Shown: positions 1 to 64,000 of the stretch, one piece after another
Layout: each line of letters begins with the position of its first letter
Position numbering within the stretch: the stretch's first letter is position 1
Assembly: GCA_020073495.1 (NCBI GenBank)
Contig: JAIQFD010000002.1
Coordinates: 558,001 to 622,000, forward strand
DNA length: 64,000 nt
Source of the DNA: Terriglobia bacterium
GTDB lineage: Bacteria > Acidobacteriota > Terriglobia > Terriglobales > Acidobacteriaceae
Direction: 5' to 3'
Program-made: the position numbers and the translations under genes
Notes under the pieces: generated by a model
Seen by the model: only the letters and a program-made list of their open reading frames with translations
The model's database searches: none
What the model was told of the DNA's origin: nothing

Positions 1-97
1 GCACGAACTCGGAAGTGATGCGCAGGGCGGTCTGGTCGCGGGGACAGACCGTGAAATCATTCGGATAAGTCGCATGGCACTTGTCGCAGTAACGCAC
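1..97 (-). CDS. Zinc-ribbon N-terminus, possibly of a Ser/Thr protein kinase (partial, runs off the left edge)
   Basis: Only the first 32 codons are visible. They start at a GTG (97..95) preceded by a G-rich stretch and read VRYCDKCHATYP... then CPRDQ. The two CxxC-like pairs (CDKC and a later CP-D) make a small zinc ribbon. From memory, acidobacterial Ser/Thr kinases and PEGA-domain proteins often begin with such a ribbon before the catalytic domain, so a kinase is my best guess. The catalytic part lies outside the window, so this cannot be confirmed here. An unrelated zinc-ribbon protein is equally compatible with what is seen. Confidence 0.5.
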   Translation of the reverse strand, partial: MRYCDKCHATYPNDFTVCPRDQTALRITSEFV

Positions 98-303
98 AAG
101 CCCGCCCCGGCTCGGAGTATGAGAGCCGCAAAAACCCTAAGCAACGCTTCTGAGCGAATGATAGACCGAGTCGGGGCCGGAATTCACGGATTTCCCAGGG
201 CTGGAAGACCGAAAGTAACCACGCGGATAGGGGCCCTGCGACTCGGCGCGCGCAAAAGGGAGGGCGCGCCTCGCTCAGAATGACGCCAGTATGAAGATCC
301 GTG
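98..303. other. Intergenic region between a zinc-ribbon gene and amzA
   Basis: The 206 bases hold no convincing gene. A GC-rich inverted repeat (GGCGCGC at 245-251 against GCGCGCC at 264-270) lies downstream of the amzA stop and could slow transcription, but it has no T-run. Next to it, 269-284 resembles the soil-bacterial repeat TCATTCTGAGCGA on the minus strand. A TATCAT hexamer on the minus strand near 155-160 is a possible -10 for the partial gene at the left edge. Confidence 0.4.
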
Positions 304-861
304 CTAGAAGATGCCGAAGAGGCGCCTGGCGGGAATGACGGAGGCGGCGTGGCCACGACAGTCGGGGCAGAAAGAGCTGCCCTTGATGTCGATCCATTCG
401 ACGGAGTGGGAGGCGGCCATCACGCAGGCGTAATCCTGGCAGTGGGTCAGGCCGAGGGTGTGGCCGAGCTCGTGGACAGCTTCCTTCAGCAAGCGGTCGG
501 CGAGCAGCTCCCCGTCCGGCGGCAAGCCGTAGAACTCCTGGGCCAGGCGGCGCCAGGAAACGACGGAGCACTGTCCGGTGAGCTGGGCTTCGCCGAAAAC
601 AAAGGTCAGGATGGGCATGTAGAGGTCGAGAGAGGTCACGCCGAGCATGCGCCAGCAACCGTTCTGGAGGAAGCCGGGCATCATCCCGAGGATCTGGGTG
701 GAATGGTACTGCTGGCGCTCGACGTGGAAGGCGGAGGCAGGATCCAGGCGTTGCGGGTCCATGACGCAGGGGACGCGCAGGTTGTCCTCGAGCCCGCGGC
801 GTAAGCGTTCGAGCAGCGGACCGTCGGTGGGACCGACCGGCAGCAGGTGGATGGCGCTCAT
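304..861 (-). CDS. amzA: Archaemetzincin family zinc metalloprotease
   Basis: This 185-residue protein carries the full archaemetzincin signature: HELGHTLGLTH at residues 130-140 (HExxHxxGxxH, three zinc ligands plus the catalytic Glu) running into C141, C146 and the Met-turn M148, followed by a CPDC pair at 165-168. The Cys set is the second, structural zinc site typical of the family. There is no signal peptide, so it is probably cytoplasmic. Its ATG overlaps the stop of the upstream response regulator by four bases (ATGA), so it is the last, translationally coupled gene of a five-gene operon with redox membrane subunits and a two-component system. The substrate of bacterial archaemetzincins is not known. 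The fold assignment is secure; its role in this operon is inference only. Confidence 0.9.
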   Translation of the reverse strand: MSAIHLLPVGPTDGPLLERLRRGLEDNLRVPCVMDPQRLDPASAFHVERQQYHSTQILGMMPGFLQNGCWRMLGVTSLDLYMPILTFVFGEAQLTGQCSVVSWRRLAQEFYGLPPDGELLADRLLKEAVHELGHTLGLTHCQDYACVMAASHSVEWIDIKGSSFCPDCRGHAASVIPARRLFGIF

Positions 862-2231
862 CGATGCGAGTTGATGGCCGCCGCAGGAACGGAATTCCGT
901 TTCCAGCCGTAGCGCTTGAGCTTGTTGTAGAGAGTGACGCGGTCGATATCGAGCACCTCGGCGGCGCGTGTCTGGTTACCGCCGCACTCCTCGAGGACGT
1001 GCAGGATGTGCAGGCGCTCGATGTCTTCGAGGGTCTTGCCGCCCTCAGCCTCCTGCGGCTTGAGCTTGAGAGTAAAGTCCTGCTCGCGCAGTTCGGGCTC
1101 GGATGCCACGACCATGGCGCGCTCGACGGCGTTCTCCAGCTCGCGGACGTTCCCGGGCCAGTCATAGTTCTGCAGCAGGGCCATGGCGCTGGGCGCTACG
1201 TTTGCCACGCGCTTGTTCATGGAGGCGGAGAACTTGCGCATGAAGTTGTCCACCAGCAGAGGGATGTCCTCCTTGCGGTCGCGCAGGGGCGGGATCTCAA
1301 TGCGAAAGACGTTGAGCCGGTAGAAGAGGTCGGGCCGGAACTTCCCTTCCTCGATCAGTTTCTCGAGGTCCTTGTTGGTAGCGGCGATGCAGCGGAAGTC
1401 CACCTTGATGGGCTGGTTGCCCCCGACGCGCACGATCTCGCGCTCCTGCAGAACACGCAGCAGGTCGGTCTGCGTCTTGAGCGAGATATCGCCGATCTCG
1501 TCGAGGAAGACGGTGCCGCCTTCGGCGATCTCAAACTTCCCTTTCTTGCGGTACTGGGCGCCGGTGAAGGCGCCTTTCTCGTGGCCGAAGAGCTCGCTCT
1601 CGAGCAGAGTCTCGGTGAGCGCGCCGCAGTGAATGACGACCAGCGGGTTGTAGCGGCGCGGGCTCATGGCGTGAATGGCGCGGGCGACAAGTTCCTTGCC
1701 GGTGCCGCTGTCGCCGGTGACGAGCACGGTGGCGTCGGTGGAGGCGACGGTCTCAATGGAGTCGAAGACCTTCTTCATGGCGGCGGACTGGCCGATGAGC
1801 TCGGGCGGACGCATGACTTCGCCGACGGTCTCCTTGAGGCGCGCGGCCTCGCGCTCAGCGTGGCGATGGGAGAGGGCATTCTTGACCACGTGGGCGATGT
1901 CGTCGGGATCGAAGGGCTTGGTGACGTAGTCATAGGCGCCGTTCTTCAGCGCCTGCACGGCGGTCTCGACCGAAGCGTAGCCGGTCATGATGATGACGAT
2001 GAGCTCGGGATCGATCTCGTGCAGGCGGCGCTGCAGCTCGATGCCATCGGTGCCGGGCATCTTGATGTCCACCAGCGCGACGTCCCAGCGGCGCTCCGCG
2101 AGGCGTGCGAGGGCCTCGTGTGCGCTTTCGGCGGTACCGACGTCGTAGCCTTCGTCGCGAAACCAGTGCCCGAGTGACTCGTGGACGATGGTCTCGTCGT
2201 CCACGACCAGGATCTTGGCTTTCTCCAGCAT
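858..2231 (-). CDS. Sigma-54-dependent response regulator, NtrC class
   Basis: This 457-residue activator has the three classic parts: a receiver with the acidic pair D11-D12, phospho-acceptor D55 and K105; an AAA+ sigma-54 interaction domain with Walker A GDSGTGKE (173-180) and the sigma-54 contact loop GAFTGA (220-225); and a Fis-type helix-turn-helix at the C-terminus. I start at ATG 2231 (MLEKAKILVVDD) because GAGGTG lies just upstream. A longer frame would run into the kinase gene. It follows the heme sensor kinase by five bases and is surely its partner. Its likely targets are the GCTGA-N5-TCAGC palindromes at 6074-6088 and 7098-7114, upstream of two -24/-12 promoter candidates. The family is certain; the target assignment is inferred from position. 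Confidence 0.95.
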   Translation of the reverse strand: MLEKAKILVVDDETIVHESLGHWFRDEGYDVGTAESAHEALARLAERRWDVALVDIKMPGTDGIELQRRLHEIDPELIVIIMTGYASVETAVQALKNGAYDYVTKPFDPDDIAHVVKNALSHRHAEREAARLKETVGEVMRPPELIGQSAAMKKVFDSIETVASTDATVLVTGDSGTGKELVARAIHAMSPRRYNPLVVIHCGALTETLLESELFGHEKGAFTGAQYRKKGKFEIAEGGTVFLDEIGDISLKTQTDLLRVLQEREIVRVGGNQPIKVDFRCIAATNKDLEKLIEEGKFRPDLFYRLNVFRIEIPPLRDRKEDIPLLVDNFMRKFSASMNKRVANVAPSAMALLQNYDWPGNVRELENAVERAMVVASEPELREQDFTLKLKPQEAEGGKTLEDIERLHILHVLEECGGNQTRAAEVLDIDRVTLYNKLKRYGWKRNSVPAAAINSHR

Positions 2232-2236
2232 GGTGG

Positions 2237-3946
2237 TCACCTCTTTGCCGCGGCCGGTTCGGCCGCTTTCGCCGTGGTCCCCACGACCCCGTCCAGCGGG
2301 AGCGTGACCGTGAAGGTCGAGCCGCATCCCGGTTCCGATTCGACTTCAATGCGCCCCCGATGGCGCTCCACGATGCCCTTGCTGATGGCCAGGCCGAGGC
2401 CCGTGCCGCGGTCCTTGGTGGTGTAGAAGGGCTCGAAAAGATTGGCGCGGGCCTCCGGCGCGAGGCCGGTGCCGTCGTCCTGCACCGCGAGCTTGACTTC
2501 GGCGCACTCGGGGACAAGACGGGTACGGATGGTCAAGTTTCCACCGTGCGGCATGGCGTCGATGGCGTTCATCACCAGCGCGAGCACGAGCTGCTCGAGC
2601 TGCGCCGCGTCGCACTGCACGTTGGGCAGGTCGGGCGCCAGTTGTGCGTTGAGGCTGATGTTGCCGAGCTCAAGCTGGTGGTGTACCAGGCGGATGCAGC
2701 GGTCAACGATCGGGTTCAGCGCCACCCACTCCAGGTTCATGGGCGCGAAACGGGAGAAGGTGAGGAGGTTCTTCACGATGTCGCCGCAGCGGCGGCTTTC
2801 GGACTCGATCAGCTCGAGGGCGCTGCACACTTCCAGACGGCGCTCTTCCTTCCACGGCGTGTGGCCGGCCCATTTGCGCAGCAACTTGGAGTAGGTCAGG
2901 ATGCCGGCCAGAGGATTGTTGATCTCGTGGGCGACGATGGCGGCGAGCTTGCCGATGGAAGCCATCTTCTCCACCTGGAGAGCATGATCGTTGGCGCGTT
3001 TCAGCTCCCGGGTCTTCTCGTCGACACGTTCCTCGAGGGTGTGGGCCCAGGCGGTGACCTCTTCGCGGGCCTCGCGCAGCTGGCGGCTCATATCGTTGAA
3101 CGAATCTGCCAGTTCGCCCAGTTCGTCCCGGGAATGAACGGAGATCTGGTAGCCGAGCTGGCCTTTGGCCAGGCGCTCGGTGCCGACTTTCAGGACTTTG
3201 ACTGGGACGTGCACAAACCTCCACACGAACACGCCTGTCAGCAGCACGATGACGGCGACCCCGAACAGGGTGTAACCGGCCATGAGCCGGCTGTCCTGCG
3301 CGATCTGCGCGTCGGCGCGGCTGAGTGACATGTCGGTGTCGAGTACGCCGAGGATCTTCTGCGATGCCGGATGAGCATGGCAGTCGGCGTTGGAGCAGGA
3401 AGGCTTGTTCTCGATGGGCGTGATCACGCCCAGGACGCGCTCGCCGTTGGGCTTGAAGATGCGGAAACGGTCCGGGCGGTCGAGGCGCGCCAGCGGCTGC
3501 GCCCTGGCATGGCAGGCGTAGCAGGCCTCGGCGCTCTTGTCCACGTACTTGTTGACTTCCTTCTCGTCGGTGGAAAAGCTGATGCGGCCTTCCTGGTTGA
3601 AGATGCGAATGCGCAGGATGCCGGGCTCCGTCCCCATAGTGCGGATCTGGGTGTAGACGGCGACGCGGTCGTTGCGCAGCATGTGGTACTCGGTGCTGCG
3701 CTTGATGACATCGCCGATGCGTTCCGCGCTCAGCAGTGTCGCCTGCTCGAGGTTCTTGCGGTGCAGGCGGATATTGAGGTATCCGAGAAGCGAAAAGATC
3801 GCCACCCCGGCGACCAGGAGAACGAGAATCAGCTTGGCGCTAAGACTGTGGGTGATCCGACCGAAGCGCCGATCCCCCAGCGCGCCCGAAGACGCGCTGG
3901 GGCTCTCCTGATCGGCGGGGAGACGGGTTGGGTCGCGAGGTGACAC
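2237..3946 (-). CDS. Sensor histidine kinase with a diheme c-type periplasmic sensor
   Basis: This 569-residue membrane kinase has a first transmembrane helix at about 38-58, an external sensor loop, a second helix at about 222-244, HAMP, coiled coil, HisKA with phospho-acceptor H340 (AHEINNPLAG) and a C-terminal HATPase domain (DDGTGL, GTGLGL). The external loop contains CYACH (142-146) and CSNADCH (184-190), that is CxxCH and Cx4CH heme-c attachment motifs, so it probably senses redox state or a small ligand through covalent heme. The start is GTG 3946, with GGGAG eight bases upstream and the stop of the NrfD-like gene three bases before. It sits between the redox subunits and its sigma-54 response regulator, which suggests it reports on the state of the electron-transfer chain they serve. 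The ligand is unknown. Confidence 0.93.
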   Translation of the reverse strand: MSPRDPTRLPADQESPSASSGALGDRRFGRITHSLSAKLILVLLVAGVAIFSLLGYLNIRLHRKNLEQATLLSAERIGDVIKRSTEYHMLRNDRVAVYTQIRTMGTEPGILRIRIFNQEGRISFSTDEKEVNKYVDKSAEACYACHARAQPLARLDRPDRFRIFKPNGERVLGVITPIENKPSCSNADCHAHPASQKILGVLDTDMSLSRADAQIAQDSRLMAGYTLFGVAVIVLLTGVFVWRFVHVPVKVLKVGTERLAKGQLGYQISVHSRDELGELADSFNDMSRQLREAREEVTAWAHTLEERVDEKTRELKRANDHALQVEKMASIGKLAAIVAHEINNPLAGILTYSKLLRKWAGHTPWKEERRLEVCSALELIESESRRCGDIVKNLLTFSRFAPMNLEWVALNPIVDRCIRLVHHQLELGNISLNAQLAPDLPNVQCDAAQLEQLVLALVMNAIDAMPHGGNLTIRTRLVPECAEVKLAVQDDGTGLAPEARANLFEPFYTTKDRGTGLGLAISKGIVERHRGRIEVESEPGCGSTFTVTLPLDGVVGTTAKAAEPAAAKR

Positions 3947-3949
3947 GGT

Positions 3950-5140
3950 TCAGTCTCCCGGAACCACTTCTTCCTCCATGGCAACGGAACGGACGGCTGG
4001 CGCGGCGCGCAGCGCGACGGGCGCCTGCGTCTCTTCGGGGAAGATGGGCAGGTACTTGGCCGCAGCGCCGAACAGCGCGAAGCCGGCTGCGATGATGGCT
4101 GCGGTGATGGCCGCCTCGGTCCACTTGGGGATGTAGTGCATGCCGGCCGCGCCTTCGATCCCGGTGATGCTGACGTTCAACCGGTTGGTGATGAAGCCGA
4201 GAACGGTCAGAACGGCGGCGAAGTACAGGCGGCCGGGATTCTCCCGAATCCGCTTCTGCACCAGCAGTCCGATGGGCAGAAGCAGGCCGAGCACGATCTC
4301 CACCAGGAAAAGATTGCGTTCGTAGCTGGGCTGGAGCAGAAGCCGGAGCGCGCCGCGGTGCATCAGGTCCTCAAAACGCAGCACGGCGTAAACCATCAGC
4401 ACCACCGCCAGGATGCGGCCCAGTTCGGAGAGCAACGGCATCTCCAACTGGCGGTGGAAATACTTCGAGCTCATGTTGGACTCGAAGATGGTCATGGCCA
4501 GGCCGACCGCGATCGCCGAAAGGAAGAAGAAGACCGGCAGCAGCGGGCTGTACCAGAAGGGGTGGAGCTTGTTGGGCATGATCAGGTAGAGCGTGCCCAG
4601 CGAGGACTGGTGCAGGGTCGAAAGGATGACACCGAGGATGACCAGGGGAATGCTGATGGCGTGCATGATGCGGAGCGCCTTGGACATGCGGAACTTCTCG
4701 AAAACGATGGGCGCGAATTCCAGCGCCAGGACTGTGGTGTAGAGCATGACGCAGTAGGCCACCTCGAACATCACCGAGTGCGGGTTGCGCATGACGAGCG
4801 GGTGCCAGATGCGGTAGTACCGGCCGAGATCGAACATCAGCGCGATACAAACCAGGACGTAACCAAGGAATGCGGTAAGAACCGTGGGCCGGATGATGGG
4901 TTTGAAGCGCTCGAGGTTGAAGATGTGCACGGCAGCCATGAGAGTGAAACCGCCCGCCGCCAGCATGACGCCGCACAGGACGTCGAACCCGATCCAGAGG
5001 CCCCAGGGGAACTCATCGCTCAGGTGGGTCGAGGCGCCGAGGCCGTAAATGAAGCGCAGGACGGTGGCGTAGGCGCCGAGCGCCATGATGACCAGGAAGA
5101 CGATCTTCCAAAGCGTGAACTTCATCAGTTTCTGCTTCAT
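3950..5140 (-). CDS. HybB/NrfD-family integral membrane quinone oxidoreductase subunit
   Basis: This 396-residue, roughly ten-helix membrane protein begins MKQKLMKFTLWK and has the region LSDEFPWGLWIGFDVLCGV typical of HybB, the membrane subunit of hydrogenase-2-type complexes, within the broader NrfD/PsrC family. Such proteins exchange electrons or protons with the quinone pool and pair with a 16-Cys iron-sulfur protein, which is exactly the gene before it (three-base gap). No hydrogenase large or small subunit, cytochrome or molybdoenzyme lies nearby, so the electron donor or acceptor is unknown and the name hybB would be misleading. The kinase gene follows after three bases. The family call is firm, the physiological reaction open. 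Confidence 0.88.
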   Translation of the reverse strand: MKQKLMKFTLWKIVFLVIMALGAYATVLRFIYGLGASTHLSDEFPWGLWIGFDVLCGVMLAAGGFTLMAAVHIFNLERFKPIIRPTVLTAFLGYVLVCIALMFDLGRYYRIWHPLVMRNPHSVMFEVAYCVMLYTTVLALEFAPIVFEKFRMSKALRIMHAISIPLVILGVILSTLHQSSLGTLYLIMPNKLHPFWYSPLLPVFFFLSAIAVGLAMTIFESNMSSKYFHRQLEMPLLSELGRILAVVLMVYAVLRFEDLMHRGALRLLLQPSYERNLFLVEIVLGLLLPIGLLVQKRIRENPGRLYFAAVLTVLGFITNRLNVSITGIEGAAGMHYIPKWTEAAITAAIIAAGFALFGAAAKYLPIFPEETQAPVALRAAPAVRSVAMEEEVVPGD

Positions 5141-5143
5141 GGC

Positions 5144-5908
5144 CTACTGCCCCTCCTTGCGCGGTTGCGCCGCGGATTCGTGGGCGGCGACTTCTTCGCG
5201 GCGATGGGTGATCCACCAGATCCCGCCCAACAGCACGCTGCCCAGCCCCACGATGTCCGGAATGCGGGAAAGCACACGGAAAGTGAACATGGGGAGGGGT
5301 TCGTGGACCAGGTCGGTACGGAAGCCGAATTCCTCGAAGGGCACGGCGGAGAGCATGAGGATGCTGGTGCCGCCCACCTCGGTCTCGCCGTACACGTGGT
5401 CGACGTAGTTCGCCGGATTCTGGCGGATGCGCTCGTGGGCCTCGGCCAGAAGCTGGTCGCGGGTGCCGAACTTGGTGGCCCCGGTGGGACAGGCTTCGGC
5501 GCAGGCGGTCATCTTGCCGGCGGCCAGGCGGTCGGAGCACATGTCGCATTTCTTCACTGCGGGGAGCGCCTTGCTCCACTCGTACTTGGGAACGCCGAAG
5601 GGGCAGGCAGCCATGCAGTAGCGGCAGCCCATGCAGCGCGATTCCTCGTAGATGACGGGACCGTCGGCAGTCTTGCGCAGAGCGGCGACCGGGCAGACCG
5701 AGGCGCAACTGGGATCACCGCAGTTCATGCACAGGCGGCGCATGAACTTGTCGCCCTTGGTAAGAACGACGGTGAATTTGTGGGCAGACTGTTTCTGCTC
5801 GGCGGCGATGCGGTCGTCGTAGGGAAGCTTATTGCGCTCCGCGCAGGCTTGCTCGCAGAGTTTGCAGCCGACGCAGAGGGTGGCGTCGTACAGGATAGCC
5901 TTGCTCAT
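5144..5908 (-). CDS. HybA-like four-cluster 4Fe-4S ferredoxin subunit with C-terminal membrane anchor
   Basis: This 254-residue protein has sixteen Cys in four groups (12/15/18/22, 60/63/68/72, 92/95/98/102, 121/124/136/140), the pattern of the DmsB/HybA/NrfC electron-transfer subunits with four 4Fe-4S clusters. A hydrophobic helix near 215-235 anchors it to the membrane, as in HybA. No Tat signal is seen at the N-terminus, so the side of the membrane it faces is unclear. I prefer ATG 5908 over the in-frame GTG 5935: the sigma-54 promoter candidate predicts a transcript start near 5938, and GGAGGT lies ten bases before the ATG. First gene of the operon with the HybB-like protein, sensor kinase, response regulator and amzA. 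Confidence 0.9.
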   Translation of the reverse strand: MSKAILYDATLCVGCKLCEQACAERNKLPYDDRIAAEQKQSAHKFTVVLTKGDKFMRRLCMNCGDPSCASVCPVAALRKTADGPVIYEESRCMGCRYCMAACPFGVPKYEWSKALPAVKKCDMCSDRLAAGKMTACAEACPTGATKFGTRDQLLAEAHERIRQNPANYVDHVYGETEVGGTSILMLSAVPFEEFGFRTDLVHEPLPMFTFRVLSRIPDIVGLGSVLLGGIWWITHRREEVAAHESAAQPRKEGQ

Positions 5909-5948
5909 GATTTGTCGTACCTCCGCACAGAACACCCACTAGTTAGAG

Positions 5949-5964
5949 GGCAAGCGGCCTGCCG
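5949..5964 (-). promoter_or_regulatory. Candidate sigma-54 (-24/-12) promoter of the HybA/HybB-like operon
   Basis: On the minus strand the sequence is CGGCAGGCCGCTTGCC, matching TGGCACG-N4-TTGCW with GG and GC exactly ten bases apart. The predicted transcript start is near 5938, leaving a leader of about 30 bases before ATG 5908 that holds GGAGG. The downstream operon itself encodes an NtrC-class activator. Confidence 0.65.
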
Positions 5965-6073
5965 TGGGAGGTGTTCTGAAGCCAGGGATGAAGCGCCGCA
6001 AGTGATGGGGAGGGAAGGATTTCGCGGCCTGTGCACAATCCGGAGTGCAGGTTCCTGAGAGTGTCCATACTTT

Positions 6074-6088
6074 GCTGAGGAAATCAGC
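6074..6088. promoter_or_regulatory. Candidate activator site (UAS): GCTGA-N5-TCAGC palindrome
   Basis: A perfect inverted repeat centred about 143 bases upstream of the predicted sigma-54 start at 5938. The same palindrome occurs at 7098-7114 upstream of the second sigma-54 candidate. A weaker partner (GCGGT-N5-TCAGC, 6115-6129) lies about four helical turns further upstream, so binding may be to tandem dimer sites. The likely binder is the NtrC-class regulator encoded in the operon. Confidence 0.55.
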
Positions 6089-6139
6089 GCAGAATTTGGG
6101 TTCGCTGGCCCAGTGCGGTGAAATTCAGCGAAAGAAAAA

Positions 6140-6178
6140 CGGAGCGGCGGCTCCGGATTTCTCGGTGCCGCCGCTCCG
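6140..6178 (-). terminator. Rho-independent terminator of the GcvH-like gene
   Basis: An 11-bp perfect stem (6140-6150 with 6168-6178, core GGAGCGGCGG/CCGCCGCTCC) is followed on the minus strand by GTTTTTCTTTC. It lies 28 bases after the GcvH-like stop and separates that transcript from the HybA/HybB-like operon, which therefore needs its own promoter. Confidence 0.85.
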
Positions 6179-6205
6179 CTTTGCGCCAGGAGGTAGACCA
6201 TGCCC

Positions 6206-6871
6206 CTATCCCAGGAAGAATTCCTTGGTCACCTTGCCCCAGTCTGCGTCGGGCAACTGCGCGCTGAGGTCATCGACCGCTACACCGCCGTCGGCCATGG
6301 CACCCTCGGCCATGGGCAGGTGCTTGCGCAGCCGCGCGCCGGCCTCTTCCATCCACCAGCGGGCGAGGTCGCCGGAGAGCAGGTTGCGGAAATTGAGTTT
6401 GGCGTCGGGCGATTCCACCGCTACCAGCCAGCCCTCGGCGTAGGGATCGCGACGGGCGAGCTCGGGATCGGCCGCGGCGGCTTCGTTGATCTCGGTCACC
6501 ACTCCCTCGACGGGAGAAACCATTTCGGTGGCGACGCCGTTGCGATGCAGCGTGAACATCTTCTGGCCCTGGCGGATCCACTGGCCGCGCTGGGGCAGCG
6601 TGATCTTTTCAACCTTGCCGATCAAACGGGCGGCGAAGTCGTCAAGGCCCGTACGGACCAGCTTCGGACCTTCGCTCTGCGCCCAGGTATGACCGGGGTG
6701 GTAGCGCAGGGTCTCGGGCAGCAAGAAGCCGGAGACGATGCTGGGCTGCGGCCGGCGCACCATCTCGGCAGCCAGCATGGGCTGCACCGCCGGACGCAGG
6801 GCGCGCTTGCTGTAGAAGTGGTCGATGGTCAGGAAGATGATGAAGGTCGCGAGTACGAGTAGAACGGTCAT
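6206..6871 (-). CDS. Membrane-anchored GcvH-like protein lacking the lipoyl lysine
   Basis: This 221-residue protein begins with a transmembrane helix (residues 2-17) and then follows the glycine cleavage H-protein fold: HPGHTWAQ, an LP-x-RGQ strand, SPVEGVVTEIN and DPYAEGWL. In true H proteins a lysine in ES-V-K-A carries lipoate; here the aligned position is Gly112 (RNGVATEMVSP), so it cannot be lipoylated there. The start is ATG 6871, with AGGAGG six bases upstream. No other glycine-cleavage gene is near. It shares a sigma-54 promoter type and palindrome with the neighbouring HybA/HybB-like operon, so it may be a structural or regulatory partner of that redox complex. The fold call is good; the function is inference. 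Confidence 0.8.
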   Translation of the reverse strand: MTVLLVLATFIIFLTIDHFYSKRALRPAVQPMLAAEMVRRPQPSIVSGFLLPETLRYHPGHTWAQSEGPKLVRTGLDDFAARLIGKVEKITLPQRGQWIRQGQKMFTLHRNGVATEMVSPVEGVVTEINEAAAADPELARRDPYAEGWLVAVESPDAKLNFRNLLSGDLARWWMEEAGARLRKHLPMAEGAMADGGVAVDDLSAQLPDADWGKVTKEFFLG

Positions 6872-6926
6872 GACGGGCCTCCTGGCGTGCTCTTCTTTCT
6901 TTGAGCCACTTTCCACCTTTACCTAA

Positions 6927-6942
6927 GGCAACCCAGTGGCCG
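6927..6942 (-). promoter_or_regulatory. Candidate sigma-54 (-24/-12) promoter of the GcvH-like gene
   Basis: On the minus strand the sequence is CGGCCACTGGGTTGCC, with GG and GC ten bases apart and a perfect TTGC -12 element. The predicted start near 6916 gives a 45-base leader with AGGAGG before ATG 6871. The -24 element is less perfect (GGCC instead of GGCA). Confidence 0.55.
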
Positions 6943-7062
6943 TGTGTGCCAGAGCGGGTTCGGCGTGGCGACCAAGTCAGCAACTGCTGTGGATAGAGCA
7001 GGTTACAAGGGAGGAGAGGCGGCCAGGGCGACCCCAATGAAGGAGCTCGCGCGGGGGCAGCC

Positions 7063-7077
7063 GCTGAATTTTGCAGC
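7063..7077. promoter_or_regulatory. Second, imperfect copy of the GCTGA-N5-TCAGC site
   Basis: The sequence is GCTGA-N5-GCAGC, one mismatch from the perfect palindrome, centred 36 bases from the perfect copy at 7098-7114 and about 155 bases upstream of the predicted transcript start at 6916. Confidence 0.4.
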
Positions 7078-7097
7078 AGCGTTTTTCAACGGCGGTT

Positions 7098-7114
7098 CGC
7101 TGAAATCCTCAGCG
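7098..7114. promoter_or_regulatory. Candidate activator site (UAS): CGCTGA-N5-TCAGCG palindrome
   Basis: A perfect 6+6 inverted repeat about 190 bases upstream of the predicted sigma-54 start of the GcvH-like gene. It matches the site at 6074-6088 in sequence and spacer length, which is the main evidence that the two transcription units are controlled together. Confidence 0.55.
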
Positions 7115-7279
7115 TAGCAATGGAATCAGTCTGTTAGCGATGTCCGGCGATGCGCTGCGTTTTGCAACGTCAGCCATTGAGAATTTGCACGGAGATTGGC
7201 GCCGAGTCCTCAATCCCGCCTGAAGGCAGGAGTTTTCTCCACGGTGGAGACGGTGCAGGCACTCGGCCGGGTGGTTGGG

Positions 7280-7762
7280 CTAACCCGAGGACTTGCCAGA
7301 GCCGACGGGTTCGGGCTTGTGCTCGAGCGGACGAAGGTCCCCAGTTTCCTGGAGGATCTGGTAGTCGGTGTGGATGTGAGCCGTTTGCTTCACCATGGCG
7401 CCGACCGAGCAGTACTTCTCTTCCGAGAGCCGGATGGCATCCTCGACGGCGGCGGGATCGACGTTGAGTCCGGTGATCACGTGATGAATGCGTACATCGG
7501 TGAAGACCTGTGGCGGTGTGGGCGCCTGGTCGACCTCGATGCGGACTTCATAGGCAGTGACCTGCTGGCGTTTCTTGCGGAGGATGTTGATGACGTCGAA
7601 GGCGGTGCAGCCAGCGTGGCCAGCGGCGACAAGCTCGACCGGCTTGGGTCCGGTGGCACCGTTGGGGTCGTCGATGATGAGGTGGTGGTTGGAGCCGGTG
7701 GTGACGACGAACTGGCGCCGGCTGCCGCCGGGCTGGGTCAGGGTACATCGCGCTTCGAGCAT
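7280..7762 (-). CDS. OsmC/Ohr-family peroxiredoxin-like protein
   Basis: This 160-residue protein has the OsmC pattern: a first active-site Cys in GHAGCTAFDVINIL and a second in SEEKYCSVGAM, with the usual Glu between. OsmC proteins reduce organic hydroperoxides through the two Cys. I start at ATG 7762, with GGAGGG just before it; the frame stays open upstream without a credible start. The C-terminal tail (about residues 140-160) is unusually charged and not conserved. A second, shorter paralog lies at 54308-54712. It stands alone between the GcvH-like gene and a divergent TPR gene. The family is secure, the natural substrate unknown. Confidence 0.88.
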   Translation of the reverse strand: MLEARCTLTQPGGSRRQFVVTTGSNHHLIIDDPNGATGPKPVELVAAGHAGCTAFDVINILRKKRQQVTAYEVRIEVDQAPTPPQVFTDVRIHHVITGLNVDPAAVEDAIRLSEEKYCSVGAMVKQTAHIHTDYQILQETGDLRPLEHKPEPVGSGKSSG

Positions 7763-7921
7763 GGGGCCCTCCACAGGCCACGGTAGCGCGGCGGGAGCGG
7801 AAGTCGCGGTGACAAGAATCACGAGCGGGTGTGACCCCGGGCACAGGGGAATCAGCGAATCTCGCGGCACTCCCTCAGGCTCATCCCGACCGGACTTCAC
7901 TCACGATGACACTCTGGAATC

Positions 7922-7927
7922 TATAAT
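7922..7927 (+). promoter_or_regulatory. TATAAT -10 box close to the start codon of the TPR gene
   Basis: A perfect TATAAT ends nine bases before the TTG start at 7937, so the transcript would begin within a few bases of the start codon. No good -35 is seen. It fits an almost leaderless mRNA. Confidence 0.5.
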
Positions 7928-7936
7928 CGAGACATC

Positions 7937-9538
7937 TTGAAACGGGCTCTTCATCTATCGCTTGTGCTCCTGTTGGTTGGCGGCTGGGCGGTCGCCCAGC
8001 ACGTCCCGGGCACCATCCAAACGATGGTGATCCTCCCTTTCGAGAACGCTTCGAAGGCGCCGGGGATCGAGTGGATCGGCGAGGCCTTCCCCGAGGTGCT
8101 GGGACAGCGCATGTCTATCCCCTCCCTGACCATGTTCTCCCGGCCGGACCGGATCGCGGCGTTCGACCGCCTGGGCGTCCCAGTGAACCTTCGCCCGTCG
8201 CGTGCGACCGCCTACCGCATCGCCGAAGAGATGGATGTGGACTACGTGGTCATGGGGCGCTTCACGTTCGACGGCCAGACCTTTGCCGCCAGTGCGCAGC
8301 TCCTGGATATGAACAAGCTGCGGCTGTACCCGGAGGTGAGCGAGTCGGGGCCGCTGGTGAAGCTGATCGATATCCAGACGGCGCTGGCGTGGGACGTGAT
8401 GCGGCTGCTGAACCCCATGCTCGTGACCTCGAAGAACGGATTCGTCAAGGCTTCCCAGCCCATCCGCCTGGACGCGCTGGAGGCCTACATCCGCGGGGTC
8501 ATAGCGGGGACGGGGCAGGAGCGCATCCGGCAGTTCGCGGTGGCGGTGAAACTGAAGCCGGACTACTACCTCGCGATCCTGGAGCTGGGCAAGACCTATT
8601 ACGAGCAGCGGGAGTACGATTCGGCGACAAAGTGGCTGGCGAGAATCCCAAAGAGCGACGCGCGCGCCAAAGAGGCCAGCTTCTTGCTGGGCCTTTCCGC
8701 CTATTACCTGGGACAGTTCGAAACGGCGGAGAATGCCTTCGCGTTCGTGGCCTCGCGGCTGCCGCTGACCGAGGTGTACAACAACCTGGGCGTAGTGGCG
8801 AGCCGGCGCGGGCAGAGGAAAGCCGTGGAATACTTCCAGCGGGCGGTGCAGGCCGATCCCGCCGATGCGGACTACCACTTCAACCTGGGGGTCGCGCTGT
8901 ACCGCGCGGGCGACGCGGGGAACGCGGCCAGGCAGGCGCGCGAGGCGCTGTCGCTGCGCCCCTCGGACGCGGAGGCCAAGTCGCTGCTGGAGATGGCGAG
9001 CGGCAACGGCACTCCGGCGACAATCCCGGGCCCGCGAGGGCGCGCGGCGCCGCCGAAGGTCCCGCTGGAACGCATCAAGCGCAATTACGACGAAGCCTCG
9101 TTAGAGCAACTGGCGCAGGAGATCGAGAACGTAGCGGAGATGCGCATGGCGAAGCAGCCGCCGCGGGTCCATGCCGACTATCACATCGAACGCGGACGGG
9201 AGCTGTTGAGCCGGGGCTTCGTAGGGGAGGCGGAGCACGAGTTCCGCGAGGCCATCACGCTGGACCAGAACAACGGGGCCGGACACGCCGGGCTGGCGAC
9301 GGTGCTGGAGACCACCGGCGACGCCGCGGCGGCGCGCAACGAGGCCCGCACCTCCCTTCGCATGCAGCCGTCGGCGGAAGCGTATCTCGTGCTGGCGCGG
9401 CTCGATTTGCGCGACAATAATCCTGAGGCGGCGTCGCAAGAGGTGGACCGCGCGCTGGCGCTCGAGCCGGAGAATGCGTCGGCTGTGGCGCTCAAGCGCA
9501 CGGTGCAGGCGAAGCTGGCGGAAAAGACATTGCGGTGA
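7937..9538 (+). CDS. Secreted TPR protein with TolB/FlgO-like N-terminal domain
   Basis: The 533-residue product starts with a signal peptide (MKRALHLSLVLLLVGGWAVAQ, cut after about residue 21). Residues 25-170 resemble the periplasmic TolB N-terminal/FlgO fold, with VILPFEN and VDYVVMGRFTF motifs, and the rest is a chain of TPR units in two blocks separated by a Pro/Arg linker near 355-380. Such proteins are probably scaffolds in the periplasm or at the outer membrane. The start is TTG; the signal peptide requires it, and the nearby -10 box suggests a near-leaderless transcript. Domain calls are by motif only. The following NfeD gene is 55 bases away across an AGTACT repeat element. Confidence 0.75.
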   Translation: MKRALHLSLVLLLVGGWAVAQHVPGTIQTMVILPFENASKAPGIEWIGEAFPEVLGQRMSIPSLTMFSRPDRIAAFDRLGVPVNLRPSRATAYRIAEEMDVDYVVMGRFTFDGQTFAASAQLLDMNKLRLYPEVSESGPLVKLIDIQTALAWDVMRLLNPMLVTSKNGFVKASQPIRLDALEAYIRGVIAGTGQERIRQFAVAVKLKPDYYLAILELGKTYYEQREYDSATKWLARIPKSDARAKEASFLLGLSAYYLGQFETAENAFAFVASRLPLTEVYNNLGVVASRRGQRKAVEYFQRAVQADPADADYHFNLGVALYRAGDAGNAARQAREALSLRPSDAEAKSLLEMASGNGTPATIPGPRGRAAPPKVPLERIKRNYDEASLEQLAQEIENVAEMRMAKQPPRVHADYHIERGRELLSRGFVGEAEHEFREAITLDQNNGAGHAGLATVLETTGDAAAARNEARTSLRMQPSAEAYLVLARLDLRDNNPEAASQEVDRALALEPENASAVALKRTVQAKLAEKTLR

Positions 9539-9543
9539 ACCCA

Positions 9544-9573
9544 AGTACCCAGTACCCGGTACTCAGTACTCAG
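9544..9573. repeat. Dispersed AGTACT-type palindromic repeat, copy 1
   Basis: Tandem GTACCC/GTACTC units ending in GGTACTCAGTACTCAG, lying six bases after the stop of the TPR gene. It contains the perfect palindrome AGTACC-C-GGTACT. Related copies lie at 14437-14467, 18475-18501 and 50777-50807. Confidence 0.75.
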
Positions 9574-9593
9574 TGGGAGTCAGGAGGCGTCTC

Positions 9594-10901
9594 ATGAGAC
9601 GCGCCGGATTTTTCTCTTACCTGGTCCTCTTCATCCTTCTTCTCTCTTCGTTTGCCCCGGCGGACGTGGTGAAGATCGTGGTGAACGACATGATCCACCC
9701 CATCACCGACGAATTCATCGGGCGGGCGCTGGCCTACGCGCAGCAGCAGAAAGCGGACGCCCTGCTCATCGAGCTGCGGACGCCGGGCGGGCTGGTGGAT
9801 TCCACGCGCTCCATCATCGAGAAGATCGAGGCCTCACCGGTGCCGGTGATCGTGTACGTGGCGCCGAGTGGGAGCCGGGCGGCGTCGGCGGGCTTCTTCA
9901 TCCTGGAATCGGCGGACGTGGCGGCGATGGCCCCGGGCACGAACACGGGGGCTGCGCATCCCGTGATGTTCGGCGGCGAAAAGCTGGACGACGTGATGAA
10001 GGCCAAGATGGAGAACGACGCCGCGGCGTTCATGCGCTCCTTCGTCTCCAAGCGCGGGCGCAACGTCGAGGCGGCGGAGAGCGCAGTGCGGCAGTCGAAG
10101 TCGTGGACGGAACAGGAAGCGCTCAAGGAGCACCTGATCGAGTACATCGCCGCGAACCAGAGCGATCTGCTCAAGCAGATCGACGGAAAGGCCATCACGC
10201 GGTTCAATGGCAGCACGACCGTGCTGCATACGGCGGGCCAGGCGGTGCGCGAATACGACATGTCGCTGAAGCAGCGCATCCTGGCCTGGATGATGGATCC
10301 GAACGTGGCCTTCATCCTGTTCGCCATCGGCATGCTGGCGCTGTACGTGGAGTTCAACCATCCCGGCGCGATCGTGCCGGGGGTGGTGGGATTCATCTTC
10401 ATCCTGCTGGCGGTATTCGCATTCAACTTGCTGCCCACTCGCTTCGCGGCACTCGCCCTGATCGTGGGAGCGTTCGTGTTGTTCGCCCTGGAAGCGAAGT
10501 TTGCCACCCATGGCGTGCTGGGCATCGGCGGCATCGCCATGATGGTGCTGGGGGCGCTGCTGCTGGTGGACGGGCCCATCCCGGAGATGCGGGTGAAGCT
10601 GGTCACGGCGCTGGCGGTCAGCATCCCCCTGGCGCTGATCACCGTCTTCCTGATGACCCTGGTGGTGCAGGCGCGAAGAAGCAAGGTGGTCACCGGGGAG
10701 GAGGGGCTGGTAGGGCAGGTCGGCGAGGCGCGCAGCCCGCTGGCTCCGCAGGGGAAGGTGTTCGTCAACGGCGAACTTTGGGATGCGGTTTCACCCCTGC
10801 CCGTGGCGGTGGGAGAGAGGGTGCGCGTGCAGCGCGTGGATGGTCTGGTGCTCGAAGTCGAGCCAGTGCGCCAGGCGGCGCCAAAGGCCGTCCAAGCGTA
10901 G
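9594..10901 (+). CDS. NfeD-family membrane serine protease (ClpP-class)
   Basis: This 435-residue protein has a signal-anchor (residues 5-20), a ClpP/crotonase-type protease domain with the nucleophile S98 in GSRAASAGF and candidate general-base lysines 136/138 before NDAAAF, four to five membrane helices (about 265-390) and a C-terminal OB-fold NfeD domain (EEGLVGQVGEA...). This is the long NfeD1b layout. The start is ATG 9594, with AGGAGG seven bases before. In the archaeal model pair PH1510-PH1511 the protease cleaves the C-terminus of the stomatin; the next gene here is a stomatin-like slipin, the same arrangement, so they very likely act together on membrane quality control. Confidence 0.9.
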   Translation: MRRAGFFSYLVLFILLLSSFAPADVVKIVVNDMIHPITDEFIGRALAYAQQQKADALLIELRTPGGLVDSTRSIIEKIEASPVPVIVYVAPSGSRAASAGFFILESADVAAMAPGTNTGAAHPVMFGGEKLDDVMKAKMENDAAAFMRSFVSKRGRNVEAAESAVRQSKSWTEQEALKEHLIEYIAANQSDLLKQIDGKAITRFNGSTTVLHTAGQAVREYDMSLKQRILAWMMDPNVAFILFAIGMLALYVEFNHPGAIVPGVVGFIFILLAVFAFNLLPTRFAALALIVGAFVLFALEAKFATHGVLGIGGIAMMVLGALLLVDGPIPEMRVKLVTALAVSIPLALITVFLMTLVVQARRSKVVTGEEGLVGQVGEARSPLAPQGKVFVNGELWDAVSPLPVAVGERVRVQRVDGLVLEVEPVRQAAPKAVQA

Positions 10902-11087
10902 TACAGAGCCCGGAGGACAGAGTGCGGAGTGGCCGAGCGGGACGCCCGGCTTAGATTCCCGGATCGGTTAACGCTTCGGCTTCCGTACACAGATGAATAC
11001 CGGGGACCGAGTGGCGGCTACTGAGACTTTCGTTTTGCAGTACAATCCGCGTCAGGAAACAAAGATTCATTCAGAAAGAGGTCAGTC

Positions 11088-11861
11088 ATGCCGAGCTTCG
11101 GCATCCTTGCCGTCATCATCATCGGCCTATACCTACTGAGTTCGATCAAGATCCTTGCGGAATACGAGCGGGGCGTGATCTTCCGCCTGGGCCGGCTGCT
11201 TGCGGAAGCGAAAGGGCCGGGGATCATCCTGGTCTTCGCGCCGGTGGACCGCATGGTGCGCATCTCGCTGCGGCAGGAAGCGCTGGAGGTCCCGCCGCAG
11301 GACATCATCACGCGCGACAACGTCACCCTGAAGGTCAACGCGGTCATCTTCCTGCGCGTGATCGACTCCAACAAGGCGGTGGTGCAGGTCTCGAACTACC
11401 TGTACCAGACGTCGCAGTTCGCGCAGACGACGCTGCGCTCGGTGCTGGGCGAGGTGGAACTGGACCAACTGCTCTCGCACCGCGACATGCTGAACACGCG
11501 CATCCAGAGCATCCTGGACACGCACACGGCGCCGTGGGGCGTGAAGGTGGTGAACGTCGAGGTGAAGCAGGTGGACCTGCCGGAGTCGATGCTGCGCGCC
11601 ATGGCCAAGCAGGCCGAGGCGGAGCGCGAGAAGCGGGCCAAGGTGATCCACGCCGAGGGCGAGTTCTCGGCGGCACAACGGCTGTCGGATGCGGCGCACC
11701 TCCTCGCGGTCGAGCCCATCGCGCTGCAACTGCGCTACCTGCAGACGTTGACCGAGATCGGCGTGGAGAAGAACACGACCATTGTCTTCCCCGTGCCCAT
11801 CGACATCATCGGAAACGTCCAGAAGCTGCTGGAGAAGTCGCTAGCGAAGCCGAATCCGTAA
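11088..11861 (+). CDS. Slipin/stomatin-like SPFH (Band 7) membrane protein
   Basis: This 257-residue protein starts with a single N-terminal membrane helix (residues 3-20) followed by the SPFH domain (EYERGVIFRLGR ... GPGIILVFAPVDRMV) and an Ala/Glu-rich coiled coil (AKQAEAEREKRAKVIHAEGE) used for oligomerisation. The start is ATG 11088, preceded by AGAGGTC. It lies 186 bases downstream of the NfeD protease, and stomatin-NfeD pairs are a well-established functional unit in bacteria and archaea. The C-terminus INVQKLLEKSLAKPNP-like stretch is the region where the protease cuts in the archaeal homologue. Confidence 0.93.
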   Translation: MPSFGILAVIIIGLYLLSSIKILAEYERGVIFRLGRLLAEAKGPGIILVFAPVDRMVRISLRQEALEVPPQDIITRDNVTLKVNAVIFLRVIDSNKAVVQVSNYLYQTSQFAQTTLRSVLGEVELDQLLSHRDMLNTRIQSILDTHTAPWGVKVVNVEVKQVDLPESMLRAMAKQAEAEREKRAKVIHAEGEFSAAQRLSDAAHLLAVEPIALQLRYLQTLTEIGVEKNTTIVFPVPIDIIGNVQKLLEKSLAKPNP

Positions 11862-11884
11862 GAACCTGAGCCAGGGAGCGGCGA

Positions 11885-12502
11885 ATGTCGGAACAGGATG
11901 TGGAGGTAACCTTGGGAACGGGAAAGCTGCTGGGATTGTTCTTCGGGATGGTGGTGGTATGCGCCATCTTCTTCGGGCTGGGATACTCGATGGGCAAGAA
12001 CGCGGCGCCGGCAGGATCGCTGGTGACCGAGGCCGGACCGGTGGCGTCCCAGGCAGGCCCGAAGCCCACCCCGGCCAAGCCGGCAGGAGCGCCCGCGCAA
12101 CCGGAGGCGACCCCGGCCCCGGCGGGGACGCCGAGCCAGAACGACCTCACCTTCTACAAGTCCACGGAGCAGAAGGACGCTACCGCGAAGCTGACGCCGG
12201 CTGCCGAGGCGAAGGCCCCGCCGGCAGCTCCTGCCGCCGCACCGTCGGCAAAGCCGGCGGCCGCTCCGGAGACGCATTCGGGCGCGGGATACGTGGTGCA
12301 GGTGGCAGCCGTCAAGAAGCAGGAAGACGCCGACGCGCTGGCCGACGCGCTGCGCAAGAAGAACTATCCCGTGTTCGTCATGGGCACGGGCAACGACAAG
12401 CTGATCCGGGTGCAGATCGGCCCCTTCGCCGAACTCAAGCAGGCCGAGGAGATGAAGGCGAAGCTGGCGGGCGACGGGTACAACGCGATCGTAAAGAAGT
12501 GA
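11885..12502 (+). CDS. SPOR-domain membrane protein
   Basis: The 205-residue protein has one membrane helix (about residues 15-36), a long Pro/Ala-rich linker through the periplasm, and a C-terminal SPOR domain (about 130-205: YVVQVAAVKKQEDADALA ... LIRVQIGPF) that binds glycan strands lacking stem peptides, usually at the division site. The layout is like FtsN or DedD. It starts at ATG 11885, only 23 bases after the slipin gene, so they may share a transcript. Which division or cell-wall step it serves cannot be told from sequence. Confidence 0.88.
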   Translation: MSEQDVEVTLGTGKLLGLFFGMVVVCAIFFGLGYSMGKNAAPAGSLVTEAGPVASQAGPKPTPAKPAGAPAQPEATPAPAGTPSQNDLTFYKSTEQKDATAKLTPAAEAKAPPAAPAAAPSAKPAAAPETHSGAGYVVQVAAVKKQEDADALADALRKKNYPVFVMGTGNDKLIRVQIGPFAELKQAEEMKAKLAGDGYNAIVKK

Positions 12503-12518
12503 ACCAAATCAGATCGAA

Positions 12519-12562
12519 GAAGGCAGAACGAAGAAGTGAAAACACTTCTGCATTCTACCTTC
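12519..12562. terminator. Imperfect 20-bp inverted repeat between convergent genes (possible bidirectional terminator)
   Basis: Arms 12519-12538 and 12543-12562 pair over 20 bases with three mismatches around an AAAA loop. It lies between the convergent SPOR and sulfite-oxidase-like genes. There is no long T-run, so it could also be a member of a dispersed repeat family. Confidence 0.45.
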
Positions 12563-12587
12563 TGCGTTCTTCGTTGTGTCTTCCCTT

Positions 12588-13205
12588 CTAATCTGTGTCG
12601 AAGCGCTGTTCCTTCCACGGGTCGCCGTACATGTGGTAGCCGTTTTGCTCCCAGAAGCCGGGGACGTCGTGGTCGAAGAACTCGATCCCCCGCGCCCACT
12701 TCACCGATTTCCAAGCGTACAGATGAGGCACGATCAGCCGCAGGGGATATCCGTGTTCGGGCGGAAGCGGCTGGTTGTCGTGGTGGGTGGCGAAGATGAC
12801 CTCGGGGCGGTCGAGGTCGGCCAGGGGCACGTTGGCGGTGAAGCCCTGCTCGGCGTGCACCAGGACGTACTTCGCCGAGGGCTTCAACGTGACCAGCTCG
12901 AGCACGTCGCGGAAGAGGACGCCATCCCAGCGGTTGTCGAAAAGGCTCCAGCGCGTAACGCAATGAAAATCTGAGGTCAGCTGCGACTTCGGCAGGTTGT
13001 TCAACTCGTCCCAGGAGAGGCGGGCCGGCTTGTCTACCAAGCCGAAGATCTTGAACTCCCACTGGGCGGGATCGAAGTGTGGCACCGATCCGTAGTGGAG
13101 CACGGGCCACTTCAGGGTGAGCGCCTGGCCGGGAGGCAGGCGTCCCTTCTCCATCATTCTCTTCTCGAGCTCTTTTCGTTCGTTGCCTTCGAAGAACATG
13201 TCCAT
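12588..13205 (-). CDS. Sulfite-oxidase-like molybdopterin-dependent oxidoreductase
   Basis: This 205-residue protein is a compact single-domain member of the oxidoreductase molybdopterin-binding family. C82 in DFHCVTRWS is the expected molybdenum ligand, and the GxPLRLIVPHLY and WARGIEF motifs are typical. It lacks the heme and dimerisation domains of true sulfite oxidases and shows no Tat or Sec signal, so it is probably cytoplasmic with unknown substrate. Similar short forms are widely annotated as sulfite oxidase-like. ATG 13205 gives the expected length. No MsrQ-like heme partner is nearby, which argues against the MsrPQ system. Confidence 0.85.
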   Translation of the reverse strand: MDMFFEGNERKELEKRMMEKGRLPPGQALTLKWPVLHYGSVPHFDPAQWEFKIFGLVDKPARLSWDELNNLPKSQLTSDFHCVTRWSLFDNRWDGVLFRDVLELVTLKPSAKYVLVHAEQGFTANVPLADLDRPEVIFATHHDNQPLPPEHGYPLRLIVPHLYAWKSVKWARGIEFFDHDVPGFWEQNGYHMYGDPWKEQRFDTD

Positions 13206-13266
13206 CTGATTCCAACGACCCGGTAAAGTTGCGCCCTCGATGAGAAAGCTTCCCCACGAATGAGAA

Positions 13267-13290
13267 AGGCCGGGCGCGAAGACCCGGCCT
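13267..13290 (-). terminator. Rho-independent terminator downstream of the secreted hypothetical gene
   Basis: An 8-bp perfect stem AGGCCGGG/CCCGGCCT (13267-13274 with 13283-13290) followed on the minus strand by TTTCTCATTC. It starts 22 bases after the stop codon at 13312. Confidence 0.75.
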
Positions 13291-13311
13291 GCAAATATTC
13301 CCGAGCGGCTC

Positions 13312-14286
13312 TCAGTGCGAAACGGCGGCGAACAGCTCCGACTGGAGCAGCGACTGAAAGCGCTTGTCGTCGCTCTTGAAGTGGACCTTCAAGGTCGAGG
13401 AGTCGGATTCGACGGAGGTGTTTTCCAGCGCGTACTGCTCCGGACCTTTCGCGTTCATCCTGCGATACATGACGCCCGCCTTCACCAGCGAGGACAGGGT
13501 GGCCGCGGTCATGTTGTCCGCGGTCAGCACGTTGAGGTCGAAGTTGACGCCGTTGGAGAAATCCATGGTGTAATGCGAGCCCAGCAGGCGCTTCTTCACG
13601 GTGTCATAGTCGGCCAGGCTGGCGGCGTCGCCCAGCGCGGAGCGCATCATGTTGCGCGTGCCATCGGCATCGAGGACGCTCCAGACCGCGCCCCCGGAGA
13701 CGGACTGGATCAGGTCGGTGACCTGCGAATTGCTGTTGAGGCTGGCTTTCGCGCCATCCCGCGTCTGCAGGGCATTCTTGACCGCGGCCGAATCGCCAAA
13801 AACCAGGGTCCAGTCATCCAGGAAGGCCATCTCCATGCCATTGCCCATGGGGTAGATGGCGGACTTGCGGTAGATCGTGGGCTTGATGCCCTTCTTCTGG
13901 ATGCGCGTGACCACACGGGGCCGGCCGAACTGCCCGGAGGCGATGCCCATGACTTTCAGCGTCGCCGGCTGGGGCTTTGCCTCCCCTCCCTGCGCCTGCT
14001 CGGACGGCTTGGGCACGCGGTAGGAGACGAAAGTAAGATTGTCCATCTCGCTGTCGACGTTGATGCCGATACCCTTCAAGGCGGTTTCGAATTGCTTCAG
14101 GTTGTCGGGAAGCACGCGCGCCTTCAGGGCCATGGCGGTCTCGGAGTTGTTCACGCGGCGGTAATCCACGGAGATGATCTGCTGCACGTCCGCCGGGATG
14201 ACCGCATTGGCGGCTGTGCCCAGGGTGGCGGCGAGCGCAGGCAAAGCCATCACCAGCACCAGAACGACCAGCACACTACGCTTCAT
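13312..14286 (-). CDS. Secreted hypothetical protein
   Basis: The 324-residue product has a clear signal peptide (MKRSVLVVLVLVMALPALAA). The mature part begins ATLGTAANAVIPADVQQIISVDYRR and continues without membrane segments or Cys residues that would suggest a cofactor. It reads as an alternation of short strands and helices and resembles conserved acidobacterial secreted proteins of unknown function; I do not recognise a family. The ATG at 14286 is preceded by AAGAGGTCCT, a fair ribosome site, and a terminator follows the gene, so it is probably monocistronic. Confidence 0.7.
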   Translation of the reverse strand: MKRSVLVVLVLVMALPALAATLGTAANAVIPADVQQIISVDYRRVNNSETAMALKARVLPDNLKQFETALKGIGINVDSEMDNLTFVSYRVPKPSEQAQGGEAKPQPATLKVMGIASGQFGRPRVVTRIQKKGIKPTIYRKSAIYPMGNGMEMAFLDDWTLVFGDSAAVKNALQTRDGAKASLNSNSQVTDLIQSVSGGAVWSVLDADGTRNMMRSALGDAASLADYDTVKKRLLGSHYTMDFSNGVNFDLNVLTADNMTAATLSSLVKAGVMYRRMNAKGPEQYALENTSVESDSSTLKVHFKSDDKRFQSLLQSELFAAVSH

Positions 14287-14436
14287 AGGACCTCTTGTTC
14301 GGAGTCAATACCCACCGAAGATGCTCCCGGAAGAACTTTTGGTTGGACGGGAGCAACTCTGCTTCTCACGTTTATACCACTGAAACCCACCTGCCGGAGG
14401 AAGGTTTCGGGTGACGTCGGGCGTTGGCCCAGAGGC

Positions 14437-14467
14437 CAGTACCCAGTACTAGGTACTCAGTACTCAG
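14437..14467. repeat. Dispersed AGTACT-type palindromic repeat, copy 2
   Basis: GTACCC/GTACTC units ending in GTACTCAGTACTCAG, 18 bases downstream of the ftcD stop (minus-strand gene). Like the other copies it sits directly 3' of a gene. Confidence 0.75.
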
Positions 14468-14485
14468 CCAAAGCGATCAGGCAGC

Positions 14486-15958
14486 TCATGGCCTTTTCAG
14501 TGCTGCGGTCTTGTGACGGGTCTCGTTGACAAACTGTTGATCGCTCAGCGAATCCAGGTTGATGTCCACGTTGGCCAGGGCGCCTTCAACGGCGGCACGG
14601 GAGAGGGCGGCCGCTACAGTCAGATCGGAAGCCATTTTGGGATTGGTGATCGGTTTCAGTGCAGCAGTGATGCGGCCGACCTCGGCGGAGCGCTCCGCAA
14701 CACCCAGCGGGACATTCGTCGCATTCTTGAGCGCAGCGTTGATGGCGGAGTCGCCGTTGGGCGAATCCTTGGCGGCCTTGTAGGCCTTGACCACCGCGTC
14801 GTAGGAGGCGGCATCGGAGTCGATGGCGGCCTTCAGCTCCTCGCGCAACTGCGAGAGGCGGGCGATGGCTTCGCCCAGTTCCCGGTCGTACTGGACGTAA
14901 GCTTTCTTGCCACGCGACATAGATGCGACCATGTGCGCCAACCCGGCGGCCATGGCCCCAGCGGCCGCCGATGCGCTTCCGCCGCCCGGCGTCGCGGTGG
15001 GAGCGGCGAGCTGCTCGACGAACGGCTCGACTCCGGCGCGCAATCCGCCCACCGCCACCTTGCCGCCCATGATGGCGGAGAGACGGTTCTCCAGGATGAG
15101 CGACGAATCGAAGTTCTCGACCTGGAGGAACCATTCCGCGGCATCCTCCAGAGCTTTTTTCGGAATGAGGCCGACGATCTCGCTGGACACCGGCATCACG
15201 CCGTAGCGGGCAGCTTCCCTCTTCACGAACTCAAAGACCCGAGCCACCGGCGTCTGCTGGAAGTCGGTAAGGTTCATCGAGACCTGGGCCAGTCCGCGTA
15301 CCGGGAATCCGGCAGCCTTGACGTAGCGCAGGCCGCCGGTCGAGAAGCGGATCGCCTTGGCGATCTTCTTGGCGATGTCCACGTCCGGCGTGTTCAGGTA
15401 AATGTTGTAGGCGATCAGGAACTTGCGCGCGCCGACCACGGTGGCACCGGCGGTGGGATGCACGCGCGGCTCTCCGACATCGGGTTTCCGGGCCGGGTGG
15501 GTGGCGATCTCGTCGCGAATGCCCTCGAACTGCCCACGGCGGATGTTCTCCAGGTTGGTGCGCTCCGGCGTGGCCGCGGCGGCTTCGTAAAAATAGACCG
15601 GTATCTGGAAGCGCTTCCATATCTCCTGGCCGACCTTGCGGGCGATGGTCACGCAATCGTCCAGGGTGACGCCCTCGATGGGGATGAAGGGCACGACGTC
15701 GGCGGCGCCCATGCGCGGGTGCGCGCCCTGGTGCTTGGTCAGATCGATGAGTTCGGCGGCCTTGCCCACGCCGCGGATGGCGGCTTCGGCGATGGCATCG
15801 CGGTCGCCCACCAGAGTGATGACGCAGCGATTGTGGTCGGCATCCATCTCGCGGTCGAGAAGGAAGACGCCGGGAACCTTCATCGCCGCAATGATGGCGT
15901 CGACCTTGGCCTTGTCGCGGCCTTCGGAAAAGTTCGGGACACACTCGACGAGTGACAT
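14486..15958 (-). CDS. ftcD: Glutamate formimidoyltransferase-cyclodeaminase fusion
   Basis: The 490-residue protein joins the two enzymes of the folate branch of histidine breakdown: residues 1-300 are glutamate formimidoyltransferase (start VECVPNFSEGRD, with THHQGAHPRMGA-like HQGAHPRMG) and residues 310-490 are the all-helical formimidoyl-THF cyclodeaminase (PTATPGGGSASAAAGAMAAGL). It moves the formimino group of N-formiminoglutamate to tetrahydrofolate and closes it to 5,10-methenyl-THF with loss of ammonia. The fused form is known from animals and some bacteria. ATG 15958 begins the conserved N-terminus. No hut genes are in the window. Confidence 0.93.
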   Translation of the reverse strand: MSLVECVPNFSEGRDKAKVDAIIAAMKVPGVFLLDREMDADHNRCVITLVGDRDAIAEAAIRGVGKAAELIDLTKHQGAHPRMGAADVVPFIPIEGVTLDDCVTIARKVGQEIWKRFQIPVYFYEAAAATPERTNLENIRRGQFEGIRDEIATHPARKPDVGEPRVHPTAGATVVGARKFLIAYNIYLNTPDVDIAKKIAKAIRFSTGGLRYVKAAGFPVRGLAQVSMNLTDFQQTPVARVFEFVKREAARYGVMPVSSEIVGLIPKKALEDAAEWFLQVENFDSSLILENRLSAIMGGKVAVGGLRAGVEPFVEQLAAPTATPGGGSASAAAGAMAAGLAHMVASMSRGKKAYVQYDRELGEAIARLSQLREELKAAIDSDAASYDAVVKAYKAAKDSPNGDSAINAALKNATNVPLGVAERSAEVGRITAALKPITNPKMASDLTVAAALSRAAVEGALANVDINLDSLSDQQFVNETRHKTAALKRP

Positions 15959-16063
15959 GGATCAGTCCTGAGCAGCATTACGAACACATGAGCATACTGG
16001 GATGGTCGGCTGGGCCGCAAGGAAAGTCAGAGGTAAGAAGTCAGAATGAAGAAGTACCCGACC

Positions 16064-16612
16064 TTAGCGCCACCAGTGATATCCGACCGTGAACTGGACG
16101 GTGTTGATCCCCGGATTGGGAGTCGAGAGCCCGGCATTCGAGATGTGGACGTAGCGCGCCGCCAGATTGATGGAGCGCTTAGCGCGCGGAAAGAGCTGCA
16201 AACCGAATGCCGCCTGGGGCGTAAAGTTGACCTGGTTCGTGCCCGCAGGCACGTCGTGGTTGGTGAACAGGAGCCCGCCGCCGACTTCGAGGTACGGCGC
16301 TACCGTGTTCCCGCTGGTGAAGTTGTATTTCAAGATCACTGGCGTGAATCCGGCGCCGAAGGCGTTCTGCACCGGCTGGAAGATGGCATACGCCGGGATC
16401 AGGTCCACGGCATACTCAAAATGGTCGGTGAGCAAGTAGCCGACGCGCAATCCGGCATTCCAGACCTGCGTGTCCTCGGTGCCGCCCGGTACCCAAAATC
16501 CGCCTCCACTCCATACACCCATTTCCCATGTGCCCTTTTTGATCGAGGCGGACGGAAAGTCTTGGGCGGCGGCGCATACGCACAGCAGCAGAATGACGGC
16601 GGCCAGTTTCAT
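16064..16612 (-). CDS. PagL/acyloxyacyl hydrolase-family outer-membrane beta-barrel protein
   Basis: The 182-residue protein has a signal peptide (residues 1-16) and alternating strands ending in an aromatic pair (GYHWWR), as in 8-stranded outer-membrane barrels. YVHISNAGL (H156, S158) and PNPGIN match the active-site block of PagL, which removes the 3-O acyl chain of lipid A. In PagL the third catalytic residue is Glu in the P-N-x-G-I-E block; here the aligned residue is Asn170. Either activity is altered or another acid is used. The start ATG 16612 has AGGA ten bases upstream. Confidence 0.75.
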   Translation of the reverse strand: MKLAAVILLLCVCAAAQDFPSASIKKGTWEMGVWSGGGFWVPGGTEDTQVWNAGLRVGYLLTDHFEYAVDLIPAYAIFQPVQNAFGAGFTPVILKYNFTSGNTVAPYLEVGGGLLFTNHDVPAGTNQVNFTPQAAFGLQLFPRAKRSINLAARYVHISNAGLSTPNPGINTVQFTVGYHWWR

Positions 16613-16704
16613 TGCTCAGTCCTGGATGTGGATTTGCGAAACAAACTAACAGGAGAGGTGGCATGCTGGCGATAACAAAAACGGTGCCAAGCAGCAAAAC
16701 AAGA

Positions 16705-16722
16705 GCCGCCACGAAGGGCGGC
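16705..16722 (-). terminator. Rho-independent terminator of yebC
   Basis: A 6-bp GCCGCC/GGCGGC stem with a six-base loop, followed on the minus strand by TCTTGTTTTGC, 25 bases after the yebC stop. Confidence 0.7.
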
Positions 16723-16746
16723 GTTGTTGATAACTGACATTGATAG

Positions 16747-17493
16747 CTAAGACGCCACTTCCTCCAGCGCCTTCTGGTCGATGTCGAAGTTGGAGTAGAC
16801 GTGCTGGACGTCGTCGTGGTCTTCCAGGGCCTCCAGCAGTCGGATCATGGTGCTGGCCTGCTGCCCTTCCAGCTTGATGTAGTTCTGGGGCAGCATGGCG
16901 ATCTCAGAGGTCACGATGGGCAGGTTGGCCTTTTTCACCGCTTCCAGGACAGGTTCGTAGCCGTGTGGGTCGGTGATGACCTCCCAGTTGTCGCCATCGT
17001 CGCGCAGGTCTTCGGCTCCGGCGTCGAGCACGACGCCCATCAGGTCGTCTTCCTTGACCGCCGACTTGGGGACCACAACCGAACCCTTCTTGTGGAACAT
17101 GTAGGCGACCGAGCCGGCCTCGCCCATGTTCCCGCCATTCTTGGCGAGGGCGTGGCGGATCTCGCTGACGGTGCGGTTGCGGTTGTCGCTGGAGATCTCG
17201 ATGAGCAGGGCCACGCCGCCGGGGCCGTAGCCTTCGAGGCTGAACTCTTCATAGCTGACGCCGGGCAGCTCGCCGGTGCCGCGCTGGATGGCGCGCTTGA
17301 TGTTGTCGGCGGGCATGTTCTCCGCCTTGGCCGCGACAATGGCTCCGCGCAGGCGAGGGTTTTTGTCGGGGTCCCCGCCGCTCTTCGCCGCCATGGAGAT
17401 TTCCTTGATCAGGCGGGTGAAGATCTTGCCGCGCTTGGCGTCGAGGGCGCCCTTCTTGTGCTTAATGGTGGCCCATTTTGAGTGGCCGGACAT
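16747..17493 (-). CDS. yebC: YebC/PmpR-TACO1 family protein
   Basis: The 248-residue protein opens with the family hallmark MSGHSKWATIKHKKGALDAKRGK and continues with the three-domain YebC layout at its usual length. YebC1-type members act as translation factors that relieve ribosome stalling, and others were described as DNA-binding regulators (PmpR); sequence alone does not settle which applies here. ATG 17493 has GAGG seven bases upstream, and a TATAAT box lies at 17551-17556, giving a 58-base leader. A terminator follows at 16705-16722, so this is a single-gene unit. Confidence 0.95.
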   Translation of the reverse strand: MSGHSKWATIKHKKGALDAKRGKIFTRLIKEISMAAKSGGDPDKNPRLRGAIVAAKAENMPADNIKRAIQRGTGELPGVSYEEFSLEGYGPGGVALLIEISSDNRNRTVSEIRHALAKNGGNMGEAGSVAYMFHKKGSVVVPKSAVKEDDLMGVVLDAGAEDLRDDGDNWEVITDPHGYEPVLEAVKKANLPIVTSEIAMLPQNYIKLEGQQASTMIRLLEALEDHDDVQHVYSNFDIDQKALEEVAS

Positions 17494-17550
17494 ACGAACC
17501 TCGCTTGACTAAAGAGCTTGGGAGATCAGCAAAGATGAAGGCAAACGCAG

Positions 17551-17556
17551 ATTATA
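17551..17556 (-). promoter_or_regulatory. TATAAT -10 box of yebC
   Basis: A perfect TATAAT on the minus strand, 57 bases upstream of the yebC ATG with a GAGG ribosome site between. The -35 is weak. Confidence 0.5.
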
Positions 17557-17777
17557 GCAGTCGTCAGCCGCCGGTCGCCAGTGGTCGGCGGCGCGGATCC
17601 GGTCCACCCTAGTGCGGCGGCAGCGCCAGCGTCGAGGCCGAAAATCGGAAAATCGAGCAATTCCGCAGTCGGCGAACCGATTCCGGCGAACAGCAACCAC
17701 CCAATTACTCAATTTCCCAATTTCTTAATCGTGCTAGACTCGGCTGTGGGCATCCCCTCACAAGTGAGAGAGCAGCG

Positions 17778-18473
17778 ATGAAATTCGGCGTACTGGTGTT
17801 TCCGGGTTCCAACTGCGATCACGACGCGTACTGGGTAGCCGGCCAGGTGGCCAAGCAGCCGGTGACGTTCTTGTGGCACGAGACCCACGACCTGGAGAAT
17901 TGCGACGCCATCATCGTGCCTGGAGGCTTCGCCTATGGGGACTACATGCGCACGGGCGCCATCGCGCGCTTCGCGCCGGTGATGGAGTCGGTCAAGACGT
18001 TCGCCGCCGCGGGCGGGATGGTGATCGGCATCTGCAACGGCTTCCAGATCCTGTGCGAGGCGGGTCTGCTGCCGGGCGCGCTCATGCGCAACTCCGGCCT
18101 GAAGTACATCTGCAAGCACGTGCACGTGCGCGTCGAATCTACGGACACTCCGTTCACCAACGCCTGCCGCAAGGGCGAGGTGCTGCGCATCCCCATCGGA
18201 CACATGGAAGGCAATTACTACTGTGATGAGACGACGCTGGAGCAACTGCGTCGGCAGGAGCGGATCGTCTTCCGCTATTCGACGCCCGACGGGCAGGTGA
18301 CGCCCCAGGCCAACCCCAACGGATCGCTCGACAACATCGCAGGCATCTGTAGCGAGGGGCGGAACGTGCTCGGCATGATGCCGCACCCGGAGCGCGCCAG
18401 CGAGGACCGCCTGGGCTCGGTCGACGGCTTCAAAGTCTTCCAGTCGATGGTCGGCGCGATGGCGGCAAGGTAG
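17778..18473 (+). CDS. purQ: Phosphoribosylformylglycinamidine synthase, glutaminase subunit
   Basis: The 231-residue class I glutamine amidotransferase supplies ammonia to PurL in the fourth step of purine synthesis. The nucleophile is C86 in GICNGFQ, the oxyanion-region motif PGGFAYGD is present (48-55), and the His-Glu pair is in MMPHPERA near 205. The N-terminus [16 protein letters not shown] is typical. ATG 17778 follows GAGAGAG. PurS and PurL are not adjacent, unlike the common purSQL arrangement. An AGTACT repeat element follows two bases after the stop. Confidence 0.95.
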
Positions 18474-18474
18474 G

Positions 18475-18501
18475 ACCCAGTACTCGGTACTCAGTACTCA
18501 G
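18475..18501. repeat. Dispersed AGTACT-type palindromic repeat, copy 3
   Basis: ACCCAGTACTCGGTACTC followed by AGTACTCAG, starting one base after the purQ stop. Confidence 0.75.
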
Positions 18502-18590
18502 AAGAAGACCTCGCCGTTCGTTGTTCCTCTCCTTCCCACAACCTTGAATCGGCACGGCAGAAACAACTCTGATGCCAGCAACGGCAACCA

Positions 18591-19706
18591 TCACTTGAAC
18601 GCTTCCTTGTTCACTACGTACGGCATCTTGGTGAAGTCGCCTCCGTAGTTCCCTTCCAGTACGTCGATCAGGCCTTGAACGCAGCGGCCGGCCATGCCCT
18701 TGTCGGGGTCGGGCGAAAGCCGCGTGATGGTGGCGGCGCTGGCGAAGTGGGGAAAGAGGCGGCAGCGGTCGGCGATCTCGGGATCGCGCAGGGGCGAGTC
18801 GGCGGGAAGAGGCTCCTTGGCAAAGACGTCCAGCGCGGCCCCGGCGATCCAGCGCTCCTTCAGGGACTTGGCAACGGCATTTTCGTCCACCACCGGTCCC
18901 CGCGAGGTGTTCACCAGATAGGCGGTCGGCTTCATCAGGCGCAGGGTTCGCTCATTGATGAGGTGGAGCGTGGGGGTGTCACTCTCTCCCGGCCGGATCA
19001 GGGGGACGTGGATGCTCACGAAATCGGCCCGGCCGAGCGCCTCTTCAAACTCGACGTAGCGGATGTGGCGCCGGTCCTTGCAGACGCCGGTCGAATAGCG
19101 CTGATCCATCAGCGTCTGGATGTTGGCGATGTAGCGCTCGTTCTGGTACTGCGAGTCGTAGCAGAGGATGTCCATGTCCAGGCCCACCGCTTTTTTGATC
19201 AGGGCCAGGCCGATGCGGCCGGTTCCGATCACGGCCAGAGACTTGCCCGTGACCTCATCCCCCAGAAACGGCAGGAAAGGGTGCCAGGTGTCCCATTTGT
19301 TGTTGCGCAGGAGGTGCTCGGCTTGCCATAGCTTGCGGGCCATGGCGCAGAGAATGAAGAGCGCGAACTCCGCCGTGGCTTCCGTCAGGACGTCCGCGGT
19401 GTTGGTAAAGGGCACCTTGTAGCGGTTGGCGTCGGATCGATTGATGTTGTCGAAGCCGACAGCGAGCTGGGCCACGACCTTCAGAGTCCCCTTGCCTGCC
19501 TCGAAGATCTCGGCGTCAATGGGGTCGCGAAGCGTGGTGATCAACCCGTCGATGCCGGAGCCGACCTTCTCGATGATCAGCGACTTGGGCGGCGGTTCGG
19601 GCTTGGGATAGACCTCGAGGTCGTAGCCTCGCTGGCGGAGGATGTTAAGGGCTGCATCGCCAATGTCGCAGGTGGCAAAGACGCGAAAGCGTTTTTTCTC
19701 TGTCAT
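18591..19706 (-). CDS. D-isomer-specific 2-hydroxyacid dehydrogenase
   Basis: The 371-residue NAD(P)-dependent dehydrogenase has the Rossmann motif GTGRIG (161-166), the catalytic Arg in NTSRGPVVDE, the Glu in DVFAKEP and the His in FPHFASA. Its length exceeds the usual 310-330 because of an insertion of about 30 residues after the nucleotide-binding motif (about 188-220, with YIANIQTLMDQRYSTG). The substrate could be glyoxylate, hydroxypyruvate or another 2-keto acid; the sequence does not decide. It precedes an aminotransferase gene on the same strand 168 bases away, but a terminator lies between them, so they are separate units. Confidence 0.85.
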   Translation of the reverse strand: MTEKKRFRVFATCDIGDAALNILRQRGYDLEVYPKPEPPPKSLIIEKVGSGIDGLITTLRDPIDAEIFEAGKGTLKVVAQLAVGFDNINRSDANRYKVPFTNTADVLTEATAEFALFILCAMARKLWQAEHLLRNNKWDTWHPFLPFLGDEVTGKSLAVIGTGRIGLALIKKAVGLDMDILCYDSQYQNERYIANIQTLMDQRYSTGVCKDRRHIRYVEFEEALGRADFVSIHVPLIRPGESDTPTLHLINERTLRLMKPTAYLVNTSRGPVVDENAVAKSLKERWIAGAALDVFAKEPLPADSPLRDPEIADRCRLFPHFASAATITRLSPDPDKGMAGRCVQGLIDVLEGNYGGDFTKMPYVVNKEAFK

Positions 19707-19723
19707 TGAAGAATCAAAACCTC

Positions 19724-19765
19724 AACACAAAGGGCGCAAAGGTCGGCACGAAGGCCACGAAGGAA
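19724..19765. repeat. CACAAAGG/CACGAAGG repeat, short copy
   Basis: Repeated CACAAAGG, CGCAAAGG and CACGAAGG units in the gap between the dehydrogenase and the aminotransferase. Relatives lie at 21182-21206, 32781-32857 and, on the other strand, 35127-35148. Confidence 0.55.
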
Positions 19766-19846
19766 ACCTGACAAAGCAAAGCAGAGACGCCCCACAACGT
19801 CTCTGCCGATCGCCTCAGCGGCTAAATCCGCTTCTCGTAATGCAGC

Positions 19847-19869
19847 AAAACGGCACGGCTGAAGCCGTG
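19847..19869 (-). terminator. Rho-independent terminator of the aminotransferase gene
   Basis: CACGGC-TTCA-GCCGTG hairpin (19854-19869) followed on the minus strand by CCGTTTTGC, five bases after the stop. Confidence 0.65.
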
Positions 19870-19874
19870 TCCCT

Positions 19875-21062
19875 TCACAGATTCTTGTTGGCCCACTGCT
19901 CGACGCGGTCCAGCGCCTTGTTGATGTTCTCGACGGAATTGGCGACGCTGAAGCGCAGGTACCCTTCTCCGAATGCGCCAAAGGCGGTGCCGGAAAGCGC
20001 CGCCACGCCCGCCTCTTCCAGCAGCGCGTCGGCCAACTTCTTCGACGGCCAGCCGGTCTTGGTGATGTTCGGGAACATGTAGAAGGCGCCCTTCGGCTTC
20101 TTGCAGGAGAAGCCCTTGATCTTGTTGACGCGCTCGAAGAAGACGTCGCGCCGGCGCTTGAATTCCTGGCACATCCGGTCCACGGATGACTGGTCTCCGC
20201 GGATGCCCGCCGCGCCCGCTACCTGGGTAAAGCTGGCAGTGCAGGAGTTCGAGTTGGTCATCAGGCGGGCGATGTGGGTGGCCAGGTCGGCGCGCATGAC
20301 GCCGTAGCCCAGACGCCAGCCGGTCATGGCATAGGTCTTGGAGAAGCCATCCAGCAGGATGACACGGTCCTTCCAACCGTCCAGGGACATCAGCGAATGA
20401 TGGTCGCCCTCGAAAATCAGGCGGCTGTAAATCTCGTCGGAAAGGACGAAAATGTCGCGATCGCCGATGACGCCGGCGATGTCCTTGATGTCGCTCTTGG
20501 TGAGCACGCCGCCGGTCGGATTTTGCGGCGAGTTCAGGATGATGAGCTTCGTGCGGTCGTTGATCAACGACTTCAGCTCGTTCACGTCGAGGCGGAAATC
20601 CATGTCCTCGCGGAGCTGGATGGGCACCGCCTTAGCCCCCAGGAAGTTGATCATGGACTCGTAGATGGGGAAGCCCGGGTTGGGATAGATGACTTCATCC
20701 CCTTCTTCAACCAGCGCCAGGATGGTGAAGAAAATAATCGGCTTGCCACCGGGCACAACCACCACCTCTGCGGGCGCGACCTTCACCCGGCGCGACTTGC
20801 TGACGTCCTCGGCGATGGCTTCGCGCAGCGTCGGCAGGCCGGCGGAGGGACCGTAATGCGTCCAGCCCTTGTGCAGGGCGTCGGTGGCGGCTTCAATGAT
20901 GTTTGCGGGAGTGTCGAAATCGGGCTCGCCGATCTCCAGGTGGACGATGTCGCGGCCTTTGGCTTCCAAGGCACGCGCCTTGACCAGGACTTCAAACGCG
21001 GTCTCTGTGCCTAGGCGGGCCATGCGGCGGGCCAGGCGCAATTCCGTCTGTGTAGCTTTCAT
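19875..21062 (-). CDS. Class I/II pyridoxal-phosphate aminotransferase (AspC-like)
   Basis: The 395-residue enzyme has the PLP lysine K242 in LLDGFSKTYAMTGWRLGY, the NPTGG motif (181-185) and the DEIYSRL motif (209-215), all typical of the subgroup Ib aspartate/aromatic aminotransferases. It moves an amino group between an amino acid, probably aspartate or an aromatic residue, and 2-oxoglutarate. I take ATG 21062 (MKATQTEL), with AAGGGGA before it, over an upstream in-frame start that has no ribosome site. A TATAAT box at 21131-21136 serves as its promoter. The exact substrate is open. Confidence 0.9.
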   Translation of the reverse strand: MKATQTELRLARRMARLGTETAFEVLVKARALEAKGRDIVHLEIGEPDFDTPANIIEAATDALHKGWTHYGPSAGLPTLREAIAEDVSKSRRVKVAPAEVVVVPGGKPIIFFTILALVEEGDEVIYPNPGFPIYESMINFLGAKAVPIQLREDMDFRLDVNELKSLINDRTKLIILNSPQNPTGGVLTKSDIKDIAGVIGDRDIFVLSDEIYSRLIFEGDHHSLMSLDGWKDRVILLDGFSKTYAMTGWRLGYGVMRADLATHIARLMTNSNSCTASFTQVAGAAGIRGDQSSVDRMCQEFKRRRDVFFERVNKIKGFSCKKPKGAFYMFPNITKTGWPSKKLADALLEEAGVAALSGTAFGAFGEGYLRFSVANSVENINKALDRVEQWANKNL

Positions 21063-21130
21063 AGAATTCCCCTTATGAATGCGAGTATCCAGGGCATCCG
21101 GCGTCACAGACTCCGGACGAAGAACCCTGC

Positions 21131-21136
21131 ATTATA
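21131..21136 (-). promoter_or_regulatory. TATAAT -10 box of the aminotransferase gene
   Basis: A perfect TATAAT on the minus strand, 68 bases before the ATG at 21062, with a weak TGTAAA -35 sixteen bases upstream. Confidence 0.5.
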
Positions 21137-21181
21137 GTCCGTTGGAAGGCGATTTACAGTGAGTCGGGCGCATCCCTATTA

Positions 21182-21206
21182 GCCACGGAGGACACGGAAG
21201 ACGCGG
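21182..21206. repeat. CACGGAGGACACGG repeat, partial copy
   Basis: CCACGGAGGACACGGAAGACG directly before the ribosome site of the small membrane protein at 21214, so this copy supplies part of its leader. Confidence 0.5.
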
Positions 21207-21213
21207 GGGAGAT

Positions 21214-21444
21214 ATGGACAACCCTGATCCGCGAATCGACAAAATCCCGATCAAGGGCGTACTCGGCGGGATTGTCGGAGTTGGGCTGGTCGTCGGGATG
21301 CTCCTCGAGTTGCCGGTGCTCCGATGGTTTCTATTGATCAGTGTCGGGCTGGGGGCGCTCGTCGGCTTTGGACTCTACCTGTGGCACAAGAAGCGGCCCA
21401 TCAAAGAGCCGACGGACGAGTCCATCAAGCTGAACCTGAGGTAG
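21214..21444 (+). CDS. Small two-helix membrane protein of unknown function
   Basis: A 76-residue protein with two hydrophobic helices (about 14-30 and 34-55) separated by a short turn and a charged, lysine-rich C-terminal tail. GGGGGAG lies six bases before ATG 21214, which supports real translation. Its stop is 21 bases from the convergent stop of the glycosyltransferase gene. I recognise no family. The short size and lack of homologue memory keep confidence moderate. Confidence 0.6.
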   Translation: MDNPDPRIDKIPIKGVLGGIVGVGLVVGMLLELPVLRWFLLISVGLGALVGFGLYLWHKKRPIKEPTDESIKLNLR

Positions 21445-21465
21445 CCAAGCGGCGGGAGTCGGGGG

Positions 21466-22446
21466 CTAGTCCGGCAGACTGGGCTGTTCGCTTTCTTCGG
21501 TGCGCAGGACCTTTTCGATGGTGTAGGGGGGGCGCGCCGGGGGCTCGTGGTAGTGACGGACCTGCATCTCGCCCAAAAGGCCGATGGCCAGCATTTCCCC
21601 GCCGAATACTACGAGCACGGCACAGAAGATCCACAGCGGGGCGTGCGCGGTCATTATCTCGGTACCGAAGACCAGCTTCTGGGCGAACAGCCATAAGCCG
21701 ATGACCGAGCCGGCAAAGATGCTGACGAAGCCCCAAGTGCCGAAGAAGTGCAGCGGGCGCATCACGTAGCGATGCAGGAAGCAGATGGCGATCAGGTCGA
21801 AGGCGGCGGCCACCGTGCGTCCGATGCCGTATCGGGAAGCGCGGTGGGACCGTCTTGCCACCACGACCGGGACCTCGCAGATGCGCGCGCCGTAGGCGGC
21901 CACCAGCAAAGGGATGAATCCTTGCATCTCGCCGTAAAGCGGGATCTGGTTGATCAACTCCCGGCGGTAGGCCTTGAAGCCGCCGGCGAAGTCGTGGATC
22001 TTCACGCCGCTCAACATAGCGAGCAGGATGTTGCCCATTTTCGAGGGGATCCGGCGCAGCCAGAAGCTGTCGGTACGGCGCTGGCGCCAGCTACAGACCA
22101 CGTCGTAGCCATCCTCCAAGCGCGCCAGGAACCGTGGGATGTCCGCGGGGTCGTGCTGTAGGTCGCCGTCCATGGCGACCACGAAATCACCCGTGGTGCG
22201 CTCGAATCCGGCAGCCAGCGCCGCCGTCTTGCCGAAGTTACGGCGCAGTTTGACTACGGTGACCCGGCTGTCGATGGTTGCGATCTCTTCCAGGAGGGGG
22301 AAGGTGCCGTCGGTGGACCCGTCGTCCACGAAGATGAATTCAAAGGGCTCGCCCATGGCCTCCAGCGTGGCCTTCAGCCGGTCATAGAGCTCGGTGATGT
22401 TCTCTTCCTCGTTGAGGAAAGGCACCACGACGGAGATCTTGGGCAT
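21466..22446 (-). CDS. GT2 glycosyltransferase of the DPM1/GtrB/ArnC type with two C-terminal membrane helices
   Basis: The 326-residue enzyme has the GT-A motifs VVVPFLNEEENI, FVDDGSTDGT and MDGDLQHDP, followed by two membrane helices (about 232-255 and 268-290). This is the layout of polyprenyl-phosphate glycosyltransferases, which move a sugar from a nucleotide donor to undecaprenyl phosphate on the inner face of the inner membrane. The sugar is not predictable. A TATAAT box at 22458-22463 ends 11 bases before ATG 22446, with no ribosome site between, so the message may be near-leaderless. A GT39-like enzyme that could use such a lipid-linked sugar lies at 42859-44490. Confidence 0.9.
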   Translation of the reverse strand: MPKISVVVPFLNEEENITELYDRLKATLEAMGEPFEFIFVDDGSTDGTFPLLEEIATIDSRVTVVKLRRNFGKTAALAAGFERTTGDFVVAMDGDLQHDPADIPRFLARLEDGYDVVCSWRQRRTDSFWLRRIPSKMGNILLAMLSGVKIHDFAGGFKAYRRELINQIPLYGEMQGFIPLLVAAYGARICEVPVVVARRSHRASRYGIGRTVAAAFDLIAICFLHRYVMRPLHFFGTWGFVSIFAGSVIGLWLFAQKLVFGTEIMTAHAPLWIFCAVLVVFGGEMLAIGLLGEMQVRHYHEPPARPPYTIEKVLRTEESEQPSLPD

Positions 22447-22457
22447 AACAAATCGAG

Positions 22458-22463
22458 ATTATA
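22458..22463 (-). promoter_or_regulatory. TATAAT -10 box close to the GT2 start codon
   Basis: A perfect TATAAT on the minus strand ends 11 bases before the ATG, leaving almost no leader. Confidence 0.5.
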
Positions 22464-22553
22464 CACGTCTATTAAGGGCTGGAGACCTTTCCGGAGTGCC
22501 GGATACGTGGAACAATTGGACATAGGGGTGCGTATCCATTGGCAAGAGGCGTG

Positions 22554-23792
22554 ATGCACCGAGGCCTGGCCCTGCGAGAACCCGCGGTGGTGGCGCTGGA
22601 GACGATGCGGGCGCATAAAATGCGCTCCTTCCTGACCCTGCTGGGGATCATCCTGTCTGTCGCCACCCTGATCGTGGTGGTCTCGCTGGTCCGCGGCATG
22701 AACATGTACATCGCCGACCGGATCGCCAACATGGGCGCCAACGTCTTCCTGGTCCATCAGATGCCGCTCATCACGGACCAGGCCGAGTTCATGAAAGCAC
22801 TGCGCAAGAACCGCGAAGTCACCTTCGAGGACTTCGAGTACCTGCGCGACACCATGAAGCTGGCCCAGGCGGTAGGCATGGAGGTGCGGACGTTCGGCAC
22901 CGGCAGAGCCCAAGGCCAGGACATGTCGGACATCAATATCCGCGGAGTCACGGCCAATATCGGTGATATGGATGTCGAGGAGGTGGCAAGGGGCCGGTAC
23001 ATCACCGACCAGGACAATCAGCACCGCACCAATGTGACCACGATCGGGGACGACGTGGTGAAAAAGCTCTTCCCCAACGTCGACCCGCTGGGGAGAACGA
23101 TCCTGCTCAATGGCCGGGAGTTCGAGATCGTGGGTGTAGCCAAGCCGATGGGAACGGCCCTGGGACAGTCGCAGGACAATTTCGCCTACATCCCCATTGA
23201 GACCTACATGAAAGTCTACGGCCACCAGCAGCCGCGATATTCCATCAATGTCCAGGCCCGCGGGCCGGAATGGATGGCACGCACCGAAGAAGAGGCGCGC
23301 ACCCTGATGCGGGCGCGGCGCCACCTGCGTCCCGGGGATGAAGATACGTTCGGCATCCTGGCCTCGCAATCGCTGATGGACCTGTGGAACCAGATCTTCG
23401 CGGCAATCGCGGCCAGCGCGGTGGGGATCGTCTCGGTGTTCCTGGTGATCGGTGGCGTGGTGATCATGAATGTGATGCTGGCCAGCGTGACGGAGCGCAC
23501 CCGCGAGATCGGAGTGCGGAAATCACTGGGCGCCACCCGGCGGGACATCCTGATGCAGTTCCTCGTGGAGACCTGCGTGATGTCGGCGGTGGGCGGAATG
23601 ATGGGCGTGGGCCTCGCCTGGGTGATCACGATCGTGGGAAGGAACGCATCGCCGCTGCCCATGGCGATGCCCATCTCCGCGATATTCCTGGCGCTGGCCG
23701 TGTCCACCGCCGTCGGTGTGTTCTTCGGGCTTTATCCGGCGCGGAAGGCGGCCAAGCTCGACCCGATCGAAGCCCTGAGGTACGAGGCGTAA
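22554..23792 (+). CDS. MacB-type ABC transporter permease (FtsX family), first of two
   Basis: The 412-residue protein has the MacB/FtsX plan: one N-terminal helix (LTLLGIILSVATLIVVVSLV), a large periplasmic domain (about 45-275) and three C-terminal helices with the coupling motif SVTERTREIGVRKSLGA. The start is uncertain: ATG 22554 has AAGAGG four bases upstream, while TTG 22539 adds five residues. The second permease starts directly after its stop, so they probably form a heterodimer. No ATPase subunit is encoded next to them, so a MacB/LolD-type ATPase must come from elsewhere. The substrate is unknown. Confidence 0.85.
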   Translation: MHRGLALREPAVVALETMRAHKMRSFLTLLGIILSVATLIVVVSLVRGMNMYIADRIANMGANVFLVHQMPLITDQAEFMKALRKNREVTFEDFEYLRDTMKLAQAVGMEVRTFGTGRAQGQDMSDINIRGVTANIGDMDVEEVARGRYITDQDNQHRTNVTTIGDDVVKKLFPNVDPLGRTILLNGREFEIVGVAKPMGTALGQSQDNFAYIPIETYMKVYGHQQPRYSINVQARGPEWMARTEEEARTLMRARRHLRPGDEDTFGILASQSLMDLWNQIFAAIAASAVGIVSVFLVIGGVVIMNVMLASVTERTREIGVRKSLGATRRDILMQFLVETCVMSAVGGMMGVGLAWVITIVGRNASPLPMAMPISAIFLALAVSTAVGVFFGLYPARKAAKLDPIEALRYEA

Positions 23793-25052
23793 ATGGCGAT
23801 CCAGGTCCGCGAAAACGCGAGGATGGCGCTCACCACAGTGCGCGAGCACAAGGTGCGCTCCGCGTTGACCGTGCTGGGCGTGGTCATCGGCATCACCACC
23901 CTGGTCGGGGTGGCCTCGATCCTGGTGGGCTTGGACCGCGACATGCGCGGGTTCCTGGAGCAGTACGGAGCGGACACCCTCTTCGTATTCAAATTCGATC
24001 CCGGCATCCACATCGGACGACTTTCCACGGAAGAGAGGATGCGGAAGTCGCTGACGCTGGAGGATGCCTTCGCCATCCGCGAGGAGTGCACCGCGGTGAA
24101 GAGCGTCGTCGCAGAGGCATATCCGCGCTTCAACTTCTCCGGTCCTCGGTCACAGCCCACGGCGCGCTACCAGGGACATGAGGCTTTCAACATCGATCAC
24201 TCCGGCTCGCTTCCGGCCTACGAGCAGGTGTACCACGTGACCGTGCTCAAGGGACGCTACTTCAACGAAGCCGAGAACCTGCATCGCGCCGACGTCGTGG
24301 TGATCGGCTACGACCTGGCCGACACCTTCTTCGGCAACACCGATCCGCTGGGCAAAACCGTTCTTGTGGATTCGATCCCCTACACGGTCATCGGCGTGGC
24401 GGACAAGCGCAAGGGGAACTTCTTCAAGGACCAGTCGGCGGACCGCGTCGCCACCGTGCCGATCTATACCTATCTCAAGCACCACCCGCTGAATGACGAG
24501 ATCGTGATCGGCGTGGAGGCATACCCGGGGATGAAGGCGACGGCTGAGGACCAGGTGCGGGACGTGCTGCGGCGCCGGCGCCGGGTGCCCTTCAAGAAGC
24601 CGGACAATTTCGGAATCTCCAGTGCGGAACAGATCGCACAGCAGTTCCACCAGATCGTGGGCGCGGTGGCCCTGCTGGTGGTTGTGATCAGCTCGATCGG
24701 CTTGCTGATCGGCGGCGTGGGTGTGATGAATATCATGCTGATGTCGGTGACGGAGCGCACGCGAGAGATCGGGGTGCGCAAGGCCATCGGGGCGCGCCGA
24801 TCGGACGTGATCGGCCAATTCCTGATCGAGGCCATCACCCTCACGGGCATCGGCGGCGTGATCGCGGTCCTCCTGGTGATCGCCATCACCTGGATCCTGA
24901 ATACTTTTGTGCCCACGCTGCCCATGGAGGTACCCGCATGGGCGGTGGTGATCGGCGTGCTGACGTCCATGAGCGTCGGCCTGTTCTTCGGCATCTACCC
25001 GGCGATGCGCGCCGCGCGCCTCGACCCGGTGGAAGCGCTGAGGTATGAGTAG
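23793..25052 (+). CDS. MacB-type ABC transporter permease (FtsX family), second of two
   Basis: The 419-residue protein has the same plan as its neighbour: one N-terminal helix (about 24-46), a periplasmic domain, three C-terminal helices and SVTERTREIGVRKAIGAR as coupling helix. Its ATG follows the previous TAA with no gap, so translation is coupled. The two permeases are clearly paralogous but well diverged in the periplasmic domain, which suggests a heterodimeric exporter or lipoprotein-releasing type complex. A strong terminator follows at 25087-25119. Confidence 0.88.
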   Translation: MAIQVRENARMALTTVREHKVRSALTVLGVVIGITTLVGVASILVGLDRDMRGFLEQYGADTLFVFKFDPGIHIGRLSTEERMRKSLTLEDAFAIREECTAVKSVVAEAYPRFNFSGPRSQPTARYQGHEAFNIDHSGSLPAYEQVYHVTVLKGRYFNEAENLHRADVVVIGYDLADTFFGNTDPLGKTVLVDSIPYTVIGVADKRKGNFFKDQSADRVATVPIYTYLKHHPLNDEIVIGVEAYPGMKATAEDQVRDVLRRRRRVPFKKPDNFGISSAEQIAQQFHQIVGAVALLVVVISSIGLLIGGVGVMNIMLMSVTERTREIGVRKAIGARRSDVIGQFLIEAITLTGIGGVIAVLLVIAITWILNTFVPTLPMEVPAWAVVIGVLTSMSVGLFFGIYPAMRAARLDPVEALRYE

Positions 25053-25086
25053 CTCGTAGCTGGTGGTTAGGAGCTAGGAAAAGTAA

Positions 25087-25119
25087 ACGGCACCTCGCAA
25101 GAGGTGCCGTCCTGTTTTT
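25087..25119 (+). terminator. Strong, probably bidirectional terminator between the permease and korB genes
   Basis: A perfect 10-bp stem ACGGCACCTC-GCAA-GAGGTGCCGT (25087-25110) followed by CCTGTTTTT. Read on the minus strand it is followed by TTTACTTTT, so it can also end the korA-korB transcript. AGCTAGTAGCT-like repeats flank it. Confidence 0.88.
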
Positions 25120-25130
25120 CGAGCTACTAG

Positions 25131-26177
25131 CTACCGCAAATCCGCCATGATCTCGTCGAGCACGCTTTTGGGCGGGCGGACGGCGGACTCGGGCAGCGTG
25201 GCCAGCGGCTTGTCGGTCATGTTGAGCAGGTCGATGAAAGTCGGCGCCTTGGGATTGATGTAGAACACCCCGGTCAGCACCTCGCCCTTGTCGTGCGCTT
25301 CGGCCAGCATGGAGATGGCCTTGACCTTGTCGGTGGGGTCGTAGTCTTCGTGTAACTTGCGCAGCCGCAGGTGCGAGCCGTCGTGCAAGGTCACGTCCAC
25401 GGTCGTGCCCGCATCGTATTCCACGTCGATCTGTTCGAAGCCTGGGACGAAGGTGATGTCGTGCAACGGCTCGTCGTGGTCCTTCATGAACTTGTAGGAC
25501 TTGGTCGAACCCTCGTGGTCGTTGAAGGTGACGCAGGGGGAGATGACGTCCAGCATGACCGTACCGCGGTGCGCGATCGCGGCTTTCAGCATGGCGAAGA
25601 GCTGCTTCTTGTCGCCGGAGAAGGAGCGGCCGACGAACGAAGCGCCCAGTTGGATGGCCAGCGCGCAGGTGTCGATCGGAGGCAGGTCGTTGATGACCCC
25701 GGTCTTCAGCTTGGAACCGATGTCCGCAGTCGCCGAGAACTGGCCCTTGGTCAGGCCGTACACGCCGTTGTCCTCGATGATGTAGATCATGGGCAGATTG
25801 CGGCGCATGAGGTGAATGAATTGCCCGATGCCGATGGAGGCGGTATCGCCGTCGCCGGAGACTCCCAAGGCCATCACCTGCTGGTTGGCGAGTACAGCCC
25901 CGGTGGTCACTGAGGGCATGCGGCCGTGCACCGAGTTGAAGCTGTGCGACCGGCTCATGAAGTACGCCGGGCTCTTGGAAGAGCAGCCGATGCCCGACAT
26001 CTTGATGACGCGCTCGGGCTTCACGCCCATCTCGAACATGGCGTCCACGATGCGTTCGGAGATGGCGTTATGGCCGCAGCCCGCGCACAGGGTGGTCTTC
26101 CCGCCCCGGTAGTCGATCACGTTCAGGCCGATACGGTTGCTTTTCGGTTCCGGAGTCGCGGTCGGTGTGGTCACCAT
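25131..26177 (-). CDS. korB: 2-oxoacid:ferredoxin oxidoreductase, beta subunit
   Basis: The 348-residue subunit carries thiamine diphosphate (GDGDTASIG at 108-116, with the downstream NGVYGLTKGQ) and ligates an iron-sulfur cluster through Cys in CAGCGHN (31, 34) and GIGCSS (65). With the alpha subunit it oxidatively decarboxylates 2-oxoglutarate or a related 2-oxoacid to the acyl-CoA, reducing ferredoxin; run in reverse it fixes carbon dioxide. The korA stop and this ATG are one base apart (TAAGATG). The short two-subunit form, without a separate delta ferredoxin, is typical of KorAB of aerobes. Confidence 0.9.
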   Translation of the reverse strand: MVTTPTATPEPKSNRIGLNVIDYRGGKTTLCAGCGHNAISERIVDAMFEMGVKPERVIKMSGIGCSSKSPAYFMSRSHSFNSVHGRMPSVTTGAVLANQQVMALGVSGDGDTASIGIGQFIHLMRRNLPMIYIIEDNGVYGLTKGQFSATADIGSKLKTGVINDLPPIDTCALAIQLGASFVGRSFSGDKKQLFAMLKAAIAHRGTVMLDVISPCVTFNDHEGSTKSYKFMKDHDEPLHDITFVPGFEQIDVEYDAGTTVDVTLHDGSHLRLRKLHEDYDPTDKVKAISMLAEAHDKGEVLTGVFYINPKAPTFIDLLNMTDKPLATLPESAVRPPKSVLDEIMADLR

Positions 26178-26178
26178 C

Positions 26179-28017
26179 TTACTTCCCCTCCATGGAGATC
26201 AGTTCGTCGGTCACGGAGCGCGCGTCGAGCGGCAGGCCGTGGATGTGCGCGATGCTGCGCAGCTTGGTGATGCGCTCCGGAGTCAGGTCGAGACGGAGCA
26301 GGTCGAACATCTGGCGGTCACGGTTCTGCTCCACCACATAGATACGGTCGTGTTTGTCGATGAAGTCCACCACTTCCTTGGTGAACGGGTAGGCGCGCAG
26401 GCGCAGGTAATCGGTGTCGAGCTTGTACTCGTCGCGCAACTGATCGCGCGACTCGACGATCGCCCAGTGTGAGGTACCGTAGGCGATGATGCCGATCTTG
26501 GCCTTGCCGTCGCCGATGATCTCGGGCTTGGGAACGAAGGAGCGCGCCGTCTCGAATTTTCGCGCCAGGCGCTCCATGTTGTGTTCGAAATCGTCCGGGC
26601 GCTCGGAATACTGCGCCCTTTCGTTGTGGCCGCTTCCGCGAGTGAAGTAGGCTGCCGCCGGGTGGTCGGTGCCGGGCAGCGTGCGGTAGCCGATGCCGTC
26701 CCCGTCCACGTCCTTGTAGCGGGAAAAGCTGCCCAGCCGGACGAGGTCCTCCTTCGTGAGCACCTTGCCACGCTTGATGGGCTTGGTCGGGTACTGGAAC
26801 GGGTCGCTCATCCAGTTGTTCATGCCCAGGTCGAGGTCGGACATGACGAAGACCGGGGTCTGGAACTGCTCCGCCAGATCGAAGGCCTCGATGCCGAAAT
26901 CGAAGCACTCGCTCACCGAGTTCGGGATGAGCATCAGGTGCTTAGTGTCACCGTGGGAGAGGACGGCGTTGGAGAGAATGTCCCCCTGCGAGGTGCGCGT
27001 AGGCAGCCCGGTCGAAGGCCCGACACGCTGGATGTCCCAGATCACCGCCGGCACTTCCACGTAGTAAGCCAGGCCGACGAACTCGGCCATGAGCGAGATG
27101 CCCGGGCCTGAGGTTGCGGTCATGGCGCGCGCGCCCGCCCAGCCGGCGCCGATGACCATGCCAATGGCCGCCAGCTCGTCCTCCGCCTGCACGATGGCAA
27201 AGGTGGACTTCCCGTCCGGGCCGATGCGGTAGTCCCGCATGTAGTCGATCAAAGCTTCCGCCACCGACGAGGAAGGCGTGATCGGGTACCAAGCCACCAC
27301 GGTCACGCCGCCGAACATGGCGCCCATGGCCGCAGCGGAGTTGCCGTCGATGATGATCTTGCCCGCGGTCTTGTCCATGCGCTCGACGTAAAACGGGTCC
27401 GCCTTCTTCAGCGAAGCCTTGGCGTAATCGAAGCCCGCCTGTACCGCCGCCAGGTTCAGGTTCGCGGCCTTCACCTTGCTGGCAAACTGTTTGCGAATGG
27501 CCTTCTCGACTTCCGTCATCTCGATGTCGAGCAGATAGGCGACGACACCGACATAGATCATGTTCTTGACCAGTTTGCGCAGCTTGGGCTCGGGACAGAC
27601 CGGAGCTACCAGCTTGTCGTAGGGCACGGAGTAGAAGGTCAGGTCCTGGCGCAGAGCGGCCAGGTTCAGCGGCTCGTCGTAGACGACCGCAGCTCCCGGC
27701 GACAGCGACTTCACGTCATCGGTCGCCGTTTCCGCGTTCATCGCCACCAGCAGGTCGATCTCTTTCTTGCGGCCGATGTAGCCGTCCTTGTTGACACGGA
27801 TCGTGTACCAGGTGGGGAGGCCCGCGATATTCGAAGGGAACAGGTTCTTGCCCGAGACCGGGACACCCATCTGGAAAATGCTGCGAAGAAGTACGGAGTT
27901 GGAAGACTGCGAGCCGGAGCCGTTGACGGTCGCAACCTGGATGCTCACGTCGTTGACGACCCGCTTGCGCTCAGGCCGTTGCGGAGCTTCCCGGACTGCG
28001 AGATCACTGGAGGCCAT
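26179..28017 (-). CDS. korA: 2-oxoacid:ferredoxin oxidoreductase, fused gamma-alpha subunit
   Basis: The 612-residue protein joins an N-terminal gamma domain (about 25-190, VATVNGSGSQSSNSVLLRSIFQMG) to the alpha part (from about 215, GNSAAAMGAMFGGVTVVAWYPITPSS, with the conserved YPITPSS and TATSGPGISLM motifs). It binds thiamine diphosphate and CoA with KorB. ATG 28017 is preceded by AAAGGAACC. The 2-oxoglutarate-specific naming rests on the KorA-type gamma-alpha fusion; pyruvate or branched-chain 2-oxoacids are not excluded. A TACAAT at about 28085-28090 on the minus strand may be its -10. Confidence 0.9.
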   Translation of the reverse strand: MASSDLAVREAPQRPERKRVVNDVSIQVATVNGSGSQSSNSVLLRSIFQMGVPVSGKNLFPSNIAGLPTWYTIRVNKDGYIGRKKEIDLLVAMNAETATDDVKSLSPGAAVVYDEPLNLAALRQDLTFYSVPYDKLVAPVCPEPKLRKLVKNMIYVGVVAYLLDIEMTEVEKAIRKQFASKVKAANLNLAAVQAGFDYAKASLKKADPFYVERMDKTAGKIIIDGNSAAAMGAMFGGVTVVAWYPITPSSSVAEALIDYMRDYRIGPDGKSTFAIVQAEDELAAIGMVIGAGWAGARAMTATSGPGISLMAEFVGLAYYVEVPAVIWDIQRVGPSTGLPTRTSQGDILSNAVLSHGDTKHLMLIPNSVSECFDFGIEAFDLAEQFQTPVFVMSDLDLGMNNWMSDPFQYPTKPIKRGKVLTKEDLVRLGSFSRYKDVDGDGIGYRTLPGTDHPAAAYFTRGSGHNERAQYSERPDDFEHNMERLARKFETARSFVPKPEIIGDGKAKIGIIAYGTSHWAIVESRDQLRDEYKLDTDYLRLRAYPFTKEVVDFIDKHDRIYVVEQNRDRQMFDLLRLDLTPERITKLRSIAHIHGLPLDARSVTDELISMEGK

Positions 28018-28184
28018 ACCTGAAGGTTCCTTTCCCGTTCCCGACGGCGTTATGAATTGAAGATCGGGGACATCGGAAATATTTATTGTACCTCACACTC
28101 GCCGGTGACGTAAGCCGCGGGCCCGGGGCGCTGCGGTAACGAAGCAATATCGTCTTACGATGTAAGTGCACTCCGCCGGGCCGC

Positions 28185-29168
28185 TTACGCAACGGCAAAG
28201 AACTGCGCCATGTGGCGGAACTTCTCGTACCGGCCCGACACCAGGTCCGCTGCGCTCTTCCCTTTCAAGGCGGCGAAGTGCTGCTGCAGGGCCGCGTCGA
28301 GCAGGGCGGCGGCGGCTTCGTGGTCGGTGTGCGCGCCGCCTACGGGCTCGGGCACAATGTCGTCGATGCAGCCCAGTTCCTGCAACTCCTTCGGGGTGAT
28401 CTTCAGCGCCTGGGCAGCGACCTCTTTCTTCCCCGTGTCGCGCCACATGATGGAGGCGCAGCCCTCGGGCGAGATGACGGAATAAATGGTGTTCTCCATC
28501 ATCAGCACGCGGTCGGCCACGGCGATGGCCAGCGCGCCACCCGATCCGCCTTCGCCGGTGATGGTGGCGATGATGGGCACTTCCAAGCGCGCCATCTCGC
28601 GCAGGTTGCGGGCGATGGCTTCCGCCTGTCCGCGTTCCTCGGCGCCCAGGCCGGGATAGGCGCCCGGCGTATCCACGAAGGTGAAGACAGGCCGCCTGAA
28701 CTTTTCCGCCAGCTTCATGAAGCGCAGCGCCTTGCGGTAACCCTCGGGATTGGGCATGCCGAAATTGCGATAGACCTTCTGTTTGGTGTCGCGCGCCTTC
28801 TGATGCCCGATCACCATCACTTCCTCGCCGTGGAACTTGGCCATGCCGCAGACGATGGCGGGGTCGTCGCCGAAGACCCGGTCGCCGTGCAACTCGGTCC
28901 AGCCGGTGAAGATTCGCTCGGCGTAATCCAGCGTGTAGGGCCGCTGCGGATGGCGGGCCAACTCGGTCTTCTGCCAAGCGGTGAGATGGGCGTAAAGCTG
29001 CTGGCGGAGCGCTTCCACCTGGGCATGCAGCCGGTGGAGCTGGCGCTGGGCTTCCTGGTTGTCGCCGGCGGCGGTCTCCAGGCGCTCGATCTCGCGCTCG
29101 ATGTTCTGCAATTCTCGCTGTGCTTTGGTGGCTGGATCCATTTGCGTTGCGACGGCAGAAGCTTCCAC
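28185..29168 (-). CDS. accA: Acetyl-CoA carboxylase carboxyltransferase, alpha subunit
   Basis: The 327-residue AccA transfers the carboxyl group from biotin to acetyl-CoA together with AccD in the first step of fatty-acid synthesis. It has the N-terminal helical region, RPYTLDYAERIFTGWTELHGDR, FVDTPGAYPG and GEGGSGGALAI, all family hallmarks. I take GTG 29168, which has AGGACGGAG before it; the later ATG 29141 has no ribosome site and would remove nine residues. It lies 54 bases after the dnaE stop in the same direction, the dnaE-accA order also found in E. coli. Confidence 0.94.
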   Translation of the reverse strand: MEASAVATQMDPATKAQRELQNIEREIERLETAAGDNQEAQRQLHRLHAQVEALRQQLYAHLTAWQKTELARHPQRPYTLDYAERIFTGWTELHGDRVFGDDPAIVCGMAKFHGEEVMVIGHQKARDTKQKVYRNFGMPNPEGYRKALRFMKLAEKFRRPVFTFVDTPGAYPGLGAEERGQAEAIARNLREMARLEVPIIATITGEGGSGGALAIAVADRVLMMENTIYSVISPEGCASIMWRDTGKKEVAAQALKITPKELQELGCIDDIVPEPVGGAHTDHEAAAALLDAALQQHFAALKGKSAADLVSGRYEKFRHMAQFFAVA

Positions 29169-29222
29169 GACTCCGTCCTTTCAGCCAAGGGTGCGCGCCT
29201 GACAGCGCGGGGACAGTCGGAC

Positions 29223-32200
29223 TCAGTCGATGATGCGGACGCTGCCACGCCCGCACAGTTGTTCGACCCGGCTGATGAACGCCCGGTCCGGTTGGACATT
29301 ATAGCCTTCGGCCTCCATCACGACCATGAAGTCACCCGGACGTTCCACGTCGAATAACACCTTGGCTTCTCCCTTGCGCTCGACGCAGAGCGAGTGCAGC
29401 GCGTCCACCGTGGCCTCGGTCGCGGTCTCGAGCGGGACGCGGATGCGTAGCGACCGCGGAAGCCTGGGTTGCGCCTGCTCCAGCGGTGTGATCTCGCTGA
29501 CCGTCACCTTGGGGCTGCCCCCTTCCTCGACGCGCACGCCGCCGCGGATCAGCACGGGAACATCGAGCTTAACCTTGTCGCCGAGGCGGCGATAGGCCTC
29601 GGGAAAGACCAACATGTCCACGGAGCCCGCCATGTCCTCGAGAGTGCCCTGGGCGTAGAAATCGCCTTTCTTGGACTTGAGCACGCGCACATTCGTGATC
29701 ATGCCGGCAGTGTGGATCTCGTCTTTGCCGGTCGAGGACTTGATGGCGCAGATGGCTTCGGTATCGAGGGCGCTGAAATCCAGCAGCTTGTCGCGATACT
29801 TCTCCAGCGGGTGGCCTGTGATGAAGAAGCCGAGGATCTCCTTTTCCGCTGCCAGGCGGGTGTGCTCGTCCCACTCGGGGACGTTGGGCAGGTTGTCGTT
29901 GACTTCCGCAGCGGGCTCCTCACTGAATGAGATGAACAGCCCGTGCTGCCCGGACTCGGCGTCGCGCTGCGATTTCTGGGCGCGCTCGATGGCCTTGTCC
30001 AGCACCGCCATGAGCTGGGAGCGCCGGCCCAGCGAATCCATGGCGCCCGACTTGATCAGCGACTCCAGCACGCGCTTGTTGAGCAGCCGCAGATCCACGC
30101 GTTCGCAGAACTGAAAGACGGACTTGAACTGTCCGATCTCGACCCGGGCCTTCAATATCGATTCGATCGCGTTGTGCCCGACGTTCTTCACCGCCGCCAG
30201 GCCGAAGCGTATGGCGTTATCGTGGGGGGTGAAATTGGCGTCGGAGACGTTCACGTCGGGCGGCTCGACCGGGATGCCCATCTCGCGGCACTCGTTGATG
30301 TACTTGACCACGCTGTCGGTCGATCCCACCTGCGAGGTCAGCAGCGCGGCCATGAACTCCACCGGATGGTGCGTCTTGAGGTAAGCCGTATGGTAGGCGA
30401 GCAGTGCATAGGCCGCCGAGTGCGACTTGTTGAATCCGTAACCGGCGAACTGCTCCATCAGGTCGAAGATCTTCGCGACCTTCTGCTCCGGGAAGCCGCG
30501 CTCGGTCGCGCCCACCACGAAACGCTGGCGCTGTTTGGCCATCTCCTTGGGATCCTTCTTGCCCATCGCGCGTCGCAGCAGGTCGGCCTCTCCCAGCGAG
30601 TAGCCGGAGAGCCGGTTGGCGATCTGCATCACCTGTTCCTGGTACACGATGACGCCCAGCGTTTCCCGCAGGATCTCCTTCAGCTCGGGCAGCTCGTGCT
30701 CGACGCTCTTGCGCCCCCACTTGCGGTCGATGAAATCGTCGATCATCCCGCCCTGAATCGGCCCCGGACGGTAGAGCGCATTCAAGGCCGTCAGGTCCTC
30801 GACCGAGTTGGGCTGGTAGCGGCGCAGCACGTCGCGCATGCCGTGCGATTCAAACTGGAACACGCCCGAGGTCAGCCCTTTGTGGAAGACCTGCTCATAG
30901 GTCTTCTGATCGTCGAGCGAAACCTTGCTCAGGTCGAGCGCTCCGCCGCGCTGGGCGATGAGCTTGAGCGTGTCGTCGACGATGGTGAGCGTGGTCAGGC
31001 CGAGGAAGTCCATCTTGAGCAGGCCCATCTTCTCGATGGCGCTCATGTCGAAGGCGGTGACGATCTCCTCGTTCTTGGTGCGGTGCAGCGGGACCAGCTC
31101 GATGAGGGGACGCGGGGCGATGACCACGCCGGCGGCGTGCACGCCCGCGTTGCGCACCAGGCCCTCGAGCTTGCGGGCGGTGTCGATCAGCTCGCGGATC
31201 TGCGGCTCGTTGTCGTAGGCCTGCTGGAGCTGCGGAGACTCCTTGATGGCATCGTCGAGCTTGATGTTCAGCGTGTGCGGCACCATCTTGGCGATGCGGT
31301 CCACGTCGCTGTAGGGCATGTCCATGGCGCGGCCCACATCCTTGATGGCGGCCTTGGCCTGCATGGTGCCGAAGGTGATAATCTGCGCCACCTGCTCGCG
31401 TCCGTACTTGCGCGTCACGTAGTCGATCACTTCGCCACGCCGGTTCATGCAGAAGTCGATGTCGATGTCGGGCATCGAGACGCGCTCGGGATTCAGAAAG
31501 CGCTCGAAGAGCAGCTCGTGCTGCAGGGGGTCCAGATCGGTGATATGCAAGGCAAAGGAGACCAGAGAACCGGCCGCCGAACCACGCCCCGGGCCCACCG
31601 GGATGTTGTGCTCCCGCGCGTAGCGGATGAAGTCCCAGACGATCAGGAAATAGCCGGAGAATTTCATCTGCCGGATGATGGAGATCTCGCGCGTCAGGCG
31701 CTGCTCGTAATCGCCGAGCGGGTGCTTCAGCCGGCCCTGGGCGGAAAGCCCGCGCAGGGTCTCCAGCCGGCGCGCGAAACCGTCGCGCGTGACGTGCTCG
31801 AAATAGCTGTCGAGGGTGAAGCCCGGCGGGACTTCGAAGTGCGGGAACGGGTTCTTCACCTTCTCGATCTTGACGCTGCAGCGCTCGGCAATGGCGAGGG
31901 TGCGCGACACCGCCTCGGGTGAGTCCTGGAAGACGCGCGCCATCTCCTCGTAGCTCTTCACGAAGAACTGGTCGGTCTGGAACTTCATCCGGTTGGTGTC
32001 GTTGATGGACTTACCGGTCTGGATGCAGACCATCACGTCCTGCGCGTGGGCGTCGTCCTCGCAGAGGTAGTGGGAGTCGTTGGTGGCGACGACCAGCGCA
32101 CCCAGTTCCTTTGCGATCTTGTGCAAGTCGGGCAGGATCTTTCGCTCCTGATCCAGTCCCTGGTCCTGCACCTCGATGAAGAAGTTCTCCGCGCCGAAGA

Positions 32201-32699
32201 TCTCCCGGAAGTAGCCGGCCGCCGCGCGCGCCTGGTCGTACTTCCCTTCCGTCAGGTTCTCGGCGACTTCGCCCTTGAGGCACCCGGAGAGCGCGATCAG
32301 GCCCTGGGAGTGTTCCGCAAGGAATCTCTTGCTGATCCGCGGTTTGTAATAGAAGCCGTGGAGAGAGGCCTCGCTGGTGATGCGCACCAGGTTGCGGTAG
32401 CCCTCTTCGTTTTCGGCCAGCACCAGCAGGTGGTTGTAGGTGTCGCCCTCCGGAGGCGTGCGCTCGATGTCGTGGTCGTCCTTCTTGCAGATGTAGAGCT
32501 CGCAGCCGAGGATCGGCTTCACCCCGTGCTGCTTGCAGGCGTTGACGAAGTGGACGGCGCCAAAGATGTTGCCGTGGTCGGTCATGGCCACGGCCGGCAT
32601 GCCCAGTCGCTTCGCGGTCTCGGCCAACTTCTCGACGTCGCAGGCGCCGTCGAGCATGGAGTAGTCGGTATGCAGGTGCAGGTGGACGAATTGGGACAT
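29223..32699 (-). CDS. dnaE: DNA polymerase III, alpha (catalytic) subunit
   Basis: The 1158-residue replicative polymerase begins with the PHP domain (VHLHLHTDYSMLDGA and MTDHGN), continues with the C-family catalytic core including MPDIDIDFCMNRR with the active-site Asp pair near residue 410, the helix-hairpin-helix and the OB domain near 990-1080. Length and order match DnaE1. No intein or truncation is seen. It replicates the chromosome with the clamp and clamp loader. ATG 32699 begins the conserved MSQFVHLHLHTDYS. accA follows 54 bases later. Confidence 0.96.
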   Translation of the reverse strand: MSQFVHLHLHTDYSMLDGACDVEKLAETAKRLGMPAVAMTDHGNIFGAVHFVNACKQHGVKPILGCELYICKKDDHDIERTPPEGDTYNHLLVLAENEEGYRNLVRITSEASLHGFYYKPRISKRFLAEHSQGLIALSGCLKGEVAENLTEGKYDQARAAAGYFREIFGAENFFIEVQDQGLDQERKILPDLHKIAKELGALVVATNDSHYLCEDDAHAQDVMVCIQTGKSINDTNRMKFQTDQFFVKSYEEMARVFQDSPEAVSRTLAIAERCSVKIEKVKNPFPHFEVPPGFTLDSYFEHVTRDGFARRLETLRGLSAQGRLKHPLGDYEQRLTREISIIRQMKFSGYFLIVWDFIRYAREHNIPVGPGRGSAAGSLVSFALHITDLDPLQHELLFERFLNPERVSMPDIDIDFCMNRRGEVIDYVTRKYGREQVAQIITFGTMQAKAAIKDVGRAMDMPYSDVDRIAKMVPHTLNIKLDDAIKESPQLQQAYDNEPQIRELIDTARKLEGLVRNAGVHAAGVVIAPRPLIELVPLHRTKNEEIVTAFDMSAIEKMGLLKMDFLGLTTLTIVDDTLKLIAQRGGALDLSKVSLDDQKTYEQVFHKGLTSGVFQFESHGMRDVLRRYQPNSVEDLTALNALYRPGPIQGGMIDDFIDRKWGRKSVEHELPELKEILRETLGVIVYQEQVMQIANRLSGYSLGEADLLRRAMGKKDPKEMAKQRQRFVVGATERGFPEQKVAKIFDLMEQFAGYGFNKSHSAAYALLAYHTAYLKTHHPVEFMAALLTSQVGSTDSVVKYINECREMGIPVEPPDVNVSDANFTPHDNAIRFGLAAVKNVGHNAIESILKARVEIGQFKSVFQFCERVDLRLLNKRVLESLIKSGAMDSLGRRSQLMAVLDKAIERAQKSQRDAESGQHGLFISFSEEPAAEVNDNLPNVPEWDEHTRLAAEKEILGFFITGHPLEKYRDKLLDFSALDTEAICAIKSSTGKDEIHTAGMITNVRVLKSKKGDFYAQGTLEDMAGSVDMLVFPEAYRRLGDKVKLDVPVLIRGGVRVEEGGSPKVTVSEITPLEQAQPRLPRSLRIRVPLETATEATVDALHSLCVERKGEAKVLFDVERPGDFMVVMEAEGYNVQPDRAFISRVEQLCGRGSVRIID

Positions 32700-32780
32700 G
32701 AGGGGTTGACTTCAATTCTAATCGCACAGGAGGGCTGGACGGGCCTGTGAATATCCCGGCTGGAAAGGGCACCCGATTCT

Positions 32781-32857
32781 AACCACAGAGGGCACAGAAA
32801 TGCACAGAGGATTTCTGCTTCCGTGTCCCTCTGTGTCCCTCTGTGACCTCTCTGGTT
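32781..32857. repeat. Long inverted repeat built of CACAGAGG units
   Basis: Arms 32781-32812 and 32821-32857 pair over about 30 bases (AACCACAGAGGGCACAGA against its complement) and lie between dnaE and the tRNA nucleotidyltransferase gene, ending inside the latter's stop codon. It may act as a terminator for that gene and belongs to a CACAGAGG/CACGAAGG family seen elsewhere in the window. Confidence 0.7.
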
Positions 32858-34349
32858 ATCTCTTTTTCTTCTTCTTAGCCGGCTTGAGCTTCTTGGAAGC
32901 GTGCTTCTTCGCTGACTTAGCGATCTTCTTCGCCGGTTTGACCTCGTGCTTCTTCGGCAGCGGTGCTGGAGCTGCCGGTGCTGGAGCCGGAGCCGGGGCA
33001 TCAGCAGCAGCCGCGCCGGCCTTCCCTTTGCGCCCGCGCTTGGCGGGCGGCGGCGGAGGTGGCGCCGGCGGCGGAGGCGCGTACGGCTTCAGGAACTTCA
33101 GCGTCTCCGTGCGCGAGCGCAGCTTGCCGTCGAGCAGCAGGTAGAAGATCTGCTCGGTCAGCTCGTTGTACCCGGGCACGTCAGGAGTGATGTGCAGCTC
33201 CGCCATCTCCGGGAGCGGAATCTTGTCCCTCACCTGGCGCCACTTCGTGAGGAAGTTCTTGATCTTTTGCCCGACCCCGTGGTGGCGCGTGGTGGTCTCC
33301 AGGAACAGGATGGTGTCCGGACGTCCGGCCGAGAGCAGTTTCCAGGCCAGCGAAGGCGTGGCCGCCTCCTTGCTGGTGAGCCGCTTGGCCAGGTCCTTGG
33401 CTTCGTCCTCCAGCCGCTTCCAGCTGTGCACGAAGGCCTTGTTGGAGATGAGCTTCTGGATGCCGCTGATGTCGCTCCCCGAGACGCGGCCGGTCAACAT
33501 GTACATCACGGCCGGGCCGGAATCGATGGCGCCGTAGCCTAACGACTGCATGTGCTCGCGCGTCTTGAGCAATTGCGCCAGCCCGGTCGAATCCACCTTC
33601 GCCACCGACCAGCGCGGGTGCAGGACCCTGAGCCAGCCTTCCTTCTCCAGCGCGCGCAGGATGTGCAGCGGGTCTTCCTCGTAGGCCAGCTGTTCGATCT
33701 CGTAGCCGATCTGGCGGTCGGAGATGCGCTCGATGTAACTGCCCTCTTTGGCGGCATCGAAGCGGGCTTGCGTGCGCTCTTCCAGGTTCCAGTGAAAGCG
33801 CGCGGTGAAGCGCGTGGCGCGGATCAGACGCGAGGGTTCCTCGAGGAACGCGTAATTGTGCAGGATGCGGATGACCTTGTTCTCGATATCGGCGACGCCA
33901 TTGGCGGGATCGAGCAGCAGTCCGCGCGAACCCTCGTTCAGCGAAAGCGCCATGGCGTTGATGGTGAAGTCGCGGCGGCGCAGGTCGTCGATGATGGTGC
34001 CCGGCGAGATCTCCGGCGGCTTGCCCGGCTTGTCGTAGCGCTCCGAGCGCGCCATGCCGAGTTCGGCGCGAACGTTGCCCGGCAGCAACAGGTACAGGGT
34101 GCGGGTGTCGTCGTCCACCCACTGGACGATCGCACCGGCCTTCTCCAGATCCCGTTGCAGCTTGAGCGGATTGCCCTGTACCGTGAGGTCGATCTCGCGG
34201 ATGAGAAAGCCGCTGATCATGTCGCGGATGGCGCCGCCGGTGAGATACACGTTCATCTCGTCGCGTCGGGCCACGTCGGCGATCAGGGCGACACCCCGCT
34301 GCTGGTCCGGTGTCAGCCGTGTTTCCATCATATAAATGTAATCAGCCAT
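32856..34349 (-). CDS. tRNA nucleotidyltransferase/poly(A) polymerase family protein with lysine-rich tail
   Basis: The 497-residue class II nucleotidyltransferase adds or repairs CCA at tRNA 3' ends or adds A tails. It has GGAIRD (38-43), the catalytic pair at 52-54 (EID instead of the usual DxD), RRDFTINA (125-132) and SRLIRATRF. The domain ends near 425 and is followed by a run of Pro and Ala and then a Lys/Ala tail ending KKKKKR, like a histone H1 tail, which probably adds non-specific RNA affinity. ATG 34349 (MADYIYMMETR) is the most likely start; M7 or M8 are possible. Which of CCA or poly(A) activity it has cannot be said. Confidence 0.87.
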   Translation of the reverse strand: MADYIYMMETRLTPDQQRGVALIADVARRDEMNVYLTGGAIRDMISGFLIREIDLTVQGNPLKLQRDLEKAGAIVQWVDDDTRTLYLLLPGNVRAELGMARSERYDKPGKPPEISPGTIIDDLRRRDFTINAMALSLNEGSRGLLLDPANGVADIENKVIRILHNYAFLEEPSRLIRATRFTARFHWNLEERTQARFDAAKEGSYIERISDRQIGYEIEQLAYEEDPLHILRALEKEGWLRVLHPRWSVAKVDSTGLAQLLKTREHMQSLGYGAIDSGPAVMYMLTGRVSGSDISGIQKLISNKAFVHSWKRLEDEAKDLAKRLTSKEAATPSLAWKLLSAGRPDTILFLETTTRHHGVGQKIKNFLTKWRQVRDKIPLPEMAELHITPDVPGYNELTEQIFYLLLDGKLRSRTETLKFLKPYAPPPPAPPPPPPAKRGRKGKAGAAAADAPAPAPAPAAPAPLPKKHEVKPAKKIAKSAKKHASKKLKPAKKKKKR

Positions 34350-34600
34350 CTAGGCGATACCCCGTGGCGCAGACGGACGCCCACAGTTGTTCCCGGCAGG
34401 GGTGCGGGCCGGGCCCGGCCGGATCCTCCCGTTTCGCTTGTAAGTGGTTCCGAACAAGGCACTTAGCCGCGCTCAGAAGGCCACGGCAAACCCCACACGA
34501 TAGCACACTGTTTATATTTTTGCTACAAGGCGCCAGGAAAGGCTCCGGAGGGCTGGAAAAGTGCGACAATCGGTGCGCACGCCCCAATATCTGGTGCCTC
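34350..34600. other. 251-base divergent intergenic region
   Basis: It separates two divergent genes. An AT-rich stretch (TTTATATTTTTGCTACAA, about 34512-34529) in otherwise GC-rich DNA is the likely promoter region for the plus-strand gene. A GGGCCGGGCCCGGCC palindrome near 34410-34424 has no clear role. I see no small gene. Confidence 0.4.
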
Positions 34601-35083
34601 ATGGCGTCTACCCACAAGAAGGTCATCGTCCGCAAGATGGACCGCGACAGCGTCCAAGGCTATGTCGCGCCTGCGTTCATCGTGGACGGCAAAGTAGAGT
34701 TGCTCAATACCGCGGGCAAGGTCGTGCAGATCGAGCTCGCCGAGGTCAAGGGCGTGTATTTCGTGCGCGATTTCGATGAGTCTGAGGCCTTCGCTCGGAA
34801 GACCTTCGCCACCCGCCCACGCACCGAAGGCTTGTGGGTGCGGCTCAAGTTCCGCGACAACGAGGTCATGGAGGGCATGATGCCCAACGACCTAACCCAG
34901 CTCTCCGCGGACGGGTTCCTCCTCAGCCCGCCGGACACGCGCTCCAACACCCAGCGCATCTTCGTGCCGCGCAGCGCGCTGGCCGAGCTGACCGTGTTGA
35001 GCGTGATCGGCGGGGCCGCTGGACGGCGGCGCCGGCCCGCAGCGGCGGCGGATACACGGCAAGTGCCGATGTTCACGGAATAG
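34601..35083 (+). CDS. Conserved acidobacterial protein of unknown function (possible Hfq/PilZ-like beta domain)
   Basis: The 160-residue protein starts MASTHKKVIVRKMDRDSVQGYV. Residues 10-75 alternate short strands (FIVDGKVELLNTAGKVVQIELAEVKGVYFVRDF), and 80-145 repeat the theme (LWVRLKFRDNEVMEGMMPND ... IFVPRSALAEL), so it looks like two small beta-barrels followed by an Arg-rich tail (GRRRRPAAAA). I recall similar proteins in other acidobacteria, always unnamed. There is no signal peptide. The arginine tail and small barrels would suit nucleic-acid or dinucleotide binding, but this is a guess. Confidence 0.7.
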   Translation: MASTHKKVIVRKMDRDSVQGYVAPAFIVDGKVELLNTAGKVVQIELAEVKGVYFVRDFDESEAFARKTFATRPRTEGLWVRLKFRDNEVMEGMMPNDLTQLSADGFLLSPPDTRSNTQRIFVPRSALAELTVLSVIGGAAGRRRRPAAAADTRQVPMFTE

Positions 35084-35126
35084 ACCCGCACTCGGTATTC
35101 GGCGAGTTATGCCCTGTCCGCCGCGA

Positions 35127-35148
35127 GTCCTTTGTGTCCTTCGTAGTG
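35127..35148. repeat. CACTACGAAGGACACAAAGG repeat, short copy (reverse orientation)
   Basis: CCTTTGTGTCCTTCGTAGTG in the lpxD upstream region, the reverse complement of the CACGAAGG-type units at 19724-19765. Confidence 0.5.
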
Positions 35149-35238
35149 ATGCTTTTTTCTTCCCTCTTAACATTGGTCAATTAAAATCGGGCCGTCAACC
35201 TACGTGCATCCGCGGGAGTCCGCGGGGATGAAGTCCTT

Positions 35239-36243
35239 ATGAAGCTCTCCAGAATCGCATCCGCACTGAATGTCCGCCTCGACGGCTCCGACTGTGAGAT
35301 CACGGGCGTGGCCGGGATCGAAGAAGCCAGCGCCGGACAATTGACGTTCGTCGCCAACCCCAAGTACGCGGCCGCAGCCAAGACCACGAAGGCGTCTGCG
35401 GTCATCGTGGACGACTCCTTCCCTGCCCTGACCACCGCCACGCTGCGCACCGGGAACCCGTACCTGGCGTTCGCCAGGGCGATCGAATTCTTCTACCAGC
35501 CGCCGAACTACGCTCCCGGCGTGCATCCGACGGCGGTCGTCCATCCCACGGCGGAGATCGGCAGGAACGCGCACATCGGCGCCTACGTCGTGGTCATGGA
35601 AAACGTCGTGATCGGCGATGGCTGCGTGCTGCTACCCCACGTGGTCATCTATCCAGGGGCAAAGATCGGGAGGGACTTCTTCGCCCACGCGCACTCCGTC
35701 GTGCGCGAGCACTGCCAACTGGGCGATGGCGTGATCCTGCAAAACGGCGCGGTGGTCGGCGCGGACGGTTTCGGGTTTGCCCTGGACGACCACAAGCGCT
35801 GGCGCAAGATCGTGCAGTCCGGGCCGGCGGTGCTGGCCGACCAGGTCGAAGTCCAGGCCAACGCCTGCGTGGACCGTGCCTCGATCGGCGAGACCCGCAT
35901 AGGACGCGGAACGAAGATCGACAACCTGGTGCAGGTTGGGCACGGCTGCGTGGTGGGCGAAGACACGCTGTTGTGCGCGCAGGTGGGGCTTGCCGGCTCG
36001 ACCGAGGTGGGCAACCGCGTGATCCTCGCCGGACAGGTGGGCGTAGCCGGCCACTGTAAGATCGGCGACGGCGCCATCGCCACCGCGCAGAGCGGCATCC
36101 CGAACGACGTAGAGGCGGGCAAAACGGTCAGCGGTTATCCTGCCATCGACAACCGGCAGTGGCTGCGCTGCGTCGCCGTCTTCAACAAATTGCCGGAAGT
36201 GGCGAAGGCGCTGCGAGCGGCAAAGAAGGCGGAGAGCGAGTAG
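35239..36243 (+). CDS. lpxD: UDP-3-O-(3-hydroxyacyl)glucosamine N-acyltransferase
   Basis: The 334-residue LpxD adds the second 3-hydroxyacyl chain in lipid A synthesis. It has an N-terminal uridine-binding domain (residues 1-95), a long left-handed beta-helix of hexapeptide repeats (about 98-280) and a C-terminal helix. The catalytic His is H235 in DNLVQVGHGC. ATG 35239 gives the usual length; a CCGCGG-GAGT-CCGCGG hairpin lies just upstream in the leader and could mask the ribosome site. lpxA, fabZ and lpxC are not adjacent, so this may be one of several lpxD copies outside the main lipid A operon. A receiver-PAS gene follows after 34 bases. Confidence 0.95.
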   Translation: MKLSRIASALNVRLDGSDCEITGVAGIEEASAGQLTFVANPKYAAAAKTTKASAVIVDDSFPALTTATLRTGNPYLAFARAIEFFYQPPNYAPGVHPTAVVHPTAEIGRNAHIGAYVVVMENVVIGDGCVLLPHVVIYPGAKIGRDFFAHAHSVVREHCQLGDGVILQNGAVVGADGFGFALDDHKRWRKIVQSGPAVLADQVEVQANACVDRASIGETRIGRGTKIDNLVQVGHGCVVGEDTLLCAQVGLAGSTEVGNRVILAGQVGVAGHCKIGDGAIATAQSGIPNDVEAGKTVSGYPAIDNRQWLRCVAVFNKLPEVAKALRAAKKAESE

Positions 36244-36277
36244 TTCCGGCCGATCCTGCTGCATTAAGTCTCTGAAA

Positions 36278-37069
36278 ATGTCTGACGACAAACCACACCT
36301 CGTCAAAGAGCAGAAAAAGCCCATCCGGGTGCTGCTCCTTGACGACCGCGAGGAGAACCTGCTGTTGCGCTCCACCATCCTGCGCCAGCGAGGCTACGAG
36401 GCAGTGTCAGCGGCAACCATCGAACAGGCCGAAGCCAAGCTGAACGACATCGACATCGCTGTCCTCGACTACCACCTCGGCCGGGGCAAGTTCGGCACTG
36501 ACGTGGCGACGTCGCTACGCCAGAAGCGCCCGCACGTGCCCATCATCATCCTTTCGGCGACCCTGGAACACGGCTTCGGGGGCGGACTCGCCGACATGCA
36601 CCTGCTCAAGGGCTCCAGTTCGGTGGACGACATGCTGGCCGCCTTGCGCTCCTTCGAAGCCAAGAAGCGCGGCAAGCCCGTGGTGGTGGATGCGCGCGAG
36701 TTCTACTACTCGCGCATCAGCATGGCCATGGGCGAAGACATCGCCCTGGAGATCCTCGACCGCGACGGCAATTGGCAGTACGTCAACGAATACTTCGCGG
36801 AATTTTTCGACAAAAAACGCAGCTGGTTTCCCGGCAAGAACCTGTTCGAGAGCTTTCCCGAGGCCGAGGGCGAGTGGCGCGACATTATCCGCAACGTCGC
36901 CGACACCCGTGAGACCTACATCGACCGCAGCATGCGCGGAATGCCCCACCTCCCCAAGAAGAACCCGCGCTGGGTCTGGAACGTGCTGGTCTTCCCCATC
37001 AAACTGCACGACGAGAGCGACGGCGTGGTGCTGAGCGCGCGCATCATCGAGAAGAAACCGTCATTCTAG
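36278..37069 (+). CDS. Response-regulator-type receiver domain fused to a PAS domain
   Basis: The 263-residue protein has a receiver (residues 15-130: acidic DD at 22-23, phospho-acceptor Asp in AVLDYHL, Ser/Thr in ILSAT, Lys in LLKGSS) joined to a PAS domain (about 150-255: GNWQYVNEYFAEFFDK ... PRWVWNVLVFPI). No DNA-binding or catalytic output domain is present, so it may pass a signal by protein contact. No kinase is adjacent. It lies 34 bases after lpxD in the same direction, perhaps cotranscribed, and its stop faces the plsC stop four bases away. Confidence 0.85.
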   Translation: MSDDKPHLVKEQKKPIRVLLLDDREENLLLRSTILRQRGYEAVSAATIEQAEAKLNDIDIAVLDYHLGRGKFGTDVATSLRQKRPHVPIIILSATLEHGFGGGLADMHLLKGSSSVDDMLAALRSFEAKKRGKPVVVDAREFYYSRISMAMGEDIALEILDRDGNWQYVNEYFAEFFDKKRSWFPGKNLFESFPEAEGEWRDIIRNVADTRETYIDRSMRGMPHLPKKNPRWVWNVLVFPIKLHDESDGVVLSARIIEKKPSF

Positions 37070-37073
37070 AGAT

Positions 37074-37781
37074 CTAGCTTCTGTACTGTTCCGGCAGCGC
37101 GCTCTCGATCTTCGCCCGGACGGCATCCATCAACGCGTCGCGTTCGGTGAACTGCTTGGGATCGATAGGCTCGTGGAACACGACGGTCGCGACGCCTACC
37201 TTGATGCTGAAGCGTCCCTTGGGCCACAGCTCGTGCGTCCCCACGATGGTCATGGGGATGACCGGGAAGCCGGTCTCCATCGCCAGGTAGAACGGCCCTT
37301 TCTTGAAGGGCAGGAGTTTGCCGTCACGGGAACGCGTGCCTTCCGGAAACACGGTCATGTTCAGGCCCTTGCGCATGACCTCGGCGCCGCGCTCGACGCT
37401 GGCGATGGCGGCGTCGCGGTTGGCGCGGTCCACCGGCACCAGGTCCCCCAGCCGCATGGCTCGCCCCAGCAACGGCACCTGGAACAGCTCCTTCTTCACC
37501 AGCACCGAAGTGCGCCGAGGGATCACGGGAACCACGATGGGGGGATCGAGGTTCGACGTGTGGTTGCACATGTAGATGTACGTGAGATTGGGGTCGAAGC
37601 GGTCTCGGCCCTCGATCTCGACGCGCACCCCGGTCAAGCGCACGCCTGTCCACGCCAGCCACATGGAGGTCTTGTAGAGGAAATCCGCGTTGCCGGTGAT
37701 GAAGGTCCAGGGGAACGCGATCAGGGCGGCCAGGGGGACGAACAGTGCCCAGAACGTGAGCGCGATCAGGGCGCGCAGCAC
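37074..37781 (-). CDS. plsC: 1-acyl-sn-glycerol-3-phosphate acyltransferase
   Basis: The 235-residue membrane enzyme has one N-terminal helix (about 4-28), the catalytic NHTSNLD (H74 to D79, the HX4D motif) and the substrate motif FPEGTRS (145-151). It makes phosphatidic acid from lysophosphatidic acid at the inner membrane. The start is GTG 37781, whose G is also the last base of the TAG of the preceding peptidase gene, with GGAGGG eight bases upstream, so it is coupled. It is the last gene of the dapF-ldcA-mpl-peptidase operon. Confidence 0.93.
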   Translation of the reverse strand: MLRALIALTFWALFVPLAALIAFPWTFITGNADFLYKTSMWLAWTGVRLTGVRVEIEGRDRFDPNLTYIYMCNHTSNLDPPIVVPVIPRRTSVLVKKELFQVPLLGRAMRLGDLVPVDRANRDAAIASVERGAEVMRKGLNMTVFPEGTRSRDGKLLPFKKGPFYLAMETGFPVIPMTIVGTHELWPKGRFSIKVGVATVVFHEPIDPKQFTERDALMDAVRAKIESALPEQYRS

Positions 37782-39598
37782 TAGGGAGTCCCTCCGGCGG
37801 ATTGCGATTCGCCGCGCAGCCAGGCGGCGCGGCGCGCCTGTTGCGCCGGCGTGACGCTGGGCGATTCCACGATGGCGAAATTCTGCTCTTCCCGACCGCC
37901 GAGCTTGATCTTCACATCCCGCGTCCCCCGCCGCCCTTTGATCTTCAGCCGCAGTATGTCGCCCGGACGCATGTTGGCAATCGCGCTCTCCACATCGATC
38001 GTGGCAGGCTTGCCATTGATCTCGACGATGATGTCACCGGGCACCAGTCCTGCGCGCTCCGCATCCGCGCCGGGACTGACGACGTACACCGCCGGTGGCT
38101 GGTCGAAGTTCTTGACGGAAACGAATCCGGGATCCGGGAAGACGGCCTTACGGTGATCCAGCCGCAGGCCCACGCTGCGGAAGAACTCGTCGTACGGGAT
38201 GGGCGTCACGCCGGAGACGTAGTTCTCGAAGAACCAGCCGAAGTCCTTGCCCGTCACCTTCTCCACCGCGTAGCGAACGCCGGCCGTGTCATCGAAGTAC
38301 CGCGCTTCGTAAAAGTAGTTCTTTTCCATCCACTGGAAGAGTTCGCGCAGCGACTTGCCTCCCTGGGTCGCATCGCGCATGGCCAGATCCAGCAAGATGC
38401 CGAGGATCTCGCCCTTATTGTAGTAATCGATGGAGCGCTCGGCCGTGCGGTACTGGGGATACTTGTCGAACCACGTATCGAGGCTGCTCTCCTCGGCCGA
38501 CTGGATGCGCGCCGCGGGCCGACTCTCCAACCGGTAGATCTCGCGCGAGAGCGCGGTCAGGAACTGCTGCTCGCTCCAGGCGCCCGTGCGCAGCATGGTG
38601 TAGTCCGCGACCGTGTTGGTGAAACCCTCGCTGAACCAGAGCGCGGTGGTGAAGTTTTCGTGGAGGTAATCGATCGGTTCGAGCGACTTCGGCCGGATGC
38701 GCTTGACGTTCCACAGATGGAAGAACTCGTGGGCGGTGACCGAGGGTAGCGCGTACGGATCATCGCGCAGCCGATCCGCAGGAACATCGATGGCGGTTGA
38801 ATAGGCGTGCTCCATGCCCCCGCCCCCGGTGTTGCGGGGGAAATGGTAGATGAAGAGGAAGTCGCCGAACGGACGGTCGTTCATCCAGGCGACCTCGCTG
38901 GCGACGGTCTTGCGAACGGTTTCGCGCACTGCGTTCATGTCGTAGTCGGCAGGATCGGCATGCACGGCGATGTGGTAGCGCGCCCCGCCGTCCTCGAATT
39001 CGATGGCGGCGAATCTTCCCATCTCCACCGGCGCGTCCACCAGCCGGTCATAGTTGCGCGCCGAGAAGCGTCCCAGCCGGGCGGCTTCGCCCGGATTGAG
39101 CGACGGCAGCACGGTGGCCACGTCCCAGTCCCGCGGCAGGTCGGTGAAGGTCACCGTCATCAGCGAATCGCGCGCATCCGTGGGATACATGAGCAGCTCG
39201 GCCAGATTGAAGAAGCCATGTTCGCTGTTGAGTTGGGAGCCGTAGGGACCGGGCTGGTCGGCAAGGATGTCGTATTCGATCTCCGCGCCGCTTTCGGCGT
39301 GGTAGATCCGCCAGGTGGTCTTGTCGAGCTTGCGGACGGGCAACTCTCGCCCGGTCGCGTCTTTCGCCGTCACCCGGCGGACGTACTGCGCGAAGTCGCG
39401 GACCTGGTAGAGAGCGTTCCACACCGGGAGTTGCACCTCGCGCTCGGCGGACGTTCCCGCCACGTGGATGCGCACGTGCACCAGGCGGTCGCGCATCTTG
39501 GCCAGCGAGACGTAGTAATCCACCGGCGGCTGCGCCAGCGCCGTGGTGCAGAACAGCACCAGGACAAACGCATAGTTGGCTTTCCTGTGTGGCTTCAA
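37781..39598 (-). CDS. Secreted M61 family aminopeptidase with PDZ domain
   Basis: The 605-residue protein has a signal peptide (residues 1-22, ending TTALAQ), the M61 N-terminal beta domain, the zinc motif HEFFH (290-294) with LWNVKRIRPKSLEP, the downstream Glu in LWFSEGF, the GGGGMEH loop and a C-terminal PDZ domain (about 495-560, GLVPGDIIVEINGKPA). M61 enzymes (glycyl aminopeptidase type) remove N-terminal Gly or Ala. The start is TTG 39598, overlapping the mpl TGA (TTGA), so it is coupled to mpl. In this operon a periplasmic peptidase of cell-wall peptides would make sense, but this is inference. Confidence 0.9.
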   Translation of the reverse strand: MKPHRKANYAFVLVLFCTTALAQPPVDYYVSLAKMRDRLVHVRIHVAGTSAEREVQLPVWNALYQVRDFAQYVRRVTAKDATGRELPVRKLDKTTWRIYHAESGAEIEYDILADQPGPYGSQLNSEHGFFNLAELLMYPTDARDSLMTVTFTDLPRDWDVATVLPSLNPGEAARLGRFSARNYDRLVDAPVEMGRFAAIEFEDGGARYHIAVHADPADYDMNAVRETVRKTVASEVAWMNDRPFGDFLFIYHFPRNTGGGGMEHAYSTAIDVPADRLRDDPYALPSVTAHEFFHLWNVKRIRPKSLEPIDYLHENFTTALWFSEGFTNTVADYTMLRTGAWSEQQFLTALSREIYRLESRPAARIQSAEESSLDTWFDKYPQYRTAERSIDYYNKGEILGILLDLAMRDATQGGKSLRELFQWMEKNYFYEARYFDDTAGVRYAVEKVTGKDFGWFFENYVSGVTPIPYDEFFRSVGLRLDHRKAVFPDPGFVSVKNFDQPPAVYVVSPGADAERAGLVPGDIIVEINGKPATIDVESAIANMRPGDILRLKIKGRRGTRDVKIKLGGREEQNFAIVESPSVTPAQQARRAAWLRGESQSAGGTP

Positions 39599-41019
39599 GT
39601 CCGGGCCGGGACCTCGTGTTGGGATCTCAAACGCTGGGGAAGCTTCTCGTAAATACCGCCAAACCCTCCGTTCGACAAGACGGCGACGACGTCGCCGGAG
39701 CGCAGCAGCGGGACGACCTCGGCCACGATGGCATCGGCATCCTTGAGTTCGCGGGTCGGAACGCCCCCGGCACTCACCCGCTCCACAACGCGCGCCACCG
39801 AAAGACGCTCGTTCTCGGGAATGGCCTCGGCTTTGTAAACGCTGGCAATACGGACCTGGTCGGCCAGCCCCAGGCTCTTCACCAGTTCACCTTCGAGCAC
39901 ACGCCGGCGGAGCGTGTTGGAGCGAGGCTCGAAAATGGCCCAGAGCCGCCGGCCGGGATAACGCGTGCGCAGCGCTTGGAGGGTCTGTGCGATGGCCGTG
40001 GGGTGATGCGCGAAGTCGTCGATGATAGTGACCCCGTTGACTTCGGCCCGGACTTCGAGGCGGCGTTTCACGCTCTTGAAGGTGCGTAGCGCCCGCGCGA
40101 TCGCATCCGCCGGGATCCCGTATCCGGCGGCCACGGCCACCGCCGCTGTGGCGTTCAGGACGTTGTACTCACCCGCCAGCGGAAATTCGAAGGTCGCGAA
40201 GTGACGCTTGCGATGCAGCACGGTCCAGGTGGTGCAGGCCGGCTCGTACTTCAGGCCCACGATGCGCCAGGTGGCTTTCTCGCTGAAGCCGTAGCGTTCG
40301 ATCGGAGAGAAGGCCTTGGCCACGCACTCTTCCACATCGGCGCTGGCGTCCCAGGCAACGATCCGCCCGCGGCGCGGAACCAGGTTCACCAGCCGCTTGA
40401 AAGCCGTCTTCACCGCCTCCAGGTCTTTGTAGATGTCGGCGTGGTCGAACTCCACCGACGTCAGGATGGCCGACACCGGCATGTAGTGCAGGAACTTCGG
40501 ACCCTTGTCGAAGAATGCGCAGTCGTACTCGTCGCCCTCGATGATGAAGTGCGGGCCGTCGTTCACGGCAAAGCTTGAGCCGAAGTTCTCGGCGATACCA
40601 CCGATCAGGAACGACGGCCGCTGCCCGGCGGAAGCGAAGATCCAGGCCAGCATCGAGGTCGTGGTCGTCTTGCCGTGGGTGCCGGCGACCACGATGGGCT
40701 CGCGACCGCGCAAGAATTCTTCCTGCAGGATGTCGGGCAGCGAGCGCATTGGAATGCGCTGGTCGAGAACGTACTCCAGTTCCACGTTGCCGCGCGAGAT
40801 GGCGTTACCCACCACCACCAGGTCGGGCTGCGGATTCAGGTTCTTCTCGTCGAACGGCTGCGAGACCGCAATGCCCAGTCCGGCGAGGAAGTCCGACATC
40901 GGCGGATAGGCCGCCTGATCGGAGCCGGTCACGCGGTGTCCCAGCTGCGTCAGCATCCCGGCCAGCGACGCCATCGCCGTGCCGCAGATGCCGATGAGAT
41001 GGACGTGCCTTGGAGTCAT
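39595..41019 (-). CDS. mpl: UDP-MurNAc:L-alanyl-gamma-D-glutamyl-meso-diaminopimelate ligase
   Basis: The 474-residue Mur ligase reattaches the recycled tripeptide L-Ala-D-Glu-mDAP to UDP-MurNAc. It has the Rossmann start HLIGICGTAMASLAG, the ATP loop GTHGKTTT (113-120) and the Mpl-type spacing LIGGIAENFGSSF with EGDEYDCAFFDKGPKF. This sequence is closer to Mpl than to MurC (no GAGH-type linkage, presence of FDKGPKFLHY). ATG 41019 overlaps the ldcA stop (ATGA). LdcA releases the tripeptide that Mpl uses, so the two act in sequence in murein recycling. Confidence 0.93.
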   Translation of the reverse strand: MTPRHVHLIGICGTAMASLAGMLTQLGHRVTGSDQAAYPPMSDFLAGLGIAVSQPFDEKNLNPQPDLVVVGNAISRGNVELEYVLDQRIPMRSLPDILQEEFLRGREPIVVAGTHGKTTTTSMLAWIFASAGQRPSFLIGGIAENFGSSFAVNDGPHFIIEGDEYDCAFFDKGPKFLHYMPVSAILTSVEFDHADIYKDLEAVKTAFKRLVNLVPRRGRIVAWDASADVEECVAKAFSPIERYGFSEKATWRIVGLKYEPACTTWTVLHRKRHFATFEFPLAGEYNVLNATAAVAVAAGYGIPADAIARALRTFKSVKRRLEVRAEVNGVTIIDDFAHHPTAIAQTLQALRTRYPGRRLWAIFEPRSNTLRRRVLEGELVKSLGLADQVRIASVYKAEAIPENERLSVARVVERVSAGGVPTRELKDADAIVAEVVPLLRSGDVVAVLSNGGFGGIYEKLPQRLRSQHEVPART

Positions 41020-41987
41020 GATTTCCTGGCCGTGGCCGCCGTGGATGTGGTCGCCGCCTCGAGAAAAGATAAAGATGCCTGGCTCCCGACGTTCAGCGCC
41101 GCACGGACTCCGATGGGCAGCGTCACGTTGCCGTGCGACACATGGCCGGAGCGCAATCCGTATGCGACCGGTACGCCGAGGTCGCCGACCACGCGGTTCA
41201 CCACGTCCTGCAACTGATACTGCTGGTCATCCGACTGTCGGCAGTCGAGCATCTCGCCGAAGACCATCCCCCGCACGCCCTTGAACTTGCCCGCCAGCTT
41301 CATTTGCATGAGCATCCGGTCCACCTGGAACGGCTTCGCGCTCACGTCTTCCATGAAAAGAATGACGTCCTCGGTCCGGATTTCGTAGGGCGTTCCCAGG
41401 GATGCGGCCAGCATAGAGAGGCAACCGCCATACATGTTGCCCTCCGCGCGCCCGGCCACCACCGGCTCCAGGCCAGCGGCGCCGCCGAGGTTCCACTGCG
41501 CTGCCCCTCCCAGCGCCGCGGTCAGCGACAGCCTGTGAATGCCGTCGTCGGTGGAGAAGTCCTTGTTCATCATCGGCCCGTGGAAGGTGACCAGCCCCGC
41601 TGCATCGTGGAACCAGGTCAGCAGCGTGGTCACGTCGCTGTAGCCCATGAAGATCTTGGGATGATTGCGCACCACGTCGAGGTCGATCTTCTCCAGCAGG
41701 TAGTTGCAGCCGTATCCGCCCCGGGCGCAGATGATGGCGCGCACGTCCGTGCGAGCGAACATTTCCTCGATGTTTTCCGCGCGCTGTTTCGCCGAACCCG
41801 CGAAGTACGGCGCCTCGCGGTCGAAGAGCGATTCATCAAAGACGACCTTGTACCCCTGGTTGCGCCAGCTCGCGCAGCTGAGCTCGAACGACTGCTTGTT
41901 GAAGGGGCTGGCGGGCGCGACTACCGCGATGGTATCGCCCGCTTGCAGCGCGGCAGGCTTCAGACGCGGATTGGGTTTGGCCGACAT
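41016..41987 (-). CDS. ldcA: LD-carboxypeptidase (S66 family)
   Basis: The 323-residue cytoplasmic serine peptidase removes the terminal D-Ala from the recycled muropeptide tetrapeptide. The nucleophile is S117 in FMGYSDVT, with the preceding ICARGGYGCNYLL block and a C-terminal Glu/His pair (AGRAEGNMYGG; GLRSGHVSHG). ATG 41987 follows the dapF stop by 30 bases and its own stop overlaps mpl. The gene order dapF, ldcA, mpl puts diaminopimelate supply and reuse together. Confidence 0.92.
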   Translation of the reverse strand: MSAKPNPRLKPAALQAGDTIAVVAPASPFNKQSFELSCASWRNQGYKVVFDESLFDREAPYFAGSAKQRAENIEEMFARTDVRAIICARGGYGCNYLLEKIDLDVVRNHPKIFMGYSDVTTLLTWFHDAAGLVTFHGPMMNKDFSTDDGIHRLSLTAALGGAAQWNLGGAAGLEPVVAGRAEGNMYGGCLSMLAASLGTPYEIRTEDVILFMEDVSAKPFQVDRMLMQMKLAGKFKGVRGMVFGEMLDCRQSDDQQYQLQDVVNRVVGDLGVPVAYGLRSGHVSHGNVTLPIGVRAALNVGSQASLSFLEAATTSTAATARKS

Positions 41988-42017
41988 TTCAGCCCGCCCG
42001 CGGCGGGGACCTTCATC

Positions 42018-42818
42018 TTAAATGAAAAATTCTCCCCGGCAGATGAGCCGCGCAGGGCCGCGCAGAAAGACGTTCCCTTCCCAGCGCACCGTTTGTGCGC
42101 CTCCCGGCGCGTGGACGGTTACCGGAGAGGCCGCTTTCCCCGAAGCGATCGAGGCCACGGCCGATGCACAGGAGCCGGTGCCCGACGATTGCGTCTCTCC
42201 CACCCCACGCTCGAAAAATCGAGCCTCGATCTCGCCTTTGTTTAGAATCCGCACCAGCTCAACGTTGATGCTGTACTTGAAGTCGTGGTGTTTCCCCATC
42301 TCGGCCGCTTCCGCCTGCCAGCCGGGGCCGTATTCCTTCACGAACACGACGAAATGCGGGTTGCCCATCGAGACCGGGATGCCACGGACCTCGCCGAAGG
42401 CCAGCTTGATGGAGAACTCGTCGCCCACCTGGGGCTCGCCCATGTCGGTCTCGAACTCGAAATCGTTGCCGCTGCAGCCTATCAGCGTGCACCCCTTGAC
42501 GCCCGCGCCGGTCCGCACCACCACCTTCTCCCCGCCGTGTTCGGCGACCCAGTACGAAGCGACGCAGCGCGTGCCGTTGCCGGAGATCTCGGCCTCCGAG
42601 CCATCGGCGTTGAACAGGCGCGCATGGACGTCGGAATTGTTGTCGGGAAAGAGCCACTCCACGCCGTCGGCACCGACACCCTGGTGCCGGTCGCAGATGC
42701 GTCGGGTGAAGGCGGCAAGGTCGGGCGGCGCGTGCATCCCATCGATGAGCAGGAAATCGTTGCCGCAGGCGCTGGCTTTCAAGAATGGCACACGCCCGGA
42801 CTGACTGTTGGCCGTCAT
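42018..42818 (-). CDS. dapF: Diaminopimelate epimerase
   Basis: The 266-residue epimerase converts LL- to meso-diaminopimelate for peptidoglycan and lysine. The two catalytic Cys are C85 (NGTRC) and C217 (GTGSCA), each in the expected motif, and ACGNDFLLID (17-26) is the N-terminal signature. ATG 42818 has a TACAAT box 24 bases upstream (42843-42848). It heads a five-gene operon: dapF, ldcA, mpl, M61 peptidase, plsC. Confidence 0.95.
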   Translation of the reverse strand: MTANSQSGRVPFLKASACGNDFLLIDGMHAPPDLAAFTRRICDRHQGVGADGVEWLFPDNNSDVHARLFNADGSEAEISGNGTRCVASYWVAEHGGEKVVVRTGAGVKGCTLIGCSGNDFEFETDMGEPQVGDEFSIKLAFGEVRGIPVSMGNPHFVVFVKEYGPGWQAEAAEMGKHHDFKYSINVELVRILNKGEIEARFFERGVGETQSSGTGSCASAVASIASGKAASPVTVHAPGGAQTVRWEGNVFLRGPARLICRGEFFI

Positions 42819-42858
42819 GGTGATTCAGCGCGGAGTGGCTGGATTGTACCAGTGGCCG

Positions 42859-44490
42859 CTAGGGTGCGATAGGTATCCGGCTCTTGTAGATCGTGGTGCG
42901 GGGCTGCCCGCTGCTGGTGATGACCAGGAGCATCTCGAGCTGGTCGCGGTGACGCTCAGCCGCGTGCGCGACGGGCCCGCCGTCCATGGCGATGACGTAG
43001 TCGGCCTTGCGCCCAGGCGCGTCCAGCGCTTGCTGCCAGAGCGGGAAGTTGCTCTCGTTGATCACCCGGCGCAAGGGGATGCCGGCGCGGCGCAGCGCAT
43101 CCACGTGGTCTCCCGTATACATCAACAGCGTCGCCGTCGGCGGCAGCTTCTCCAGTTCGCGCGCCAGAGCTTTCTCGTACGGGATGCGCGTTCGCGAATT
43201 AGCCGTTACCTCCCGCAGACAGATCGGGCCCTTGCCCCACACCGACAAGTAACTTCCGACCAGCAGCCCTGCGAACACGACAGGGGCCACGATCTGCCAG
43301 CGTCTCTGCTCGCTCAGTTTGAGAAGGAATGCCAACGCGGTAGCGGCAAACACGGCAATCGCCGGCAGAAGCTGCAATCCGTAGCGCGTGTTGTAGTAGG
43401 AGAACGGCCACCAGACAGGAAGGAAGATCGGAACCGCCTCATACGCGACCGAGAATGCATAGAACGGGAGCGGCAGCCACAGCAGCAGCCATATCCAGCG
43501 CCGCGCCACGAGGCATACTGCTGCTCCGGCGGCCGCCAGCAGCAACAACCACGGCTCCCACCGGCCTTCGGCTACGTTGAACTTGGCGCACTTCAGAAAG
43601 TAGACGACGGCAACGCGGATGTCGTGATAGCCGGGATGCGCGGACGCTCCCACCTTCATGCTGCGCTCCATGATCGCCTTGGCCGAATAGGGGCCGCGGG
43701 CGAATTCCAGCGGGTCCTGAAAGATGCCGTAGTTGTAAGCCATCCACAGCGTGGGCGTGAGCGCACCCAACAAGACGAAGGCGATCACCGCACGGCGCAT
43801 ACGCCTGCTTTCCCGTAGAGACACCCGTAAGGGCTTCTCTGCCAGAAGAATCACAACGACCACACCGCAGGCTATGGTCAGGATCCATCCGTCATACCGG
43901 GTCAGGATGCCCGCGGCCAGGACCATGGCGCAGCGCTCCAGGGTGCATGCCGCGTCGTCCTGCCGGCCTGCGCGGATGAGGCGGGAGAACTCCGCAAGGA
44001 ACACTACCGCCCAGATGAACTCCGCCAGGTAGAGCGATTCATTCAGCGCGGTGGCCTGCACGTAGATCAGGTTGGGGTTTGCAGCGAGCAGCAGTGCTGC
44101 GAACCAGGCCGCTGGGCCTGCCTGCGGCGCTAGCGTGGAATCCTCCAGCACCGAGCGGACCAGGCAAAAGATACCGGTCACCGCCAGCACGTACCCGATC
44201 ATCGAGGGAATGGAACCCCCGACGCCGCTGCGCCACATCTCGACGCTAAGGATGAACGGGATGGTGAGGAGGTGCTGCAAGGGCAGCCACACCGTGCCCA
44301 GCTGGAAGGGACCGGGTGTCAGCGAATCGAAGACGCGCCGCGCAATGCCGATGTGGGCAACGGCATCGCCGGAGAGAAGCACCTGGTCACGCTGTTGGAA
44401 GGCCAGGAACGACAGGACAGATACGATGGTAGCGAGGGATGCTACCAGTCTGGTTTCGCGTTGGGGCGCTTGCTCTGTCAAATCGCCCAA
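42859..44490 (-). CDS. Polytopic membrane glycosyltransferase, GT39/ArnT-like
   Basis: The 543-residue protein has eleven or more hydrophobic helices and an early acidic motif in the first periplasmic loop (SGDAVAHIGIARRVF, with D in the position of the catalytic Asp of GT39 enzymes), a mid-protein RYDGW and a soluble C-terminal domain. This is the layout of polyprenyl-phosphate-dependent glycosyltransferases. The acceptor is unknown. The start is unclear: TTG 44490 has no strong ribosome site, and a TTG four codons later is also possible; the first helix begins about residue 15. The kinase gene upstream ends 22 bases before it. Confidence 0.75.
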   Translation of the reverse strand: MGDLTEQAPQRETRLVASLATIVSVLSFLAFQQRDQVLLSGDAVAHIGIARRVFDSLTPGPFQLGTVWLPLQHLLTIPFILSVEMWRSGVGGSIPSMIGYVLAVTGIFCLVRSVLEDSTLAPQAGPAAWFAALLLAANPNLIYVQATALNESLYLAEFIWAVVFLAEFSRLIRAGRQDDAACTLERCAMVLAAGILTRYDGWILTIACGVVVVILLAEKPLRVSLRESRRMRRAVIAFVLLGALTPTLWMAYNYGIFQDPLEFARGPYSAKAIMERSMKVGASAHPGYHDIRVAVVYFLKCAKFNVAEGRWEPWLLLLAAAGAAVCLVARRWIWLLLWLPLPFYAFSVAYEAVPIFLPVWWPFSYYNTRYGLQLLPAIAVFAATALAFLLKLSEQRRWQIVAPVVFAGLLVGSYLSVWGKGPICLREVTANSRTRIPYEKALARELEKLPPTATLLMYTGDHVDALRRAGIPLRRVINESNFPLWQQALDAPGRKADYVIAMDGGPVAHAAERHRDQLEMLLVITSSGQPRTTIYKSRIPIAP

Positions 44491-44512
44491 TGACCCGACG
44501 GCCCGATCCTCA

Positions 44513-45433
44513 TTACAGGTGCGTAAGTTCGCGGAATATCTCGAAGCGGGCGTCGATCTCCTCGCGCGTCAGCCGGCGCAGCCGCTCGGTGCCGAAACAT
44601 TCGACGGCGAAAGAGCCCATCACTCCGCCGTAGAACATGGCGCGCTTCAGCACTCCGCGATTCAGTTCGCCCTGCGACGCGATGTATCCCATGAAGCCGC
44701 CGGCGAAGGAATCGCCCGCACCAGTCGGGTCTTTGACTTCCTCGATGGGCAGCGCCGGCGCGCGGAACGGGTGGTGTCCGATGCCGAACGCGCCTTCCCC
44801 GAAAAAGATGGTCGCGCCGTATTCGCCGTGCTTGATCACCAGCGCTTTCGGGCCCCGGGCCAGTATCTTGTTGGCGGCCCGCGGCAAGGAATGGTCGCCC
44901 GCCAGCATCTTGGCTTCGCCGTCGTTGATCAGCAGCACGTCGATCTGCTTCAGCGTGTCGGCCAGCTCTTTCGGCTTGCCGCCGATCCAGAAGTTCATGG
45001 TGTCGCCGCCGACGAACTTCGCACCCGACATCGCGAGCCGCACCTCCGCCTGCAAGACCGGGTCGATATTTGCCAGAAACAGGAATTCGGAATCGAGGAA
45101 CCGGGGCGGGATGCGCGGCTTGAAGTCACCGAGCACATTCAGCTCGGTAACCTTGGTCTTGGCTTCGTTCAGGTTTTCGCCGTATTCGCCCGACCAGTAA
45201 AAGGTTTTCCCTTTCGCGCGCTGGATGCCGAAGGTGTCCACGCCGCGTTCCTTCATCACCGCTTCGTGTTCGGCGGTGAAGTCCTCGCCCACCACACCCA
45301 CCACGCGCACGTCGGTGAAGTAGCTGGCGGACAGCGAAAAATAGGTGGCGGAGCCGCCCAAAATCCGTTCCGCCTTGCCATGCGGTGTCTGAATGCTGTC
45401 GAACGCGAGGGAGCCGACGACCAGCAGTGCCAT
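44513..45433 (-). CDS. PfkB-family carbohydrate/nucleoside kinase
   Basis: The 306-residue kinase has the N-terminal GG motif (LGGSATYFSLSA) and the C-terminal DPTGAGDSFAGGF (235-247) with the catalytic Asp241. ATG 45433 shares its A with the TAA of the preceding MTA phosphorylase (TAATG), so the two are tightly coupled. That pairing suggests a substrate from nucleoside or methylthio-ribose metabolism, such as adenosine or a ribosyl compound; sequence does not settle it. A longer reading frame upstream is antisense to nothing useful and runs into the phosphorylase gene, so it is rejected. Confidence 0.88.
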   Translation of the reverse strand: MALLVVGSLAFDSIQTPHGKAERILGGSATYFSLSASYFTDVRVVGVVGEDFTAEHEAVMKERGVDTFGIQRAKGKTFYWSGEYGENLNEAKTKVTELNVLGDFKPRIPPRFLDSEFLFLANIDPVLQAEVRLAMSGAKFVGGDTMNFWIGGKPKELADTLKQIDVLLINDGEAKMLAGDHSLPRAANKILARGPKALVIKHGEYGATIFFGEGAFGIGHHPFRAPALPIEEVKDPTGAGDSFAGGFMGYIASQGELNRGVLKRAMFYGGVMGSFAVECFGTERLRRLTREEIDARFEIFRELTHL

Positions 45434-46311
45434 TACGCCTTGGCCTCCGGACCGACGTACCTGCCGACCAGCAGCTTCAGTCGTTCCAGCGTCTTCGGCG
45501 GAATCTTCGCCGGCTCGGTCACGATGGCCTTGGCCAGCGCCGACCCGCAGTGGCAACGCCGCTGCTTCGGCATCGCCTTGACCGCCTCCCGCACCACCGC
45601 GCAGGCATGCTCCGCATTCTTCACAAGGTTGGCGATCACCTGCTCGATGGTCACGGACTCGTGGTCCTGGTGCCAGCAATCGTAGTCGGTCACCATGGCG
45701 ACGGTGGCGTAGCAGATCTCGGCTTCGCGCGCCAGCTTGGCCTCCTGCAGGTTCGTCATCCCGATCACGTCCGCGCCCCAGCTCCGGTAGAGATTTGATT
45801 CCGCCTTGGTGGAGAATGCCGGGCCCTCCATGCACACATAAGTGCCGCCGCGCTTGCCGACCACCCCTGCGTTCCGGCACGCCCCCTCCAACACCTTGGC
45901 GACGTCGCCGCAGACCGGATCCGCGAATGCGATGTGCGCCACGATGCCATCACCGAAGAAGGTGGCGGTGCGGTGGAAGGTGCGGTCGATGAACTGGTCC
46001 GGGATCACAAACTCCAGCGGCGCATGTTCCTGCTTGAGCGATCCGACCGCCGACATCGAGATGATGCGCTCCACTCCGAGCTGCTTGAAGCCGTGGATGT
46101 TGGCGCGAAAGTTGAGCTCGCTGGGGAGGATGCGGTGTCCCCGTCCGTGGCGCGACAGGAATGCGACCTTCCGCCCCTCCAGGGTGCCCGCAACGTAGGC
46201 GTCCGACGGCTCGCCGAAAGGGGTGTCGAGCTTTACTTCCCGTGTGTGGGTCAGGCCGGGCATGGAGTACAGCCCGCTGCCGCCGATGATTCCAATCTCC
46301 GCCTGCTGCAA
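45433..46311 (-). CDS. mtnP: S-methyl-5'-thioadenosine phosphorylase
   Basis: The 292-residue enzyme splits methylthioadenosine with phosphate to adenine and methylthioribose-1-phosphate. It has GIIGGSGLY at the N-terminus, [26 protein letters not shown], and the base-site block [19 protein letters not shown] with TDYDCWH, which points to MTA rather than guanosine. The start is TTG 46311 with AGGAG six bases upstream; a TATAAT box lies at 46339-46344. The coupled kinase gene follows. Confidence 0.92.
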
Positions 46312-46338
46312 GTTCCGCTCCTGAGATTCGAACCGCCG

Positions 46339-46344
46339 ATTATA
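46339..46344 (-). promoter_or_regulatory. TATAAT -10 box of the mtnP-kinase operon
   Basis: A perfect TATAAT on the minus strand, 27 bases before the TTG start with a clear AGGAG site between. The -35 is weak. Confidence 0.5.
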
Positions 46345-46398
46345 CAGAACGCGGTTGTGTGGGACGGGGCGGGCTCTCGTCTGCCCGGACCGCGTCGA

Positions 46399-48009
46399 TC
46401 ACGGAAGCGCAGGCATTGCCGTCTGGTGGGGCGCAGGCGGTGGCGGGGGCAATGGCCTCGGCGCCGGTTCGGGTGAGGGCTTCGGCCGCGGCACCCCGGC
46501 GGGCGGCCTTCCCAGCACGATCTCCCGGATGCCCGCCGCCGTTTGGTCGTCGAAGCTCTCCATCACCAGCACCATCTGGCCCCAGGGCTCGACGAAGACG
46601 GGGCCGTCTTCCGTGCTCCACCTGGTGTTGCTGGCGACCCGCTGGGCGAAATCGCTCTTGGCGTTGGCAACCGAGGCCCGATCCGCTTGCTTGTATCGCT
46701 TCCCCAGCCAGGAACTGTACCGCTGGGCAAAGCGGGTGGCGTCGTCCGGACTCGCCCAGCGCGACAGGTAGAAAACGGCCAGGTCGCTGGGCTCGACCGG
46801 CTTGTTCTCCACCACCTGGTGTCCCGGCCGCACCACCACCCAGTACAGTCCGCCCCGCCACTTGTCGGAGAGTTCGTCCGCCAGCTTCTCGTCGGCGAAC
46901 TGCTTGAGCATGACGTAAACGTCGAACTGGCCGACCTCGCCGGCGTCATAGCTCCGGTACTTCTTCCCGACCAGGGGGACGATGCGAGGGAACGGCATGG
47001 GCGGCAGTTGCTCGCGGTCCACGTATGCCTGCGGGGTCATGATCTGCCGCGTGTTTTTCGGCGGGACGCGCAAGGCAGCGTCGAATGCCAGCTGCTTGCC
47101 TCCTTCCGCCAGCAGTTTTTGCTCGAACCCAAGCCCAAAGGTGTAGGCGAACAGCAACGATTCCCGGATGTACATGGGCGCGGACTTCAGGATAGGCGAC
47201 TCTTCCGTCTGGTGCAGCGTCTGTTGCTTGAACATTTCGGCCATGAACGGCGCCTCGGCCACCGTGTGCCCGCTGGGCGCCAGGATGTAGTCCAGCATCA
47301 CCACCATGGCCTGCCCTTCGGAGACCGACTGCCGCGCCGCCCGCTCTTCGTCGGGCTCGATGTTGTACGGATCGTTCTTCAGCACCGGCTTCTGCTTTGG
47401 ATCGGGAGCGTCTTCCGAGGTGATCTCCGACCACTTCTCCAGGTCGAAGTTCTGGTCCTGGAGAGCATGGGTCAGTTCATGCGCAAGGACCGGCTGCTGG
47501 AGCTCGGGCTGGACCCAGTTCAGCAGGTACATGGTCTTGGTCTTCGGCTCGTAGAAGCCCTCCACCTGCTCCTCCAGCATCCGGATCAGGAACGCGCGCA
47601 GATCGAAGTCGCGGGGCACCAGGCTGAGTTTCTTGAGTACGGCTTCCGTTCGCCGGAAGCGCTGCGTGTCCGGGTCTTCGTCAATCTTCTTGATGAGGAA
47701 ATCGTGGAACTGCGGCCGGCTCATCAGCTCGCGTTTCACAGTCCCCCGGATGGGCAGGCGCGAATCCTCGCTGGCAAAACGCAGGATCTCGTCCACCGAG
47801 CTGAACAGTCGCTGGGCTTCTTCCGGGGTAATCCGTGTTTCCGGCTGCGGGGACGGCTTCTGGGCCTGCGTCTGCGGCGGCTTGACCTGTCCTTGCGGCC
47901 GCGAGGGCGGGGCTTGCTGCGCCGCCGCGACCCCGGCGGCAAGCACTATGACGGCGAACCAGTTCAGTATCCTGCAAAGGAGATTGTCAACCGACCCCAT
48001 ATTGACCAT
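46399..48009 (-). CDS. Secreted zinc-protease-like protein of unknown family
   Basis: The product of about 536 residues has a signal peptide (ending VAAAQ), a Pro/Gln linker, and HELTHALQDQNFDL, an HExxH zinc motif with the gluzincin-like spacing, roughly in the first half. The C-terminal end is very Pro-rich (PRPLPPPPPAPHQ). I do not recognise a named family, although acidobacterial genomes hold similar unnamed proteins. The start is ambiguous: ATG 48009 or ATG 48000, neither with a clear ribosome site. It diverges from a TPR gene 56 bases away. Confidence 0.65.
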   Translation of the reverse strand: MVNMGSVDNLLCRILNWFAVIVLAAGVAAAQQAPPSRPQGQVKPPQTQAQKPSPQPETRITPEEAQRLFSSVDEILRFASEDSRLPIRGTVKRELMSRPQFHDFLIKKIDEDPDTQRFRRTEAVLKKLSLVPRDFDLRAFLIRMLEEQVEGFYEPKTKTMYLLNWVQPELQQPVLAHELTHALQDQNFDLEKWSEITSEDAPDPKQKPVLKNDPYNIEPDEERAARQSVSEGQAMVVMLDYILAPSGHTVAEAPFMAEMFKQQTLHQTEESPILKSAPMYIRESLLFAYTFGLGFEQKLLAEGGKQLAFDAALRVPPKNTRQIMTPQAYVDREQLPPMPFPRIVPLVGKKYRSYDAGEVGQFDVYVMLKQFADEKLADELSDKWRGGLYWVVVRPGHQVVENKPVEPSDLAVFYLSRWASPDDATRFAQRYSSWLGKRYKQADRASVANAKSDFAQRVASNTRWSTEDGPVFVEPWGQMVLVMESFDDQTAAGIREIVLGRPPAGVPRPKPSPEPAPRPLPPPPPAPHQTAMPALP

Positions 48010-48065
48010 AATTTCTAACACACGCACCGGGCGGAAGTTGGGGGCGCCGCCCTGAGGGCAACACC

Positions 48066-48551
48066 GTGGCCAACCAGGATGCACAAAAGCAGGCGGCGGA
48101 ATTCTTTCACCTAGCCTACGAGTGTCAGATGCAGGGCGACCTCAAGGAGGCCATCGCCCTCTACACCCGCTCCATCGAGACCTTCCCCACCGCCGAGGCC
48201 TACACGTTCCGCGGCTGGACCTACTCGTTCCTTGGCGATTACGACCGCGCCATCGCCGAATGCCTGCGGGCTATCGAGGTAGACCCCGCCCTGGGCAATC
48301 CCTACAACGACATCGGCGCCTACCTCATCGAGCAGAACAAGTGGGAGGAGTCCATTCCCTGGTTCCAGAGAGCCATGCACGCGGCCCGGTACCAGGCCCG
48401 CTGCTATCCCCACATGAACCTCGGTCGGGTCTACGAGAAGAAGCGCGACTGGAAGCGCGCCAAGGAATGCTACGCCCGGGCCTGCTTCCTGAATCCCCAC
48501 TACCCAGAGGCACGGATGGCGCTCCGCCGCCTGCAAGCGGCATTCAACTAG
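48066..48551 (+). CDS. TPR-repeat protein
   Basis: The 161-residue protein consists of about four TPR units (GDLKEAIALYTRSIE, FLGDYDRAIAECLRAIEVDP, NKWEESIPWFQRAMH, KRDWKRAKECYARACFLNP). No signal peptide or other domain is seen, so it is probably a cytoplasmic adaptor. The start is GTG 48066 with GAGGG eight bases upstream. It is convergent with the leuB-like gene. The partner is unknown. Confidence 0.8.
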   Translation: MANQDAQKQAAEFFHLAYECQMQGDLKEAIALYTRSIETFPTAEAYTFRGWTYSFLGDYDRAIAECLRAIEVDPALGNPYNDIGAYLIEQNKWEESIPWFQRAMHAARYQARCYPHMNLGRVYEKKRDWKRAKECYARACFLNPHYPEARMALRRLQAAFN

Positions 48552-48593
48552 CGCTTCCGGTTTCCCTCGTGTCTAATTTATCGGTGAAGCTTT

Positions 48594-49661
48594 TCAGACT
48601 TTCCCTGCGATCCAATCTCCTGCTTCCAGCGTACCCAGCTTTCCGCCGATATCCTGCGTCGTCTTCTTCTCGCGGACTGCCGCCAGCACCGCGTTGTTGA
48701 TGCGCTCGGCTTCCTTGGTCAGACCCAGAAAGTCGAGCATCATCGCCGCCGTCAGGATGGCGCCGATCGGATTCGCGATGTTCTTGCCCGCGAACGAAGG
48801 AGCCGACCCATGCACCGGCTCGAACATGGACGTCCGCCCGGGATGGATGTTCCCGCTCGGTGCCATCCCCAGCCCGCCCTGTAGTCCCGCCGCGAGGTCT
48901 GTGATGATGTCGCCGAACATGTTGTTAGTCACGATCACGTCGAACTGCCTCGGATCGCGCACCATGTGCATACACAGCGCGTCCACGTACATGTGGTGCG
49001 CCTGGATGTCGGAATACTCCCTGGCGGCTTGCTTGAACGTTCGCTGCCACAGGCCGCCGGCGTAGGTCATTACGTTCGACTTGTCGGTCATCAGGACTTT
49101 CTTGCGCCCGTGCTTGCGGGCGTACTCGAAAGCGTAGCGGATGATGCGTTCTACGCCCTTGCGCGTGTTGCGATCCTCCTGGGTGGCGACCTCGTCCGCA
49201 GTTCCCTGCTTCTGCACGCTCCCGACATCCACGTACGGCCCCTCCGTGTTCTCCCGGACCACGACGAAGTCCACGTCCTCGGGCGTCATGTTCTTCAGCG
49301 GGCAGAGGGATTCGTCCAGCAGTTTCACCGGGCGCAGGTTCACGTACAGGTCCATCTTGAAGCGCATGCCGAGCAGGATCTCTTTGGCGTGGATATTCGA
49401 GGGCACGCGCGGATCGCCCAGCGCCCCCACCAGGATGGCGTCGAAGTCCCTCGCCAGCATCGTGAAACCGTCCGCCGGGATGGTGGTGCCATCCTTCAGG
49501 TAGCGGTCGGCGCTCCAATCGAATTCGGTGAACTCGACCGGCGCACTCGTCGCGCGCACCACCTTCATGGCCTCGGCGACGACCTCCTTGCCGATGCCGT
49601 CACCCGGAACTGCGGCGATTTTTTTCCTCTCAGTTCGACCCACGGCCTGAAAACCTACCAC
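48594..49661 (-). CDS. Isopropylmalate/isocitrate dehydrogenase family (LeuB-like)
   Basis: The 355-residue beta-decarboxylating dehydrogenase has AAVPGDGIGKEVV (the cofactor-side start), NLRPVKLL, VVRENTEGPYVD, the Lys-Asp of VLMTDKSNVM and DIITDLAAGLQGGLGMAPSGNI. It oxidises a 2-hydroxy-dicarboxylic acid, most likely 3-isopropylmalate in leucine synthesis, but the NLRPVKLL and LVGALGDPR regions also resemble tartrate/isocitrate-type relatives, so I leave the symbol open. GTG 49661 follows AAGGTGG. No other leu genes are nearby. Confidence 0.85.
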   Translation of the reverse strand: MVGFQAVGRTERKKIAAVPGDGIGKEVVAEAMKVVRATSAPVEFTEFDWSADRYLKDGTTIPADGFTMLARDFDAILVGALGDPRVPSNIHAKEILLGMRFKMDLYVNLRPVKLLDESLCPLKNMTPEDVDFVVVRENTEGPYVDVGSVQKQGTADEVATQEDRNTRKGVERIIRYAFEYARKHGRKKVLMTDKSNVMTYAGGLWQRTFKQAAREYSDIQAHHMYVDALCMHMVRDPRQFDVIVTNNMFGDIITDLAAGLQGGLGMAPSGNIHPGRTSMFEPVHGSAPSFAGKNIANPIGAILTAAMMLDFLGLTKEAERINNAVLAAVREKKTTQDIGGKLGTLEAGDWIAGKV

Positions 49662-49706
49662 AGCCGTCCACCTTCAGCCATCCGCCGTCGGCTTTCCGAG
49701 GTCCGA

Positions 49707-49712
49707 TATAAT
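49707..49712 (+). promoter_or_regulatory. TATAAT -10 box close to the ygfZ start codon
   Basis: A perfect TATAAT ends 12 bases before ATG 49725, with no ribosome site between, so the transcript is probably near-leaderless. Confidence 0.5.
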
Positions 49713-49724
49713 CAGTTGTTTACC

Positions 49725-50780
49725 ATGCCTTCCACTACCCTGACGGAGAAGCTGCGGACCTCTGGAGCCCGTATCGCCGCGTTCAATGGCGCGGAGACCG
49801 CGGCTGTCTTCAGCGAAGCGACCGCAGAATTTGCCGCTCTGCGCGCAGGCGCCGGCGTCTTTGACCTCGGCTGGCGCGGCAAGCTGCTGCTCACCGGCGC
49901 CGACCGCCAGAAATGGCTGAACGGCATGGTGACGAACAACATCCGCGACCTGGCCGTCGGCATAGGCACTTACAACTTTCTGCTCAACGCCCAGGGACAC
50001 ATCCTCGGCGACATGTACCTTTACAACCGCGGCGACTACGTCCTGCTCGACACGGACGCGTCGCAGGCTGCCAAGCTCAGGGAGTCGCTCGACCGGTTCA
50101 TCATCATGGACGACGTCGAGATCTCCGACGCCAGCGACAAGCTGACCGCGATCGGCCTGCTGGGGCCGAAAGCGCGCGAGGTGATGGCAACAGCGGGGAT
50201 CACGGCGCCGGAACTTCAGCCGCTGCAAGTGCACGACACCGTCTGGCTCGACGCCGGGATCACGGTTGTGGCCACCGACCACGGCGGCTACGAGATCTGG
50301 CTGGCACACGCCAACGCGGGAAAGCTCTGGGACGCGCTGATGGCAGCGGGCGCCACGCCCGTCGGCAGCGACGCACTCGAACTCTGGCGCATCGCGCAAG
50401 GCATTCCGCGCTATGGCCAGGACATTCGCGAGCGCGACCTGCCCCAGGAAACCGGGCAGATGCGTGCCCTGAATTTCATCAAGGGCTGCTACGTCGGCCA
50501 GGAGATCGTGGAGCGTATCCGCTCGCGTGGCGCGGTCCATCGCCACTTCACCGGCTTTGAGATCGACGGTCCCGTCCCCGCTCCCGGAACAAAGTTACAG
50601 GCCAACGGCAAGGATGTGGGCGAGATCACCAGCGTCGCAACACTTCCCGGTGGCAGAACTCTCGCCCTCGGCTACATCCGCCGCGAAGCTGGCGGTCCGG
50701 GAACCGCAGCGACTGCTGGTAGTGCAGAAGTCCGCATTGCCGAATTGCCTTTCGTACTCGAACCGGTTCTCAAGGTCTGA
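49725..50780 (+). CDS. ygfZ: YgfZ/GcvT-like tRNA-modifying or Fe-S cluster assembly protein
   Basis: The 351-residue protein has the aminomethyltransferase (GcvT) fold with the YgfZ mark KGCYVGQEIVERI (253-265), whose Cys is essential in E. coli YgfZ. YgfZ/IbaG-type proteins use folate and help maintain 4Fe-4S enzymes such as MiaB. No gcvH or gcvP is adjacent, which fits YgfZ rather than GcvT. ATG 49725 is the first start of the conserved region. An AGTACT repeat overlaps the stop codon. Confidence 0.88.
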   Translation: MPSTTLTEKLRTSGARIAAFNGAETAAVFSEATAEFAALRAGAGVFDLGWRGKLLLTGADRQKWLNGMVTNNIRDLAVGIGTYNFLLNAQGHILGDMYLYNRGDYVLLDTDASQAAKLRESLDRFIIMDDVEISDASDKLTAIGLLGPKAREVMATAGITAPELQPLQVHDTVWLDAGITVVATDHGGYEIWLAHANAGKLWDALMAAGATPVGSDALELWRIAQGIPRYGQDIRERDLPQETGQMRALNFIKGCYVGQEIVERIRSRGAVHRHFTGFEIDGPVPAPGTKLQANGKDVGEITSVATLPGGRTLALGYIRREAGGPGTAATAGSAEVRIAELPFVLEPVLKV

Positions 50781-50807
50781 GTACTGGGTGCCGAGTACTG
50801 AGTACTT
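50777..50807. repeat. Dispersed AGTACT-type palindromic repeat, copy 4 (reverse orientation)
   Basis: CTGAGTACTGGGTGCCGAG followed by TACTGAGTACTT, overlapping the ygfZ stop and ending four bases before the next ATG. Confidence 0.75.
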
Positions 50808-50811
50808 CTTT

Positions 50812-51372
50812 ATGCCAGAAGAAAAGAAATCCGATTTCGTCGTCACCGACAAGCGCAAGTTCACCACAGAGGGCGAGCGGCGCGAGGACACGCCACGCGA
50901 AGACACGCCTCCCGCGCCCGCCGAAGAGGCTGCGCCGCAGCACGAGGCGGCTGCCGGCAGCGGTGGGGAGCGCAGTGAAATGCCTCCGCCGCCGACCGCC
51001 GAGGAGCAGCAGGCGAGCAAGGATGCTTACGCCGATTCGCGCACGAAGTTCGGAGCTTCGCCCCTCGCCGGCCGTTCACCCCAGGAGTTCGAGATGACTT
51101 TCGAGCGCCTGGTCAGCTCGCTCTACATGAGCGGAGCGATGGCTCTGGGCGGCATGCAGGATGAGGGCGGCAAGGCCATGGTGGACATCATGGGGGCGCG
51201 CCAGACCATCGATACGCTCGCCATCCTCGCCGATAAGACCAAGGGCAACCTCACCGCCGCCGAGGAGAACCTGCTCCACAGCTGCCTCTTCGATCTGCGC
51301 ATGGCCTACGTCCAGATCACCAACCTGATCGCGCAGCAGGGCCGCGGAGACAACCCGCCGGAGAAGAAATGA
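50812..51372 (+). CDS. DUF1844 family protein
   Basis: The 186-residue protein has a low-complexity Pro/Glu-rich N-terminal half and a conserved C-terminal domain (about 95-180: FEMTFERLVSSLYMSGAMALGGMQ ... ARQTIDTLAILADKTKGNLTAAEENLL) characteristic of DUF1844, found mostly in Acidobacteria and Planctomycetes. Function is unknown. ATG 50812 lies four bases after a repeat element, and the stop overlaps the next start (ATGA), so it is coupled to the MBL-fold gene and ribF. Confidence 0.85.
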   Translation: MPEEKKSDFVVTDKRKFTTEGERREDTPREDTPPAPAEEAAPQHEAAAGSGGERSEMPPPPTAEEQQASKDAYADSRTKFGASPLAGRSPQEFEMTFERLVSSLYMSGAMALGGMQDEGGKAMVDIMGARQTIDTLAILADKTKGNLTAAEENLLHSCLFDLRMAYVQITNLIAQQGRGDNPPEKK

Positions 51373-52139
51373 AAGCCACGCTGACGGTGCTGGGGAGCGG
51401 AACGTCGATGGGCGTGCCCACCATCGGCTGCCGCTGCGACGTGTGCAACTCCCCCGACCCGCGCGACCGGCGCACGCGTCCCTCCATCATGGTGGAATAC
51501 GAGGGCCACTCCGTTCTCATTGACACCACCCCCGATTTCCGCGAGCAGGCCATCCGCGAGCGCATCCGCAGCCTCGACGCCGTGATCTACACCCACGCAC
51601 ACGCCGACCACATCCTCGGGCTCGACGACCTCCGCCCACTTACCTTCTGGCGCGACTCGAACATCCCGCTCTACGCCGACGATACTTCCGCGGACATCAT
51701 CCGCCGCATGTTCTCGTACATCTTCGAGGGCGACTACAAGTACGGCGGACTGGCGCGGGTAGAACTCAAGACCTTCAGCGGACCGCTGGAACTGTTCGGC
51801 GCGACGTTTACGCCCGTGAAAGTGATGCACGGCGACACCGAGATCCAAGGCTACCGCTTCGGCTCCGCCGCTTATCTCACCGACCACAGCGACATCCCGG
51901 AGGAATCGGTCGCCCAGTTGCAGGGCCTGGACATCCTCTTCCTCGACGCGCTGCGCAAGCGCCCCCATCCCACGCACTCGACCCTGGAGAACTCGGTCAA
52001 GCTGGTGGGGCGCATCCAACCGAAGCGGGCGTTCTTTACCCACATCTCGCACGACCTGGCGCACGAGCAGACCAACGCGTCCCTGCCTCCGCATATCCGC
52101 CTCGCGCACGACGGTCTGAAGCTGGAGTTCGAGCTCTGA
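51369..52139 (+). CDS. MBL-fold metallohydrolase, PhnP-like
   Basis: The 256-residue enzyme has the metal site HAHADH (H76, H78, D80, H81) and the N-terminal CRCDVC zinc pocket plus LGSGTSMGVPTIGC typical of PhnP-type cyclic phosphodiesterases. The later metal His residues lie in KVMHGDTE and the FTHISHDL region. PhnP itself cleaves ribosyl 1,2-cyclic phosphate in phosphonate use, but no phn genes are near. It is coupled to DUF1844 upstream and lies five bases before ribF. Confidence 0.88.
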   Translation: MKATLTVLGSGTSMGVPTIGCRCDVCNSPDPRDRRTRPSIMVEYEGHSVLIDTTPDFREQAIRERIRSLDAVIYTHAHADHILGLDDLRPLTFWRDSNIPLYADDTSADIIRRMFSYIFEGDYKYGGLARVELKTFSGPLELFGATFTPVKVMHGDTEIQGYRFGSAAYLTDHSDIPEESVAQLQGLDILFLDALRKRPHPTHSTLENSVKLVGRIQPKRAFFTHISHDLAHEQTNASLPPHIRLAHDGLKLEFEL

Positions 52140-52144
52140 GCGCC

Positions 52145-53095
52145 ATGCAAGTCTTCCATCACATCGAAGAGGTCCCGCGCGATTTCGGCCCCACTGTGCT
52201 GAGCGTCGGTAACTTCGACGGCGTGCACCGGGCCCACCAGCATGTGCTCAAGGAAATGGTGCGGCGGGCGCGGGAGATCGGCGGCAGGGCGATGGTGATC
52301 ACATTCGACCCGCATCCTACACGCGTCCTCCGGCCCGACGTCGCCCCGAAGCTGCTCACCCCGCTTCCGCGGAAACTCGATCTTCTTTCGGCCACCGGCC
52401 TCGACGCTACCCTCGTGCTGCCCTTTACTCGCGATCTCTCGCTGACGTCACCGCACGATTTCGGCGTCAGGATCCTGGGCAAGCGCCTGCACGCCCGCGA
52501 GGTGCACGAAGGGGCAAACTTTCACTTCGGTCACAAGGCAGCAGGAAACACCGACCGGCTCAAGGAATACGGCCGCGAGGCCGGATTCGAAGTAATGGCT
52601 TACCCCTACATGCAGGTGCGCGGCCACAAGGTCTCGAGCAGCCGCATCCGTGAGCTCTTACGCGAGGGGAACGTCAGCCAGGCGCGCCAGCTGCTGGGCT
52701 GGACCTTCAGCATCGTCAGCACGCCGGGACGCGGACGAGGTTTCGGCCACAAGTACACGGTTCCGACCATCAATCTCTCGCGCTACGACGAGTTGGTGCC
52801 GAAGGACGGCGTGTACATCACGCGGACGCAGGTGAACGGCGAATGCTTCGACTCGGTGACCAACATCGGCAACCGGCCCACCTTCGGCTCGGAGTCATTC
52901 GCCATCGAGACTCATCTGCTCAATTTCCACCCCATCGAACTGACGGCGGAAACGAAGGTCGAATTGTGGTTCCTCCGCCGCCTGCGGGACGAGATCAAGT
53001 TCCCTTCCGTGGATGACCTGCGGGTACAGATCGCGCACGACGTGAAGAGAGCGCGGCGCTACTTCAGCCTGCTCCCCCGCGTCACTCGGCCATAG
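52145..53095 (+). CDS. ribF: Bifunctional riboflavin kinase/FMN adenylyltransferase
   Basis: The 316-residue enzyme makes FMN and FAD. The N-terminal adenylyltransferase has GNFDGVHRAH (22-31; the last Gly of the usual HxGH is Ala) and SSSRIRELL; the C-terminal kinase has VPTINL (the PTxN metal motif) and NIGNRPTFG with the catalytic Glu in FAIETHLL. ATG 52145 is five bases after the MBL gene. Its stop overlaps the convergent EamA gene by 14 bases. Confidence 0.93.
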   Translation: MQVFHHIEEVPRDFGPTVLSVGNFDGVHRAHQHVLKEMVRRAREIGGRAMVITFDPHPTRVLRPDVAPKLLTPLPRKLDLLSATGLDATLVLPFTRDLSLTSPHDFGVRILGKRLHAREVHEGANFHFGHKAAGNTDRLKEYGREAGFEVMAYPYMQVRGHKVSSSRIRELLREGNVSQARQLLGWTFSIVSTPGRGRGFGHKYTVPTINLSRYDELVPKDGVYITRTQVNGECFDSVTNIGNRPTFGSESFAIETHLLNFHPIELTAETKVELWFLRRLRDEIKFPSVDDLRVQIAHDVKRARRYFSLLPRVTRP

Positions 53096-54041
53096 CGAGG
53101 GTGGCGTCCGTGGGAGGCTCCGCTCCCTTGCGGTCCGGAAGCTGCACGATGATGGTTGCCGCCACCACCAGCGCCACTCCCATCAGCTGCAACCAGGACA
53201 GCCGCTCGGCGACAAAGGTCGCGGCGAACAGGATGGCGAACACCGGTTCCAGACAACTCGTCACAATGGCGCGGGTCGCGTCGAGGTACTGGAGCCCGGT
53301 GAAGTACAGGGAAAAGGGCAACAGCACCGAGATGCAAGCGAAGAAGAAGAGGAACCCCCACTGCGCGCCGGAGTAATGCGCCACTGCTATCTTCCAGGGA
53401 GGATTGACCACCAGCCAGAACAGCGCTGCTCCCAGCAGCACGTAAGTCAGGACGCGCCAGCGCTCGTAGCGGGCCACCAGGCCGTGACCGAAGACGTTGT
53501 AGAAAGCGAACGAGAACGCCGCCCCCAGGGCGGCAAGGACTCCGAGCGGGTTCAGTCTCAGCCGCGCGTGGCCGACCAGCCCGATGGCCAGCGCCGCTCC
53601 GATCACGGCCGCGGCGACGGCGAGGACGCGTTGCACCGTGGCGCGTTGCAGCCTTCGGGCCACCATGTACAACAGCACCCACACTGGGGCTGTGTATTGG
53701 AGAATGATCGCGGTCGCAACCGTCGTTTTCTCGATGGCGAAGTAGTAGAGAAAATTCGAGGCCGCAACTCCCGCTACGCCGACGACGAAGCACCGCAGCA
53801 CGTCACCGACCGGCATGGCAAAAGCCCGTCCTCCGCGGACACCGGCTAGAAGCGGCGCCAGGACGATCAGCGAGAAGGTGGTGCGGGTCTGGGCGAGTAT
53901 CAGCGGGTCGATGGCGGTGACGGTCCCGCCCAGCAGGCGGCCGGTGAAAACCAGTTTCCCCAGCGTCGCTGCGCCGCCCCAGCAGAAGGCGGCGCCGGCG
54001 ATCGCCAGGTAGCCACGGACTGGATGGGATTCAGCGGGCAA
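53082..54041 (-). CDS. EamA/DMT-superfamily transporter
   Basis: The 319-residue protein has ten hydrophobic helices in two EamA halves (GAAFCWGGAATLGKLVF ... ; GVLAALGAAFSFAFYNVFG ...), the usual plan of drug/metabolite exporters. The start is TTG 54041, inside the 3' end of the glutaredoxin gene, with GAGG three bases upstream, so it is coupled to that gene; no better start exists downstream. Its 3' end overlaps convergent ribF. The substrate is unknown. Its position after a cation exporter, OsmC and a selenocysteine glutaredoxin hints at a stress or metabolite-export role. Confidence 0.82.
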   Translation of the reverse strand: MPAESHPVRGYLAIAGAAFCWGGAATLGKLVFTGRLLGGTVTAIDPLILAQTRTTFSLIVLAPLLAGVRGGRAFAMPVGDVLRCFVVGVAGVAASNFLYYFAIEKTTVATAIILQYTAPVWVLLYMVARRLQRATVQRVLAVAAAVIGAALAIGLVGHARLRLNPLGVLAALGAAFSFAFYNVFGHGLVARYERWRVLTYVLLGAALFWLVVNPPWKIAVAHYSGAQWGFLFFFACISVLLPFSLYFTGLQYLDATRAIVTSCLEPVFAILFAATFVAERLSWLQLMGVALVVAATIIVQLPDRKGAEPPTDATLAMAE

Positions 54042-54270
54042 GCGCCTCGTCGATCTGTTCGGGATCGAACCCGATCAGCACCTGGTCGCCGATCACGATG
54101 GTGGGCGTCGCGCGGCTCTGATAGGTTTCCACCAGTTCGCGCACTGCATTGAAGTCGGCGCTCACATCTCGGTCTTCGTATTGGATCCCTCTCTCCGAGA
54201 GGTAGGCCTTCGCCGTGTGGCACGGCGGTCATCCAGGTTGGCTAAAAAGGATCACCCGTTTGTCGGTCAT
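54031..54270 (-). CDS. Glutaredoxin-like selenoprotein (in-frame TGA as selenocysteine, UPPC active site)
   Basis: From ATG 54270 the frame reads MTDKRVILFSQPG, then TGA (54231..54229), then PPCHTAKAYLSERG, and continues intact to TGA 54031-54033, 79 codons in all. The TGA sits exactly where glutaredoxins have the first Cys of CxxC, giving U14-P-P-C17; the cis-Pro block ATPTIVIG and GFDPEQI complete the fold. Downstream of the TGA there are two hairpins: CGCCGTG-CCA-CACGGCG right after it, and CCTCTC-GGA-GAGAGG with the loop about 33 nt away, its first base G, which fits the published bacterial SECIS pattern. The best reading is a thiol-reducing selenoprotein; a nonsense mutation in a Cys glutaredoxin is the alternative. 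It lies 37 bases after osmC and overlaps the EamA start. Confidence 0.8.
54189..54230 (-). promoter_or_regulatory. Candidate bacterial SECIS region of the glutaredoxin gene
   Basis: On the minus strand, directly after TGA 54231-54229: stem CGCCGTG/CACGGCG (7 bp, loop CCA), then stem CCTCTC/GAGAGG (6 bp, loop GGA) whose loop begins 33 nt after the TGA. A short stem with a G at the start of the loop in the 16-37 nt range is the published rule for bacterial SECIS. Confidence 0.55.
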
Positions 54271-54307
54271 AGGCAGATGAGACTACCGGAGGATGAAAAA
54301 GGCTGCA

Positions 54308-54712
54308 TCATTTTTCCGCGAGCTCAATGGCATAGGTGATCTGCGCGGTCGCCTTCAGCATGCCTGCCACCGAGCAGTGCTTCTCTTCCGAGAGGCGCAC
54401 CGCATCCTCCACCGCCTTTTTCGAGACCCTGCCGGTCACGCGGTAGACGAGCTTGATCTTCGTGTACACCTTCGGAGGCGAATCGGCGCGCTCCGCCTCA
54501 GCGCGGACCTGGACGCCGGTGAAGGGCTCGCGTTTCTTCGACAGGATGTTGATGACATCGACGGCGGTGCAGGAGCACAGGCCGATCAAAACCAACTCCA
54601 TGGGGCCGTTGGCGGACTTGTCGGATCCCGCGTCCACGACGATCGCGTGGCCGCTCGAGGCCTTGCCGATGAAGCGCTCTTTGTCCGTCCAATTCACGAC
54701 TGCTTCGACCAT
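54308..54712 (-). CDS. OsmC/YhfA-family protein
   Basis: The 134-residue protein has the two OsmC Cys (LIGLCSCTAVDVINIL, using C47 at the family position, and SEEKHCSVAGML) and the usual alpha-beta layout. Unlike the Ohr subgroup it is short and close to YhfA. It probably reduces small hydroperoxides or handles thiol stress. ATG 54712 is 14 bases after the CDF transporter stop and a glutaredoxin gene follows after 37 bases, so the reducing partner may be encoded alongside. It is a paralog of the OsmC gene at 7280-7762. Confidence 0.9.
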   Translation of the reverse strand: MVEAVVNWTDKERFIGKASSGHAIVVDAGSDKSANGPMELVLIGLCSCTAVDVINILSKKREPFTGVQVRAEAERADSPPKVYTKIKLVYRVTGRVSKKAVEDAVRLSEEKHCSVAGMLKATAQITYAIELAEK

Positions 54713-54726
54713 TGATTCTCCTGCCG

Positions 54727-56172
54727 TTACCGACGGTTATCCGTCTGCGGCTCGGTGTGGATGAGGACCTTGAAGAGCTCAGGGGCCGCCTGCTTGAAGC
54801 GGATCTCGAGCGCGGTGGAAATGTCGTGCACGCGCGCGAGCGGCAGCGAGTCGGGCATGGTGCAATGGCAAGAGAGGTACAGCCGCTCGCCGACCTTCTT
54901 GAAGGTGAACTCGTGCGCGTCGATGATCTCCGGGAACTCGGCGACGATCGTCTTGAGCTTTTTCTCCAGCTTGGGGTTGCCCAGGACGGCATCCGTGGTC
55001 TCAATGGTGGCGGGCTCGCTCTCAATGTGGGTGAGGATGGAGGAGATCTCGGGCACGTTTTCGCGGATCTCGGCTTCCAGCCGGGTGACGGTGTCGTGGG
55101 CGTCTTTGAGGGGCATGCGCTCGTCGAGTTCCAGGTGCTGCTCGACATGCAGCCGGCCGCCGAGGACCTGCACGCTGACGTCGTGCACGTTAAAGTTGTT
55201 GCGCGCCGCCACGCCCCGGATCCGGTCAAAGATGTTTTCTCCCCCGAACTCGCGGGGCACGGGATGAACGACAACGTCGGCCTCGGGAAGGATGCGGCGG
55301 ACGGCCTGCGTCACCGCGTCCACCACTTGCTCCGACCTCTGGAAGGTGAGATTGCGACGCAGGGCGATGGAAAAGTCGGCGAAGTATCGGTTGCCGGCGC
55401 GGCGGATCCGGGCGCGGTCCACACCGAGCACTCCGTCCACGCGGGCCACCTCTTCGATGATCCGGGAGCGCACGCCGGAGGGCGCGGCGTCGAGCAGAGC
55501 GTCGATGGTCTGCCGCGCCAGCCGCCAGCTCACGTAGACGACGACGCCAGCGACCACCAGGGCGGCGATGGGGTCGGCATCGCGCAGCCACGGCAGGTTC
55601 AGGCGGCCGGGGTGGCCGAGTTCGACCAGGACCAAGCCGAGGATCACCACGGCGCTCGACCAGATGTCGGTGCTGAAGTGCAGAGCGTCGGCCTGGAGTG
55701 CCTGGCTGTCGTACTTGAGGGCGACGCGGCGCAGGGCGCGCGAGCGCCAGAAGTCCGCGATCATGGAGGCGAACATGACAACGAATGCGGCCAGGCTGGG
55801 CTCGATCTCCACGTGCTTGAAGAAGAGGCGCTTGACGGCCTCGTACACGATCCAGACGCAGGTCAGCAGCAGCAGGCCGGTCTCGATAAAGGCGGAGAAG
55901 TTCTCGACCTTGCCGTGGCCGTACTGGTGGTCGGCGTCGGCGGGCTTGTCGGAGACGCGGACGGAGAAGAAGGTGATGACGGCGGCGATGAGGTCGAGAC
56001 CCGAGTGCGCGGCCTCGGAGAGAATGCCCAAGCTGCCCGTGGTCACGCCGACAACCAGCTTCAAACCAGTAATGCCGACGGCGGCGAACACGGAATTCAA
56101 CGCCACTCCGCGCTTCTCGCCGCGCATCGTCTCCGACGCAAGCTGTCCCGGGTAACTGGCCATTGGGTTCAT
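54727..56172 (-). CDS. Cation diffusion facilitator (CDF) transporter with extended cytoplasmic part
   Basis: The 481-residue transporter has six membrane helices with the metal-site residues HSGLD and HFSTD in helices 2 and 5, then a cytoplasmic domain longer than in FieF (about residues 225-481), which looks like two ferredoxin-like ZT-dimer domains. It exports divalent metals such as zinc, iron or manganese. ATG 56172 is the first start (MNPMASYPG); a later Met (residue 16) could be used. It heads the CDF-osmC-glutaredoxin-EamA series. The metal is not predictable. Confidence 0.88.
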   Translation of the reverse strand: MNPMASYPGQLASETMRGEKRGVALNSVFAAVGITGLKLVVGVTTGSLGILSEAAHSGLDLIAAVITFFSVRVSDKPADADHQYGHGKVENFSAFIETGLLLLTCVWIVYEAVKRLFFKHVEIEPSLAAFVVMFASMIADFWRSRALRRVALKYDSQALQADALHFSTDIWSSAVVILGLVLVELGHPGRLNLPWLRDADPIAALVVAGVVVYVSWRLARQTIDALLDAAPSGVRSRIIEEVARVDGVLGVDRARIRRAGNRYFADFSIALRRNLTFQRSEQVVDAVTQAVRRILPEADVVVHPVPREFGGENIFDRIRGVAARNNFNVHDVSVQVLGGRLHVEQHLELDERMPLKDAHDTVTRLEAEIRENVPEISSILTHIESEPATIETTDAVLGNPKLEKKLKTIVAEFPEIIDAHEFTFKKVGERLYLSCHCTMPDSLPLARVHDISTALEIRFKQAAPELFKVLIHTEPQTDNRR

Positions 56173-56279
56173 TATTCACCGGGAGCGGCGATGCGCCAAG
56201 ACGGATGAGCGCCCCGGAGGCCATTTCCGCTTGTGGTAGCATCACGGATTAAACACTCGAACCATCCGGAGCCCACAGC

Positions 56280-57431
56280 ATGCGCATTTTTCTCATACTT
56301 GCGGTATTGATGGCCATGGGAAGCGTCGCGGCCGCACAAGCGGGAACGCCGCAGACCTCGAAGAGCGCGCAAGGGGCCGCGAAAAAGCCGGCCACCCCAG
56401 CGAAGAAGAGTCCCGCCGGCGGCAGCCAAGCGGTGATCACCATCGAGAACCTGTGCCCGGCGAGGCAGCCCAAGCCGACGCCATGCAAAACCGTGATCAC
56501 GAAAGACGAGTTCGAGCGGATCATGCATGCCATCCGGCCGAACCTGCCGCCGGGCGCGCGCATGCAGCTGGCACAAAGCTATGCCGAGTTGCTCACCTTC
56601 GCAGCCCAGGCGGAAAAGGCCGGCCTGGACAAAACGACGGAATTCCAGGAACAGATCAAGCTGCGGCGGCTGCAATCGCTGGCCATGGCCTATAACCGCT
56701 ACCTCCAGGAGAAATACGCGAAACCCTCCGAGGCGGAACTGGAAAAATTCTACAACGAGAACAAGCCAGCGTACGAGGAGATCACGCTGAAGCGGATGCA
56801 CATCCCCAAGCCGATCAGCAGCGGGGAGAAGAAACCAGCCATGGACGAAGCCGCCACCAAGGCGATGGCGGAAAGGACGCGCGAGCGCGCGGCAGCGGGA
56901 GAGGATTTCGACAAACTGCAACAGGAGGCAATCGCGGCGGTCAACCCGGAGGCAGCGAAGACAGCGGCGCCCCCGACAAGCATCGGTCCGCGGCGCCGCG
57001 GCACTCTCCCCCCGCCACAGGAGGCGCAAGTCTTTGAGCTCACTGCCGGGCAGGTGTCGCCCCTGTTTGATGAGCGTTACGGTTTTTTCATCTACAAGGT
57101 GGAGAGCAAGCGTGTGGTCCCGCTGGCTGAGGTGAAGACGCAGATCGCACGGCAGCTCGAGGAACAAAAGATGCGGGACGCCGTCGAGAAAACTATCAGC
57201 TTGGTGAAGACGACCTTCGAACAGAACTATTTCAAGCCTCCGGAGCCGCCGGAGGCCCCGGCCGCTGCGCCCGCGGCCCCCGTGACGCCCGCGCCGGCAG
57301 CACCGACTGCGGGAGCGGACAAGGAAGCTCCGAAACAGGAGCCGCCTGCAGCGACACCGCCTTCGCCGCCGCCTCAGCAGCAGCAGACGCCACCGCCCAG
57401 CGGGACCGCGCCGACCGCGCCCCCAAAGTAG
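56280..57431 (+). CDS. Periplasmic PpiC/SurA-type peptidyl-prolyl isomerase-like protein
   Basis: The 383-residue protein has a signal peptide (ending GSVAAAQ), a SurA-like N-terminal helical part (about 70-160, KDEFERIMHAIRPNL), a divergent parvulin core (about 150-300) and a Pro/Ala-rich C-terminal tail of about 70 residues ending in Lys. The parvulin catalytic residues are poorly conserved, so it may act as a chaperone. The start ATG 56280 has GGAG eight bases upstream. The SDR epimerase gene begins right after its stop, so the two are coupled. Confidence 0.78.
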   Translation: MRIFLILAVLMAMGSVAAAQAGTPQTSKSAQGAAKKPATPAKKSPAGGSQAVITIENLCPARQPKPTPCKTVITKDEFERIMHAIRPNLPPGARMQLAQSYAELLTFAAQAEKAGLDKTTEFQEQIKLRRLQSLAMAYNRYLQEKYAKPSEAELEKFYNENKPAYEEITLKRMHIPKPISSGEKKPAMDEAATKAMAERTRERAAAGEDFDKLQQEAIAAVNPEAAKTAAPPTSIGPRRRGTLPPPQEAQVFELTAGQVSPLFDERYGFFIYKVESKRVVPLAEVKTQIARQLEEQKMRDAVEKTISLVKTTFEQNYFKPPEPPEAPAAAPAAPVTPAPAAPTAGADKEAPKQEPPAATPPSPPPQQQQTPPPSGTAPTAPPK

Positions 57432-58544
57432 ATGAGTGACGCGCCGCAAACAGTCCTGATAACCGGCGTCGCGGGAAACCTGGGCCTGCGCCTGCTCCGC
57501 GAGCTGCTGGATTTCCAGGTGATCGGGCTGGACAAGGCGCGGCCTGGTGCCGACCTCCCGTTGCGCTTCGAGAGCATCGACCTGGGGGAGGAGGCGTCCT
57601 GCGGCCAGATGGTTTCGGTATTGCGTGAAACCGGCGCGCAGGCTGTGGTCCACCTGGCGTTTGTGATCGACCCCGTACGCACCGGCGTACTGAACGTGGA
57701 CCGCATGTGGCGCATCAACGTGGCGGGCACCGCCCGGGTGATGGAGGCGATCGCGGTGGTGAACCGCACCGGTGGGGCGGTGAAGAAATTCATCTATCCG
57801 AGCAGCGTGTCGGCCTACGGCTCGGACTTCCCCAAGGCGGTCAGCGAAGATTACCGGCTCGGCGGCCACACTCTGCCGTACTCGATCCACAAACGCGAGG
57901 CGGACGAGGTGGTGCAGGAGCGCGCGCCGGCGCTGGGCGACTGCGCCACGTACCTCCTGCGCCCGCACATCTTCACCGGCGCCACCATGCAGAACTACCT
58001 GGTCGGCGCGCTGCGCGGGACACCAACCGGCCTCGGCAAGCTGGGCGCGTGGCTGCGCGAGCGCGGCACGCGTCTGCCCATCGTCCTTCCCATGGGCGAG
58101 CGATACCTCCAGACGAAGTGGCAGTTCGTGCACGTGGATGATGTCGCGCGACTGGTGGCGCACATCCTGCGCCGGGAGGACAAGCGCGGAGAGTTGACTG
58201 TGCTGAACGTCGCCGGCCGCGGGCGGTCACTCAGCTTTGGCGAATGCGTGCGTATCGCGAACGCTAAGATGGTCCGCCTGCCCGGACAGGCGGCGTGCCG
58301 CAAAGTGTTGGGCCTGATGTGGAACATGGGGATCTCCGGCGTTCCAGCCGAGGCGCTGCCCTTCTTCGTGGGCAGCTACACCATGGATACGTCGCGGCTG
58401 CAAAAGTTCCTGGGATCGGAGTACGAAAAAGTCATGCAGCACACCGTCGAGGAGGCTCTGGCCGATTCGTTCGTGCCGGTCGCGGAACGCAAGCCCCTGG
58501 TGGAGCCGGCAGTCGGCGGTCGGCAGTCGTCTGCGGGACGCTAG
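57432..58544 (+). CDS. NAD-dependent epimerase/dehydratase (extended SDR)
   Basis: The 370-residue protein has the cofactor motif GVAGNLG (12-18), the Ser in YPSSVSAYG and the catalytic YxxxK in YSIHKREAD. This is the extended SDR family, which changes nucleotide sugars or similar compounds. The C-terminal third diverges, with a basic stretch and a helix (CRKVLGLMWNMGISG) that may contact membranes or a partner. ATG 57432 directly follows the TAG of the PpiC-like gene. The substrate is unknown. Confidence 0.85.
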   Translation: MSDAPQTVLITGVAGNLGLRLLRELLDFQVIGLDKARPGADLPLRFESIDLGEEASCGQMVSVLRETGAQAVVHLAFVIDPVRTGVLNVDRMWRINVAGTARVMEAIAVVNRTGGAVKKFIYPSSVSAYGSDFPKAVSEDYRLGGHTLPYSIHKREADEVVQERAPALGDCATYLLRPHIFTGATMQNYLVGALRGTPTGLGKLGAWLRERGTRLPIVLPMGERYLQTKWQFVHVDDVARLVAHILRREDKRGELTVLNVAGRGRSLSFGECVRIANAKMVRLPGQAACRKVLGLMWNMGISGVPAEALPFFVGSYTMDTSRLQKFLGSEYEKVMQHTVEEALADSFVPVAERKPLVEPAVGGRQSSAGR

Positions 58545-58571
58545 ACAGCCAAGGGCGTTCGCCCCGAACAG

Positions 58572-59321
58572 CTATTTCCTTCCCCGATACAAACCGGCGA
58601 TCCCGAAGGTATAGGGCGTCCAGGACGCATCCTGGAATCCCGCAGCGCGCATCCGGCCGAGCATCTCTTGCGGATCCGGGAACCGCTCCACGGAGGCGGG
58701 CAGGTAGGAGTAGGGGCCGCGCACGCCGGAGATGAGCGTGCCGACCTTCGGAAGCACACGGCGAAAATAGAAGCCGTAGAGAACGCCGAGCACGCCCCGC
58801 GGTTCGCCAAAATCGAGGATGCCCACTTCCCCGTCGGGCCGCAGCACGCGGAAGATCTCGCGCAAGCCTGCGTCGTAGTTCGCCAGGTTGCGGAAGCCGA
58901 AGGCAGAAACCACCAGGTCGAAGCTGGCATCGTGCAGGGGAAGGCGGAGGGCGTCGGCTTCGACGACGCGGAAGTTCTTGCCCAAGCTCTTATCCGCGGC
59001 GAGCCGAAGCATGGGGTGGGCGAAGTCGGCGCCGACGATCTGCGGATTCGGGCTCTGGCGGCGGACGGCCAAACCCATGTCCCCGGTGCCGCAGCAAAGA
59101 TCGAGCACGCGCGCGCCGGGACGTTCCAGGAGGTGGCGGAAAGTGCGCGCCGCGCGGCGCCACCACAGCCGGTCCACGTTCATCGAGAGGAGGTGGTTCA
59201 GCAGATCGTAGCGGGGCGCGATGGCAGAAAACATCTCGCGCACCGCCGTGGCCGCGGCCTGCTCGTCGCGCGCGCCGGCCGGTTGAGCGCCGACGATCTT
59301 CTCCTGCTCTGCCGACGTCAA
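58572..59321 (-). CDS. menG: Demethylmenaquinone/ubiquinone C-methyltransferase
   Basis: The 249-residue SAM-dependent methyltransferase has the UbiE/MenG marks MFSAIAPRYDLLNHLLSMNVDRLWW, LDLCCGTGDMGLAV (SAM site) and VSAFGFRNLANYDAGLREIFRVLRPDG. It does the last step of menaquinone synthesis; menaquinone is the usual acidobacterial quinone, hence menG. I start at TTG 59321, which overlaps the TGA of the DUF885 gene (TTGA) with GGAG eight bases upstream; the longer frame would overlap that gene by 90 bases. Confidence 0.92.
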   Translation of the reverse strand: MTSAEQEKIVGAQPAGARDEQAAATAVREMFSAIAPRYDLLNHLLSMNVDRLWWRRAARTFRHLLERPGARVLDLCCGTGDMGLAVRRQSPNPQIVGADFAHPMLRLAADKSLGKNFRVVEADALRLPLHDASFDLVVSAFGFRNLANYDAGLREIFRVLRPDGEVGILDFGEPRGVLGVLYGFYFRRVLPKVGTLISGVRGPYSYLPASVERFPDPQEMLGRMRAAGFQDASWTPYTFGIAGLYRGRK

Positions 59322-60991
59322 TGCAGGCGCTCCACGGCGTCGAGGTCGGCCTTGTCTCCGAGATACTCGTATTTCTGCAGGGCGATGGGCACGTTGCCAT
59401 TCTTCCACACAAAGTCGTGGAACCGGTTCAGCAGGAACGAGTCGCCTTCCTTGCGGCGCGCCTGGGCGAGGAATCCGAGGATCTGCGCCTTGCCGATCTG
59501 GTAGCTGATGGCCTGGCCGGGGTCGGAGGCGAAGAATGCCGCCTCATCGTGCGCGGTCTCGGCATCCATGGGGACGGTGGTGCTCAGGTATTCGGCTCCC
59601 TGCTCGATGGTGAACTGGCCGAGAGCGAGCTTGACGTCCACCTCGACGCGCAGCGCGCGCAGGCGCGCCATGTTGTAGATGATCTCGCGGGTGCGCGGCG
59701 AGTCGTCGAACAGGCCGGCCTGGACCATCATCTCCTCGTTGTAGAAGGCGATGCCCTCGTTGGCTCCGGAATCGTAGTAGTGGCGGCGGATAAGGTCCTC
59801 GTGCGCCCAGGACCACGCCATCTGCATGTAGTGCACGCCCTCGTGCACGATGCTGGTGCGTGGATCCTTGGCGTTGATGACGGCGAAGTATCCGATATCG
59901 GGCGCGGGCGGCGGCAGGTAGCGCACGCCGTTCTCCTTGAGCCGCGTAGGCGAGGTCAGGTCGTCGGTCACGCCGACGGAGGAGAGCGGCGCGAGGTAGC
60001 GGGGCATGGGCAGGTTGCGATAGTGCTGGAGCCAATCGGGCAGGTCCAAGATGCCGAACTCGTGGAAGTACTGGCGAACCGCAAGCTCGTCGCCGGCTTC
60101 GCGCTTGATCTGCGCCTCAGCGGACGGCGCCAGCTTCAGGTCCGGCAACCCGCGATCGCGGTGATGCTCGAGATCCTCAAAGGCGACCGAGCGGGCCCAT
60201 TCTAGGCGCCCGATCTGAAGCAGCTGCTCCGGCGCGTACGGCAGGAGGGCCACGTTCTTCAAGAACCAGACGTAGTTGTCACCGCCGATCGCGGTCTTCT
60301 GCGACATCTGCGGCAGGCGCTGCTGCAGCCACCCGGCATACGACTCGAGCGCGACGATGGCGCGTTCCATCGCCGGCTCCAGCCTCACGGCGGCTTCCGG
60401 CGCCACTGCGGGCTTGAGTTCGCGCGCGACGGCCAGCAGGCGCGGGCGGATGTCTTTCAATTCGAGCAGGGCGACGCGGGCGAAGGGAGCGGCCGGGTCG
60501 GTGAGATTCTGGCGCGCGTCGCCGAGAATAGCCGGAACTGATTCGAGGCGGCGCACAATCTCGTCGCTGCGTGTTTGGCCGAACGGAGGCTGGACGATGA
60601 GGGCGTCGAACAGGGCGCCGATGGTCTGGGCGTTGTAGAAGCGCGGGTTGCGCTGCCAGGCACATAGGACGTCAAGCTCCCACTTCACCCGCATGATCGC
60701 AGACCCCAAGAGGCGGCGATCGACCTCGCGTGCGCGGTCGGTCTGCGGCGGGATCTTCCCCCAGCGCTGCTCGAATCCGGCCAACGCCCGGCGCTGCGTG
60801 GTGATGGCGGCGGGTGACCAGTCGGCCTTCCATCCGTCGGGCCGCTCGATGCGCGGGATGTCGTCACCAGAAAACGGCTGGGTTGTGGCTCGCCAGGCCC
60901 AGAAGTCGCGCCCGAGGTCGTCAATTGCGTCGGCGGATGCGAGGGGAACGGCCAGCGACAGCGCCAACGCGAGCACAGCGAGTTTTCTCAT
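59318..60991 (-). CDS. DUF885 family secreted metalloprotease-like protein
   Basis: The 557-residue product has a signal peptide (MRKLAVLALALSLAVPLASADA). The C-terminal half contains VHEGVHYMQMAW (HExxH zinc motif) and ANEGIAFYNEEMM, the marks of DUF885, which is related to M3/M32 peptidases. Probably a periplasmic zinc peptidase; the substrate is unknown. ATG 60991 places the signal peptide correctly; a longer frame from 61048 has none. The menG start overlaps its stop. Confidence 0.85.
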   Translation of the reverse strand: MRKLAVLALALSLAVPLASADAIDDLGRDFWAWRATTQPFSGDDIPRIERPDGWKADWSPAAITTQRRALAGFEQRWGKIPPQTDRAREVDRRLLGSAIMRVKWELDVLCAWQRNPRFYNAQTIGALFDALIVQPPFGQTRSDEIVRRLESVPAILGDARQNLTDPAAPFARVALLELKDIRPRLLAVARELKPAVAPEAAVRLEPAMERAIVALESYAGWLQQRLPQMSQKTAIGGDNYVWFLKNVALLPYAPEQLLQIGRLEWARSVAFEDLEHHRDRGLPDLKLAPSAEAQIKREAGDELAVRQYFHEFGILDLPDWLQHYRNLPMPRYLAPLSSVGVTDDLTSPTRLKENGVRYLPPPAPDIGYFAVINAKDPRTSIVHEGVHYMQMAWSWAHEDLIRRHYYDSGANEGIAFYNEEMMVQAGLFDDSPRTREIIYNMARLRALRVEVDVKLALGQFTIEQGAEYLSTTVPMDAETAHDEAAFFASDPGQAISYQIGKAQILGFLAQARRKEGDSFLLNRFHDFVWKNGNVPIALQKYEYLGDKADLDAVERLH

Positions 60992-61051
60992 CAGTGTCAC
61001 CAGTATGGTTCGATGGTTCGATTCGGTCTCTGCCAGCCCGATCCGCAACCT

Positions 61052-62149
61052 CTACGCCCGGCTAAGATCGCGCAATCCCTCCACCGCCTGCAGGACGGCG
61101 CGATCGGGCACGTCGGAAACGATCTCCACCTTGCCGATCCCCGTGGGGAGCACAAAGTGGACCACGCCGTCCCGGGTCTTCTTGTCGGCTTGCAGCCGAC
61201 GGAGGACGCTGCGCGGACGCGTGGAGACGCGCGGCAGCGCAGCATAGGCGAGCACAGCGGAGATCACGCGCCGCGCAGTCGCGGAGTCGGTCTTCTGCAT
61301 GGCGGCGGCGATCGTGGACGCAGCGATCATGCCCCAGGCCACGGCTTCGCCATGCAGGAACTGTTTGTACGCCGTCTCCGCCTCCAGGGCGTGGCCGACG
61401 GTGTGTCCGAAGTTCAGGATGCGGCGCAGGCCGCCTTCGCGCTCGTCGGCGGCGACCACATCGGACTTTACACGGATGCACTCGGTGATCAGCCATTCGA
61501 GCGCGGCGCCGTCCCGCCGCAGGATGGCCCCGCGCTCCTGCTCCATGAATTCGAAGATGGCCGGGTTGCGAATCACCCCGCACTTGAGCGCTTCGTACAG
61601 GCCGGAGCGGTACTCGCGCTCCGGCAGGGTGGAAAGCAAGTGGGGATCCACCAGCACGGCGCGCGGTTGATGGAAGGTGCCCAGAAGGTTCTTGCCCGCC
61701 GGAAGGTTCACGCCTGTCTTTCCGCCGATGGCGGAGTCGAGCTGGGCGACCAGCGTGGTTGGCACCTGCACGACGTCGATGCCGCGCATGTAGATGGAAG
61801 CGACGAATCCGGCGACGTCGCCCACCACGCCTCCGCCGAAGGCGATGACCACGGAGCTGCGATCCGCGCCGCCCTTCACCAGGCGCGCTGAGAGATCCTC
61901 GACCGTCCGCATGGTCTTGTAGCGCTCGCCGTCACCCATGTCGATGAAGTCGAATTTTAGCCCTGCTTTGCCGAGGGCCTTGGCGAACGCTGGTCCCCAG
62001 TGCCTGCGGACCGGGCGGCTGCTGACCACGAACGCGCGCCGTTTGCCGCCCAGCACGGCGACCAGCTGCTCGCCCGCGCGGCGCAGTAGTCCGCTCTCGA
62101 CGAAGGCCGAGTAGGGGCGCGGCGGCACGGCGATGTTGACTTCTTTCAC
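61052..62149 (-). CDS. aroB: 3-dehydroquinate synthase
   Basis: The 365-residue NAD- and metal-dependent enzyme of the shikimate pathway has VIAFGGGVVGDVAGFVAS (the NAD loop), QVPTTLVAQLDSAIGGKTGVN, and the metal His residues in NFGHTVGHALE and FLHGEAVAWGM. ATG 62149 gives the expected N-terminus. It is divergent from nadB across 109 bases. The gene after it (DUF885) is in the same direction 60 bases away. Confidence 0.95.
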   Translation of the reverse strand: MKEVNIAVPPRPYSAFVESGLLRRAGEQLVAVLGGKRRAFVVSSRPVRRHWGPAFAKALGKAGLKFDFIDMGDGERYKTMRTVEDLSARLVKGGADRSSVVIAFGGGVVGDVAGFVASIYMRGIDVVQVPTTLVAQLDSAIGGKTGVNLPAGKNLLGTFHQPRAVLVDPHLLSTLPEREYRSGLYEALKCGVIRNPAIFEFMEQERGAILRRDGAALEWLITECIRVKSDVVAADEREGGLRRILNFGHTVGHALEAETAYKQFLHGEAVAWGMIAASTIAAAMQKTDSATARRVISAVLAYAALPRVSTRPRSVLRRLQADKKTRDGVVHFVLPTGIGKVEIVSDVPDRAVLQAVEGLRDLSRA

Positions 62150-62258
62150 GGCGTTTCATCATAGCCGAAGGCCAAGTGACGGCGGGAGAAATGCGGGAAG
62201 TCGAGCGCACTCCGGCTCACCGATTGCAAACCGGGCCGGGTGTTATCATTTTGCCGGC

Positions 62259-63842
62259 ATGAAGAGCGTCCCAGCCGAAACCGACTTCATTGTCGTGGGT
62301 GCCGGCATCGCGGGCATGCGCGCAGCCATCGAACTGGCCGCCGCGGGGCGCGTCCTTGTGCTCGCCAAGAACGAGCTCACCGAATCAGCCACCCAGTACG
62401 CTCAGGGCGGCATCGCCGTCGCGCTCAGCGACGAGGACGAGATCAGCCTTCACCTTCAGGACACGCTCAATGCCGGCGACGGCCTGTGCAATGTCGAAGC
62501 CGCCAAGGTGCTGGTCGAGGAGGGCCCGGAGCGCATCCAGGAACTCATCGATTGGGGCACGCAGTTCGACCGGCACGGCACCAAGCTGACTTTCACGCGC
62601 GAAGGCGCGCACAGCCGCTCGCGCGTGTTGCACGCCCACGGCGACTCCACCGGACGGGAGATCGGGCGCGCGCTCTACCACAAGGCAAAGACGTTCAGGA
62701 ACATCTCCTTCTGCGAATTCGAGTTTGCCGTCGACCTGTGTCATCACGACGGCCGCGTGGGAGGCATCGAGCTGATCAACGAGAAGGGCGAGGTGAAAGA
62801 GGTCCACGCGTCGGCGGTGCTGCTGGCCACGGGCGGCATCGGGCAGGTCTACAAGGAGACGACCAACCCGGGCGTGGCGACCGGCGACGGCGTGGCCATG
62901 GCCTACCGCGCCGGAGCAGAGATCAGCGACATGGAGTTCGTGCAGTTCCATCCCACGGCGCTGTACGTCAAGGGGGCGCCCCGGTTCCTGCTGTCGGAGG
63001 CGTTGCGGGGCGAAGGCGCGATCCTGCGCAACCAGGAGATGGTGCGCTTCATGTCCAAGTACCACTCCATGGCGGAACTGGCGCCGCGGGACGTGGTGGC
63101 CCGCGCCATCGCGCATGAGATGGAGCGCTCGAAAGCGCCCGATCCCTGCGTCTTCCTGGACATGACGCATCTCGAGGGCAAGCACCTCCGAGAACGCTTC
63201 CCACGCATCTACGCCACCTGCATGGAGTTCAACATCGACATGGAGACGGACCTGATGCCGGTACGGCCCGCGGCGCACTATGCCATGGGCGGCGTACGCA
63301 CCGACCTGGAGGGCAGGACGAACCTGCCCGGACTCTATGCCGCGGGCGAGTGCGCCTGCACCGGCGTGCACGGAGCGAACCGCCTGGCCAGCAATTCCCT
63401 GCTCGAGGGGCTGGTGTACGGAGCGCGCGCCGGCCGCACCCTCTGCACCGAAGCACGCCCGGTGGGGCACAAGAACAATCCCGGCAACAAGGCAGGCACA
63501 AGGATCGAGGCCCCGGGTGAGCCGAACGGACCGGCGGCCGAGGGGATCATCCACGGCGTGCAAGACTTGGCGTGGAAGGAGGTCGGCATCGTGCGCAATG
63601 GCGGGCAACTGCGGCAGGCCATCCATCAGCTCGAACGATGGCACGACCGCCTTCCGCCCATGACCAGCCGGCGTAACTGCGAGGCCCATAACATCTACCA
63701 GAGCGCGCTGCTGATCGCGCGCTCGGCGCTGGCGCGCGAAGAGAGCCGCGGCGCCCATTACCGCCTGGACTACCCCAGCCACAACGACGCCAAGTTCCAC
63801 AAGCATTCGGTCGTCGTGCGCGACAAGACTCGCTTCGAATAA
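62259..63842 (+). CDS. nadB: L-aspartate oxidase
   Basis: The 527-residue flavoprotein has the FAD motif GAGIAGMRAA (14-23), TQYAQGGIAVA, the active-site Arg/His region (HSRSRVLHAHGDSTGREI; FVQFHPTAL) and ANRLASNSLLEGLVYGARAG. It oxidises aspartate to iminoaspartate, the first step of NAD synthesis. ATG 62259 has a TATCAT-like -10 nine bases upstream and no ribosome site, again suggesting a short leader. nadA and nadC are not adjacent. Succinate dehydrogenase flavoprotein is the alternative but lacks this short form. Confidence 0.93.
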   Translation: MKSVPAETDFIVVGAGIAGMRAAIELAAAGRVLVLAKNELTESATQYAQGGIAVALSDEDEISLHLQDTLNAGDGLCNVEAAKVLVEEGPERIQELIDWGTQFDRHGTKLTFTREGAHSRSRVLHAHGDSTGREIGRALYHKAKTFRNISFCEFEFAVDLCHHDGRVGGIELINEKGEVKEVHASAVLLATGGIGQVYKETTNPGVATGDGVAMAYRAGAEISDMEFVQFHPTALYVKGAPRFLLSEALRGEGAILRNQEMVRFMSKYHSMAELAPRDVVARAIAHEMERSKAPDPCVFLDMTHLEGKHLRERFPRIYATCMEFNIDMETDLMPVRPAAHYAMGGVRTDLEGRTNLPGLYAAGECACTGVHGANRLASNSLLEGLVYGARAGRTLCTEARPVGHKNNPGNKAGTRIEAPGEPNGPAAEGIIHGVQDLAWKEVGIVRNGGQLRQAIHQLERWHDRLPPMTSRRNCEAHNIYQSALLIARSALAREESRGAHYRLDYPSHNDAKFHKHSVVVRDKTRFE

Positions 63843-63850
63843 ACCTCGCC

Positions 63851-64000
63851 TACGGACTGGACGGGCCCCCAGCCTCCGGCTCATGCTTTTTCGGCAACGC
63901 GATCGAGGCGCCGATGGAGACGGCAAGCACCACCGCCACGACGCCGAGGGCGAGGTGGATGGGCATGTCGTAATAGTGCGAAAGCAGCATCTTCGCCCCG
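63851..64000 (-). CDS. TerC-family integral membrane protein, C-terminus (partial)
   Basis: The last 49 codons before TAG 63853..63851 read KMLLSHYYDMPIHLALGVVAV... then SIGASIALPKKHE, the end of a membrane protein with one final helix. It resembles the C-terminus of the TerC/Alx family, linked to metal export at the Sec site, but only this tail is visible, so the call is tentative. The rest lies outside the window. Confidence 0.55.

What the first reader, a model, noticed from the sequence alone, without database searches (positions are those of the whole stretch)
54031..54270. Unannotated glutaredoxin-like selenoprotein with a UPPC active site
A full glutaredoxin reading frame is broken by a single TGA that falls exactly at the first active-site cysteine (U-P-P-C), while the rest of the frame, the cis-Pro block ATPTIVIG and the final stop are intact. 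Two stable hairpins follow at once, and the loop of the second begins 33 nt after the TGA with a G, as the bacterial SECIS rule requires. Standard gene callers would miss or truncate it. It sits in a series CDF transporter, OsmC, glutaredoxin, EamA, so a selenium-based reductant for the OsmC protein is possible.
Basis: partly seen in the sequence, partly recalled or inferred. Interest (0 to 1): 0.85.

Follow-up and report, generated by a model that had tools for sequence, protein, structure and literature searches.

The report
Selenocysteine redoxin in an acidobacterial operon
A small glutaredoxin-fold enzyme that looks broken by a stop codon is almost certainly intact, because this bacterium and dozens of its relatives read that codon as selenocysteine; it adds a conserved branch to a known kind of selenoprotein.

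Summary
Observation confirmed. On the minus strand (54270 to 54031) an 80-codon frame encodes a glutaredoxin-fold redoxin whose first active-site residue is TGA (54229-54231): G-U-P-P-C. The genome has selA, selB, selD and tRNA-Sec. Of 66 GxPPC loci examined in the same family, 48 (47 genomes) have TGA at this codon and 18 have Cys. selA is present in 45 of 47 TGA genomes (the other two have selB and tRNA-Sec) and in 6 of 18 Cys genomes. A SECIS hairpin follows, loop G at nucleotide 33, with compensatory changes; its rare AGA codon stands in 33 of 48 TGA rows and 0 of 20 Cys rows. So Sec is strongly supported by sequence; no protein was observed. 'Glutaredoxin' needs care: no glutathione-synthetase match in the genome, and the nearest relatives are YruB/BC3987/NrdH-type redoxins and cGrx1, so thioredoxin reductase is the likelier donor (inferred). 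OsmC is a plausible but not obligatory partner: 8 of 45 TGA loci with enough upstream sequence show none. Selenocysteine glutaredoxins are a published family, so this is a new acidobacterial member, not a new kind.

The parts
54031..54270 (-). coding frame of the selenocysteine redoxin (79 residues plus stop), with Sec as residue 14
   Evidence: AlphaFold2 model with Cys for Sec, mean pLDDT 94.8
54229..54231 (-). in-frame TGA read as selenocysteine (first residue of UPPC)
   Evidence: TGA at the same codon in 48 of 66 GxPPC family loci examined, Cys in the other 18
54188..54202 (-). SECIS core hairpin CCTCTC-GGA-GAGAGG, loop G at nucleotide 33 after the TGA; in many relatives the stem extends to the positions that match 54186-54204
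   Evidence: 94.0% of cells paired, 26 cells with changes on both sides, 0/500 shuffles as high; rare AGA codon; synonymous-codon null
54308..54712 (-). OsmC-family protein, immediate upstream gene, with two cysteine sites (CSC and HCS)
   Evidence: PF02566 61.7 bits; upstream in 39 of 48 TGA loci
54727..56172 (-). CDF-family cation efflux transporter, upstream gene of the cluster
   Evidence: PF01545 158.9 bits, TIGR01297 262.9 bits; in view in 31 of 48 TGA loci
53082..54041 (-). EamA-family transporter; listed from a TTG start that overlaps the end of the redoxin frame
   Evidence: PF00892 121.8 bits; downstream in 47 of 48 TGA loci

Best explanation
The gene encodes a selenocysteine redoxin of 79 residues with a glutaredoxin fold. 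Shown by sequence: an in-frame UGA conserved at the catalytic position, followed by a SECIS hairpin, in genomes that keep Sec machinery. Inferred: SelB bound to the hairpin delivers Sec-tRNA to the UGA; the Sec at position 14 attacks a disulfide or oxidised thiol of a client protein; Cys17 resolves the bond as a selenenylsulfide; and NADPH-thioredoxin reductase (present in the genome), rather than glutathione, returns the enzyme to the reduced state. The client is probably a thiol peroxidase-like or metal-stress protein; the neighbouring OsmC is the leading candidate but is not shown. The confidence given is for the selenoprotein core; for thioredoxin reductase as donor I would say about 0.65.
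For: Own genome, 3.70 Mb and listed as 100% complete: selA 566 bits, selB 697-aa frame 373.2 bits, tRNA-Sec with anticodon tca, selD 376.3 bits with its own TGA at GUASK. TGA at the active-site codon in 48 of 66 GxPPC family loci. selA over the cut-off in 45 of 47 TGA genomes against 6 of 18 Cys genomes, Fisher p 3.4e-7 (for G049, G059, G094, G105 and G174 'over the cut-off' is judged from the E-value, as their rows were not printed). The two TGA genomes without selA, G075 and G184, have selB and tRNA-Sec. SECIS covariation. AGA at codon 13 in 33 of 48 TGA rows against 0 of 20 Cys rows, while AGA is 2 of 168 Arg codons in seven window ORFs. Hairpin stronger than synonymous recoding at p<=0.05 in 37 of 48 TGA rows and 1 of 20 Cys rows. 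Two Bacillaceae relatives have the TGA with a differently placed hairpin, and their genomes have selA and tRNA-Sec. Donor: TrxR 374.5 bits, no PF02955 match. Best structural matches: 7c10 cGrx1 Z 15.1 and 3zij BC3987 Z 14.9 (a tie), then NrdH proteins Z 12.2-12.9.
Against: No protein or selenium evidence. The donor and client are inferred; one of the two best structural matches is called a glutaredoxin (cGrx1). The PF02955 search does not exclude every route to glutathione. 8 of 45 TGA loci with 700 nt or more upstream show no OsmC, so OsmC is not needed for the gene's retention. The selA search of G075 and G184 was empty twice. The window's own hairpin core has 6 contiguous pairs and its synonymous-codon p is 0.008; 11 of 48 TGA rows are above 0.05. 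One of five covariation measures, further pair types, is only mildly above shuffles (40 of 500 as high). Relatedness of the genomes inflates the Fisher p value.
Confidence: 0.96

Rival explanations
1. Pseudogene or sequencing error: the TGA is a true stop or a misread TGC/TGT.
For: Single internal TGAs with long open frames after them are common by chance (136 of 2293).
Against: The same codon is TGA in 47 genomes of the family; the 46 others match the window protein at 52-85% identity. The hairpin is conserved and the Sec machinery is there.
Confidence: 0.01
2. UGA is recoded, but as another residue or by simple read-through, as in a changed genetic code, not as Sec.
For: None specific.
Against: TGA also ends the same gene in the window. 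The aligned residue in non-TGA relatives is Cys. tRNA-Sec with anticodon tca is present, and a SECIS-type hairpin follows the UGA.
Confidence: 0.01
3. A true glutaredoxin in mechanism: it works with glutathione, as the name suggests.
For: Pfam Glutaredoxin 55.9 bits; cGrx1 is the top structural match, tied with BC3987; a review describes Grxs, Sec forms among them, as using GSH (PMC13188914, passages).
Against: No match to the glutathione-synthetase family PF02955 in the genome. The Gly-Phe site shared by NrdH, Cp9 and BC3987 (PMC3720550, passages) is invariant here as G67-F68 in 15 of 15 rows. The best family model is YruB.
Confidence: 0.15
4. Dedicated selenium-based reductant of the adjacent OsmC thiol peroxidase.
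For: OsmC lies upstream in 39 of 48 TGA loci and was seen in 0 of 18 Cys loci. The first cysteine site was found in 38 of these 39 OsmC matches, the other being cut by the contig end; the second shows in 39 of 39, as C-S/P-V in 36 and C-G-V in the three printed exceptions.
Against: 8 of 45 TGA loci with enough upstream sequence show no OsmC; EamA, not OsmC, is the most constant neighbour (47 of 48). 15 of the 18 Cys loci lack EamA as well, so the 0 of 18 partly reflects another neighbourhood.
Confidence: 0.3

Closest known systems
Selenocysteine glutaredoxin (Grx, PF00462, UxxC), e.g. WP_010943784.1 and the Grx of Kim et al. 2011, as listed in PMC13188914 and PMC9312934 (passages)
   Same: glutaredoxin family, Sec at the first active-site position, Cys three residues on, SECIS after the UGA
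   Different: UPPC motif in a YruB/NrdH-like sequence, in a CDF-OsmC-EamA cluster, and no glutathione-synthetase match in the genome; that cGrx1 (7c10) is the published Clostridium Sec-Grx is recalled and comes from no call
Distant Grx-like selenoprotein 1 / UXX-star families (NF041114, NF041211, NF041212)
   Same: glutaredoxin-like selenoproteins; PMC9312934 files the first under TIGR02196 (YruB), the best model here
   Different: listed motif UxxT, no resolving Cys; window scores 32.4, 44.4 and 58.2 bits against cut-offs 72, 100 and 66
BC3987 of Bacillus cereus (3zij, CPPC redoxin; PMC3720550)
   Same: 37% identity and Z 14.9, PPC active site, TPT block, GF site
   Different: Cys in place of Sec; the paper groups it apart from NrdH and Cp9 (passages)
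YruB/Cp9 redoxins (NCBIfam TIGR02196)
   Same: matched by 15 of 15 members scanned at E <= 1e-10
   Different: window protein scores 85.4 bits, under the 88.55 cut-off; Cp9 sits between a TrxR and a peroxiredoxin (PMC3720550, passages), this gene does not
NrdH redoxins (TIGR02194)
   Same: fold and GF site
   Different: 42.2 bits, cut-off 85.75; no ribonucleotide reductase among the three neighbours named by Pfam

Membership tests
Bacterial selenoprotein | in-frame UGA at a position that is Cys in homologues | tested here: met
   48 TGA and 18 Cys among 66 GxPPC family loci
Bacterial selenoprotein | SECIS hairpin just 3' of the UGA with G at the start of the apical loop (distance rule recalled) | tested here: met
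   best hairpin has its loop at nucleotide 33 in 43 of 48 TGA rows; covariation
Bacterial selenoprotein | selA, selB, selC and selD in the genome | tested here: met
Bacterial selenoprotein | selenium in the protein | not testable with these tools
   needs 75Se labelling or mass spectrometry
Glutaredoxin domain family PF00462 | score over the curated cut-off | tested here: met
   55.9 bits, cut-off 22.9
Glutaredoxin in the enzymatic sense | reduction by glutathione; glutathione made by the cell | tested here: inconclusive
   no PF02955 match in the own genome; no biochemical test, and other GSH routes not searched
TIGR02196 YruB family | score over the curated cut-off 88.55 | tested here: not met
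   85.3 and 85.4 bits; best model all the same
NF041212 Uxx-star | score over the curated cut-off 66 | tested here: not met
   58.2 bits
NrdH TIGR02194 | score over the curated cut-off 85.75 | tested here: not met
   42.2 bits

The most novel reading that the evidence does not exclude
An operon-bound, glutathione-independent selenoredoxin system of Acidobacteriota: NADPH, thioredoxin reductase and Sec-redoxin feed electrons to the adjacent OsmC peroxidase (or to a client that goes with the CDF and EamA transporters). Sec is kept in at least 47 of 398 genomes sampled from the family, and some lineages have exchanged it for Cys, often where the Sec machinery or the OsmC neighbour is missing.
Probability: 0.25. 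Interest if true: 0.55.

Novelty: new member of a known kind. Interest (0 to 1): 0.42.

Why it matters
It shows a selenocysteine redoxin as a syntenic part of at least 47 of 398 sampled genomes in one acidobacterial family, where it falls just under the curated score cut-offs of the nearest NCBI families and would be expected to be cut or missed at the TGA by a standard gene caller (not tested). Close U and Cys pairs, some within one genus code (g24), make a natural series for testing when Sec is worth its cost. It also calls for a test of a glutathione-free selenoredoxin.

Tried and rejected
Chance stop or pseudogene: rejected by recurrence of the TGA in 47 genomes. First hairpin as part of the SECIS: not supported; 65.2% of cells pair against 63.5% in shuffles (28 of 500 as high) and the covariation score is reached by 46 of 500 shuffles, though it does exceed the slid versions. 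Rfam search of the window at gathering scores: no match of any family; read as uninformative for SECIS. Missing selA as a counter-example: G075 (same genus, listed 100% complete) and G184 gave no selA match, twice, but both have selB at 380 and 377 bits and tRNA-Sec, so an assembly gap is likelier than absence of the trait. A warning on the tRNA model: in the own genome its second match over the gathering score was a tRNA-Ser, so the tRNA-Sec calls were checked with ARAGORN.

Rows dropped before counts. 70 family loci were fetched (L022-L051, L062-L101). Four were left out of the U/C, SECIS and synteny counts because they lack the GxPPC motif: L085 (GCAPC, Cys) and L099, L100, L101 (GUMFC, GULFC, GUMFC, all with TGA at the same place). 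Other matches got no locus and were not fetched: among them G132 and G158 ('no stop'), two with TGA (G177:C444, G014:C221), three weaker ones with other stops (G110 TGA and TAA, G096 TAG, G014:C107 three TGA), and most matches weaker than about 1e-20; the list of matches was itself capped. For the tree, L052 and L053 were left out as copies of L031 and L026. In one search three rows identical over the first 66 bases from the TGA (L053, L070, L074) were merged, giving 48 distinct TGA rows (46 of the family, 2 Bacillaceae); the 20 Cys rows there include L052 (copy of L031) and L056. In one search the two Bacillaceae rows were left out (46 rows), as their hairpin lies elsewhere. In one search, selA matches under the cut-off (G035, G039, G117, G119, G159) were counted as absent.

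Tree of U and Cys forms: 4 changes of state, 0 of 500 label shuffles as low, but starred branches force only 2; few columns and many open forks, so the direction of change is not settled. Literature: 'selenoprotein + glutaredoxin + Acidobacteri' gave 3 papers, 'selenocysteine + glutaredoxin + Terriglob' none, 'UPPC + selenocysteine' none, 'Acidobacteri + selenocysteine' 46, of which 20 were listed. PMC1794560 (passages) counts 3 selenoprotein families and 4 selenoproteins in Acidobacteria without naming them there, and PMC12013277 (passage) counts three in Occallatibacter riparius, also unnamed. So prior description in a table or in NCBI annotation is not excluded.

Full report
WHAT IS THERE. 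The minus-strand frame 54270-54031 translates to MTDKRVILFSQPG-U-PPCHTAKAYLSERGIQYEDRDVSADFNAVRELVETYQSRATPTIVIGDQVLIGFDPEQIDEALAR with TGA at 54229-54231 and a final TGA at 54031-54033. It matches Pfam Glutaredoxin (55.9 bits, cut-off 22.9) and, with Cys for Sec, gives a confident model (mean pLDDT 94.8) whose best matches are glutaredoxin-fold redoxins. A TGA followed by a long open frame is common by chance (136 of 2293 stop triples in this window), so the case rests on what follows.

SEC MACHINERY. Two named close matches are Terriglobia/Acidobacteriales MAGs (L052, L053); L053 is identical over the first 66 bases from the TGA to L026 of a genome of the same family, so I infer Acidobacteriota, Terriglobia. 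The genome has selA (566 bits, cut-off 267.9), selB (697-aa frame, 373.2 bits with neighbours, cut-off 242.25), tRNA-Sec (65.5 bits; ARAGORN SeC, anticodon tca) and selD (376.3 bits, cut-off 125). selD itself carries one TGA, at MTDVKTVRLTEAVKAAG-U-ASK, a position I recall as the catalytic Cys/Sec of SelD. So this genome has a second gene with a UGA at a likely catalytic site.

CONSERVATION OF THE UGA. A search of 398 genomes of the family found a match in 243 (many are distant glutaredoxin-like proteins). I hold 70 loci of the best matches. At the active site 48 loci (47 genomes) read [GD]UPPC with TGA, 18 read [GD]CPPC with TGC or TGT, and none of these 66 has a stop in the body of the frame. 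Four lack the PPC motif: three are GUxFC with TGA and one is GCAPC. Among weaker matches listed but not fetched, G110 shows a TGA and a TAA, G096 a TAG, and G014:C107 three TGA. The two TGA genomes without selA, G075 and G184, have selB and tRNA-Sec; a repeat selA search was again empty. Two Bacillaceae (L054, L055) have SUPPC with TGA, and their genomes have selA (555 and 559 bits) and tRNA-Sec. Within genus code g24 three genomes have TGA and two have Cys.

SECIS. After the UGA comes CCTCTC-GGA-GAGAGG, with the loop G at nucleotide 33. In 43 of 48 distinct TGA rows the best rule-conforming hairpin has its loop at nucleotide 33, in 2 at 32 and in 3 at 23-24, the two Bacillaceae among these last. 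On 46 family rows the 8-pair stem is formed in 94.0% of cells. Five pairs have changes on both sides, 26 cells are compensatory (shuffled mean 8.6), and the covariation score is 0.215 against 0.096 in shuffles (0 of 500 as high) and at most 0.073 in slid versions; the number of further pair types is less telling (9 against 7.4, 40 of 500 as high). The hairpin is not a by-product of the protein: codon 13 after the UGA is AGA in 33 of 48 TGA rows and in 0 of 20 Cys rows, while AGA is 2 of 168 Arg codons in seven window ORFs. Under synonymous recoding the hairpin score is reached at p<=0.01 in 27 of 48 and at p<=0.05 in 37 of 48 TGA rows, against 0 and 1 of 20 Cys rows; the window itself has p 0.008, and L080 and L096, for example, are not significant.

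WHAT KIND OF REDOXIN. The best NCBIfam model is the YruB family (85.4 bits, just under its cut-off of 88.55), matched by 15 of 15 members of a sample alignment; Uxx-star NF041212 follows at 58.2 (cut-off 66). By sequence the best solved relative is BC3987 of Bacillus cereus (3zij, 54.6 bits). By fold the best are 7c10 'Dithiol cGrx1' (Z 15.1, 0.9 A, 75 residues) and 3zij (Z 14.9, 1.2 A, 75 residues), a tie, then NrdH proteins at Z 12.2-12.9. I recall cGrx1 as the Clostridium protein whose natural form is the published Sec-glutaredoxin; no call shows that. Passages of PMC3720550 say that BC3987, Cp9 and NrdH share a Gly-Phe site, that the BC3987 homologues compared always have CPPC, and that Cp9 carries electrons from a thioredoxin reductase to a peroxiredoxin. 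Here G67-F68 are invariant in the 15-row alignment. The genome has thioredoxin reductase (374.5 bits, cut-off 343.45) and no match to the glutathione-synthetase family PF02955, while 9 of 14 control genomes, E. coli among them, have one. I therefore think thioredoxin reductase is the likelier electron donor; this is inference.

NEIGHBOURHOOD. Of 48 TGA family loci, EamA lies downstream in 47, OsmC upstream in 39 (37 of the 45 with at least 700 nt upstream) and CDF is in view in 31. Of 18 Cys loci the figures are 3, 0 and 2. The flanks held differ in length, so CDF counts are lower bounds. The Sec form is thus part of a conserved cluster. Eight TGA loci with enough upstream sequence show no OsmC, seven of them with CDF or part of it in view; in L024 about 1.2 kb between the two was not examined further. 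None of the 39 aligned OsmC matches holds a stop.

DISTRIBUTION AND TREE. In 396 genomes drawn across the phylum, 10 have a match at 1e-12 or better, 7 of them with one TGA and 3 with none. In genomes of other families L123 reads GUAAC, L124 GUPVC and L127 GUAGC. So Sec redoxins related to this one occur elsewhere in the phylum, though few were found at this threshold. A tree of 69 rows needs 4 changes between U and Cys (0 of 500 shuffles as low; well-supported branches force 2), with poor resolution. The two g24 Cys rows lie within a mainly U group (support 82/85) and look like U-to-Cys exchange, but the root is not known.

COMPARISON WITH WHAT IS KNOWN. Two reviews list Sec-glutaredoxin (PF00462, UxxC) above their 'predicted' group, and several distant Grx-like UXX-star selenoproteins, one of them filed under TIGR02196 with motif UxxT (PMC13188914 and PMC9312934, passages). 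Earlier surveys name it in Geobacter, Alkaliphilus and Moorella (PMC1794560, passages) and in ten Sargasso Sea sequences (PMC1088965, passages). PMC1794560 also counts four selenoproteins in Acidobacteria without naming them in the passages seen. My searches found no acidobacterial glutaredoxin selenoprotein in listings or passages of the held library; only part of the literature is held and supplements were not open. The finding is therefore a new member of a known kind, with strong comparative support and an untested biochemical role.

Noticed in passing
L018 1480-2529 (G000:C4, selD): The selD of this genome is itself a selenoprotein candidate: in-frame TGA at GUASK, followed by a strong predicted hairpin (-21.9 kcal/mol over 54 nt).
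   Followed up: partly
L054 and L055, 3040-3042: Bacillus sp. Marseille-Q3570 and Alkalihalobacillus sp. YIM B00296 carry an SUPPC redoxin with TGA and a hairpin at another offset; both genomes have selA and tRNA-Sec. None of seven proteins from around the window's cluster (CDF, OsmC, EamA, RibF and others) was found beside them.
   Followed up: partly
L099, L100, L101, L123, L124, L127: Further UxxC redoxins with other middle residues (GUMFC, GULFC, GUAAC, GUPVC, GUAGC) in the same family and phylum.
   Followed up: partly
G154 (L048 and L062): One genome has two TGA copies of the redoxin on different contigs, each beside OsmC and EamA.
   Followed up: no
G075 and G184: Genomes with selB, tRNA-Sec and the TGA redoxin but no selA match; G075 is of the same genus and listed 100% complete.
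   Followed up: partly
G399, contigs C81 and C89: The Alkalihalobacillus genome holds two selA genes and two tRNA-Sec genes on two contigs.
   Followed up: no
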